Assembly: GCA_016182295.1 (NCBI GenBank)
Contig: JACOXP010000009.1
Span: forward strand, 1 to 38,084
Reading direction: 5' to 3'
Source: Candidatus Harrisonbacteria bacterium
GTDB lineage: Bacteria; Patescibacteriota; Minisyncoccia; UBA6257; WO2-44-18
DNA: 38,084 nt
The translations under genes and the position numbers were made by a program. This document shows positions 1-38,084 of the stretch, piece after piece (positions within the stretch are counted from its first letter, which is position 1; every line of letters begins with the position of its first letter). Under the pieces are notes generated by a model. It did no database searches. It was not told where the DNA came from and was given only the letters and a program-made list of their open reading frames with translations.

Positions 1-45
1 TCGCCACCTCGCTCGCACGGCATCGCTGCGGTCTTCGATTCCCGC

Positions 46-71
46 AATCAGGCAAATAAATTTGCCTGATT
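46..71. repeat. Perfect 12-bp inverted repeat AATCAGGCAAAT-aa-ATTTGCCTGATT downstream of tRNA-Cys
   Basis: Read directly: AATCAGGCAAAT / ATTTGCCTGATT, 2-nt centre. Confidence 0.85.
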
Positions 72-81
72 AAAGCGCCGG

Positions 82-153
82 AGGCGCGGGCGGGAATCGA
101 ACCCGCGTATAGGAGTTTTGCAGACTCCCGCCTTACCACTTGGCTACCGCGCC
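82..153 (-). tRNA. tRNA-Cys (anticodon GCA)
   Basis: Reverse complement GGCGCGGTAGCCAAGTGGTAAGGCGGGAGTCTGCAAAACTCC...GGTTCGATTCCCGCCCGCGCC; 7-bp acceptor GGCGCGG/CCGCGCC, GCA in anticodon loop. Confidence 0.93.
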
Positions 154-178
154 ATAATTCCAAAATTCCTAATTTAAA

Positions 179-523
179 TTATTGCTTTTTTGCTAAAATT
201 GCAAGCGCCAACGCGGAAAAGAAAATCGCCACATCGCGGAAGGTCACCAGAAAAACTCCAAGCGAGGAAAAAATAATCGCCAGCATAAAAAGCGCTGTGA
301 GAATCGCCGGCCAGAAAATTTTAATTCCGGAAAGAATCCAAAGACCTATCAGCAATTCACTTACCGAACCGAGAATTACCACGCTGTTAAAAAACGGCAA
401 AGCTTGAAGAAATTCCGGATAGAACCCAGTCCAAGCGCCGGGAACCACCATGGCTGAAATCGCCGCGTAGATCAAAACAAAACCAATCCCAATCCTCAAA
501 AAAACCGCCGCCAAGTTTTCCAT
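179..523 (-). CDS. DoxX-like small membrane protein
   Basis: 114 aa, four hydrophobic segments, N-terminus like the DoxX family (LRIGIGFVLIYAA). Confidence 0.65.
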   Translation of the reverse strand: MENLAAVFLRIGIGFVLIYAAISAMVVPGAWTGFYPEFLQALPFFNSVVILGSVSELLIGLWILSGIKIFWPAILTALFMLAIIFSSLGVFLVTFRDVAIFFSALALAILAKKQ

Positions 524-602
524 AGTCTTAATTATAACATTCTCAACGCGCTGACTATGAAAAGGCGGTTTGGCTATTTAGATATAGCAAGATTCCCCAG
601 AG

Positions 603-757
603 AGACCTCTCGGAAATGTCCCTGAGGGAAAGTGACGGAGGCGAGCCAGCTTGGTCGCTATCCGATAGGATAGCGTGGCGAGCCGAGTCTCTAGTGCCAC
701 GCTCCGCCGCTGGAGCGGAGCGATGGCCGGTTCCCGAGGGGACTTTCCGAGAGGTCT
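603..757. repeat. Large nested inverted repeat (14 bp perfect outer stem plus inner stems); ncRNA or MITE/REP-like element
   Basis: AGACCTCTCGGAAA (603-616) pairs perfectly with TTTCCGAGAGGTCT (744-757); stem continues GTCCC..GGGAA / TTCCC..GGGAC; inner hairpin CGCTATCC-gata-GGATAGCG (656-675). Confidence 0.75.
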
Positions 758-770
758 GATACTGAGGGTG

Positions 771-1226
771 TTATAGGACTACGATTTCCGCCTGCCTAAT
801 GCCGAATTTCTTCGCTGATTCGCGGTCAGGCATCCAAATGTCTACCCGGTCGCTGAAACGTCGATGCATCCGGTCTTCGACTACGAAAACCTTTTCTCCG
901 AAAAGTTCCGGAATTTTAATCACGGCGCCAATCGGAAGAAAGTTAGCCGCCACAATACCGTCCCGAACATGCGCGCCGGAAGCCGTAATAAACGGCGTGT
1001 CATCGGTTTGATCAGGAGTTGAGGAATAAGCGGTAATGTGAACCGTCTTTCGGTCTCGGCCCTCCTCAAAAGGACTTCGAGCCAAAATGGCGGTTTCTTC
1101 GACGTTGGCCCCCAAAAGCATCGGGCCAGCCATTCCAAAGTAAAAGACATCAACCAGTGGACTGAAATTGGCAAGAAGAGCAAGGGCGATAAAACCATGG
1201 ACCATTTTGTAACCGTATTTATTCAT
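771..1226 (-). CDS. 3D-domain (double-psi beta-barrel like) secreted or anchored protein
   Basis: C-terminal VHITAYSSTPDQTDD...TASG...VAANFLPIGAVIKIPELFG...VVEDRM...RVDIWMPD matches 3D-domain pattern; start uncertain (1226 chosen; ORF open to 1304). Confidence 0.7.
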   Translation of the reverse strand: MNKYGYKMVHGFIALALLANFSPLVDVFYFGMAGPMLLGANVEETAILARSPFEEGRDRKTVHITAYSSTPDQTDDTPFITASGAHVRDGIVAANFLPIGAVIKIPELFGEKVFVVEDRMHRRFSDRVDIWMPDRESAKKFGIRQAEIVVL

Positions 1227-1242
1227 ATTTTTTGAAATAAAA

Positions 1243-1258
1243 ACGCCCCTTTCGGGGT
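1243..1258 (-). terminator. Intrinsic terminator or attenuator hairpin CCCC-GAAA-GGGG followed by CGTTTTTATTT on the minus strand
   Basis: Minus strand ACCCCGAAAGGGGCGTTTTTATTTC, 17 nt before ATG at 1226. Confidence 0.55.
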
Positions 1259-1418
1259 ATTTATATTTCTGGCGTATTCTAGCATAGCGCCAAATAAAAG
1301 TCAATAGCGTATCTATACAGCCACGTTCGAACCTATTTTAGCAAAAACTTCTGATTCTGACGAACGCCTCCGCGCTGCCGCAAAGTGAAGTCATTAACGA
1401 CACGATGAATGCTTAACG

Positions 1419-2783
1419 TCATAGCATATAAGGAACATCCGATCCGCGTGTGGGAAAAGCATAGAGAACGCGTTTTAAATCATCTGCTGAAATACCAAAC
1501 CTTATCGCAACGGCAAAAACATTAATGAGTTCATCCGAGTGCGGACCGAAAAGATGGGCGCCTAAAACTTTTCCGCTCCCTTCTTCAATAATAACTTTAT
1601 GCCCAGAGTAAGCTTCGTTGCGCAAACGCGCGCTAAACCACTGAGAAGTGTCGGCGTAATTTAGGCGGTATTTCAATCCGTTTTTCTTCGCTTCGTCCTC
1701 TCCCATGCCAACGGATGAAAGCGGAGGAACGGTAAAAACAACGCTGGCAAGAGCGGTGTAATCCGGCTTTTCACGATTACCCTCTAGAATATTTTTTGCG
1801 ATTATTGTGCCGTCATATCCGGCGCGCGGCGTAAGGGGCGCGGCAAGATATGCCACCGCGTCTCCTCCGGCATATACCGAGGGATTGCTTACGCTCTGAA
1901 GAAATTCGTTAACTTTGACCCCGCGCTTGTCATATTCAATTCCGGCCGCTTCAAGGTTGAGATCGCTAATTGCCGGAATGCGTCCTGCGCCATGAACAGC
2001 AATATCTGCGTCAAATGTATATGTTTTCCCGTTGCGTTCTCCGTTCACTCGCACGCCCTGGCCGATTTTTTCTATCTTTGTTACCGAAATTTCTAATTCA
2101 ATTCCAATGCCTAAAGCCCGGCTTCGTTTGAGTAAAATGTCTGTTAATTCCGGCTCGAATTGTTCAAGGGGCCGCTCCCCTCTATGTAGAATAGTAACTT
2201 TCGCTCCGGCGAGTGCGGCAACATGTGAAAATTCAAATGAAATATATCCGCCGCCGATAAAGATAATTCGTTTAGGAAGTTCCTTCAACTCAAGAAAATT
2301 GTCGCTTATCGTCAAATGCTCAAAACCTTCTATGGGTAGCCGCGACGGTTCAGCACCCGTTGCTATAACGATGCGTTCAGCCTCAAGCACGTTACCATCT
2401 ACGACAATCGTATTCGGGCCTTCAAATCTCGCGTGACCATGATACATATCAATGCCTTTCTTGGCGTAGCCCTCCTCCGTTTTTTTAGGCGTTGCATCGG
2501 TGTCTATCCGCTTGAAGCGCATGAGTGCCGGCCAGTCAATGCCGTGCTTTGCCGCGGACAGGCCATTTCCTTTCATCCGCCGAATAGCATCAACTGCCTC
2601 TGCCGCGCTTACCAGAATTTTTTTTGGATGACAGCCGCGAAGGGCGCAGGTCCCGCCGAACGGACGGGAATCAATAACCGCAACTGATTTTCCCGCCTTC
2701 TTCGCTTGCGCAGTCGGAGCCCCGGATGCCGAACCCGTTCCAATAGCTATAAGGTCGTATTTTTTTGCGGTGTTTTTTATCAT
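1419..2783 (-). CDS. FAD-dependent pyridine nucleotide-disulfide oxidoreductase (glutathione/mercuric reductase-like)
   Basis: GGTCALRGCHPKK redox motif, GGGYISFEF NAD(P)-binding motif, YAGGDAV; C-terminal FPTRGSD where HPTxxE is typical. Confidence 0.85.
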   Translation of the reverse strand: MIKNTAKKYDLIAIGTGSASGAPTAQAKKAGKSVAVIDSRPFGGTCALRGCHPKKILVSAAEAVDAIRRMKGNGLSAAKHGIDWPALMRFKRIDTDATPKKTEEGYAKKGIDMYHGHARFEGPNTIVVDGNVLEAERIVIATGAEPSRLPIEGFEHLTISDNFLELKELPKRIIFIGGGYISFEFSHVAALAGAKVTILHRGERPLEQFEPELTDILLKRSRALGIGIELEISVTKIEKIGQGVRVNGERNGKTYTFDADIAVHGAGRIPAISDLNLEAAGIEYDKRGVKVNEFLQSVSNPSVYAGGDAVAYLAAPLTPRAGYDGTIIAKNILEGNREKPDYTALASVVFTVPPLSSVGMGEDEAKKNGLKYRLNYADTSQWFSARLRNEAYSGHKVIIEEGSGKVLGAHLFGPHSDELINVFAVAIRFGISADDLKRVLYAFPTRGSDVPYML

Positions 2784-2787
2784 ACTT

Positions 2788-5166
2788 TTATACTTTATGC
2801 CCGCCGAATACGGCGCGGAGCGATGAAAGAATTTTTCCGGTAAACGAAGGGTGCTTTTTTGAACGCACTCGAAAGAGATACGAATCTTTTATAACCGGCG
2901 CGGGAATGCCTAATTCTTTAGCGGTTTTCACCGTCCACTCCCCTTCGCCAGTATGCGCTACGATCCCCGATGCTTTTTTTAAATCTTCTCCGTATTCTCT
3001 AAAGCCCTCTTCGAGCCACCCCGTCAGGCGCGAGGTAATAATGCTGTTCTGATTGTACACATTGGCGACATCTTTCAGAGAAAATTTAAACGGAGAATTT
3101 TTGAGTATCGTAAATCCTTCGGCGAGCGACTGCATCATCCCATACTCAATGCCATTGTGAACCATTTTTGCAAAATGTCCGGCACCGGATTTTCCCAAAT
3201 ATCCAGAAGGTGTATCGGACATCGCGTCGAAAATCGGCCTGCTTTTATCATATATCTCTTTTTCACCACCGGCCATGATGGCAAATTTTCCGAGTTGAAT
3301 AGAAACCGGCCCGCCAGAAACACCGACATCAAGAAAATGAATACCTTTGACTTTTAACTTCTTTTCGCGTCGAATCGAATCTTTGTAGAAAGAATTTCCT
3401 CCGTCAACGACGACATCTCCTTTGTCTAAGATATGCGCAAGACCTCCTGCTCCAAAAATCACTTCATCCACGGGCTTACCGGCCGGAACCATAAGCCATA
3501 CGGTGCGTGGCGTATGAAGTTTGTCCACGAAATCTTTCAGAGAATATGTGCCGACAACGCCTTCTTTTTCAAGCTCTCTAGTGGCTTCGGGCGCTCTGTT
3601 GAGCCCAACAACCTGCCATTTTTTTGCGGCTAAACGTCGAGCAAGATTCCCGCCCATTTTCCCTAAGCCAATAATTCCAATTTTACCGGCGAGGGCACCG
3701 GTTTTTATGTCTTCGCTGTCCGGCCGTTTTTGCACAAAAGACGGACATGGTGTCGTATCCGGTTTGTATTCTGCCAGAGGAATAAGATGACGCTTCCATT
3801 CATCCACGATCGAATCCGTGAATTTCCATGCCGCTTCGATTTCGTTTTGGGAAACAAAAGATGTCTGTTCGCCCATTATTGTCGCGTACAGCACTTTCGC
3901 ATACTCCGCCACATATTGAATTTTCACCTCTTTTTCGTAAAGAAAGAATGAAAATACGCGTTCTTCCAAAATACGATCAAAGCCGGGTTTTTTTGTCCAG
4001 AAATGGATAATGATTTCATCATTCGGTTCGAGACGGAACACTATTTGGTTTGGCCGATGCGGCCCGACTTCGCACAAAAGGCATGCTTTGGGGTGCTTTA
4101 ATGTAACGACAATCTCTTTGCGCGCTTCGGCTAGGCGTTTTCCAGCCTCAATAACAATCGGCACGCCGTTCCAACGCGGGTCGTCAAGTTCGGTTTTCAG
4201 AGCAAAGTATGTTTCCGTAACTGAATGCTCGCGCACGCCGTCCACTTCAAGATAGCCCTTGTATTGGGCACGAAAAGTGTTTTTTTGAATTGAATCTTTG
4301 GTCCACGAAAGTAGGGCGGTTAAGACACGGGCGCGATTCTCGCGGATCGTTTCGGCATTGCTGAGAGCAGGATGTTCCATAAGCAAGGTTGCGAGCATGG
4401 CAAGCAGGTGATTTTGGCCGACATCGCGCAACGCGCCGACCGCATCATAAAAACCACCGCGCCCTTCGACTCCTATGGATTCAAGAAGTCGAATATCTAT
4501 GCGCTCAATGGTTGTGTTGTCCCAGGTGTTTTCAAAAAGATTATTAGAGAAACGAAAATTTTCTATTCCCTGAATAATCTCTTTAAATAAATAATGATCT
4601 ATGCGGTAAAGCTGTTCCTCCTTAAAGTATGCCAAGAGAAGGGACTGCAAGTTTTGCGCGCTCATTAAATCCGTACCGAAGGGTTTTTCAATAAGCAGGC
4701 GGCTCCAGCCAAGTTTACCGCCACACGGCAAATTCAGCTTCACTCCCGCCAAATTTTCAAAAATCGGTTTGTAGGTTGCTGGGGGCGCGGCAAGATAGAA
4801 AAGTTTGTTTGCGCAGACGCCCCATGATTTTTCTGACGCCTCAATGGACTTAGCCAGCACGCGGAAGGCCGCGGCATCTTCAAACTTGCCTGCATGATAC
4901 GAGAAGAGATCCGCAAAGCGGGAAAGTTTTTCATCACGTATTTCCGAATTGCTTTTATTGCGGACTGCGGATTCTATAGACGATTTGAATTTGTATTCAG
5001 ATATATCGCCGCGCGAGAATCCGATAACAGAAAAACGGTCTCCTAGGAGATTCTGATCAAAGAGTCGCCAGAGCGACGGAATAATCTTTCGCGTTGCCAA
5101 ATCGCCGTTGATGCCAAAAACGACAAGAATAGTCGGTGTATTATTTTTTTGCGGTTTATCTTTCAT
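2788..5166 (-). CDS. Fusion protein: glucose-6-phosphate dehydrogenase + 6-phosphogluconate dehydrogenase
   Basis: N-terminal FGINGDLATRK, LIEKPFGTD, RIDHYLFKE, IGVEGRGGFYDAVGALRDVGQNHLL (Zwf); C-terminal KIGIIGLGKMGGNLARRL, DGGNSFYKDSIRR, GVSGGPVSIQLGKFAIMAGG, SGAGHFAKMVHNGIEYGMMQ, TGEGEWTV (6PGDH); uninterrupted 792 aa ORF. Confidence 0.92.
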   Translation of the reverse strand: MKDKPQKNNTPTILVVFGINGDLATRKIIPSLWRLFDQNLLGDRFSVIGFSRGDISEYKFKSSIESAVRNKSNSEIRDEKLSRFADLFSYHAGKFEDAAAFRVLAKSIEASEKSWGVCANKLFYLAAPPATYKPIFENLAGVKLNLPCGGKLGWSRLLIEKPFGTDLMSAQNLQSLLLAYFKEEQLYRIDHYLFKEIIQGIENFRFSNNLFENTWDNTTIERIDIRLLESIGVEGRGGFYDAVGALRDVGQNHLLAMLATLLMEHPALSNAETIRENRARVLTALLSWTKDSIQKNTFRAQYKGYLEVDGVREHSVTETYFALKTELDDPRWNGVPIVIEAGKRLAEARKEIVVTLKHPKACLLCEVGPHRPNQIVFRLEPNDEIIIHFWTKKPGFDRILEERVFSFFLYEKEVKIQYVAEYAKVLYATIMGEQTSFVSQNEIEAAWKFTDSIVDEWKRHLIPLAEYKPDTTPCPSFVQKRPDSEDIKTGALAGKIGIIGLGKMGGNLARRLAAKKWQVVGLNRAPEATRELEKEGVVGTYSLKDFVDKLHTPRTVWLMVPAGKPVDEVIFGAGGLAHILDKGDVVVDGGNSFYKDSIRREKKLKVKGIHFLDVGVSGGPVSIQLGKFAIMAGGEKEIYDKSRPIFDAMSDTPSGYLGKSGAGHFAKMVHNGIEYGMMQSLAEGFTILKNSPFKFSLKDVANVYNQNSIITSRLTGWLEEGFREYGEDLKKASGIVAHTGEGEWTVKTAKELGIPAPVIKDSYLFRVRSKKHPSFTGKILSSLRAVFGGHKV

Positions 5167-5208
5167 ATCACCGTTGTTTAGACAGAAAAAACTTTACGAT
5201 TATCAGTT

Positions 5209-6669
5209 TTATATACAACAACTTAATTTAGAAATATCTTTTGTAAACGATAGCGCGACAATTTTTATCGCTTCTGAAAGCGTTGGGAACATCGGGAGCG
5301 AATTGACCACATCGTCAATCGTGTTTTTGTTTTTTACCAACATCATCGCCTCGGCGATCAGCTCTCCGGCGTTTGGCGCGAGAATATGCACGCCGAGAAT
5401 TTGTTTCGTTTTCGGATGAATCGCCATTTTTATCATTCCCTCGGTGCGGTGCATGATAATCGCTTTTGGCACATCCTCAAACGAAACTGTGCGGCAGGCG
5501 CACACTCCCATTTGCTTCATCTGCTCGTCTTCAGTAAAGCCGACACCCGCAAGCTGAGGGTCGGTAAAAATAGTGTAGGGCACGGCATTATAATCTATGC
5601 TTTTGAGCGCCTGCCCTTCCGAAGCTCCGGAGGAGCGAAGGAGGGCGTTTTCAGCGGCGAGCGTTCCTTCCCGTCCGGCGGTTGGTTCAAGCCGCAAGGG
5701 TCCGCTCGTAACATCACCCACCGCGAAAATATTTTTGTTGGAAGTTTGGAAATGCTGATTTACAACGACCGCCTGCCCTTTGTTCACCTCAACGCCGACA
5801 ACATCAAGACCAAGCCCTTGCGTGTTGGGTGTTTTGCCTGCCGCTAAAAGTATTTCATCGGCGGACACTTCTTCCTGCCCCTCGCCGATCTGGTACGAAA
5901 CAATTTTTTTATCGCCCTCTTTGCGCGCGTTTTTTACCTCAACATTGGTCTTGATAATAATTCCTTCTTTTGAAAGTATCTCGGTGAGCCGATCAGTAAG
6001 AGCTTTTTCAGAGTGCGGAAAAATTGAATCGCCGCGCTGTAAAATAGTTACTTTCGTGCCAAAACGGCTGAACATTTGGGCAAACTCCAAGCCGACAGGG
6101 CCTGCACCGATGACGACTAATTCTTTCGGTTGTTTTTCAAGGCGCAACGCTTCGATATGTGTAACAAATCCAATTTCGTGGATACCCTCAATCGGCGGCA
6201 CATTGGCGGTGGAGCCCGCGGCGATAATAAATTTTTCCGCACTCAATTTTTCCCTAGCTTGCCCTGAACTTGTCGAACCAGTCGAAGAGGTCACCTCTAC
6301 CTCATTTTGAGAAACAAATTTTGCCTTTCCCTCGATTGCTGTTACATGTTCTAAATTTTTCAAGACCTTTTCATATTTCTCTTGACGTAGTTTTCCCACA
6401 AGCGAAAGTTCGTCTTTCACAACTTTTTGAAAATCAAAATTTTTCACTTCAAGCTCTACGCCGGCAACGCCGTGATGTTTGGCGTGGTGTAAAATTTCTC
6501 CGGCGTAAAGAAGTGTCTTTGACGGCACACAACCAACATTGACACAAGTGCCGCCGAGCGGAAGTCCCGAATTCACGAGCGCAGTCTTTGCGCCGAGCTC
6601 ATTGGCGCGGATTGCCGCCGCAAACGCGCCCGCTCCACCGCCGATAATGATAAGGTCAAATTTTTGCAT
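5209..6669 (-). CDS. merA: Mercuric reductase MerA-type protein (no N-terminal NmerA domain)
   Basis: GGTCVNVGCVPSK redox centre, LRQEKYEKVL, MFPTLSEAIK, C-terminal LSCCI (vicinal Cys pair as in MerA). Confidence 0.82.
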   Translation of the reverse strand: MQKFDLIIIGGGAGAFAAAIRANELGAKTALVNSGLPLGGTCVNVGCVPSKTLLYAGEILHHAKHHGVAGVELEVKNFDFQKVVKDELSLVGKLRQEKYEKVLKNLEHVTAIEGKAKFVSQNEVEVTSSTGSTSSGQAREKLSAEKFIIAAGSTANVPPIEGIHEIGFVTHIEALRLEKQPKELVVIGAGPVGLEFAQMFSRFGTKVTILQRGDSIFPHSEKALTDRLTEILSKEGIIIKTNVEVKNARKEGDKKIVSYQIGEGQEEVSADEILLAAGKTPNTQGLGLDVVGVEVNKGQAVVVNQHFQTSNKNIFAVGDVTSGPLRLEPTAGREGTLAAENALLRSSGASEGQALKSIDYNAVPYTIFTDPQLAGVGFTEDEQMKQMGVCACRTVSFEDVPKAIIMHRTEGMIKMAIHPKTKQILGVHILAPNAGELIAEAMMLVKNKNTIDDVVNSLPMFPTLSEAIKIVALSFTKDISKLSCCI

Positions 6670-6985
6670 AGTGATTGATTCTATCTTTCATCACCTCAAC
6701 AACAGGTGATTTTTTAAGTTTGTAATACACTGTGCGGAACTCGCGGCGGCTTTCAACCATATCCGCTTTTTGTAGCTTGCGGAGGGTGTGTGAGACGGCA
6801 GAAATGGAAACCCCAATGATTTCGGCAATTTCACCTACTGAAATCTCTTTATGGCGGCATAGAAGATAACAGATTTTAAGGCGTGTTGGGTCGCCGACCA
6901 TGTTAAATTCTCGCGCGCAAGCGATAATCGCATCTTTATTCCCAAGCTCTTTTTTAAGGTCGCTCTTTTTCATACTTGAATACAT
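6656..6985 (-). CDS. ArsR/SmtB-family transcriptional repressor
   Basis: winged HTH: FNMVGDPTRLKICYLLCRHKEISVGEIAEIIGVSISAVSHTLRKLQKADMVESRREFRTVYYKL; start placed at ATG 6985 because the predicted promoter lies just upstream; 14-bp overlap with merA. Confidence 0.85.
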   Translation of the reverse strand: MYSSMKKSDLKKELGNKDAIIACAREFNMVGDPTRLKICYLLCRHKEISVGEIAEIIGVSISAVSHTLRKLQKADMVESRREFRTVYYKLKKSPVVEVMKDRINHYAKI

Positions 6986-6991
6986 ATTCAA
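6976..6991. promoter_or_regulatory. Candidate ArsR-family operator TTGAATA-CA-TATTCAA
   Basis: Perfect 7-2-7 inverted repeat immediately downstream of the -10. Confidence 0.7.
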
Positions 6992-7020
6992 ATGATAGCG
7001 GACAAAAAGAAAAAAGGCAA
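6992..7020 (-). promoter_or_regulatory. Sigma70-like promoter TTGCCT-N17-TATCAT for the arsR-merA operon
   Basis: Minus strand -35 at 7020-7015, -10 at 6997-6992, 17-nt spacer. Confidence 0.6.
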
Positions 7021-7080
7021 CGAGTAATTTATTCATAAGGAGTTCCTTAAACTTTTCCGCGCAGGAAAGTTTTGTCTTGG

Positions 7081-7162
7081 TGCCCGGGGGGAGAGTCGAA
7101 CTCCCATGCCTTTCGGCGCACGATTTTGAGTCGTGTACGTCTGCCAATTCCGTCACCCGGGC
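7081..7162 (-). tRNA. tRNA-Leu (anticodon CAA)
   Basis: Reverse complement GCCCGGGTGACGGAATTGGCAGACG...CACGACTCAAAATCGTG...GGGAGTTCGACTCTCCCCCCGGGCA; long variable arm. Confidence 0.93.
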
Positions 7163-7203
7163 GCGGTTTTCCTATTTTAAACTAAGCAATTATAATAAAT
7201 AGC

Positions 7204-8076
7204 ATGGAGAATACTCCAATTCAAGGACCGGTATTTTTGATAGAAGTGGACAAAATCTCCCCCAACCCGCAGCAGCCGCGGCGGGATTTTAATAAAGAAG
7301 AATTAAGTGAATTGGCGGCATCTATAAGAGAATTTGGCCTGCTCCAACCGATAGTCGTAACCAAACTCGAAAAAGAGAGCGAGACCGGGACGGAAATCGC
7401 TTATCAATTGGTGGCCGGGGAACGCCGTTGGAGAGCGGCTCAAATGCTGGGCCTAGAGAGAATTCCAGCCATTATCCGAAACGTCGATCTGGAACGAGAG
7501 AGATTGGAGTTAGCCGTTTTGGAAAATGTCCAACGGGCAAACCTTAATCCGATTGAATCCGCTCGCGCTTACGCCCGCTTGCAAGATGAATTTAAACTAA
7601 CTCAACGGGAGATTGCCGCCAGAATCGGAAAGAGCCGCGAAGTAATCGCCAATACAATGCGCCTGCTTGGGTTGCCCACCGAAGTTCAGGAAGCAATAAG
7701 CAGGGGTGAAATCAGTGAAAGCCAGGGACGGTTATTGTTGACGGTTGACGACCAAATTCAGCAAAAAATGCTTTTCAGCGATCTTTTAAGAAGCAATTTG
7801 AGCGTTCGCGAGTTGCGCAACCGCATTCAAGCCCTAAAAATTTCCAAAACAACGCAAGACATTGCCCCGCCGACAGCATCCGTCGTCGACGCGGAAACCT
7901 CGGCCCTGCAAAAAGAACTGGAATCGGCGCTCGGCGCCAAAGTCCGAGTGGAGAAATCCGGAGAAACCGGAAAATTGATAATTAGTTTTTATTCTCCGGA
8001 AGAACTTCGGGGAATAGTCGAAAGATTGGCTAGACGAGACGATAATTTGCCTCCTTCACCTCCTTTAGCTTTTTGA
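7204..8076 (+). CDS. parB: ParB/Spo0J chromosome partitioning protein
   Basis: NPQQPRRDFNKEELSELAASIREFGLLQPIVV, VAGERRWRAAQMLG, LENVQRANLNPIESA, HTH TQREIAARIGKSREVIANTMRLL. Confidence 0.93.
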   Translation: MENTPIQGPVFLIEVDKISPNPQQPRRDFNKEELSELAASIREFGLLQPIVVTKLEKESETGTEIAYQLVAGERRWRAAQMLGLERIPAIIRNVDLERERLELAVLENVQRANLNPIESARAYARLQDEFKLTQREIAARIGKSREVIANTMRLLGLPTEVQEAISRGEISESQGRLLLTVDDQIQQKMLFSDLLRSNLSVRELRNRIQALKISKTTQDIAPPTASVVDAETSALQKELESALGAKVRVEKSGETGKLIISFYSPEELRGIVERLARRDDNLPPSPPLAF

Positions 8077-9703
8077 GTTTTTCCAAAAGTTTTTCCGTTT
8101 TCTCTTTAGGCGTCAAATTACAAGTGATTTTAATTATCGGCAAATTATTATTGACCGCCTGGATATTAAAATGAGAACGACGGATCATTTCGGAAATTTC
8201 ATTCAGCAATCCTGAACGATCTTGAACGACAAGTTTAATTTCAGTGGACTGCGGTTCTTTCTTGGCAAAGGTGGTCATCACGCGACGAAGCGCCGATTTA
8301 ATGTGATTTTTCGCGCTACCGGTACGGACGAAGTTCAGCCAGGATTCCGACGGATGTTTCGTTTTTTGAGTGATAATTTCTACGACATCTCCCGATTTCA
8401 ACGAATGACTGAGCGCGACGATTTTGCCGTTAACTTTAGCTCCCGAGCATTGATTGCCTATTTCGGTGTGAATTTGATAAGCGAAATCAACCGGTGTCGC
8501 GCCATCGGGCAAATCAATCACCTCCCCTTTCGGCGTAAGGGTTAAGATTCTGTCTTGGAAAAAATCTATCTTGAGCGAATTAAGAAAATCCTCCGGATTG
8601 GTAAAACTATTTTGCCATTGGCGAAGCTGTTGAATCCAGCCGAGTTCCTTTTTATCGGCAACGGCTGCCACCCGCTCCAAATATCCCTTGGTGTCTTTGG
8701 CTTGATGATAGGCGAAATGGGCGGCAATACCGTTTTCCGCTTCGTTGTGCATTACTTCCGTCTTGATCTGAATTTCGGTAATTTTGTTTTCCGGACCAAA
8801 AACGGTGGTGTGCAAACTGCGATAACCGTTGGCTTTCGGCAACGCGACATAATCTTTAAAGCGATGAGGCAACGGCGGCCACATTTTGTGAATAATTCCA
8901 AGCGCGGCGTAGCAATCTTCAACGCTGGGCACGATTATCCTTAACGCCACCAGATCATAAATGCTCTCGATATTCATATCGTAACGAAGCAGTTTTTTAT
9001 ACAAACTGGTGTAGCGCTTTGCCCGAGATTCGATTCTAGAAACGGTAATATCGTTTTTCTTGAATTCCGATTCAATCATCGGTTTAAGACGCTGGGCGTA
9101 TTTTTCACGCTCTTCAAATCTGACTTTAATATTTTCGATAAGCCATTTGTGCTCTTGCGGATAAAGATACGGAAAGGCAAGATCTTCCAACTCGCCGCTT
9201 AATTTCTGCATTCCCAACCGATAAGCGAGCGGCGCGTAAATTTCCATCGTTTCCAGCGCGATCCGTTTTTGTTTTTGGGAAGGCACGGCGTAAAGCGTCT
9301 TCATGTTGTGAAGACGATCGGCCAGTTTCACCAAAATCACGCGGACGTCCTGACTCAAATACAAAATAAATTTGCGAAGGTTTTCTACTTTTGCTTCGAT
9401 TCCTCGATAACGAACTTTGCTGATTTTGGTAACTCCATCGACAAGAAAGGTAACGTCTTCGCCGAATTGATTTTTTATTTCTTCCAAAGTATGGGGGGTG
9501 TCCTCGACAACATCATGAAGGAGGGCCGCGGCGATTGTCGCTTCATCCAGTCCCCACTCCGCCACTGATTCCGCGGCGGCGGCGCAATGGACGAAATAGG
9601 GATCTCCATTTTTCCTTTTCTGACCGACATGCGCCTGTTTGGAAAAATCATAGGCGCGTTGCACTAAATTGTTTTGTTTATAAATTTCTTGAAGTCTTGC
9701 CAT
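8030..9703 (-). CDS. RelA/SpoT homologue (HD hydrolase, synthetase, TGS, C-terminal ACT-like)
   Basis: AAALLHDVVEDT, RFKDYVALPKANGYRSLHTTVFGP, TGS LTPKGEVIDLPDGATPVDFAYQIH; start MARLQEIYKQ at 9703. Confidence 0.93.
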   Translation of the reverse strand: MARLQEIYKQNNLVQRAYDFSKQAHVGQKRKNGDPYFVHCAAAAESVAEWGLDEATIAAALLHDVVEDTPHTLEEIKNQFGEDVTFLVDGVTKISKVRYRGIEAKVENLRKFILYLSQDVRVILVKLADRLHNMKTLYAVPSQKQKRIALETMEIYAPLAYRLGMQKLSGELEDLAFPYLYPQEHKWLIENIKVRFEEREKYAQRLKPMIESEFKKNDITVSRIESRAKRYTSLYKKLLRYDMNIESIYDLVALRIIVPSVEDCYAALGIIHKMWPPLPHRFKDYVALPKANGYRSLHTTVFGPENKITEIQIKTEVMHNEAENGIAAHFAYHQAKDTKGYLERVAAVADKKELGWIQQLRQWQNSFTNPEDFLNSLKIDFFQDRILTLTPKGEVIDLPDGATPVDFAYQIHTEIGNQCSGAKVNGKIVALSHSLKSGDVVEIITQKTKHPSESWLNFVRTGSAKNHIKSALRRVMTTFAKKEPQSTEIKLVVQDRSGLLNEISEMIRRSHFNIQAVNNNLPIIKITCNLTPKEKTEKLLEKLKKLKEVKEANYRLV

Positions 9704-9766
9704 TTTCCTACTCTCAACGTATATTAGACGTGGGTTCTTTTCAACTTTTTTAAACGGAGGCGACCA

Positions 9767-10237
9767 ATGGGTCAGAAACGATCGGTCGGTTTGGTAGTTG
9801 TAACTGATATCCCCAATATGGGGCGCGTGGCGGTACTTAATCGTCGCGGTGATTTTAACTACGAGACTATGAAGCCTGAATCTTATCCCGGCGGCTGTCA
9901 GGTCACAGTTCATGGAAAAGCTGAAGAGAATGAAGAGATTACCGAAGCGCTGAAGCGAGAGGAATTGGAGGAATTGGGCGAGCTTGGTTACGCCTTCGAT
10001 TCCAATAAGTTTATTGAACTTTCAAGACTGGAAAGTGAGGACAAGCTTATTGTCACGTACGGAATTTATGTCCCGCCGGAATCTTTTCCCCTCGTTTTTC
10101 TCTCCGCGAATCAGGTTGAGGGTATTCAAGATCTTAGAACCTTCGATAAGAAAGAGGGCGTGACTGATCGGCGAGTTGTTGCCATGTTTCTTGATGAGAA
10201 AGAGGCCATTCGTCTAGCCTTTGAAAAACTGCGATAA
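9767..10237 (+). CDS. Nudix hydrolase-like protein
   Basis: GKAEENEEITEALKREELEELGE matches GX5EX7REUXEEXG; SD GGAGG upstream. Confidence 0.7.
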   Translation: MGQKRSVGLVVVTDIPNMGRVAVLNRRGDFNYETMKPESYPGGCQVTVHGKAEENEEITEALKREELEELGELGYAFDSNKFIELSRLESEDKLIVTYGIYVPPESFPLVFLSANQVEGIQDLRTFDKKEGVTDRRVVAMFLDEKEAIRLAFEKLR

Positions 10238-10250
10238 CGTTGATGATCTT

Positions 10251-10280
10251 ATTCCAACTCTAATGGGTTGGAATTTTTTT
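10251..10280 (+). terminator. Rho-independent terminator
   Basis: ATTCCAAC...GTTGGAAT followed by T-run. Confidence 0.8.
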
Positions 10281-10296
10281 AATTTTCGGCTATGTT

Positions 10297-10878
10297 GTGA
10301 TTATTGAAATGAACTTGACCACTAAAATTGAAAAAGCGATTAAGAAAGCGGCTGCGTTGCATACCGGACAGACACGACGATTTGATAATTTAACTCCCTA
10401 CATAACCCATCCCTTTTCCGTCGCGATTATCCTTTCAAAATACACCAACGATGAAAATATCGTCATCGCTGGCTTACTCCACGATACTTTGGAAGACACC
10501 AATTATAAACCGGAGGAAATGGCCGCGGATTTTGGCGCGGAGGTAAAAGATATCGTGCTTGGAGTCTCGGAGCCGCCGACAAAAGAAAAAGATAGCCGTA
10601 ACTGGGCAGAAAGAAAGGAAGCCTACCTAGATCAGTTAAGCAAAGCTCCGGAAGGAAGTTTGATGGTTTCAGCGGCGGATAAAATTCATAACCTCTCATC
10701 GTTGATTGAAGAATATGAAACTTATGGGCCAAAACTTTTAGAGAAATTTCATTCCTCTCCGGCTCAAAGACTGGGATTTGATAAAAAAGTTCTAAAAATT
10801 ATCCGGGAAAGATTAAACAATAAGATTGCGGAGGAATTGGCAACGGTTATTCAGAGGGCTGAGAATCTTTTTCTTTAG
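10297..10878 (+). CDS. HD-domain small alarmone hydrolase-like (SpoT/MESH1-like) protein
   Basis: HTGQTRRFDNLTPYITHPFSVAIIL, AGLLHDTLEDT, SAADKIHNLSSL; no synthetase domain. Confidence 0.8.
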   Translation: MIIEMNLTTKIEKAIKKAAALHTGQTRRFDNLTPYITHPFSVAIILSKYTNDENIVIAGLLHDTLEDTNYKPEEMAADFGAEVKDIVLGVSEPPTKEKDSRNWAERKEAYLDQLSKAPEGSLMVSAADKIHNLSSLIEEYETYGPKLLEKFHSSPAQRLGFDKKVLKIIRERLNNKIAEELATVIQRAENLFL

Positions 10879-12844
10879 ACGCTTCGGGCGCTGGATTGCG
10901 CGGGTCAGTCCACGACGCGTAATCGCATTTCGGATAACGGCCGCAGCCCCAGAAAATTTTTCCTTTGGCGCGGCCACGGGTAACGCGCCGCTCGACAATT
11001 TCCCCTTCTCCGCATTTTTCGCATTTTAGACCGATTGATTTAGGCGGTTCTTTGGGAAGTTGTTTGGTGGTTTTACATTCCGGAAAACCGGAGCAAGCCA
11101 TAAATTTTCCAAAGCGGCCATATTTGATCACCATCGGTTTGCCGCATTTTTCGCACTTTTCGTCGGTTGTTTCCTCCGGCAAAAGTTCTTTTTTGGAAAC
11201 TTCTCCGTATTTTTCTTCGAGATTCTTGGAAAATGGGACATAAAAATCGCCGATAACTTTTTGCCATTTTTCTTTTCCGGCGGCGACTTCATCCAGCTCT
11301 TCTTCCATTTTGGCGGTAAATTCTACGTCAACGATGGTCGGAAAGTGTTCCGTTAAAACTTTATTAACCAATTCCCCCATTGGTGTTGGCACAAATTTTC
11401 CGCCTTCTTTAATAACATAATTTCTGCTCTGTATAACCGAAATAATAGGAGCGTAGGTGGACGGGCGGCCGATACCGTATTCTTCCAAAATTTTAATCAA
11501 GCTCGCTTCGGAAAAGCGGGGCGGCGGTTCGGTAAAGTGCTGATCCGGCCGAATTACTTCCACTTCGGGAACATCTCCTTTTTCAACCGAAGGTAATTCC
11601 TTTGTGGAAAATTTTTGCGGCCAAATTTTAAGATAGCCGTCGAAAACTATTTCCTGGCCGCTTGCTCGCAAACCATATTTTCCCGCTTCAACTTCCAAAG
11701 CTGTCGTGGATATTTTTGCCGGCGGCATTTGAGAAGCAACGAATCTCTGCCAAATCAATTTATAAAGTTTCCGTTCCGCCTCTTCTTCAACTTTGATTCC
11801 TTCGGGAGCGGTGAAAACATTGGTGGGGCGAATGGCTTCGTGCGCTTCCTGAGCCAGCTTGGATTTTCCTTTAAAAACACGCGGAGCGGAAAGAGCGTAA
11901 TCGCTTCCCAATTCTTTAGTCAGCCAATCTTGCGCGGCGGCTACCGATTCTTTGGAAAGATTGACGGAATCGGTACGCATATAAGTGATGTGTCCGTTTT
12001 CATAAAGCCGCTGGGATAAAAACATTGTCTTTTTAGCGGAAAACCCCAAGCGCTTAGCCGCTTCCTGTTGAAGCGTGCTGGTTATAAACGGGGCAAGAGG
12101 ATTTCTTTGGACAATCTTTTTCTCAATCGAAGCGATTTGGAATTTTTCTTTTTCGAGCTCTTTGGTTATTTTTTTGGCGTCGTCTTCGGTCTTGATTTCA
12201 AATTTATCCAAAGTTTTCCCGTCAATACTGACAAGATTGGCCTCAAACGACATGCCGGACTTATTCAAAACGGCGGTGATGGTCCAGTATTCTTCGGGTT
12301 TGAAATTTCGGATTTCCTGCTCGCGCTCGACAATCAGTCGCAAAGCCACCGACTGCACGCGGCCGGCTGAAAGACCGCGGACAATTTTTTTCCACAAAAA
12401 CGGCGAAAGCTTATAGCCGACCAGCCGATCTAAAATGCGGCGGGCCTGCTGAGCGTCAACTAAATGCTCGTCAATCGTCCGAGGGTTTTTAAGGGCGTTT
12501 TCGATAGCCGATTGGGTAATCTCGTGAAAAACGATCCGTTTCGCCTTATCCAATCCTAAAAGCTCTTTTAAATGCCAAGCGATCGCTTCTCCTTCGCGGT
12601 CTTCATCTGTCGCCAGAATTACTGAATCGCTTTTTTGCGCGTCCGCTTTCAATTGCTTAACAACTTTTTTTGATTTGACCGGCACTATGTATTTGGGCTC
12701 GAAATTTTTTTCTACTTCTATGCCCAAAGTGCTTTTTGGCAAATCTCGAATATGCCCGTAAGAGGATTCGATTTTATATCCCTTGCCAAGAAATTTTGAA
12801 ATTGTTTTCGCCTTAGTCGGCGATTCCACGATAACTAACTGCAT
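10847..12844 (-). CDS. topA: DNA topoisomerase I
   Basis: LVIVESPTKAKTISKFLG, ATDEDREGEAIAWHL, ITYMRTDSVNLS, C-terminal Cys4 zinc modules. Confidence 0.96.
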   Translation of the reverse strand: MQLVIVESPTKAKTISKFLGKGYKIESSYGHIRDLPKSTLGIEVEKNFEPKYIVPVKSKKVVKQLKADAQKSDSVILATDEDREGEAIAWHLKELLGLDKAKRIVFHEITQSAIENALKNPRTIDEHLVDAQQARRILDRLVGYKLSPFLWKKIVRGLSAGRVQSVALRLIVEREQEIRNFKPEEYWTITAVLNKSGMSFEANLVSIDGKTLDKFEIKTEDDAKKITKELEKEKFQIASIEKKIVQRNPLAPFITSTLQQEAAKRLGFSAKKTMFLSQRLYENGHITYMRTDSVNLSKESVAAAQDWLTKELGSDYALSAPRVFKGKSKLAQEAHEAIRPTNVFTAPEGIKVEEEAERKLYKLIWQRFVASQMPPAKISTTALEVEAGKYGLRASGQEIVFDGYLKIWPQKFSTKELPSVEKGDVPEVEVIRPDQHFTEPPPRFSEASLIKILEEYGIGRPSTYAPIISVIQSRNYVIKEGGKFVPTPMGELVNKVLTEHFPTIVDVEFTAKMEEELDEVAAGKEKWQKVIGDFYVPFSKNLEEKYGEVSKKELLPEETTDEKCEKCGKPMVIKYGRFGKFMACSGFPECKTTKQLPKEPPKSIGLKCEKCGEGEIVERRVTRGRAKGKIFWGCGRYPKCDYASWTDPRNPAPEASKEKDSQPSE

Positions 12845-12848
12845 TATA

Positions 12849-13877
12849 TTAAATAAAATATTTTCCGCCTTCTTCTTTTATTAAACCCTGAATCGCAAGA
12901 AAAGTCAGGCTGCGATTAATAACAGAAACTTCTATTTTGCTTAATTCGCAAATCTTGTCAATATCCACCGGCTCGCCGACCTCTTTGATCACGGCTAAAA
13001 TTTCATTTTGCTTGCCGTCGTTGGCAGATGAAAATTTGGACTGGCTGGCGACATTTTTAATCGGCAAATTAAGATCATCGAAAACGTTTTCTGGATCGGA
13101 AACCAAACGCGCGCCGGCGCGCAGAAGCTCATGCGAACCTCTATAATTTTCGTGGCTTATCGGGCCCGGCAACACGAACACTTCCCGATTTTGCTCCACG
13201 GCAAAGTTGGCAGTAGCCAGCGAACCGGAACCGATCGGCGCCTCGACAACCAAAGTGCCCAAAGAAAGACCGCTGATAATCCGATTTCTCTCTAAAAAAC
13301 GGTGCGGCCAGGATTCAGAACCGATCGGATACTCGCTGACCAACGCTCCGTCGTTATCTAAAATTTTTTCGGCAAGTTTCGCGTTTTGCCGAGGATAAAC
13401 CCAATCCAATCCGTTAGCTAACACCGCTATCGTCTTTCCGCCAACTTCCAGCGCTCCCTCATGGGCCGTTGTATCAACTCCAAGAGCAAGACCGCTTATG
13501 ACCGCCACCCCTTGATTGGCGAAAAATTTAGAAAAGCTTTTCGCGACTTCTCTGCCGGCTAGAGTAGCTTTCCTGGTGCCGACAACGGCAATTCTGGGAT
13601 TGTCGTCAAAAAGATTTCCTTTAAAATAAAGCGCTATCGGGCCTCCGGCTATTTCTTTTAAAAGTTTTGGGAAACGTTCTTCTTTGGCAAAAATAACTTC
13701 AACGCCGTTTTTCTCTAATTTTTCCCATTCTTTTTCAGCGTTGACCGAACTATAATCTTTGCTAAGCTCCCGCCAAGCCGCCCGCCAGGATGAAAAACGA
13801 TTGGCAATTTTCCGCATTTTCAGCGGATCACCATATTGCGCCACATTTAAAGCATTATAGGCAATGGCTTCGTCCAT
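12849..13877 (-). CDS. dprA: DNA processing protein DprA
   Basis: VVGTRKATLAGREVA, VISGLALGVDTTAHEGAL, LANGLDWVYPRQN, SEYPIGSESWPHRFLERNRIISGLS. Confidence 0.94.
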   Translation of the reverse strand: MDEAIAYNALNVAQYGDPLKMRKIANRFSSWRAAWRELSKDYSSVNAEKEWEKLEKNGVEVIFAKEERFPKLLKEIAGGPIALYFKGNLFDDNPRIAVVGTRKATLAGREVAKSFSKFFANQGVAVISGLALGVDTTAHEGALEVGGKTIAVLANGLDWVYPRQNAKLAEKILDNDGALVSEYPIGSESWPHRFLERNRIISGLSLGTLVVEAPIGSGSLATANFAVEQNREVFVLPGPISHENYRGSHELLRAGARLVSDPENVFDDLNLPIKNVASQSKFSSANDGKQNEILAVIKEVGEPVDIDKICELSKIEVSVINRSLTFLAIQGLIKEEGGKYFI

Positions 13878-13898
13878 ATATGTTACAATAGTATAGTA

Positions 13899-14423
13899 AT
13901 GACTACTTTTAAAAAGCAACTTTTGATACAATTGGTGATCGGCGTCGCCGTATTGCTGGTTGCGGTCATCGCGACTGAAATCGCCGCTTCCCAACTTGAA
14001 AAAAACTCAGAAAAAATAAGGGATCAGAAGCGGGAGCTTTCTCTGCGCACTTCGGCAACCGCCAATTTCGCCGAATTGAAAAGCAACTTTGATCTCGCTC
14101 AACCGGCGATCGCGATACTAGATCAATTCTTGCCGCCCAAAGACGATCTTATAAACTTCGGCAGAGATATGGTAAATCTTGGCAAACAGCATGGATTAAG
14201 CATCGGGTTCAATTTCGGCAACGAAACCTCAAGCAGCGCGAGCGGGGCGGGATCAATTATTTTTTCAATAAGCGGTTCGGGTAGTTTCAACGGATTTCAG
14301 CAATTTTTAAACGATATTGAAAAAAGCTCTTTGTTTATAAAAGTAACTTCTTTTGACGTAACTAGAAGCGCCCCAAATGATGAATATAATATTCTGATGA
14401 ACGGAGTGGTATTCTTTAAATAA
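13899..14423 (+). CDS. PilO-like type IV pilus assembly protein
   Basis: Single N-terminal TM followed by coiled coil and ferredoxin-like C-terminus resembling PilO; weak similarity by eye. Confidence 0.5.
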   Translation: MTTFKKQLLIQLVIGVAVLLVAVIATEIAASQLEKNSEKIRDQKRELSLRTSATANFAELKSNFDLAQPAIAILDQFLPPKDDLINFGRDMVNLGKQHGLSIGFNFGNETSSSASGAGSIIFSISGSGSFNGFQQFLNDIEKSSLFIKVTSFDVTRSAPNDEYNILMNGVVFFK

Positions 14424-14425
14424 TT

Positions 14426-14617
14426 ATGAAAAAGATCTCTGCAATTTTTTACACGATTGGCGGCACGCTCGCGGTTCTGCTGACTGTATACATCGGTATT
14501 TTAATTGGGACATTGGTAAAAGGGATGTCGGTTATCACGCAAGCCGACTTGATAAAGCCGATTGAAGTTGCTAGTTTTAATTTAGAAAAATTCGAAAGTT
14601 TGAATATTGGCGAATAG
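14426..14617 (+). CDS. Small single-TM membrane protein
   Basis: 63 aa, one N-terminal TM, directly follows the preceding gene; stop codon shares a base with tRNA-Ile. Confidence 0.5.
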   Translation: MKKISAIFYTIGGTLAVLLTVYIGILIGTLVKGMSVITQADLIKPIEVASFNLEKFESLNIGE

Positions 14618-14689
14618 CGCGTGTAGCTCAGTGGTAGAGCACAGTCCTGATAAGACTGGGGTCGAAGGTTCGATTCCTTCCACGCGCAC
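14617..14689 (+). tRNA. tRNA-Ile (anticodon GAT)
   Basis: GCGCGTGTAGCTCAGTGGTAGAGC...CAGTCCTGATAAGACTG...GGTTCGATTCCTTCCACGCGCA. Confidence 0.93.
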
Positions 14690-14694
14690 CGAGC

Positions 14695-14769
14695 GCGCCC
14701 TTAGCTCAGTGGTAGAGCGTTCCCTTGACATGGGAAAGGCCAGAAGTTCGATCCTTCTAGGGCGCACCA
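14695..14769 (+). tRNA. tRNA-Val (anticodon GAC), CCA encoded
   Basis: GCGCCCTTAGCTCAGTGGTAGAGC...TTCCCTTGACATGGGAA...AGTTCGATCCTTCTAGGGCGCACCA. Confidence 0.94.
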
Positions 14770-15465
14770 ATGCAACCAGAAATTTTATATCAAGACGCCG
14801 ACGTTGTGGTAATCAACAAACCGGCCGGACTTTTGGTGCATCCGGTAAAAATTTCGACGGAACCGACTTTAACCGCTTGGCTATTGGAAAAATTTCCGGA
14901 AATCCGCAATGTTGGTGACGATCCCGAAAATAGACCCGGAATAGTCCATCGTTTGGATAAAGCAACCTCCGGAGTAATGGTAATCCCCCGCACTCAAAAA
15001 GCGTTCGAGTTTATAAAAAATCAATTTCAAAAAAGGACGGTTAAAAAAACCTATATCGCTTTGGTTTGGGGCAAAGTCGCGCAAACATCAGGATTAATAG
15101 ACAAACCGCTGGCGATTAAAACCGGCTCCACTAAAAGGACTACTCGTATAATAGGCGGAAAAATGGTCAAAGAAGCGAAAACCGCTTATCGGGTCAAAAA
15201 ACTCATCGGCAATTTCACTTTATTAGAAGTAGAGCCGCTGACCGGCCGAACCCATCAAATTCGCGCCCATCTTGCTTCCATTGGCCATCCGGTAGTCGGC
15301 GATAAGATTTACGGAAAGAAATTGCCGCCGGAAGGATTGTCGAGAATGTTTCTGCACGCGGAATCGCTGGAATTCACCCTGCCGAGCGGCGGGAGATTTA
15401 AAGCGACGGCTGATCTGCCAACAGAGTTAAATTCAGCGTTAAGCGCGCTGGCAAAGTTTCTGTAG
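14770..15465 (+). CDS. RluA/RluD-family pseudouridine synthase (no S4 domain)
   Basis: VVVINKPAGLLVHP, IVHRLDKATSGVMVI, LTGRTHQIRAHLASIGHPVVGDKIYG. Confidence 0.93.
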   Translation: MQPEILYQDADVVVINKPAGLLVHPVKISTEPTLTAWLLEKFPEIRNVGDDPENRPGIVHRLDKATSGVMVIPRTQKAFEFIKNQFQKRTVKKTYIALVWGKVAQTSGLIDKPLAIKTGSTKRTTRIIGGKMVKEAKTAYRVKKLIGNFTLLEVEPLTGRTHQIRAHLASIGHPVVGDKIYGKKLPPEGLSRMFLHAESLEFTLPSGGRFKATADLPTELNSALSALAKFL

Positions 15466-17362
15466 AATATCCAAAGACGCGAGATTTGCTTTCTTTCCAA
15501 ATATGCCCCTCCGGCGCTTCTAAGATAATTTCTAGGGCGCTTTCCACGCCAGATTGCTTTTCAAAAATAAATTGATAGGGCTGTTCGGCGGCAAGATTAA
15601 TCGGCCGCGCTCCCAAATAATCAACTTGAAGGGTTTTTGTCTCGCCGGCTTTCACGCTTAACCAAGAAGAAAAAACGGATTTACCGAAAACTAATTCGCT
15701 TGTTTCAATATTTTCTAAATCAGGATCAATTCGGTAATTAACCTCGGAGTAATCAATAATCGGGTAAACAATTTTTTTGGTGGCGCCGGTGATTTTTTCA
15801 AGCTCGGAACCAGGTGTCACGTAAATTTGCATAAAATCCTGATTGGTTTTCCGATACCACTGATCTTTTTCATCGGCGCCGTTGTGAGTTCGCGTGATGG
15901 AAACTTTATTTTTCACAAAACCTCGCCCATCGATCTTACTTTCAAATTTCACTGATTGCTTCATAAAAGCGTCGCTTTTCCCACCGGCGATATTAGCGTT
16001 GACAATCGCCAGATATTCCCCGATAAAATCATCCGACAACTTCGCCACCGCGCCGGAAACCCCCAAATCGCTAAGAAGATCATTCACCGCCGAATCGTCG
16101 AAATAAACCATAATATCTTTGGCTTCGATAAGTTTACCCAATTTTTCAGAAAGAATTTTTTTGTCGGATTCGTTAAGTTTAGAAAGTTTATCAAAAATTA
16201 TTGGCGCTAAAACTTTTAGGATGCGTTTGGGCTCGCCCTCCGCTTTGTCTTCTCCGGTTTCAACTTCCCGTTGAACTTCCGCAAGAAAATTATCCGAATC
16301 GATAGTGAGATCATATTCCAATAATTCAATCGGCCCCAAGGTTTCCAGGAGGTCTTCAATAACTCTCACGTTAAGACCGATTGCTCCGCTAAACTTAATT
16401 TCTTGTTCGCTGTAAATTTTGGATTCCTCAAGCAAAGAAATGGCTTTTTTGGCCGACTGAGGAAAGTCGAAGAACCAGTTGGAATCGCGGGCGCCCCAAC
16501 GGCCGGTAGTCCCTTGAAGTTGCTTTGGCGGAATAATTTTAGCTTCCAATTGACCGTCGGGATCGTAGATATCCCTGACGTTAATATCCAGTAAACTGCC
16601 CCGAAAAAACGTAATCATGGCGTAACTGCCGATAAATCCTCCTCCGGGCCTGATTTCCGATGGATTTTGAAAAAGCACCAACAAACGTTGTTTTTTTGGC
16701 TCTTCCATCCAACCGATCAGGGCTCCCAAAGCTTTTTCGATTCTGACAAGTCGGTTGCTGAAATCAAAAAATTCTTCGTCCAAAGTATAACCGATAGAAA
16801 TGGCTTGTTTTTTCAGCTTCTCGCTAAGAGACGATATTTCCGAAATTTTATCGCCGACTTTTTTGACCGAAGCTATCAATTCCGTACCCCGTTTATTCAC
16901 CGAAAGGGCGATGGCGTTATTTCTTAAATTTTCCAGTTCTTCGCTAATTCCCAGCGCGTTTTCGCTGATTTTAAACAAGTTCGCCAGAACCGCCGGCACC
17001 GTTTTGAGCGGACTTTGCGAATTAAGATCTCCTAATTCTCCAGCCACGTTTTCAAAAGAATTTTGAGCTTTTTCAAAATCAAATTCCAACAGAGCTTTGG
17101 CGCCCTCTTTAAAATTTTCATAAACTCCCGGGGCTAAGCTGACCGCTTTTCGTTCAAATCTCACAATATTAAATCCGAAAATTCCCAAAACCAACAAAAA
17201 CACTGTCAGCGTGGCGAACGCCGGAACTTTGAGATCGTTGGTTTTTTTAATCGGTTCCGATCTAGAAACCGGAATATAGGGAATTTCAAGCGGGATGCGC
17301 GTTTTGGCCGCGGATTTTCTTTTCGACACCGGAGGGCGAATATCAAAAATTCTTCTGGCCAT
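15398..17362 (-). CDS. DUF4012-type protein with N-terminal TM
   Basis: LLVLFQNPSEIRPGGGFIGSYAMITF, WGARDSNWFFDFPQSAKKAISLLE. Confidence 0.8.
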   Translation of the reverse strand: MARRIFDIRPPVSKRKSAAKTRIPLEIPYIPVSRSEPIKKTNDLKVPAFATLTVFLLVLGIFGFNIVRFERKAVSLAPGVYENFKEGAKALLEFDFEKAQNSFENVAGELGDLNSQSPLKTVPAVLANLFKISENALGISEELENLRNNAIALSVNKRGTELIASVKKVGDKISEISSLSEKLKKQAISIGYTLDEEFFDFSNRLVRIEKALGALIGWMEEPKKQRLLVLFQNPSEIRPGGGFIGSYAMITFFRGSLLDINVRDIYDPDGQLEAKIIPPKQLQGTTGRWGARDSNWFFDFPQSAKKAISLLEESKIYSEQEIKFSGAIGLNVRVIEDLLETLGPIELLEYDLTIDSDNFLAEVQREVETGEDKAEGEPKRILKVLAPIIFDKLSKLNESDKKILSEKLGKLIEAKDIMVYFDDSAVNDLLSDLGVSGAVAKLSDDFIGEYLAIVNANIAGGKSDAFMKQSVKFESKIDGRGFVKNKVSITRTHNGADEKDQWYRKTNQDFMQIYVTPGSELEKITGATKKIVYPIIDYSEVNYRIDPDLENIETSELVFGKSVFSSWLSVKAGETKTLQVDYLGARPINLAAEQPYQFIFEKQSGVESALEIILEAPEGHIWKESKSRVFGYSTETLPARLTLNLTLLADQPSL

Positions 17363-18456
17363 TAGCGAAATTTATTGAAAATATCCAAGGTCTGAGCGGC
17401 TGTTTTTTCCCAACTAAACCGCGCCGCGTTTTTAAGACCCAATTCGACCATTTTATTCCTCATATTGTCATCGGAAAACAATTCAATTATCTCCGCCAGA
17501 TCAACCGGCTTCCAAGGATTAACTCGAAAAGCGCTATCCCCAACCACTTCCGGCAAGGAAGTCCGGTCAGCGACAATTGCCGGACAGCCGGACGCCTGCG
17601 CTTCAAGCGGAGGAAATCCAAAGCCCTCAAAAAAAGACGGGTAGGCGAAAACTCTTGCGGCGTTGTAAAGTTTTACTCTTTCCTCGCCGGCAACCGGACC
17701 TTTCAAAACTATATCTTTGGAAAATCGGGAATGCTTTATTTCCCGGAGAATGTCGCGGTAGAGCCAACCGGGGCGCCCGGCCAGCACCAACCGCCAATCG
17801 CGGAATTCCGGTTTTTGTTTGAGAAGATTAAACGCCTTAATAATTGTCGGCACGTTTTTTCTGGGTTCCAAAGTGCCGAGATATAAAATGTATGGATTGG
17901 TTGATGAGTTGGCTGATTTTCGATTCGGTTTGAATTCCTTAGAAATGCCGGAGTAAATCACGGAAATTTTTTTGGGATCAACGCCAAGCAACTCAACTAA
18001 ATCTCGTTTGGTTGCGTCAGAAACAGCTACTAAATGCGACGCCGCGTTCGCTTGCTTGCGGACGTCTTGAAGCCAGTGCCAAAATTTCTGCCGTCCGGAA
18101 AAAAATTGCGGGTGATGCAAAAAAGATAAATCGTGAAAAGTGATAATTCGGGGAGTGCGGCCAACGGACAAAATATTGAAGTGCGGGCTGAAAATCAAAT
18201 CGGTTCTTATCAATCGATCGACTTTCGGGAAAGAAAAAAGGCGCGCCGACAAATCCAGTATCTTGTTTGGCAAATGCCAATCGATGATGTTTGAAAATCT
18301 CGGCTCTGGGGATTTTTTGCGAAACCCGTTATAAAAAAACGAATAGCTGTTTATTTTATCAGCCGCCAATAATGACCGAGTAATATTGCGAGTGTATTCC
18401 TCTATTCCGGAAGCGCCCCCCCGGCCCAATAATCGTAGATCAACAAGGATTTGCAT
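17362..18456 (-). CDS. Family 4-type glycosyltransferase
   Basis: GASGIEEYTRNITRSL, YILYLGTLEPRKNVPTIIKAF, AYPSFFEGFGFPPLEAQASGCPAIVADRTSLPEVVGDSA. Confidence 0.9.
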   Translation of the reverse strand: MQILVDLRLLGRGGASGIEEYTRNITRSLLAADKINSYSFFYNGFRKKSPEPRFSNIIDWHLPNKILDLSARLFSFPKVDRLIRTDLIFSPHFNILSVGRTPRIITFHDLSFLHHPQFFSGRQKFWHWLQDVRKQANAASHLVAVSDATKRDLVELLGVDPKKISVIYSGISKEFKPNRKSANSSTNPYILYLGTLEPRKNVPTIIKAFNLLKQKPEFRDWRLVLAGRPGWLYRDILREIKHSRFSKDIVLKGPVAGEERVKLYNAARVFAYPSFFEGFGFPPLEAQASGCPAIVADRTSLPEVVGDSAFRVNPWKPVDLAEIIELFSDDNMRNKMVELGLKNAARFSWEKTAAQTLDIFNKFR

Positions 18457-18486
18457 AATCTTCTTAATTATATTATATTTTCAAAC

Positions 18487-18828
18487 ATGATTTCAGCTGA
18501 AGTGTTAATAAAAATTAAACCCGGAGCGACGGTTCGGGTCTGGGAGAGGGTTAAAGACGGCGACAAATGGCGCCCGACTAAGTTTGAGGGACTTGTGCTC
18601 GCGCGCAAGCATGGCAGCGAGCAAGGAGCAACCTTCACCGTACGGAGCACGGTTGCCGGTATTGGGGTGGAGAAAATCTTCCCGATTTACTCGCCGCGCG
18701 TTGAAAAAGTGGATATTTTAAGCTCCCCCAAGAAAGTTAAGCGTGCTAAGCTTTATTACGTCCGGGGTCTTTCCAAGAAAGAAACTCGGCAAAAACTCGG
18801 CACTGAACAAGCAACCGCCGCAAAATAG
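18487..18828 (+). CDS. rplS: 50S ribosomal protein L19
   Basis: PGATVRVWERVKDGDKWRPTKFEGLVLARKHGSEQGATFTVRSTVAGIGVEKIFPIYSP...RAKLYYVRGLSKK. Confidence 0.94.
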   Translation: MISAEVLIKIKPGATVRVWERVKDGDKWRPTKFEGLVLARKHGSEQGATFTVRSTVAGIGVEKIFPIYSPRVEKVDILSSPKKVKRAKLYYVRGLSKKETRQKLGTEQATAAK

Positions 18829-18893
18829 ACGACGGTTTTTGTTACCCCACATTGGCATACGCTATTACCTTGAGGTATAGTATAATAATCATT

Positions 18894-19553
18894 GTGGGAA
18901 AACCTCAACACAAGGTAAGGATCAAATGGTCTCCGGAGTTTTCCTATGCGATCGGACTTTTAACAACTGATGGCAATCTTTCGTCAGATGGCCGACATTT
19001 TGATTTTACTTCCCAAGACCCGGAGCAAATTAAAAATTTAATGCGCTGCCTCGGAATAAAAAACAAGATCGGTAAAAAAATCTCGGGCCAAACAAAGCGG
19101 CGAATCGCTAGAGTTCAATTTGGCGATGTCAATTTTTATCGTTTTTTATTGACTATTGGACTAATGCCAAATAAATCAAAAATTCTAACTTCTTTAGATA
19201 TACCCGATAAATATTTTTTTGATTTTCTCCGCGGACACTTCGACGGTGATGGAACTTTCTATTCCTACTGGGATCCGCGCTGGAAATCAAGTTTCATGTT
19301 TTATGTAGAATTTATTGGGTCTAGTAAAAAACATATAGAATGGTTGCGAGATAAAATAAATCAATTTCTAACTATAAAAGGTCATATTACAAAAGGTGCG
19401 GGTCACTCATGTTATCAATTAAAATATGCCAAATCCGAATCCTTAAAACTTTTGCCAAAACTCTATCACAAAGAAAGTTTTCCCAGATTGTCACGTAAAT
19501 ATTTGAAAATCAAAGAAACTTTGGCTATAATAGGCAAACGGGGCCTTATATGA
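18894..19553 (+). CDS. LAGLIDADG-type homing endonuclease-like protein, free-standing
   Basis: Two motifs: FSYAIGLLTTDGNL and FFDFLRGHFDGDGTF; GTG start at 18894 proposed (TTG at 18852 in the track overlaps a promoter-like sequence). Confidence 0.8.
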   Translation: MGKPQHKVRIKWSPEFSYAIGLLTTDGNLSSDGRHFDFTSQDPEQIKNLMRCLGIKNKIGKKISGQTKRRIARVQFGDVNFYRFLLTIGLMPNKSKILTSLDIPDKYFFDFLRGHFDGDGTFYSYWDPRWKSSFMFYVEFIGSSKKHIEWLRDKINQFLTIKGHITKGAGHSCYQLKYAKSESLKLLPKLYHKESFPRLSRKYLKIKETLAIIGKRGLI

Positions 19554-19636
19554 GCGCAGGTGGCGTAACGGCAGCCGCGCAGCCTTGAGGTGGCTGTGCC
19601 CGCAAGGGCGTGGAGGTTCGATTCCTCTCCTGCGCA
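19554..19636 (+). tRNA. tRNA-Leu (anticodon GAG)
   Basis: GCGCAGGTGGCGTAACGGCAGCCGCGCAGCCTTGAGGTGGCTG...long variable arm...GGTTCGATTCCTCTCCTGCGCA. Confidence 0.93.
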
Positions 19637-19637
19637 C

Positions 19638-19691
19638 ACTTCGACTCGCTTCGCTCGCTCAGTGTAAACACAAGAGCGAGCGAGGCGAAGT
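19638..19691 (+). repeat. Imperfect inverted repeat (ACTTCGACTCGCTTCGCTCGCT ... AGCGAGCGAGGCGAAGT) 3' of tRNA-Leu
   Basis: Read directly; hairpin-forming. Confidence 0.7.
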
Positions 19692-19703
19692 ACTCTAAGT
19701 AGT

Positions 19704-20135
19704 ATGAGCTTGTTAAAGATTATGAATATAAGATATATCTCTATTTTGGCATTTGTCGCTTTCTTGTTACATATTATTTGGGAAAATGCTCAAGCGCCGT
19801 TTTATGCCGGCTATCAATCTTTCTTACAACACCTTCCAATATGTTCCATTGGTGTGTTTGGCGATATTCTTATAACTTTGTTGGTTCTGGCGTTTTTATG
19901 GCTGCTAAAGAAAAATTTGCCGAGCACGAAAACTGATTTTTTTGCGCTGGCAATTATTGGGTTTGTGATAGCGGTTGCGATTGAGCAAAACGCTCTGTTG
20001 CTTGGTAAATGGAGTTACGCGCCGACGATGCCGCTTATTCCATATTTGCAAGTCGGGCTTATGCCGATCTTGCAAATGACAATATTGCTTCCTCTTTCGT
20101 TTTACATAACCGGATTATTCAATAAAAAAGTATAA
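19704..20135 (+). CDS. Conserved-looking multi-TM membrane protein
   Basis: 143 aa, about 4 TMs, HIIWENAQAPFYAGY, GKWSYAPTMPLIPYLQVGLMPILQM. Confidence 0.6.
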   Translation: MSLLKIMNIRYISILAFVAFLLHIIWENAQAPFYAGYQSFLQHLPICSIGVFGDILITLLVLAFLWLLKKNLPSTKTDFFALAIIGFVIAVAIEQNALLLGKWSYAPTMPLIPYLQVGLMPILQMTILLPLSFYITGLFNKKV

Positions 20136-20182
20136 ATAATCATCGGCGGCAATCCGCGCCAATAAGCTTGGCCCAACGGCTC

Positions 20183-20212
20183 TTGACAAATATAAGGGGT
20201 GTATGCTACCAT
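20183..20212 (+). promoter_or_regulatory. Promoter TTGACA-N18-TACCAT with extended TG
   Basis: TTGACA 20183-20188, TGCTACCAT ending 20212. Confidence 0.65.
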
Positions 20213-20263
20213 GCTGGTGGTTCTTATGGTTGGGAAATGAGATCTTTTTGAAAGGAGACGGTT

Positions 20264-20569
20264 ATGCGCAAATTCGGGATGATGACAGTCGGGCTGACGA
20301 TTCTTCTGGGGGCGGGACTGCTGTTGAGCGCCGCGGCCGCTCCCGCGACGACCGACGATGGCGGCACGTATGTCACCCAAATCCGCATTTTCGCGGACTA
20401 CGACATCACGATCGGAAACACGGCAGAGCAGTCGGATCTCAAGCTTGAGAGAAACATCAATCGCTGGATTAAAGCTAACCCGGGATTCCAAATCCAGAAG
20501 ATTGATCAATGCCCAGGGCCATATAACAAATTTATGGTCCAATATCTGGAACGCCGCCAGACCGAGTGA
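20264..20569 (+). CDS. Small secreted protein of unknown function
   Basis: N-terminal signal peptide MRKFGMMTVGLTILLGAGLLLSAAAA; SD AAGGAG; own promoter and terminator. Confidence 0.7.
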   Translation: MRKFGMMTVGLTILLGAGLLLSAAAAPATTDDGGTYVTQIRIFADYDITIGNTAEQSDLKLERNINRWIKANPGFQIQKIDQCPGPYNKFMVQYLERRQTE

Positions 20570-20583
20570 GTTCCCCGCTCGCC

Positions 20584-20620
20584 AAGCCCCGCGCCTGAAA
20601 AGGTGGCGGGGCTTTTTTTA
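20584..20620 (+). terminator. Rho-independent terminator
   Basis: AAGCCCCGC gcc tgaaaa ggtg GCGGGGCTTTTTTT. Confidence 0.85.
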
Positions 20621-20663
20621 TTTATCCTAAGCTTGTCGAAGGATTTTTGCTATACTAAACAGT

Positions 20664-21710
<1,047 letters not shown>

Positions 21711-21846
21711 AAGTAAGCGAATTGGCAAAAAATTCCGCTTTATCGACAATTTCCGGAATGTGATTTAGAAGGGCGAAAACGGCGAAAACCGCGACTGAAA
21801 AGAAAAGTAACGGAAAGAAATATTGCATTTTAAGATTATAACATTT

Positions 21847-23655
21847 TTACTCAACGGTAACACTTTTGGCAAGATTGCGCGGTTTATCCACGTCGTAGCC
21901 GCGCAAAATTCCAGAATAGTAAGCGAAAAGCTGAAGCGGCACTATATTTAAAATCGGCTCCAGTTGCTCAATAGTTTTGGGAACGTAAAAAACATCATCG
22001 GCCAGTTTGGCCATTTTTTTGTCTCCGGCGGTGGCAATCGCCAAGATCGGACCGGAGCGCGCTTTTATCTCTTCAAGATTGGAAATCATTTTTTCGTAGA
22101 CCCGATTTTGGGTTGCCAGGGCAACGGTGGGGAAATTCTTGTCTATCAGCGCGATCGGCCCGTGTTTCATCTCCCCTCCGGCGTAACCTTCGGCATGGAC
22201 GTAGGAAATCTCTTTTATTTTCAAAGCTCCTTCAAGCGCCGCCGGATAATTGTAACCGCGGCCCAAATAGAGAAAATTGTCGTATTGAAGATATTTTTTG
22301 GCAAGCGTTTTTATCGCGCCGGAGTTTTTTATAACCGATTCTATCTTGAACGGCAGGATCCGCAATTCTTTGATTATTTCCTTATGCAGTTTTAATTTCT
22401 GGCGGGAGAGGTGGAGCGCCATCAGCGAAAGCACTCCCAATTGGGAAATAAACGCTTTGGTTGAAGCGACTCCGATCTCCGGACCGGCGTGATTATAAAC
22501 ACCGGCGACGGTCTCGCGAGCGATGCTCGAACCGACCGCGTTGACTATGCCAAGCGTAAGAAGGCCTTGATTATTGGCTTTGCGAAGCGCTGCCAGAGTA
22601 TCGGCTGTTTCCCCGGATTGAGAAACAAAAATCGCCGCTGATTGCGAACTAACGGGACGCTTAGCGTAACGATATTCGGAAGCGATGGCTATTTCGGTGG
22701 GGATATCAGCCAGCTCTTCGAATAAAAGTTTTCCGATGAGGGAAGCGTAATAAGAAGTGCCGCAGGCGAGAATTTCCAGCCGTTTGATTCTTTTCAACTG
22801 ATCGGTAACGCTTTCAAGTCCTCCCAATTTCACGGAATTTCTTCTGACCGACAACCTGCCCCTGATAGCCGATTCTAAAACTTCCGGGCCTTCGGCAATT
22901 TCTTTCATCATAAAATGTTTGTAATTCCCTCTCCTGGACTGCTCCGGATCAATTTCAAGCGGTTCCAAACGCGGCCGGGCCGGGCCAATTTTCATTCCCG
23001 AAAGGGAAAGCCAGCCCCGCTGGCCTTCTTTGAGATAAACTACTTTTTTTACCAAGCCGGCAAGAGCAGTCGGGTCGGAAGCGACATAATATTCTCCCCC
23101 GCCAACGCCGATCACTAACGGGCTTCCGAGGCGTGCCACAAAAATTTTCTCCGGTTCTTTTTTAAAAATAACAGCAAGGGCGTAAGCGCCGACGACTTTT
23201 TTAAGAGCGAGCTCCGGGCCAAATTCTTCAATGAGGTGCGCGAGAACTTCGGTATCGGTGTCGGAATAGAAATGATGGCCGTGTTTGGTTAGATCGGTTT
23301 TCAATTCCCGATAATTTTCTACGATGCCGTTGTGGACGAGGAAAATTTCTTTTTTGCAGTCCGTGTGAGGATGGGCGTTGGTTTCATTTGGAATTCCGTG
23401 CGTCGCCCAACGAGTGTGGGCAATCGCCGCGGTCGCCGCTTGTGATTTTGCGCCACGAATCGCTTTTTCCAAATTATCTAGTTTCCCAACCGCTTTTATT
23501 ACCTTCGGACCTAATACTTGATGCTTGATGCTTGAAACCGCATTAAAAAAGGCCACGCCCGCAGAATCGTAGCCCCTATACTCAAGTTTGCGAAGATTAT
23601 CAAAAACAATTGGTAGCCCTTCTTTTTTTCCTATGTAACCGGTGATGCCGCACAT
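21847..23655 (-). CDS. glmS: Glutamine-fructose-6-phosphate aminotransferase
   Basis: MCGITGYIG, AIAHTRWATHG, LACGTSYYASLIGK, FVSQSGETADTLAALR, KSVTVE end. Confidence 0.95.
   Translation of the reverse strand: MCGITGYIGKKEGLPIVFDNLRKLEYRGYDSAGVAFFNAVSSIKHQVLGPKVIKAVGKLDNLEKAIRGAKSQAATAAIAHTRWATHGIPNETNAHPHTDCKKEIFLVHNGIVENYRELKTDLTKHGHHFYSDTDTEVLAHLIEEFGPELALKKVVGAYALAVIFKKEPEKIFVARLGSPLVIGVGGGEYYVASDPTALAGLVKKVVYLKEGQRGWLSLSGMKIGPARPRLEPLEIDPEQSRRGNYKHFMMKEIAEGPEVLESAIRGRLSVRRNSVKLGGLESVTDQLKRIKRLEILACGTSYYASLIGKLLFEELADIPTEIAIASEYRYAKRPVSSQSAAIFVSQSGETADTLAALRKANNQGLLTLGIVNAVGSSIARETVAGVYNHAGPEIGVASTKAFISQLGVLSLMALHLSRQKLKLHKEIIKELRILPFKIESVIKNSGAIKTLAKKYLQYDNFLYLGRGYNYPAALEGALKIKEISYVHAEGYAGGEMKHGPIALIDKNFPTVALATQNRVYEKMISNLEEIKARSGPILAIATAGDKKMAKLADDVFYVPKTIEQLEPILNIVPLQLFAYYSGILRGYDVDKPRNLAKSVTVE
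23515..23535. repeat. Heptanucleotide tandem repeat (tacttga tgcttga tgcttga) inside glmS
   Basis: 3 x 7 nt, read directly. Confidence 0.8.
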
Positions 23656-23671
23656 AGCCAGTACTCAAATA

Positions 23672-26029
23672 TTAGCTCTCAACTATGAAGTTAATCAACC
23701 GGTCTTTTACGAAAATTATCCGCTTGATTTTTGAAGGATCCAGCCACTTATTCATTCCGGGGGCGGTCATAGCCAATGCTTTAGCGTTGGTTTCATCTAT
23801 ACCGCGGTGAGCGGTGAGTTTGCCACGCGTCTTGCTGTTCACCTGGATTATCAACTCAAACGATTCTTCTTCCGCCAACCGCTCGTCCCATTCCGGCCAT
23901 TTTTCCTCGTCAAGAAGCGTTTTGTGGCCAAGTAAACTCCAAAGCTCCTGGGCAAGATGCGGCGCGAATGGAAAAAGCAGTTTGCAGTATGTCTTGTAAA
24001 AATCTTTGGAGAGAGTTTCTAATTTTTCCGCGTCATTAAGCGCGATCATCAAAGCGCTGACGGCGGTGTTGAAATGGAAATTTTTGATATCTTCCGTAAC
24101 TTTTTTGACGGTTTTATGAACCAAACGAACGGCGGCTTCATTTTCTCCAGTTTTTTTGTCTCTTCCAAAATTATAAATTCGCGCCAAAAAACGATGAGGG
24201 CCGATAATTCCCCGCGGATCCCAGGGTTTGACGTCCTCAAGCGGCCCCATAAACATTTCATAAAGCCGCAGTGAATCGGCGCCGAATTTCTCCACCATAT
24301 CATCGGGATTAACAACATTGCTTCGGGATTTGGACATTTTCTGCCCATCGGGTCCCAAAATAAGGCCTTGATTCACTAATTTCGCAAACGGCTCCTTGGT
24401 GGAAACAACACCGATATCGTAAAGGAATTTATGCCAAAATCTGGCGTAAAGAAGATGAAGGACCGCGTGCTCAACGCCGCCAACGTAAATATCCACGGGA
24501 AGCCAATGCTTAAAAACATTTTGATATTGGGAAATTGGAAATTGGAAATTGGAAACTTCCCGCATCAGATACGCGAGGTAATACCAACAGGAACCCGCCC
24601 ATTGAGGCATTGTATTGGTCTCCCGCTTGGCCGCGCCACCGCATTTTGGACATTTAACGTTAACCCATTTTTTAATTCCGGCCAGCGGGGATTCCACGCC
24701 ACCAGTCGGCTCATATTTTTTAACCTGTGGCAATTTCACCGGCAAATCTTCTTCCGGAACCGCAATATTTCCGCATTTCTCGCATTTAATTACGGGGATG
24801 GGCTCCCCCCAATATCGCTGGCGGGAAAATATCCAGTCCCGCAATTTGTAATTTATTGTTTTTTTAGCTCCTAGTTTTTCTATAACCTCTTCTTTGGGAA
24901 GCAGCGGTTCGTCAATTATCGGCAAATCAAACTTTTTTGCGAACTCGCGGTCGCGCTCATCATGTTGAGGTACCGCCATAACAGCGCCAGTGCCGTAATG
25001 GGCCAGGACATAATCGGCAATCCAAACCGGCACTTCTTTTTTATTCCAGGGATTGATCACGTAAACGCCATCAAGCGGCACTCCCGTTTTCTCTTTCCCT
25101 TCCTGCTGTCTTTCTTTTTCGCTCTTACTTTTAGCGGATTTGATATAAGCGGCGACTTTTTCCCAATTGCGGATTTTGGATTTTAATTTTTCGATTACCG
25201 GGTGTTCCGGCGCGATTACCATATAAGTGACTCCGGCGATGGTATCCGGACGGGTCGTAAAAACTTCAAGATCGCCGTAATAAATGCGGTCGCAACTGAA
25301 AGAAAACTTTATTAAAGCGCCTTCCGATCGGCCGATCCAATTTCGCTGCATTTCTTTGACTCGCTCCGGCCAGTCCAAGCTTTCCAAATCGGAAAGCAAA
25401 CGATCGGCGTAGGCGGTGATTTTCAAAATCCATTGCTTGAGATTCTTGCGTTCGGTTTTGCCGCCGCAACGTTCGCAAACCCCGTCGGCTACCTCTTCGT
25501 TGGAGAGCACTGTTTTGCAAGAAGAACACCAATTCACCGGCACTTCCGCTTCATAAGCAAGGCCCTTTTTAAAAAGCTGGAGGAAAATCCATTGTGTCCA
25601 TTTATAATATTCTGGATCGGTGGTGTTTATTTCTCTTTGCCAATCATAGCTAAAACCCAAACTATTGAGCTGATTTTTGAATCGTTTGATGTTGTTTTTT
25701 ACAACAATACTCGGGTGAATTTTCTTTTTGATGGCGTAATTTTCCGCCGGCAATCCGAAGGCGTCCCAGCCCATCGGATGCAAAACGTTGTGGCCGTTCA
25801 TCCGTAAAAACCGCGCCATAATATCGGAAGCGGTATAGCCCTCGACGTGGCCGACATGAAGCCCATCGCCGGAAGGATACGGAAACATATCCAAAACGTA
25901 GAACTTGCGGCGGCCTTGGCTCGCCGAAGCCCCGCGAAGCGGGGCGGAGGCAGCCCAAAGCTTATACTTATTTTTAGCCCAAATTTTCTGCCATTTTTTC
26001 TCAATTTTCTTAAAATCGTATTTTGGCAT
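23672..26029 (-). CDS. leuS: Leucyl-tRNA synthetase
   Basis: FYVLDMFPYPSGDGLHVGH, KMSKSRSNVVNPD, YVGGVEHAVLHLLYARFW. Confidence 0.96.
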   Translation of the reverse strand: MPKYDFKKIEKKWQKIWAKNKYKLWAASAPLRGASASQGRRKFYVLDMFPYPSGDGLHVGHVEGYTASDIMARFLRMNGHNVLHPMGWDAFGLPAENYAIKKKIHPSIVVKNNIKRFKNQLNSLGFSYDWQREINTTDPEYYKWTQWIFLQLFKKGLAYEAEVPVNWCSSCKTVLSNEEVADGVCERCGGKTERKNLKQWILKITAYADRLLSDLESLDWPERVKEMQRNWIGRSEGALIKFSFSCDRIYYGDLEVFTTRPDTIAGVTYMVIAPEHPVIEKLKSKIRNWEKVAAYIKSAKSKSEKERQQEGKEKTGVPLDGVYVINPWNKKEVPVWIADYVLAHYGTGAVMAVPQHDERDREFAKKFDLPIIDEPLLPKEEVIEKLGAKKTINYKLRDWIFSRQRYWGEPIPVIKCEKCGNIAVPEEDLPVKLPQVKKYEPTGGVESPLAGIKKWVNVKCPKCGGAAKRETNTMPQWAGSCWYYLAYLMREVSNFQFPISQYQNVFKHWLPVDIYVGGVEHAVLHLLYARFWHKFLYDIGVVSTKEPFAKLVNQGLILGPDGQKMSKSRSNVVNPDDMVEKFGADSLRLYEMFMGPLEDVKPWDPRGIIGPHRFLARIYNFGRDKKTGENEAAVRLVHKTVKKVTEDIKNFHFNTAVSALMIALNDAEKLETLSKDFYKTYCKLLFPFAPHLAQELWSLLGHKTLLDEEKWPEWDERLAEEESFELIIQVNSKTRGKLTAHRGIDETNAKALAMTAPGMNKWLDPSKIKRIIFVKDRLINFIVES
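24532..24552. repeat. Heptanucleotide tandem repeat (AAATTGG)x3 inside leuS
   Basis: 3 x 7 nt, read directly. Confidence 0.85.
25918..25951. repeat. GC-rich palindromic repeat inside leuS (GCCCCGC-gaa-GCGGGGC core)
   Basis: ggctcgccgaaGCCCCGCgaaGCGGGGCggaggc; encodes SAPLRGASAS-type insert. Confidence 0.75.
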
Positions 26030-26049
26030 ATACGCCTATTTTACAATAA

Positions 26050-26075
26050 AAAAAGCCCGCGAAATAGCGGGCTCA
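26050..26075 (-). terminator. Rho-independent terminator
   Basis: Minus strand AGCCCGC-tatttc-GCGGGCTTTTTTT. Confidence 0.8.
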
Positions 26076-26366
26076 TCGGCCACTTTGTTTGTATCGCTCT
26101 TGTTGATCGTGAATCGCCAAGATTAGCGCATGAATTCCGTAAACTTGTTCGGGATTCGGCTCGCCAAAAGCTTCCTCAATCCAGTCATCGTTAATGGACA
26201 GACTGAGCCTTCCATCTTGCCGCCAATCCACGAAAATCAAATCATTGCCAAATTGACAACTGAAAGCATTGCCAATTATCACTCTCCACATAATCTCGTC
26301 GTTTTCCGTATATATTTTCAGGAGCGCGATTGTCCGACGGGCGACCTCGGGATCTAGATTCGACAT
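26073..26366 (-). CDS. Hypothetical protein, 97 aa
   Basis: SD GGAGGTGTT before ATG; followed by terminator; no family recognised. Confidence 0.6.
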   Translation of the reverse strand: MSNLDPEVARRTIALLKIYTENDEIMWRVIIGNAFSCQFGNDLIFVDWRQDGRLSLSINDDWIEEAFGEPNPEQVYGIHALILAIHDQQERYKQSGR

Positions 26367-26392
26367 AACACCTCCAAAAAGAGCTTTTGAAA

Positions 26393-27226
26393 TTATATAG
26401 TTATTTTAAAAACTTGCAAGGCGTTTTTGGTTGTCTGCTCGGCGATTTTTTCGATTGATTCTCCGCGTAACTCCGCTAAATGTTTTGCGGTTTCGATGAT
26501 ATAAGCCGGTTCGTTACGTTTGCCACGATGCGGCTCCGGCGCGACATAGGGCGCGTCGGTTTCGAGCATAATACGGTCTAAAGGAATGTAATTTAAGATT
26601 GTGTCATAATCGCGGGAAAAGGTTATGACGCCGCCGAAGGTAAAATAAAACCCCGCCTCCAAAAGTTTCTTGGTAACCGTAAGAGAGCCGACATAAAAAT
26701 GATTAATTTTCGGCACAGAAATCGGATTTTCTCTAAGAATTTCGAGCGTATCTTCGTAAGCATCATCGCTGCCCGCCGATGGTCTGGTGTGCATCATTAG
26801 CGCCTTTCCTAGTGATTCGGCAAGCTTTATTTGCTCACTAAAGGCTTCTTTCTGATTCTTGACGTGGTCTTCGCGGCTAGCGTCCGTCAGCCGATAATAA
26901 TCAAGTCCGCACTCTCCTATAGCCACAACTTTTGAATCTTTGGCAAGCTCGCCAAGTTTTTTTACGTCAAATTTTTCCCTTACCGGCTCTTTTTGCTCCT
27001 TGCGATCGTGATACCAATTTTCGCTCAAATGATTCGGGTGAAAACCCACCGTTGCCCAAATGTCATTTGGGTATTTTTTAGCAAGTCCGATGGCTAACTT
27101 GGAAGTCGCGGCCTGCGTTCCAACGCAAATCATTTTTACCCCCACTTTTTGAGCGCGCTTGATTACATCGTCTCGGTCTTTATCGTAAAGAGGAAAATGG
27201 ACGTGGGTATGCGTGTCAAAAATCAT
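26393..27226 (-). CDS. TatD-family metal-dependent hydrolase
   Basis: MIFDTHTHVHFPLYDKDRDDVI, AIGECGLDYYR, METDAPYVAPEPHRGKRNEPAYI. Confidence 0.93.
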   Translation of the reverse strand: MIFDTHTHVHFPLYDKDRDDVIKRAQKVGVKMICVGTQAATSKLAIGLAKKYPNDIWATVGFHPNHLSENWYHDRKEQKEPVREKFDVKKLGELAKDSKVVAIGECGLDYYRLTDASREDHVKNQKEAFSEQIKLAESLGKALMMHTRPSAGSDDAYEDTLEILRENPISVPKINHFYVGSLTVTKKLLEAGFYFTFGGVITFSRDYDTILNYIPLDRIMLETDAPYVAPEPHRGKRNEPAYIIETAKHLAELRGESIEKIAEQTTKNALQVFKITI

Positions 27227-28644
27227 AGCCGCGGAAACAAAACTCCAATTTTGGAAACTCGTAAAGTTTTTTTATCAGACCAGTGAATGGCTTTGGTGAT
27301 TTTACCGGACGTTTCCGGCAGAAACGGCACGAGTAAAACCGCCAAATTATCTAAAATAACAACGGCGTTCAAAATCTCATTTTTCTTTTCTCCCTCCCAA
27401 AGTTTTTTCTCGTTGACGTAAGCGTCTCCGCAGCCAATCAATTCCCAAATTGCCGAAAGAGCTTCGTGCAGTTTAAATTCGTTAACTTTCTTTTCAACCG
27501 TCTTTCTGGTCTGATCTATCGTCTTGCTAATTGCTCTTTCAACAACTTTTTTTAAATCGATATCAACTTCGCCCAGTTTTTCTCCAAGCGCCAAAACACG
27601 AGCGGCAAAATTGCCAAGACCATTCGCCAAATCTCCATTATATCGCTCTTTAAATTTTTCTTCGCTGTAATCGCCGTCTTCGCCTGACGAAATCTCTCGC
27701 AAGAGATAATAACGAACGGCATCCGAACCATACTTTTTAACCAACTCCTCCGGAGTAACCACATTACCAATCGTCTTGGACATCTTCTGGCCGTCAACGG
27801 TAATAAATCCATGAACAAAGATTTTTTTAGGCAATTTTAAACCGGCTGAAAGGAGCATTCCCGGCCAAATGGCGGCGTGGAAACGTAAAATATCCTTTCC
27901 GATAACGTGAATATCGGCCGGCCAGTATTTCTCCGGAAGAAGATAATTGGAAAGGGCGTCCGCCCAGACATACATCGTGCTGTCCGGATCACCAGGCACC
28001 GGCACTCCCCAGCTTAAATCTTTGTTGGGGCGGGAGAAGCTGACATCTTCTAAACCGTCGGAAATTAAGCTCAAAATCTCGTTTTTCCGGGATTCCGGCA
28101 GGATTTCTATACCTCCTTTCTTGATAGCTTTCTTAATTTTTTCGGAGTATTTGGAAAGTTTAAAAAACCAATTTTCTTCTTCAATAGTTTCCGGCTTAGT
28201 TTTGTGATCACGGCAAACTCCGTCTTCCAAATCTTTCTCGGTTATAAACGCCTCATGACCCACGCAATACCGACCGCGATAGATTTTTTTATAAAGGTCG
28301 CCGGATTTCTCAATCGCCTTCCAAATTTTTTGAGCGTTTGGCCAGTGACGCTTTTGATCCGAGGTACGAATAAAATCGTCCCAGGATAAATTCAAAACTT
28401 TTTTGAGATTTCGGAATTTTTCAGAAATTTCATCAGTAAATTTTTTCGGCGAACTACCAGCCGCCTCGGCGGCCCGGACGATTTTTGCCCCATGTTCATC
28501 GGCGCCGGTCAAAAAGAAAACATCAAAGTCCCGCTGGCGTCGCCAGCGAGCCAAAACATCCGCCTGTATTGATTCCAGAGCGAATCCAATATGCGGCGGG
28601 GCGTTAACATAAGCTATTGAGGTTGTTATATAAAACTTTTTCAT
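27223..28644 (-). CDS. metG: Methionyl-tRNA synthetase
   Basis: FYITTSIAYVNAPPHIGFALESIQADVLARW, FLTGADEHG, GFITVDGQKMSKTIGNVV. Confidence 0.95.
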   Translation of the reverse strand: MKKFYITTSIAYVNAPPHIGFALESIQADVLARWRRQRDFDVFFLTGADEHGAKIVRAAEAAGSSPKKFTDEISEKFRNLKKVLNLSWDDFIRTSDQKRHWPNAQKIWKAIEKSGDLYKKIYRGRYCVGHEAFITEKDLEDGVCRDHKTKPETIEEENWFFKLSKYSEKIKKAIKKGGIEILPESRKNEILSLISDGLEDVSFSRPNKDLSWGVPVPGDPDSTMYVWADALSNYLLPEKYWPADIHVIGKDILRFHAAIWPGMLLSAGLKLPKKIFVHGFITVDGQKMSKTIGNVVTPEELVKKYGSDAVRYYLLREISSGEDGDYSEEKFKERYNGDLANGLGNFAARVLALGEKLGEVDIDLKKVVERAISKTIDQTRKTVEKKVNEFKLHEALSAIWELIGCGDAYVNEKKLWEGEKKNEILNAVVILDNLAVLLVPFLPETSGKITKAIHWSDKKTLRVSKIGVLFPRL

Positions 28645-28646
28645 AT

Positions 28647-28674
28647 CTAGATACTAGATTCTAGTTTCTAGATT
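28647..28674. repeat. Heptanucleotide tandem repeat CTAGATA CTAGATT CTAGTTT CTAGATT
   Basis: 4 x 7 nt intergenic, read directly. Confidence 0.85.
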
Positions 28675-28678
28675 CTCG

Positions 28679-29698
28679 TCAAAGTCCCAGACCGCGACGG
28701 CGAGCTTTGGAAGCAGACCATTCTTCGGCGAATTCCTGGAAAAGCACCGCCGCCGGAACGGCTAGAATCAAACCGACAAAACCAAAAACTTGAGCCCCGA
28801 TTAGAAGCGCGATCAAAATAACCACCGGAGAAAGGTCGGTAGTGAGTTTAGAAACCAGCGGCACCAGGATATTGTTTTCGAGTTGCTGAATAATAATAAA
28901 CAAAATCAAAGCGTAAAAAGCGAGAGCGGTCGAAGTAGTCAACCCCACAAGAACCGCCAAACTGCCGCTGAAAATTGGACCAACGTAAGGCACTAATTCG
29001 AAAATTCCGGCAACAATACCGAGGAGCAAGCTGTATTTCACCCCCAGAACCCAAAGGCCCAAAAATACCAATAAACCGACGCCAAAGCTCAAGACTACCT
29101 GCCCCGCCAGCCAGCGGCCGATTTTTTGTTTGATTCGATAGTAAAGATCGATGGTTTTATTCTCGTAAGCGGACGGCAGAATGGTAATCAAAAACTTTTC
29201 AACCCCGTCTTTCCCGACAGTAAGATAGAAGGACAGGACAAACACTGAAAGCGCGGTTGTTAAACTTCCTAAAAACTTTGTGCCAATTTCCAATAGCGAG
29301 GTGCTGCCGCTTAAAAGAACGTTGGTAATTTGGCCGAGCGCTTTATTGACGGAGTCAATCAAGCCGGAAGTGTCAATAAAGTCAAAAAGCGTGCCGGAAT
29401 ATCTGTCTAAACTACTAAGAAAAGTGTTGAACTCGGCCAGCGCGATCGGAATAACCACGTAAGCGATTAACGCGATAAGGAAAATTAAAATTATGTAAAG
29501 AACAAGGGTGCTTAAAATTCTGGGGATTTTGCGTTTCTCAAGCCAACTAACAATCGGATCTAAAGCGGCGGAGATAATCAAGGCCAAAAAGAGCGCTATT
29601 AAAATATCGCGAGCAATAAAAAGTATTGCCGCTAAAGCAACCATAAACAAAATTCTCCAAAGAGAACTCCAACTAATTGCTATGCCTCTTCCGTCCAT
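28679..29698 (-). CDS. AI-2E/PerM-family permease-like membrane protein
   Basis: Multi-TM; LIIQQLENNILVPLV, AGIFELVPYVGPIFSG typical of the family. Confidence 0.88.
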   Translation of the reverse strand: MDGRGIAISWSSLWRILFMVALAAILFIARDILIALFLALIISAALDPIVSWLEKRKIPRILSTLVLYIILIFLIALIAYVVIPIALAEFNTFLSSLDRYSGTLFDFIDTSGLIDSVNKALGQITNVLLSGSTSLLEIGTKFLGSLTTALSVFVLSFYLTVGKDGVEKFLITILPSAYENKTIDLYYRIKQKIGRWLAGQVVLSFGVGLLVFLGLWVLGVKYSLLLGIVAGIFELVPYVGPIFSGSLAVLVGLTTSTALAFYALILFIIIQQLENNILVPLVSKLTTDLSPVVILIALLIGAQVFGFVGLILAVPAAVLFQEFAEEWSASKARRRGLGL

Positions 29699-29711
29699 TA
29701 CCTTTATATAA

Positions 29712-30986
29712 CTACAAACTCAGCAATTTTTCAAATCGTTTCTTATCCTTATAGGGCCCGATGATCGCCAAATTAAGCTTGTCGTTACGGAAGATGTCCT
29801 TAGCCAGCTTAATTACTTCATTTCTACTTACTTTCCCAACCGCTTTCACGATTTCATCCGGAGTTTTCAATTTTTCCCCTAAAATTTCCTGGCCGCCGTA
29901 AAAATTAGCCATTGCGTCCGAACTTTCCAGCCCAAGCAAGAACCTTCCGGAGAGGTGATCCTTGGCTCGTTGTAAATCACCGGCACTCAAATCACCACCG
30001 GCTATTTTGGAAAGCTCGTCGAGGGTCGCTTTAATGGCAATATCCAGCTTTTCATGATTCACACCGGCCGAAACAGCGAAAAATCCGTGATCCGTGAAAA
30101 GGTCGGCATCGGCTCTGATGGAATAAGCCGCTCCTAATTCCCCTCGGACTTTTTGAAAAAGACGGGAGCTCATTCCACCGCCCAAAACATCGGCCAGGAC
30201 GTTCAACGCGTACCTACGTTTATCATAGGCATCGAAAGCCCGAACGCCCATCACTATATGGGCTTGATCGGATTCTTTGTGCCGCAGAAGAATAGCCGGT
30301 TTCTGCTGTGATTCTTTTGTCTTAAGTTTGCCCATTTTTTTACCAGTATTAATGCCGGTAAAATGCCGTTTAATGCTTTTGGCAATACCGCTTGGATCAA
30401 ATTTCCCGGCTACCACTATAATCGTAGCTTGAGCAACATATTGCGCCGCCCGATAGTCGGTTAATTTTTGACGAGTAAGTTTATTTACTATTTCTTTTGT
30501 GCCGCCAATATCCCAGCCGGCCGGTTGGTCGCCGTAGAGCAAATCCATAAAAAGATCTTGGACTTTGCGCGGAGGCGTATCTTCATACATATTTAATTCT
30601 TCAATAACAACGCCTTTTTCTTTCTCGATTTCTTTTTCGTCAAGCTTTTGGTTCAAATAAATGTCGGAAACGACGTCTAAAATTCTTTCAGTGTGCTTCG
30701 GCTGGGCTTTGGCAAAATAGCCGGTCCATTCTTGTGAAGTAAAAGCGTTGTATTCGGCGCCGATGCCATCCAATTCACTGGAAATATCAATGGCGTGCGG
30801 CCGGCGAGTAGTCCCCTTGAAACACATATGCTCCAAAAAATGAGAGATGCCATTGATATCTTTCGTTTCATATTTGGAACCGGTAGCAACTAAAACTAAA
30901 ACGGTGGTGGTCAAACTGTCCGCTTCCGGAACTAAAACGATCCGCAAACCGTTTGGCAAAGTTATTTTTTTAAATCCTAAGCTCAT
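29712..30986 (-). CDS. M16-family zinc peptidase
   Basis: GISHFLEHMCFKGT (HxxEH), GGGMSSRLFQKVRGELGAAYSI. Confidence 0.93.
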   Translation of the reverse strand: MSLGFKKITLPNGLRIVLVPEADSLTTTVLVLVATGSKYETKDINGISHFLEHMCFKGTTRRPHAIDISSELDGIGAEYNAFTSQEWTGYFAKAQPKHTERILDVVSDIYLNQKLDEKEIEKEKGVVIEELNMYEDTPPRKVQDLFMDLLYGDQPAGWDIGGTKEIVNKLTRQKLTDYRAAQYVAQATIIVVAGKFDPSGIAKSIKRHFTGINTGKKMGKLKTKESQQKPAILLRHKESDQAHIVMGVRAFDAYDKRRYALNVLADVLGGGMSSRLFQKVRGELGAAYSIRADADLFTDHGFFAVSAGVNHEKLDIAIKATLDELSKIAGGDLSAGDLQRAKDHLSGRFLLGLESSDAMANFYGGQEILGEKLKTPDEIVKAVGKVSRNEVIKLAKDIFRNDKLNLAIIGPYKDKKRFEKLLSL

Positions 30987-32445
30987 TGATGAGATATTCT
31001 TCGAGTTTCGCTATTTTAATTCTTTTTTGCTTCATCGAATCGCGGTCGCGCACGGTAACATCTTTTTTCTTAGCCGAATCAAAATCAATGGTAACACAAA
31101 ACGGCGTTCCGATTTCGTCCTGCCGACGGTAGCGGCGGCCGATGCTTTGAGTTTCGTCATATTCGCAAACGAATTTTTCCGAAAGTTCATCAAAGATCTT
31201 TTTGGCCAGCTTGGAAAGCTCCGGTTTTTTAGAAAGCGGCAAGACGGCCACTTTCACCGGCGCCAGCCAGTGAGGAAATTTCATAACTACGCGGGTGGCG
31301 CTTTCGCCCTCTTCCGCTTGCCCTGAACTTGTCGAACGGGCAGTTGGGGCCTGTTCTTCTTCGTAGGCCTCGAGCATCGCTACCAAAACCGATCTGTCTA
31401 CTCCCCAAGTTGGTTCAATCACGTGGGGAATAAATTTTTTCTTGGGATCCTCCGGATCAGCGTAAGAAAGATCCTGACCGCTTGCCTGGGAGTGATTTTT
31501 GAGATCAAAATCGGTTCGATAAGCCAGGCCGTAAAGCTCTTCATTGCCAAACGGGTAGTCGTAATCCACATCCACGGTGCGCTTGGAATAATGAGCGCGG
31601 TCCTCGGCCGACACTTCCCGATAATGAATTTTCTTTTCGGAGACACCAAGGTGTTTCAGCCATTTTTTCATCTCGCCAAGCCAGTGATCAAACCATTTCT
31701 CCCAATCTTTTTCTTCGCAGAAATACTCAATTTCCATTTGCTCGAATTCTCGAGTGCGGAAAATGAAGTTGCCCGGCGTAATTTCATTGCGAAACGCCTT
31801 CCCGGCCTGGGCAATACCGAAAGGCAACCGCTTGCGCGTCGTGTCAATAATGTTTTTAAAATCGACAAACATCGCTTGGGCTGTTTCCGGGCGAAGATAA
31901 ACTTCGTTGGCCTTTTCTTCCGCCGGACCCATAAAGGTTTTGAACATTAAGTTGAATTGTTTAGGTATGGCGACTTTAATCCCCCCCCCACAAGTAGGGC
32001 AATCCCAATATGAATTTTCTCTTTCATATGGATATTTTTCAAAAGCTTCTTTTGGGTTCTTAAATAAAAGTTCGTGAAATTTTTCAGATCTTTCTATGCC
32101 TTTTTCATCGGGGGCAGTCCTTCCTTGAGATGGAAGAAATCTAAGCTGATCAGCTCTGAAACGATGATGGCACTTTTTGCATTCTATTAAGGGATCGGAG
32201 AAGTTTTTTAGATGACCGCTGGCTTCCCAAACTTTAGGATTCATCATCAAAGCGGCGTCCAGACCGACAATGTCGGCGCGCTGGCGGACAAAACGCTTCC
32301 ACCATTCATCTTTGATGTTTTTTTTGAGTTCCGCTCCAAGCGGTCCGTAATCCCAAGAATTGGCAAGACCGCCGTAGATTTCCGATCCCGGAAAAATAAA
32401 ACCGCGGCGTTTTGCTAAATTAACTATTTTTTCCATTAAATCCAT
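30970..32445 (-). CDS. glyS: Glycyl-tRNA synthetase (single-chain type)
   Basis: RRGFIFPGSEIYGGLANSWDYGPLG, MFKTFMGPAEE, YLRPETAQAMFVDFK, EPTWGVDRSVLVAMLEAY. Confidence 0.93.
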   Translation of the reverse strand: MDLMEKIVNLAKRRGFIFPGSEIYGGLANSWDYGPLGAELKKNIKDEWWKRFVRQRADIVGLDAALMMNPKVWEASGHLKNFSDPLIECKKCHHRFRADQLRFLPSQGRTAPDEKGIERSEKFHELLFKNPKEAFEKYPYERENSYWDCPTCGGGIKVAIPKQFNLMFKTFMGPAEEKANEVYLRPETAQAMFVDFKNIIDTTRKRLPFGIAQAGKAFRNEITPGNFIFRTREFEQMEIEYFCEEKDWEKWFDHWLGEMKKWLKHLGVSEKKIHYREVSAEDRAHYSKRTVDVDYDYPFGNEELYGLAYRTDFDLKNHSQASGQDLSYADPEDPKKKFIPHVIEPTWGVDRSVLVAMLEAYEEEQAPTARSTSSGQAEEGESATRVVMKFPHWLAPVKVAVLPLSKKPELSKLAKKIFDELSEKFVCEYDETQSIGRRYRRQDEIGTPFCVTIDFDSAKKKDVTVRDRDSMKQKRIKIAKLEEYLINELRI

Positions 32446-32458
32446 GGTGTGATTTATA

Positions 32459-34177
32459 TTATTGAACCAACCCCTGGTCGGAACTGACGGTTTTGTCATC
32501 CGGCAATAAGGTGGTTACTCCGAAGTCGGCATTGTTGAGTTGAAGACCGGTAAAATCATCAATGGCTTTGATCCGAGTATCTCTGATTAATTCCATATAT
32601 TTTCCAACATCCGCGCTGGAAGGAGTTACTTCAATTTGGAAAACCGCTTCCATCGGACTGGTTACCACGCCGGTAGTCGCCGGCACTCGACTGATATTCC
32701 AGACGATTTCCTGCGTTCTTTCATTATATATCGGTTCGCTCGATCCGCCGCTTTTAACGATTTTTACGAAACGGGCATTGCTGCCAAGAAAAGCCCTTAC
32801 TTCAACGTCTTTAATATCAGTGCTGTAGTTGGTTATAAGCCAGTGAATTGTGTATTGGGTTGAGTTGTTGACGCGAGGCGGCCAGGGGCCGGAATTGGCT
32901 ACGCCGGAAGCGGCATCTCGGAAAAACGCGCGGGTGTCTATTGCCACAGAACCGGAAACTTTGGTTTCCAAAGCGGCTATTCCAATGGTTTTGTCGGCGG
33001 TAACAAAGTGAGGAACCGTCGGCGATTCAATTGAGCCAGATGCCTTCAAAAGAAAATTCTTGTCGCTCAATCTCCTAATCGGGTAATTTTCTTTGGCTTT
33101 GATTGAAAAACGCACTGAACCGGATTCTCCCGGAAGCAAAGTGGCAAGTTCCGGAAGGTTGGAAGCGTTCCAGGTGAGAGTGTTGTCAGTGGATCGAAAA
33201 CTGCCCAGAGTATCTAACGTGGGGAAATCAAACATTTCTCCAATCAGCTGGGCGCTGATAACAACGTCCCGCAGACCGATATCGGTATTGTTGGAAAAAT
33301 TCAAAGAATAATTAAGAATATCGCCCGCTTTCACGATATATTCCGGATCCTCGTTGAGAAAAATGCGAAGCGAAAGAGGAGAGGTGGCGATAGATAAAGT
33401 GGCTGTCTTGACGCTGATCGGATAGGACTGGCCGAGAAAACTCGCTTCGACAGACGCCTTGATATCGAAAAAAGCGCCGTCGGGACCGATGATCCGACCG
33501 GTGATTTTAAATTGGTTTTCCGATCCTTTTCTAAGCCCGCCAAGCACCCAAGTATTGTTTCCCACGTCCGGAGGCAAAGCCGATTTAATAAACGTGTAGG
33601 TCAATGGGTATTCCAGTTTCAGTTTCAAGTCCTGAAAATCAATATCGGAAGAGTTTTTATAAGAAATTTCGGTTTCAAAACTTTCGCCGCTAAAAACTTT
33701 CTGGGGAGCGGCGATGTCTAAAACGATACCGTAACTGCCCACCGCCAGATCAAGTGTCTGGCGTTTTTCAAACCGAGAACTTAACGAACCGGAGAGGAAA
33801 TTGGCGGCCGCTTCAATCCGTTTAAAAGAATTTTCGCCGTCCAAAGCGATCAATTTAAAGATGGCTTGATTGACCCCTCCGGCGCTTAAAGTTTTAAATT
33901 CCCGCAAGTCAACATTCTTGGCCGGCGGCGATCCCAGAAAAGCGATGCCTTCCGGCAAAGACAGAGAAAGCCGGAGGTCTTCAAAGATATTTTGCGAGGT
34001 GTTGGAAACTTCCACGGTAATTTCAAAAGGCACGCCGATAGAAACTTTTTCCGGACCCTGGATGTCAATCTCCAGACCGCGGGAAAGACGCCCCTGATAA
34101 GCGGAGTAAATAAGCAGACCGCCTCCCAAAACAATTACTACGGCAAAAATTATTGTTACCTTAGCGCGAAGAGACAT
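32459..34177 (-). CDS. Membrane-anchored surface protein with repeated Ig/DUF11-like domains
   Basis: N-terminal TM, repeated beta-sandwich-like segments (GLEIDIQGPEKVSIGVPFEITVEVSNTS; YIVKAGDILNYSLNFSNNTDIGLRDVVI). Confidence 0.65.
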   Translation of the reverse strand: MSLRAKVTIIFAVVIVLGGGLLIYSAYQGRLSRGLEIDIQGPEKVSIGVPFEITVEVSNTSQNIFEDLRLSLSLPEGIAFLGSPPAKNVDLREFKTLSAGGVNQAIFKLIALDGENSFKRIEAAANFLSGSLSSRFEKRQTLDLAVGSYGIVLDIAAPQKVFSGESFETEISYKNSSDIDFQDLKLKLEYPLTYTFIKSALPPDVGNNTWVLGGLRKGSENQFKITGRIIGPDGAFFDIKASVEASFLGQSYPISVKTATLSIATSPLSLRIFLNEDPEYIVKAGDILNYSLNFSNNTDIGLRDVVISAQLIGEMFDFPTLDTLGSFRSTDNTLTWNASNLPELATLLPGESGSVRFSIKAKENYPIRRLSDKNFLLKASGSIESPTVPHFVTADKTIGIAALETKVSGSVAIDTRAFFRDAASGVANSGPWPPRVNNSTQYTIHWLITNYSTDIKDVEVRAFLGSNARFVKIVKSGGSSEPIYNERTQEIVWNISRVPATTGVVTSPMEAVFQIEVTPSSADVGKYMELIRDTRIKAIDDFTGLQLNNADFGVTTLLPDDKTVSSDQGLVQ

Positions 34178-34187
34178 TGCAATATGT

Positions 34188-34694
34188 TTATTTTAGAACA
34201 AAACTCTTTGGACTGCCAGATTTAAAGAAACAGGCGGGGCAGGAATAGATTAAATCCCCTATTAAAAAGTGTTTGAGCGAGGCGGACCCGCAAATGCCGC
34301 AGGAAGCGAATTTCTTATCAAAACCCAGCACGCCAAGGATTTGTTCTCCGTCCGGATTCTTGCCGGCAAGAACCCCCCAAAGATCCAAGTCCGGCTCGCC
34401 TTCCGGAGCGAGCTCTTTCACTAAATTTAAAGCGGCGAGCGTTTCCCGATTTGTTGGCAAAGCGGCGATTTTTAAAGCGTCCACTATTTGAAAACGATTT
34501 TTCTGCACTATTTTTATATCTATCAAATTTAACGGCTCAAGATGAGCCGATAGTTTAGAAACGATTTTTCTGGCGCTTGTAGCCCGCCCGATAATTTTCC
34601 CAAAAGCTTCGGTGTACAGAAAAACCCGGGAGTCGGCTTCGCCGTCCGGCTCTTTATCGAGCACAACTGCTTTGGTGTAAAATTCCTCCGTCAT
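34188..34694 (-). CDS. recO: RecO-like DNA repair protein (short)
   Basis: YTKAVVLDKEPDGEADSRVFLYTEAFGKIIGRATSARK..SKLSAHLEPLNLIDIKIV; zinc-finger CGICG...CPAC. Confidence 0.82.
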   Translation of the reverse strand: MTEEFYTKAVVLDKEPDGEADSRVFLYTEAFGKIIGRATSARKIVSKLSAHLEPLNLIDIKIVQKNRFQIVDALKIAALPTNRETLAALNLVKELAPEGEPDLDLWGVLAGKNPDGEQILGVLGFDKKFASCGICGSASLKHFLIGDLIYSCPACFFKSGSPKSFVLK

Positions 34695-34726
34695 TGGTCT
34701 ATATTACAATAGACTAAGTTTAACAA

Positions 34727-34757
34727 AAAAACCCGCTCTTTTCCCCAAGGAAGCGGG
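34727..34757 (-). terminator. Rho-independent terminator
   Basis: Minus strand AAAACCCGCTTCC...GCGGGTTTTTTTGTT. Confidence 0.75.
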
Positions 34758-34759
34758 TT

Positions 34760-35695
34760 TTAAGATTCAAGCGTCGCCAAAATCTCTTCAGTGCGCTCGT
34801 AACCATGCTTAATCGATTTTAGAATATCGCCTTTTTCACCATATCCCAAACTCAAAGTATCGATATTCATAGATGAATCAGTCAGAACCAAACGCTTCTC
34901 CACTGGGCCGTCTTTGAATAGTTCCCAAATGCGGCGTAGAAACGGCGAATGATTTTCTTTCGCCCATTTTACGTCTTCTGGGAAAACTCGAAACTTACCG
35001 CCAAAATTCTCTTTTAAATTCGATTCAATTTGTCGGTCAGTCATGAAGGAATTTTTCTTTATAAGTCGCTGAACAGCGTTAAGTTTTGCGGGGTTTACGG
35101 TCTGTCTTGGCTGACCGGTTTCCACCAAAAAAATTGTATCCATATCAGACAGAGATCTCGCGGAAATGCCGCAGGGATCAGAATAAGTTTGGGCATGAAT
35201 CTCTTCGGGTGGGAAAATCCCAGAATAGCTGGCGGAGGCTTTAATAAACTGCCTCAATAATTTATGTTGGGCCGGATCATCTTTGAATTCATGATTGCCA
35301 ACTATCTCTATCTCCTCTGTGGTTTCGTTAAAAACAGCAATTTCAAGACTTATCGGAGAATTAATAATCTTGCTCATATTAAGATTATTAACCAACCGCC
35401 AAAGTCCCTTATCGCTACAAAACGCGTTATTTCCCCTGGCGGCGTGCCAAAGTTTTACAAAACCGCTGCCAGAAAAAACATATCTATAACCGATCTCGTC
35501 AATTTTCGACCAAAACATTTTCAAAGCATTGGATCCGGATTCGACGTAACCGGCTCCGTTGAACGCGCCGCCAGAGGCGCACAGAATTTTTTCGATTTTA
35601 ATGCCAACTTTGTCAATATATTCCAAAAAGCCCACTTGAATAGCGCATCTTAATCCTCCGCCCGGTAAAATCACGCCGACTCGACCGAGATTCAT
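34760..35695 (-). CDS. Patatin-like phospholipase family protein (divergent motifs)
   Basis: VGVILPGGGLRCAIQVGFLEYI, ILCASGGAFNGAGYVESG, YSDPCGI. Confidence 0.75.
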   Translation of the reverse strand: MNLGRVGVILPGGGLRCAIQVGFLEYIDKVGIKIEKILCASGGAFNGAGYVESGSNALKMFWSKIDEIGYRYVFSGSGFVKLWHAARGNNAFCSDKGLWRLVNNLNMSKIINSPISLEIAVFNETTEEIEIVGNHEFKDDPAQHKLLRQFIKASASYSGIFPPEEIHAQTYSDPCGISARSLSDMDTIFLVETGQPRQTVNPAKLNAVQRLIKKNSFMTDRQIESNLKENFGGKFRVFPEDVKWAKENHSPFLRRIWELFKDGPVEKRLVLTDSSMNIDTLSLGYGEKGDILKSIKHGYERTEEILATLES

Positions 35696-35793
35696 TTGCC
35701 GACTCCTTTACATAATCTTATTTAAAAAATTTAAAACTGCCGAATCAATTATGGCATTTTTCCAACAAAGAGTCGATGGCGATCGTCAAGATA

Positions 35794-35813
35794 CAGAAAA
35801 TGTCATGGGAGTC
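35794..35813 (+). repeat. Copy A of TGTCATGGGAG repeat family
   Basis: cagaaaatgtcatgggagtc. Confidence 0.75.
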
Positions 35814-35820
35814 AAAAAAC

Positions 35821-35850
35821 TTGACAAGTAGCATACTGCTGTGCTACTCT
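35821..35850 (+). promoter_or_regulatory. Promoter TTGACA-N18-TACTCT with extended TG; spacer contains GTAGCA...TGCTAC inverted repeat
   Basis: Read directly. Confidence 0.65.
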
Positions 35851-35890
35851 GCAACCAGTTTCAATCAACTTATTTGAAAGGGGGTGTGGC

Positions 35891-36082
35891 GTGGAGTACG
35901 TTGAGGAATGCACCGTGACGTGTTGCGTCTGCGGCAAGCAGTTCACCGGCCAAAGGGTCGCCGACTCCAAGGAGGAGCTGGACAAGACCGGCTGGTACAA
36001 TGCCGTGGAGGAGACCCTACTTCTCGAGACGTGCCGTGAGTGTCTCGACAAGGAGAAGGCCAAGACCAGCGCAACGGCCTAG
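35891..36082 (+). CDS. Small zinc-ribbon-like protein (63 aa)
   Basis: GTG start with SD GAAAGGGGG; TCCVCGKQF...ETCRECLDK paired CxxC. Confidence 0.7.
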   Translation: MEYVEECTVTCCVCGKQFTGQRVADSKEELDKTGWYNAVEETLLLETCRECLDKEKAKTSATA

Positions 36083-36088
36083 CCAAAC

Positions 36089-36523
36089 CTAGTGCTGAGC
36101 ATCACTCAAAACTGCTCTTTTTTCTTTGCCAAAATCCATTCTCATTCTTCTCTTCTTATACGAGCTGACTTCTTTTTTCAATTGTTGTCTTAGGCCGCTG
36201 AAACTTTTAGAGTTAGATAATAACTCAAGCGCTTGTTCGGCAGTTCGGATTGCTTCCAAATAATTTTTTTCTCCAGCTAAAGAAAATGATAAGTTAGACC
36301 AAGCTAAACCGAATCTCGGCTCCAACTTGATAGCCTTCTTATAATATCTAATCGCCTTTTGCTGATTACCCGCTGCTCGAAATACATTGCCAAGACTATT
36401 ATAGAGTTCTGGTTTATTTTTCGTACGTCTATAATATTTCTTAAAATATATCTCCGCGCTCTTAAAGTCTCCTTTGTGCAACATCTTTATCGCGGTTGAT
36501 TTGTAATTTTCGTTATTCCCCAT
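36089..36523 (-). CDS. TPR-repeat protein
   Basis: KPELYNSLGNVFRAAGNQQKAIRYYKKAIKLEPRFGLAWSNLSFSLAGEKNYLEAIRTAEQAL. Confidence 0.85.
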   Translation of the reverse strand: MGNNENYKSTAIKMLHKGDFKSAEIYFKKYYRRTKNKPELYNSLGNVFRAAGNQQKAIRYYKKAIKLEPRFGLAWSNLSFSLAGEKNYLEAIRTAEQALELLSNSKSFSGLRQQLKKEVSSYKKRRMRMDFGKEKRAVLSDAQH

Positions 36524-36593
36524 GCTACCTATTACATTATAATAAAAAAATTTCATGCGGAACGAAAAATCAAAAATAATTTTTTCGCCAAGT

Positions 36594-36622
36594 CCGATTC
36601 TTGATGGGTCGGGCTTTTTTTA
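36594..36622 (+). terminator. Rho-independent terminator (plus orientation)
   Basis: AGTCCGA...TCGGGCTTTTTTT. Confidence 0.6.
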
Positions 36623-36628
36623 TTCTCA

Positions 36629-36646
36629 CCTCTCATAACACTTCAT
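36629..36646 (-). repeat. Copy E (diverged) of the repeat family
   Basis: cctctcataacacttcat, preceded by tttttttattctca as in copy C. Confidence 0.6.
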
Positions 36647-36842
36647 AAACCACTCGCCAGTCTCCAACGCGGAACTTAAAAAAGTTCTTCCACTTCCCGC
36701 GTAGAGGATCATGCTTAACTTGATCAAAGCTGTCTTTGAACCATTGAAGTTTTTCAAGAAGGCGGCTTTTGGCTGGTTCGCCGATGCGCTTCAAGTCCTG
36801 CTCTGCCACGTCAGTAACTTCGATTCGCCAATCTATCTCCAC
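36633..36842 (-). CDS. RelE/ParE-family toxin, possibly C-terminally shortened
   Basis: WRIEVTDVAEQDLKRIGEPAKSRLLEKL...DPLRGKWKNFFKFRVGDWRVVYEVL. Confidence 0.82.
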   Translation of the reverse strand: MEIDWRIEVTDVAEQDLKRIGEPAKSRLLEKLQWFKDSFDQVKHDPLRGKWKNFFKFRVGDWRVVYEVL

Positions 36843-36844
36843 AA

Positions 36845-37054
36845 TTAATGAACCTCGTATTGCTTCAAAACCTCGGTCAAACTTCTTGTTTTGTCAGCTT
36901 TTCTGGAGCGAATCGATTTGCGCAGTCGGGTTTCAAATTCGGGCCTTAATTCCAAACCAAAATCGGGGTCATTCAAAAATTCTCTTAAGACCTCAATGAC
37001 TTGCTTTTTGACCAAACTATTTAGCTTTGCTTCTTCTAAACTCGTCTTAGCCAT
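36845..37054 (-). CDS. Cognate antitoxin-like protein
   Basis: 69 aa, directly upstream of the RelE-like toxin; promoter TTGCAA-N16-TATACT upstream. Confidence 0.7.
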   Translation of the reverse strand: MAKTSLEEAKLNSLVKKQVIEVLREFLNDPDFGLELRPEFETRLRKSIRSRKADKTRSLTEVLKQYEVH

Positions 37055-37091
37055 GTTCTTAGTATATCACCTTGAAAAATTTTTGCAAAAT

Positions 37092-37112
37092 TATCTCCCG
37101 TGACCCCTCTTC
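37092..37112 (-). repeat. Copy F (diverged) of the repeat family
   Basis: tatctcccgtgacccctcttc vs copy D tatctcccatgacacttctat. Confidence 0.5.
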
Positions 37113-37218
37113 GCTTTTCGAGCTTCGGACTGGCGCAGCGCTTCTACTACCTATTGACCGCGTCCTAAAGATTCTTTTAATCTTAACGTGGCACGTTGAA
37201 TTTCTTCAGAGGGAAGTC

Positions 37219-37449
37219 ATGAAAAAGTACAGAATTCTCAAGTCGGTAATACTAAGTTTTCTAACTCCGCAGGACCAAAGTGATGAAATCATCGAGCCGA
37301 AAGATGGAGTCATACTGGAAAGTGACGGCCGTACAATCTGGGCCATCAAAAATAGGAAACGGCACGAATCAATAACCGTAGCTCACGCTATCGAATATTG
37401 GCTTGATATCGGAGCAATTATAGAAATTTCATCGGAGGAAGGTCAATGA
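37219..37449 (+). CDS. Hypothetical small protein (76 aa)
   Basis: ATG with SD GAGGGAAG; MKKYRILKSVILSFLTPQDQSDEIIEPKDG...; terminator-like hairpin follows. Confidence 0.55.
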   Translation: MKKYRILKSVILSFLTPQDQSDEIIEPKDGVILESDGRTIWAIKNRKRHESITVAHAIEYWLDIGAIIEISSEEGQ

Positions 37450-37471
37450 GGCCTTCTTTTTTTATTCTCAC

Positions 37472-37487
37472 CTCCCATGACACTTCT
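37472..37487 (-). repeat. Copy C of the repeat family
   Basis: ctcccatgacacttct. Confidence 0.8.
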
Positions 37488-37570
37488 GTTTTTTTAATAA
37501 CCAATCGCAGGAATTCTCTTTATTTTAGGCCGTTTTTCAATCTACGATACTACCAGATTTGCCGAGACAT

Positions 37571-37590
37571 AGAAAATGTCATGGGGACTT
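37571..37590 (+). repeat. Copy B of the repeat family
   Basis: agaaaatgtcatggggactt. Confidence 0.75.
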
Positions 37591-37659
37591 GTATTTTAAT
37601 TCCTTCTACTGTAATATTTCAATTAGTACGGTTCCTTTACTTTTCCGGGAGGTGTTTCA

Positions 37660-37878
37660 ATGATTAAACCCTTTGTTTTGTTATCTTTTTCTTGGCTTCT
37701 AACAAGTCTGGCGTTCATCGGTGTCGGCATTTATCGAACAATAGCGCTTGATACTTACGGATTCATAATATGGGGCCTTATCATGTTGGCCATGTATAAA
37801 GTATGGATCACACCAGATAATAAAAAATGGACTTACTGTGATTGTTGCACGTGCGAAAAGGATTGCTGTAAAAAGTAA
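37660..37878 (+). CDS. Small two-TM membrane protein with Cys-rich tail
   Basis: SD GGGAGGTG; TM segments then YCDCCTCEKDCCKK; promoter TTGTAT-N17-TAATAT upstream. Confidence 0.65.
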   Translation: MIKPFVLLSFSWLLTSLAFIGVGIYRTIALDTYGFIIWGLIMLAMYKVWITPDNKKWTYCDCCTCEKDCCKK

Positions 37879-37903
37879 CCAATACCACCATTCTCCGCTA
37901 ACG

Positions 37904-37927
37904 GGCCGCCCTGCGGCCTTTTTCTTT
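37904..37927 (+). terminator. Rho-independent terminator
   Basis: GGCCGC-cct-GCGGCCTTTTTCTTT. Confidence 0.8.
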
Positions 37928-37933
37928 ACTTAT

Positions 37934-37949
37934 CTCCCATGACACTTCT
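37934..37949 (-). repeat. Copy D of the repeat family
   Basis: ctcccatgacacttct. Confidence 0.8.
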
Positions 37950-37972
37950 ATTACTTTTCCTATAAACTATTT

Positions 37973-38005
37973 TGTCAAGGAAATTTCATGGAAATTTCCT
38001 TGACA
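37973..38005. promoter_or_regulatory. Perfect 15-3-15 inverted repeat overlapping the -35 box; candidate operator
   Basis: TGTCAAGGAAATTTC-ATG-GAAATTTCCTTGACA. Confidence 0.75.
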
Positions 38006-38028
38006 TCTTCATCAATTTAGGCTATACT
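38000..38028 (+). promoter_or_regulatory. Sigma70 promoter TTGACA-N17-TATACT
   Basis: Read directly. Confidence 0.8.
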
Positions 38029-38062
38029 GTTCTCTAGAACATCGCTAGAAATGGAGGCTACT

Positions 38063-38084
38063 ATGGATCGTGCAGAAATGGGGG
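38063..38084 (+). CDS. Start of a gene truncated by the window edge
   Basis: ATG preceded by SD GGAGG and the promoter above; MDRAEMG... Confidence 0.5.

Follow-up and report, generated by a model that had tools for sequence, protein, structure and literature searches.

Mercury resistance operons are usually understood as a sensor, an importer and a reductase, with the NADPH drawn from the host cell. The window analysed here, a 38,084-nucleotide stretch of DNA from Candidatus Harrisonbacteria bacterium (assembly GCA_016182295.1, contig JACOXP010000009.1), raises the question of why two dehydrogenases of the pentose phosphate pathway should lie among mercury genes. On the minus strand it encodes, in order, an ArsR repressor, a mercuric reductase (MerA), a zwf::gnd fusion and another flavin reductase, here called RED2. 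A first-pass annotation, made from the sequence alone, had described these four genes as one ArsR-controlled operon with its own dedicated NADPH supply. The genes, their strand and their order are as it claimed, and family-profile matches confirm arsR, merA, zwf and gnd. The features are as follows.

7078..7162, minus strand: tRNA-Leu (CAA), found by ARAGORN, directly upstream of the operon and outside it
6992..7020, minus strand: promoter-like site TTGCCT - 17 bp - TATCAT, matching 9 of 12 consensus positions
6976..6991, no strand assigned: predicted ArsR operator TTGAATA-N2-TATTCAA, a perfect 7-2-7 palindrome overlapping the promoter/transcription start region
6659..6973, minus strand: arsR, ArsR/SmtB-family repressor, ATG start (alternative start at 6985; NF033788, PF01022)
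5212..6669, minus strand: merA, mercuric reductase core, 486 aa (TIGR02053; best solved relatives the MerAs 5x1y, 4ywo and 1zk7)
2791..5166, minus strand: zwf::gnd fusion, 792 aa (TIGR00871, TIGR00872 and NF007161, all above cut-off)
1422..2783, minus strand: RED2, NAD(P)/FAD-dependent disulfide reductase, of GbsMerA type by descent, 454 aa (8K40 match)

Gene packing, repressor and operator

The spacings along the operon are -14, 42 and 4 bp. The 14-bp overlap of arsR and merA (stop codons counted) and the 4-bp gap between the fusion stop and RED2 agree with the first description, and 42 bp separate the merA stop from the fusion. The repressor has both the score of an ArsR/SmtB metalloregulator (77.8 bits against NF033788, cut-off 55) and candidate metal ligands, a cysteine triad in ACAREF / KICYLLC that is common to most merA-linked ArsRs. 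Promoter-like sites across the region were no more numerous than in shuffles, so the weight of the promoter call lies in its position and its conservation; TATCAT directly ahead of the operator was found again in most related arsR-merA loci. The operator belongs to a family with the consensus ATTTGAA-N6-TTCAAAT, and a similar palindrome stands at the arsR start in all 19 patescibacterial arsR-merA loci examined. Allowing no more than one mismatch, the genome has such sites only at the window locus and at a second arsR-merA locus on another contig (C16). A candidate second operator inside the fusion (4985-5000, two mismatches) was at chance level, and a candidate internal promoter in merA (5480-5453) was one of seven sites where 7.7 were expected by chance; both were rejected.

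Thus, merA and its regulator lie beneath one operator, with a predicted metal response. Among the Hg transport genes sought, merT, merP and merC were not found at the window locus, which upholds the reported absence of the first two. Such genes are common in mer operons but not obligatory. At the second locus, merA is followed by MerC-like and PQ-loop membrane proteins, the MerC score being below cut-off.

The two reductases and the fusion enzyme

MerA scores 517.8 bits against TIGR02053 (cut-off 454.45). It lacks the N-terminal NmerA domain and has both cysteine pairs, at the active site (GGTCVNVGC) and at the C-terminus (KLSCCI). Position 441 is F, where Tn501 has Y441, and the LE of the window MerA aligns with the LE of 4ywo, which places a Glu at the E317 position of Metallosphaera sedula MerA. 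The active NADPH-dependent M. sedula enzyme carries this same E317/F441 pair (PMC4500099), so the catalytic residues are complete in their thermophile-type form. MerA is predicted to be an NADPH-dependent Hg(II) reductase.

The best PDB match of RED2 is 8K40 (419 bits; the next scores 234), the structure of GbsMerA, a measured NADPH-dependent Hg(II) reductase in which GSSG and Ag also elicit NADPH oxidation (PMC10587081). RED2 scores under every named equivalog cut-off, lacks the C-terminal CC and ends in DVPYML. The proposed proton-transfer residues of GbsMerA, D47 and Y437, are invariant in 13 homologues, but RED2 itself has H and F there (D47H, Y437F); it is thus of GbsMerA type by descent, with uncertain activity. 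A strong match to RED2 was not found in the other 60 sampled genomes. Of 14 plasmid contexts of its homologues, 10 place them next to merA or another mer gene. They lie beside merA, with at most one small gene between, on Staphylococcus, Planococcus, Phaeobacter, Salipiger, Rhizobium and Ruegeria plasmids, and within the merA operon of a Rhodanobacter plasmid; on plasmid pMR68, two RED2-type reductases are paired with a glucose-1-dehydrogenase. The closeness of RED2 to GbsMerA and the mer-gene neighbourhoods of its homologues make the sequence-based assignment of the locus to mercury strong. The single ArsR-controlled mercury operon of the first-pass annotation is likewise well supported by a MerA with both cysteine pairs, the conserved operator, the tight packing, the lack of a second good operator and the recurrence of the RED2 family in mer operons.

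The fusion joins a glucose-6-phosphate dehydrogenase (residues ~11-471; TIGR00871, 450 bits, cut-off 400.6) to a short-type 6-phosphogluconate dehydrogenase (residues ~495-792; gnd_rel TIGR00872, 336 bits, cut-off 297). Its motifs include RIDHYLFKE, a G to F variant of RIDHYLxKE, and RDVGQNH with the QNH of the first enzyme, NRAPE, the SGGP and KMVHNGIEYGMMQ of the second, and FGGH. An NR motif after the second strand of the 6PGDH part favours NADP, which the fusion is predicted to use; in the 6PGDH of another genome (G418) the Arg of this motif is missing. Fused relatives include many patescibacterial members and some from actinobacterial MAGs. Literature searches found no G6PDH::6PGDH fusions in Parcubacteria and no mer operons with G6PDH.

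The locus is probably a compact patescibacterial mercury-resistance operon in which the fusion regenerates the NADPH used by both reductases. The ArsR repressor would occupy the palindrome over the arsR promoter until a thiophilic metal, most likely Hg(II), bound its cysteines and released it. One polycistronic mRNA would then give MerA, which would use NADPH to reduce Hg(II) to Hg(0), and RED2, a second NADPH reductase whose substrates may be Hg(II), low-molecular-weight disulfides or soft metals other than mercury. From one glucose-6-phosphate the fusion would form ribulose-5-phosphate, CO2 and up to two NADPH, and Hg(II) import could fall to the genes resembling transporters at the second mer locus. 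We infer the Hg(II) induction, the enzyme activities and cofactor supply as the reason for the gene grouping.

Recurrence in relatives and competing explanations

Of 29 further zwf/gnd loci in Patescibacteria, 3 (L023, L032 and L084) have merA no more than 9 kb away, against 0.0098 expected. L023 carries merA (85%), two small membrane genes and then the same fusion (69%), so the gene order is kept in some relative; it is not the same everywhere, as the present genome (G000) has merA and fusion in common with L023 only. In G594 the order is ROK kinase, arsR, merA, cyclase and zwf. Directly after merA stand GAPDH in G469, glutamate dehydrogenase in G231 and a shikimate-dehydrogenase-like gene in G343. 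These dehydrogenase types, a category set only after the loci had been inspected, are scattered across the MerA tree with at least five changes. About 20 of 28 merA loci have transport or thioredoxin genes without such a dehydrogenase, and in at least one of the other merA genomes with zwf/gnd (G769) the two lie far apart. Across whole genomes, merA carriers showed no excess of zwf/gnd (5/18 against 10/61 sampled relatives, the carrier count omitting G000, later-added merA genomes and the low-scoring G110), so the signal is one of proximity rather than co-occurrence. The block looks accessory: neither merA nor the fusion occurs in any of the seven family members sampled, and zwf/gnd is absent from 51 of 61 sampled genomes.

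Shared descent of the merA-fusion pair in G000 and L023 was set aside, as the clade that unites their gnd parts (100/98) also contains G039, which has no merA among the matches listed in the order-wide search. The nearest merA relatives of G000 (G801 and G132) are without a dehydrogenase. The two pairs may still have had one origin, with losses. Two further candidates failed: the gene after the fusion in L023, considered as phosphoglucose isomerase, has no NCBIfam match and a weak Pfam SIS match, and the apparent second merA of G419 (L119) is the identical gene to that in L032.

The most serious competing explanation, though an unlikely one, is that the genes are chance neighbours: an arsR-merA cassette inserted beside tRNA-Leu, upstream of a zwf::gnd already present in a small genome, and co-transcription means nothing functionally. 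tRNA genes are often integration sites, and the tRNA-Leu directly upstream of the operon is a possible one. merA is mobile in the phylum: distant families share copies at 91% identity, and one copy adjoins a site-specific recombinase. The fusion occurs elsewhere without merA (G024, G041 and G021), and most merA loci are without a dehydrogenase. However, RED2, itself a mer-operon companion, lies beyond the fusion, which places the fusion inside the mer block. The pairing in L023, the proximity in L032 and L084 and the different dehydrogenases that other loci hold at the same position also argue against chance.

It is improbable that the fusion is a housekeeping oxidative pentose phosphate enzyme, making ribulose-5-phosphate for nucleotides and merely sharing the transcript. 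As the sole zwf/gnd match in the assembly it may serve general metabolism, and elsewhere in the Patescibacteria (G070) zwf and gnd are found grouped with sugar genes and no merA. Yet the step is dispensable in the order, as the 51 sampled genomes lacking zwf/gnd include all seven sampled family members, and behind a metal-released repressor a housekeeping gene would be poorly sited. A general thiol or oxidative-stress redox operon, with ArsR sensing thiol-reactive stress, the reductases acting on disulfides or oxidants and mercury incidental, has an equally small chance: the activity of GbsMerA with GSSG and Ag, the many TlpA, CcdA or glutaredoxin-like merA neighbours and a fusion equally suited to oxidative stress are outweighed by the C-terminal CC pair and equivalog score of MerA, the MerT/MerC-like and HMA genes of related loci under the same operator and the RED2 homologues in mer operons.

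Self-supply of NADPH by the operon thus remains the preferred reading. The recurrent proximity of merA and zwf/gnd and the other NAD(P)-dependent dehydrogenases likewise placed support the supply module first proposed, but the fusion, being the only zwf/gnd copy found in the assembly, may not be 'dedicated' to it. A wider proposal, which we hold at somewhat less than even confidence, is that Patescibacteria, with few NADPH sources, have repeatedly and independently equipped an ArsR-merA core with a dehydrogenase that generates NAD(P)H, giving self-powered operons in which release of a single repressor by metal switches on both reductase and reductant supply. The dehydrogenases that it covers are zwf::gnd, zwf, GAPDH, glutamate dehydrogenase and the shikimate-DH-like protein. 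If true, minimal-genome detoxification operons would bring their own cofactor-regenerating enzyme, making cofactor supply a limit under selection, and the oxidative pentose phosphate pathway, missing from most sampled relatives, would have an accessory role. The locus would also offer mercury bioremediation a small cassette ready for use. The self-supply idea lends itself to a direct test in which a single gene is added or taken out.

Comparison with known systems

The locus is best regarded as a mer operon variant with a recruited reductant supply, not as a new kind of system. In the ArsJ-GAPDH arsenate resistance pairs (NCBIfam NF033735), too, a central-carbon dehydrogenase forms part of an operon for metal(loid) resistance; that GAPDH produces the arseno-metabolite to be exported, whereas the role here would be cofactor supply, and arsJ was not seen at this locus. 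The G6PD::6PGD fusion of Phaeodactylum tricornutum, considered unique in 2011, unites the same two dehydrogenases in one polypeptide (PMC3148214), but it is eukaryotic, whereas the present fusion has the short bacterial 6PGDH type.

Plasmid mer operons of Staphylococcus equorum, Planococcus, Phaeobacter and Ruegeria also combine merA with a RED2-type reductase, an NAD(P)/FAD-dependent oxidoreductase placed after merA, but they have MerR-family or other HTH regulators and transport genes, with no zwf::gnd between the reductases. In Gelidibacter salicanalis, the source of GbsMerA (PDB 8K40/8K41), the mer operon likewise has an ArsR regulator and an NADPH-dependent reductase close to RED2 without the C-terminal CC; it differs in its MerT/P and hypothetical protein, in having no dehydrogenase (PMC10587081) and in a reductase that retains D47 and Y437, as RED2 does not. 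As described in PMC8261052, citing Norambuena et al., the Thermus thermophilus mer operon with oah2 is likewise a case of a recruited metabolic gene supporting detoxification, with the difference that oah2 supplies a low-molecular-weight thiol, whereas the present fusion would supply reductant.

Operon layout and predicted control

Open reading frame and family searches confirmed the minus-strand order claimed in the first-pass annotation: arsR, merA, a G6PDH::6PGDH or zwf::gnd fusion and another flavin disulfide reductase, here RED2. The junctions measure -14, +42 and +4 bp. The genome (G000), of which the window forms contig C15, comprises 632 kb in 19 contigs and is an estimated 91% complete; sampled relatives are also about 0.5–1.4 Mb. 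Upstream of arsR, a tRNA-Leu is followed by TTGCCT-17-TATCAT and directly by TTGAATATGTATTCAA. Near the arsR start, all 19 patescibacterial arsR-merA loci compared have an ATTTGAA-N6-TTCAAAT-type palindrome, in some perfect and in others imperfect. In G000, only the window locus and a second arsR-merA locus have operator sites with one mismatch or none, which predicts a simple regulon comprising these two mer loci; no good operator was found at the fusion or RED2. Three cysteines are common to most merA-linked ArsRs, with a CVC-type motif in their place in a few (G231, G420), and we infer that ArsR responds to metal. Window positions 1240-1304, between RED2 and the next gene (771-1304), contain a short, GC-rich hairpin followed by or bearing a T-run, along with TTGACT-17-TAGAAT, which resembles a promoter.

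Loci outside the window (L-numbers are extracted loci or contigs)
L133:8431-11319, second arsR-merA locus (G000, contig C16); MerA 76% identical, same operator type; also PQ-loop, MerT-like-position and MerC-like membrane proteins
L023:12316-14404, flavin disulfide reductase and membrane domain
L077:5543-7393, flavin disulfide reductase and membrane domain
L126:2166-4211, flavin disulfide reductase and membrane domain

The last three represent a pattern in several Patescibacteria: near zwf/gnd or merA, the reductase adjoins a membrane domain or appears to be fused to it.

Reductases and the fusion

The window MerA has both cysteine pairs, and Phe occupies the place of Tn501 Y441. The active MerA of Metallosphaera sedula has the same Phe, paired with Glu at 317 (PMC4500099), a place matched by a Glu of the window MerA when aligned to 4ywo. 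A reading of RED2 as a generic glutathione reductase was rejected: among solved structures its closest relative, by a wide margin, is GbsMerA, which is encoded in an ArsR-type mer operon and can oxidize NADPH with Hg(II), Ag or GSSG (PMC10587081). Of 14 plasmid contexts of RED2 homologues (42–53% identity), seven place the homologue next to merA or inside the merA operon, and three more have other mer genes nearby. Because of this relationship and company, the window operon is best read as a mer operon that includes the reductase usually accompanying merA, with the fusion placed between merA and RED2. RED2 carries H and F in place of the D and Y of 13 homologues and may therefore differ in activity.

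Both families score above cut-off in the fusion, which retains the catalytic motifs and has a short linker between residues 471 and 495; its GFSR and NRAPE motifs suggest a preference for NADP. It is the only zwf/gnd match in the assembly and could therefore also serve general metabolism. Its closest named relative was a Patescibacteria MAG. Fusions also occur in MAGs labelled Actinomycetes, Coriobacteriia and Slackia (L027, L028, L030, L031), their gnd parts clustering together and adjoining the patescibacterial ones.

Dehydrogenases at merA loci

Among 29 patescibacterial zwf/gnd loci collected without regard to merA, three have merA within 9 kb: L023 (DsbD/CcdA-like gene, 85% identical merA, two small membrane genes, 69% identical fusion), L032 of G594 (ROK sugar kinase, arsR, merA, cyclase and zwf on a single strand) and L084 (gnd, toxin-antitoxin-like pair, arsR-merA in which the merA frame is broken). 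In the phylum sample, merA is carried by 7 of 379 other genomes. At this frequency and with flanks totalling 398 kb, 0.0098 such proximities are expected; P is about 1.6e-7 for at least three and 5e-5 for at least two, assuming independent genomes and randomly placed genes, both only roughly true. At L084:2362-3797, in a Microgenomates MAG, merA is in two frames, with the odd sequence PGGVRMYTPGCT at the break.

Neighbours were inspected at 28 patescibacterial merA loci. Immediately after merA lie GAPDH (G469), a glutamate/leucine-type dehydrogenase (G231) or a shikimate-dehydrogenase-like protein (G343), relatives of which sit further downstream in G081 and G171; a YjeF_N (NAD(P)HX epimerase-type) gene is present in G081 as well. 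Dehydrogenase-type genes occur at about eight loci, counting the window, L023 and G594, and about 20 lack them. Mapping this label onto the MerA tree takes six changes, of which supported branches compel at least five. GAPDH and GDH are not common neighbours in general: among the 473 zwf/gnd-locus genes that encode 100 aa or more, GAPDH was absent and a GDH present once. The recurrence supports reductant supply without proving it, since the category was drawn up after the loci were seen and NAD may be the cofactor of GAPDH and GDH.

Three genomes encode shikimate-dehydrogenase-like-domain proteins of about 490–510 aa near merA (L129:1241-2707, L130:10605-12086, L131:10556-12094), in which an N-terminal region with a CCE motif near the start precedes that domain. 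L156:4438-8498 holds, in order, merA, a CcdA-like gene, a PfkB kinase, a LacD-type aldolase and a D-2-hydroxyacid dehydrogenase. At L122:6431-10687, a mer cluster (arsR, merA, MerT-like, DsbD-like, glutaredoxin) is embedded among ribosomal protein genes and runs on the strand opposite to theirs.

Probable acquisition and known mer operons

The module looks acquired, as all seven sampled family members lack fusion and merA, and, of 61 genomes sampled, 51 have no zwf/gnd. A possible parallel self-powered reductase cluster lies outside the phylum, on the Pseudomonas sp. K-62 plasmid pMR68, where genes for a GH15 glucoamylase, two RED2-type reductases in tandem and a glucose-1-dehydrogenase share one direction; in the other plasmid mer operons inspected, no annotated sugar dehydrogenase adjoined merA. 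MerA has been described before in these candidate phyla (PMC8261052). ArsR-type mer operons are likewise known, and so, as cited in that paper, are metabolic helpers such as the Thermus oah2. For the G6PD::6PGD fusion there is a single earlier report, from a diatom (PMC3148214). No paper in the literature searched describes a pentose phosphate enzyme as part of a mer operon, an absence that is weak evidence. The window operon is classed as a variant of the mer operon.

Follow-up and report, generated by a model that had tools for sequence, protein, structure and literature searches.

A glucose-6-phosphate dehydrogenase–6-phosphogluconate dehydrogenase fusion in a gene row with a MerA-type reductase in Candidatus Harrisonbacteria

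In animal H6PD and in Plasmodium, Giardia and Trichomonas, glucose-6-phosphate dehydrogenase (G6PD) is fused to 6-phosphogluconolactonase (6PGL). Small, symbiont-like and gene-poor bacteria often have no obvious sources of NADPH. According to a 2024 engineering paper, natural fusions of the oxidative pentose phosphate pathway join only its first and second enzymes (PMC10909971). A fusion survey from the same year records a G6pd–Pgd fusion in 60 assemblies of bacterial candidate phyla and in a single archaeon, of the Diapherotrites, and gives it two sentences with no context, phylogeny or mechanism (PMC11237513), and Stover et al. described a G6PD–6PGD fusion in the diatom Phaeodactylum tricornutum in 2011 (PMC3148214). 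In the open literature that we searched, we found no characterisation of a Zwf–Gnd fusion and no description that links one to a MerA gene row.

In this work, we analyse such a fusion in a stretch of 38,084 nucleotides (the window; contig JACOXP010000009.1) from a Candidatus Harrisonbacteria bacterium, whose genome assembly comprises 632 kb in 19 contigs and is 91% complete. A preliminary description of this DNA knew of no common Zwf–Gnd fusion and held that an architecture already catalogued as common would count against its proposal; the survey and the diatom report, the latter with a doubtful annotation, now supply that objection in part. What is new here is the setting of the fusion, in a tight row with genes for an ArsR-family regulator, a MerA-type reductase and a glutathione-reductase-like flavoenzyme.

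The fused reading frame

The fusion is encoded by one uninterrupted frame of 792 codons (Table 1), for which the preliminary description gave the exact length and coordinates but no strand; it is the minus strand, as the plus strand across 2788–5166 is rich in stop codons. All the motifs named there were recovered, those of Zwf (GDLATRK, RIDHYLFKE and GVEGRGGFYD) preceding those of 6-phosphogluconate dehydrogenase (6PGDH; GLGKMG, DGGNSFYKDS, GVSGG, KMVHNGIEYG and TGEGEWTV). The four Pfam domains named in its proposed check, PF00479, PF02781, PF03446 and PF00393, all lie in the one protein and score above their cut-offs. With this frame recurring in 41 genomes, far more than chance would give, its reading of a genuine single-polypeptide fusion holds.

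In curated profile searches, residues 11–469 match TIGR00871 (zwf) with 450.3 bits against a cut-off of 400.6, whereas residues 495–792 match both PRK09599 (340.6 bits, cut-off 271) and TIGR00872 (336.2 bits, cut-off 297.2). The first half is identified as a glucose-6-phosphate dehydrogenase (G6PDH) by its substrate and catalytic motifs (RIDHYLxKE, EKPFG and QNH) and by its fold, the modelled domain reaching a target TM-score of 0.88–0.89 to Leuconostoc G6PDH in Foldseek. The second is a 6PGDH of the short type (about 300 residues), complete for that type, as its profile scores and the catalytic segment KMVHNGIEYG indicate. The closest named relative of the fusion protein is that of a Patescibacteria MAG, L020 (69%).

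Table 1. Coordinates of the fusion, its parts and the neighbouring genes in the window
Feature	Position	Strand	Details
zwf::gnd fusion ORF, 792 aa	2788..5166	minus	ATG at 5166, stop codon 2790-2788
G6PDH domain, residues 11-470	3757..5136	minus	TIGR00871, PF00479, PF02781
Interdomain linker, residues 471-493 (23 residues)	3688..3756	minus	predicted disordered
Short-type 6PGDH domain, residues 494-792	2791..3687	minus	PRK09599, TIGR00872, PF03446, PF00393
MerA-type mercuric reductase, 486 aa	5209..6669	minus	TIGR02053; 42 bp upstream of fusion
ArsR/SmtB-family regulator	6656..7156 (as listed)	minus	PF01022, NF033788 above cut-off
Glutathione-reductase/MerA-like FAD disulfide reductase, 454 aa	1419..2783	minus	Pyr_redox_2, Pyr_redox_dim
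tRNA-Leu	7078-7162	minus	

The gene row and the proposed role of the fusion

On the minus strand, the order of genes is tRNA-Leu, the ArsR-family regulator, the MerA-type reductase, zwf::gnd and the glutathione-reductase-like flavoenzyme. The arsR and merA genes overlap by 14 bp, merA and the fusion are 42 bp apart, and only 4 bp separate the stop codon of the fusion from the reductase gene. The MerA-type protein exceeds the TIGR02053 cut-off (517.8 against 454.45 bits) and has both the CVNVGC redox pair and the C-terminal CC pair (SCCI) that identify it. Enzymes of this type detoxify mercury at the expense of NADPH. The downstream reductase carries a CALRGC motif and finds its best NCBIfam match in PRK06116, whose cut-off of 480 bits it does not reach (308.5 bits), so we name it only glutathione-reductase-like. 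As the listed GTG start of the regulator lies inside the tRNA-Leu gene, its true start is likely the ATG at 6985.

Several features of the surroundings were recorded alongside. The MerA and disulfide-reductase genes adjoining the fusion had been overlooked in the preliminary description. The arsR–merA–zwf::gnd row starts directly downstream of tRNA-Leu, and tRNA genes are common sites for acquired DNA; the GC content of the row (44–48%, compared to 42–48% in the rest of the profiled stretch) is uninformative about a foreign origin, and a promoter scan found sites no more numerous than in shuffles. Downstream of the row, a 177-residue ORF (771–1304, minus) with no Pfam match shares about 65% identity across 90 residues with ORFs that in two other loci (L107 and L108) lie directly upstream of the fusion. 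The host genome also encodes a second MerA-type reductase (C16:31607–32998, that is L171:7608–8999, minus), which is 72% identical to that of the window, shares its C-terminal CC pair and is followed by genes for small membrane proteins, one of which, with a CPLCW motif and a likeness to mercury transporters, is a candidate transporter of this kind.

We consider it likely that the fusion is a two-step generator of NADPH that here feeds the neighbouring flavin disulfide and metal reductases. Its N-terminal half would convert glucose-6-phosphate to 6-phosphogluconolactone, hydrolysis of the lactone would be spontaneous or the work of an unrecognised enzyme, and the C-terminal half would oxidise and decarboxylate 6-phosphogluconate to ribulose-5-phosphate, with probably one NADPH per step and two per glucose-6-phosphate. 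Genes for the use of ribulose-5-phosphate (rpiB, rpe and transketolase) are found on contig C4 of the host genome. Fusion would guarantee 1:1 expression of the two enzymes, with a flexible tether to hold them near each other. The merA, fusion and glutathione-reductase-like genes probably share one transcript under the ArsR-family regulator, and the fusion would thus supply NADPH to both reductases during metal or thiol stress.

Related neighbourhoods recur in other genomes. In L020, a MerA gene lies upstream of the fusion, its product 85% identical to that of the window, and in L083 a gnd truncated at the contig end is closely followed by ArsR and MerA genes. In L020 and L021, genes for a VTT-domain protein and a further flavin reductase closely follow the fusion, and CcdA/DsbD-type and thioredoxin-like genes lie upstream of it. 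TrxB-type reductases are encoded at most 5.5 kb from the fusion in four further genomes (G116, G078, G333 and G125). Of 22 fusion-bearing genomes, five encode an FAD disulfide reductase no more than 5.5 kb from the fusion, where 0.79 were expected (P about 0.001); this distance was picked post hoc, and the excess is weaker at 2 kb (P 0.05) and 10 kb (P 0.008).

Two other kinds of neighbour were observed. Similar proteins of 311–315 residues with LGALELF and LVxGSGNA motifs are encoded near the fusion at L020:6391–7323 and L183:1383–2327; no Pfam family matches the former, which might resemble sugar-phosphate isomerases. A dual-specificity-phosphatase-like protein of about 150 residues is encoded downstream of the fusion in L102/L154, L020 and L155, directly so in two of these.

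The fusion may instead serve ordinary central metabolism, providing NADPH and pentoses for biosynthesis, with its adjacency to merA an accident of a horizontally acquired row, a reading that we regard as possible but doubtful. It would account for the limited reach of the MerA link, since among 20 genomes searched (18 of them with the fusion) only that of the window has a MerA above the cut-off, and it fits the neighbours seen elsewhere, which include genes for phosphoglucose isomerase, a ROK kinase, transketolase or glutamate dehydrogenase. Acquisition is likewise consistent with the fusion being found in none of the seven genomes of the same family that were searched. Against an accident stand the very short gaps on either side of the fusion in the window, the further occurrence of MerA next to it in L020 and close to the truncated gnd of L083, and the TrxB-type reductases that recur near it in four other genomes.

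Cofactor, tether and the missing lactonase

Across 25 aligned fusions, R52, K161, D190, H191 and H253 are invariant in the G6PDH half, as are K667, N671, E674, R766 and H790 in the 6PGDH half. By the roles known for the two families, these include the catalytic residues, and R52 is the NADP-type arginine of G6PDH. Positions 523–524 read NR in the window protein, which, judging from known structures, is presumably the NADP-type pair of 6PGDHs. Among the 25 fusions, N is present in 15 and R in 17, and the eight with D at position 523 may, from their sequences, use NAD.

Conceivably, the Gnd half works with NAD or has a different hydroxy acid as its substrate, in which case the fusion would not be a double source of NADPH. 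TIGR00872, an NAD-dependent equivalog of the short 6PGDH type, also scores above its cut-off, and the eight fusions with D point the same way. For the window protein we nonetheless find this unlikely: it has the NR pair, its score with PRK09599 (the NADP subfamily) is slightly higher, and all 6PGDH catalytic residues are present.

The preferred reading, of an NADPH generator, has the two enzymes on a flexible tether, and the AlphaFold model (mean pLDDT 85, pTM 0.60) contains two confident domains and a disordered linker, with pLDDT below 50 at residues 478–492 and about 28 for the linker. Mean pairwise identity among the 25 fusions is 51% for Zwf and 56% for Gnd but 9% for the linker, which varies from 17 to 36 residues over 42 loci. 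Residues that are invariant on both sides of a drifting linker indicate that both enzymes are under selection and that the join is a loose tether, and the model likewise suggests two loosely tethered domains. An internal start that could yield free Gnd was considered and rejected: the linker of the window protein is encoded with no ATG and one GTG, and in 12 of the 42 fusions neither codon occurs within the linker.

As the preliminary description observed, the fusion includes no lactonase domain; beyond this, searches of the host genome, which is 91% complete, detected no homologue of either lactonase family (PF01182 or PF10282). In our first search, PF01182 was absent from 17 of 18 genomes with the fusion and from both unfused genomes (G026 and G011), and PF10282 gave only short, weak matches in three genomes of the set. 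In a second set, PF01182 was absent from six of eight fused genomes, being present in L022 and weakly so in L025. In G096, the fusion lies beside a 6PGL gene.

These absences would fit a fusion that channels the lactone or 6-phosphogluconate between its active sites and so needs no separate lactonase; the preliminary description had taken the two oxidative steps in one protein to suggest channelling. We found no support for this and hold it to be improbable. In the model the linker is disordered, and its sequence is not conserved, as the low pLDDT, pTM and identity given above indicate; the unfused Patescibacteria G026 and G011 have no detectable lactonase either. Moreover, spontaneous hydrolysis of the lactone is reported to permit considerable flux (review, PMC4728180), so that channelling does not follow from the absence of a lactonase alone. 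Very improbable, in our view, is a combined scheme in which, with no separate lactonase, the lactone is hydrolysed by the tethered domains or passed on between them, and the fusion was also recruited in this lineage as the dedicated NADPH source of the mercury/thiol reductase row of a bacterium with a reduced genome.

Distribution, history and relation to known systems

We found the fusion as one uninterrupted frame in 41 distinct genomes, and a further locus with a broken frame (L115) brings the total to 42. A search of relatives yielded seven more uninterrupted fusions with the same domain order, others emerged when 286 genomes of the class were sampled and named genomes were scanned, and a phylum sample added 12 after reading of the DNA, including that of G544, a genome in a single 964-kb contig. 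Counted from the tables and the frames read, about 17 of 286 genomes sampled from the class and 13 of 380 from the phylum carry the fusion, and the trait is thus uncommon but widespread. We dismiss an assembly or sequencing error that merged two separate genes as next to impossible: the host genome is a draft and the unfused state can differ little (G026 has a single stop codon, in frame, between zwf and gnd), but the same open frame recurs in 41 distinct genomes, including the single-contig G544, with conserved domains and an open linker.

Some candidates proved not to be fusions. An apparent triple Zwf–lactonase–Gnd fusion in a very long frame (G562 and G712) resolved at the DNA level into separate genes with another between them, and three loci listed with one internal stop (G379, G455 and G495) are separate adjacent genes.

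We built a tree of 78 rows from both domains (quick search, no bootstrap); a single clade of 51 rows, with SH-aLRT 97, unites all 41 fusions with 10 separate pairs. Its members are Patescibacteria and three MAGs labelled Actinomycetota; in the outgroups and in Patescibacteria outside it, zwf and gnd are separate genes that often stand side by side in the order of the fusion, zwf before gnd. On the simplest reading of these sequences, the fusion would have arisen in Patescibacteria by the joining of an adjacent zwf–gnd pair with its order kept, once or a few times, followed by several later splits, of which G026 would be an example, and by sideways transfer; the count of events is rough, given the quick tree search with no bootstrap. 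The three Actinomycetota-labelled MAGs (L024, L025 and L026, one of them labelled as Slackia) carry the patescibacterial type of fusion, and in two of them the contigs with the fusion are 111 and 293 kb long, which points to transfer from one phylum to another and not to mis-binning. A phage or plasmid origin was considered and rejected, since in either collection the best annotated matches, with 33–39% identity, are zwf and gnd as separate genes.

A conserved double dehydrogenase that is repeatedly encoded near flavin disulfide reductases, and here beside MerA, would offer a compact way to draw reducing power for metal or thiol defence from glucose-6-phosphate. It also provides a naturally occurring case in which to ask whether the pentose phosphate pathway works with no lactonase, and a natural template for fusion enzymes that regenerate NADPH.

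Among known systems, the separate zwf–gnd pairs of bacteria, plasmids and cyanophages have the same two families (with gnd of the short type), often adjacent and in the same order, but encode separate polypeptides that are 33–39% identical to the window protein among the matches listed. The G6PD::6PGL fusions likewise join consecutive enzymes of the oxidative pentose phosphate pathway, but include the lactonase rather than 6PGDH, whereas the window fusion contains no lactonase. Phaeodactylum tricornutum also has Zwf and 6PGDH in one frame, with 39 nucleotides between them, but this eukaryote also has further, unfused copies as well as a gene for 6PGL, and a later release disputes the annotation (PMC3148214); its fusion is presumably an independent event. 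The candidate-phyla fusion of the 2024 survey (PMC11237513, cluster 1367) is the closest, with the same two enzymes in one polypeptide and the same kind of host. With one uninterrupted frame in a candidate-phylum genome, the window fusion very probably belongs to that family, as judged by shared architecture and host, and to its description we add the row with ArsR, MerA and disulfide-reductase genes and a history of fusion and fission.
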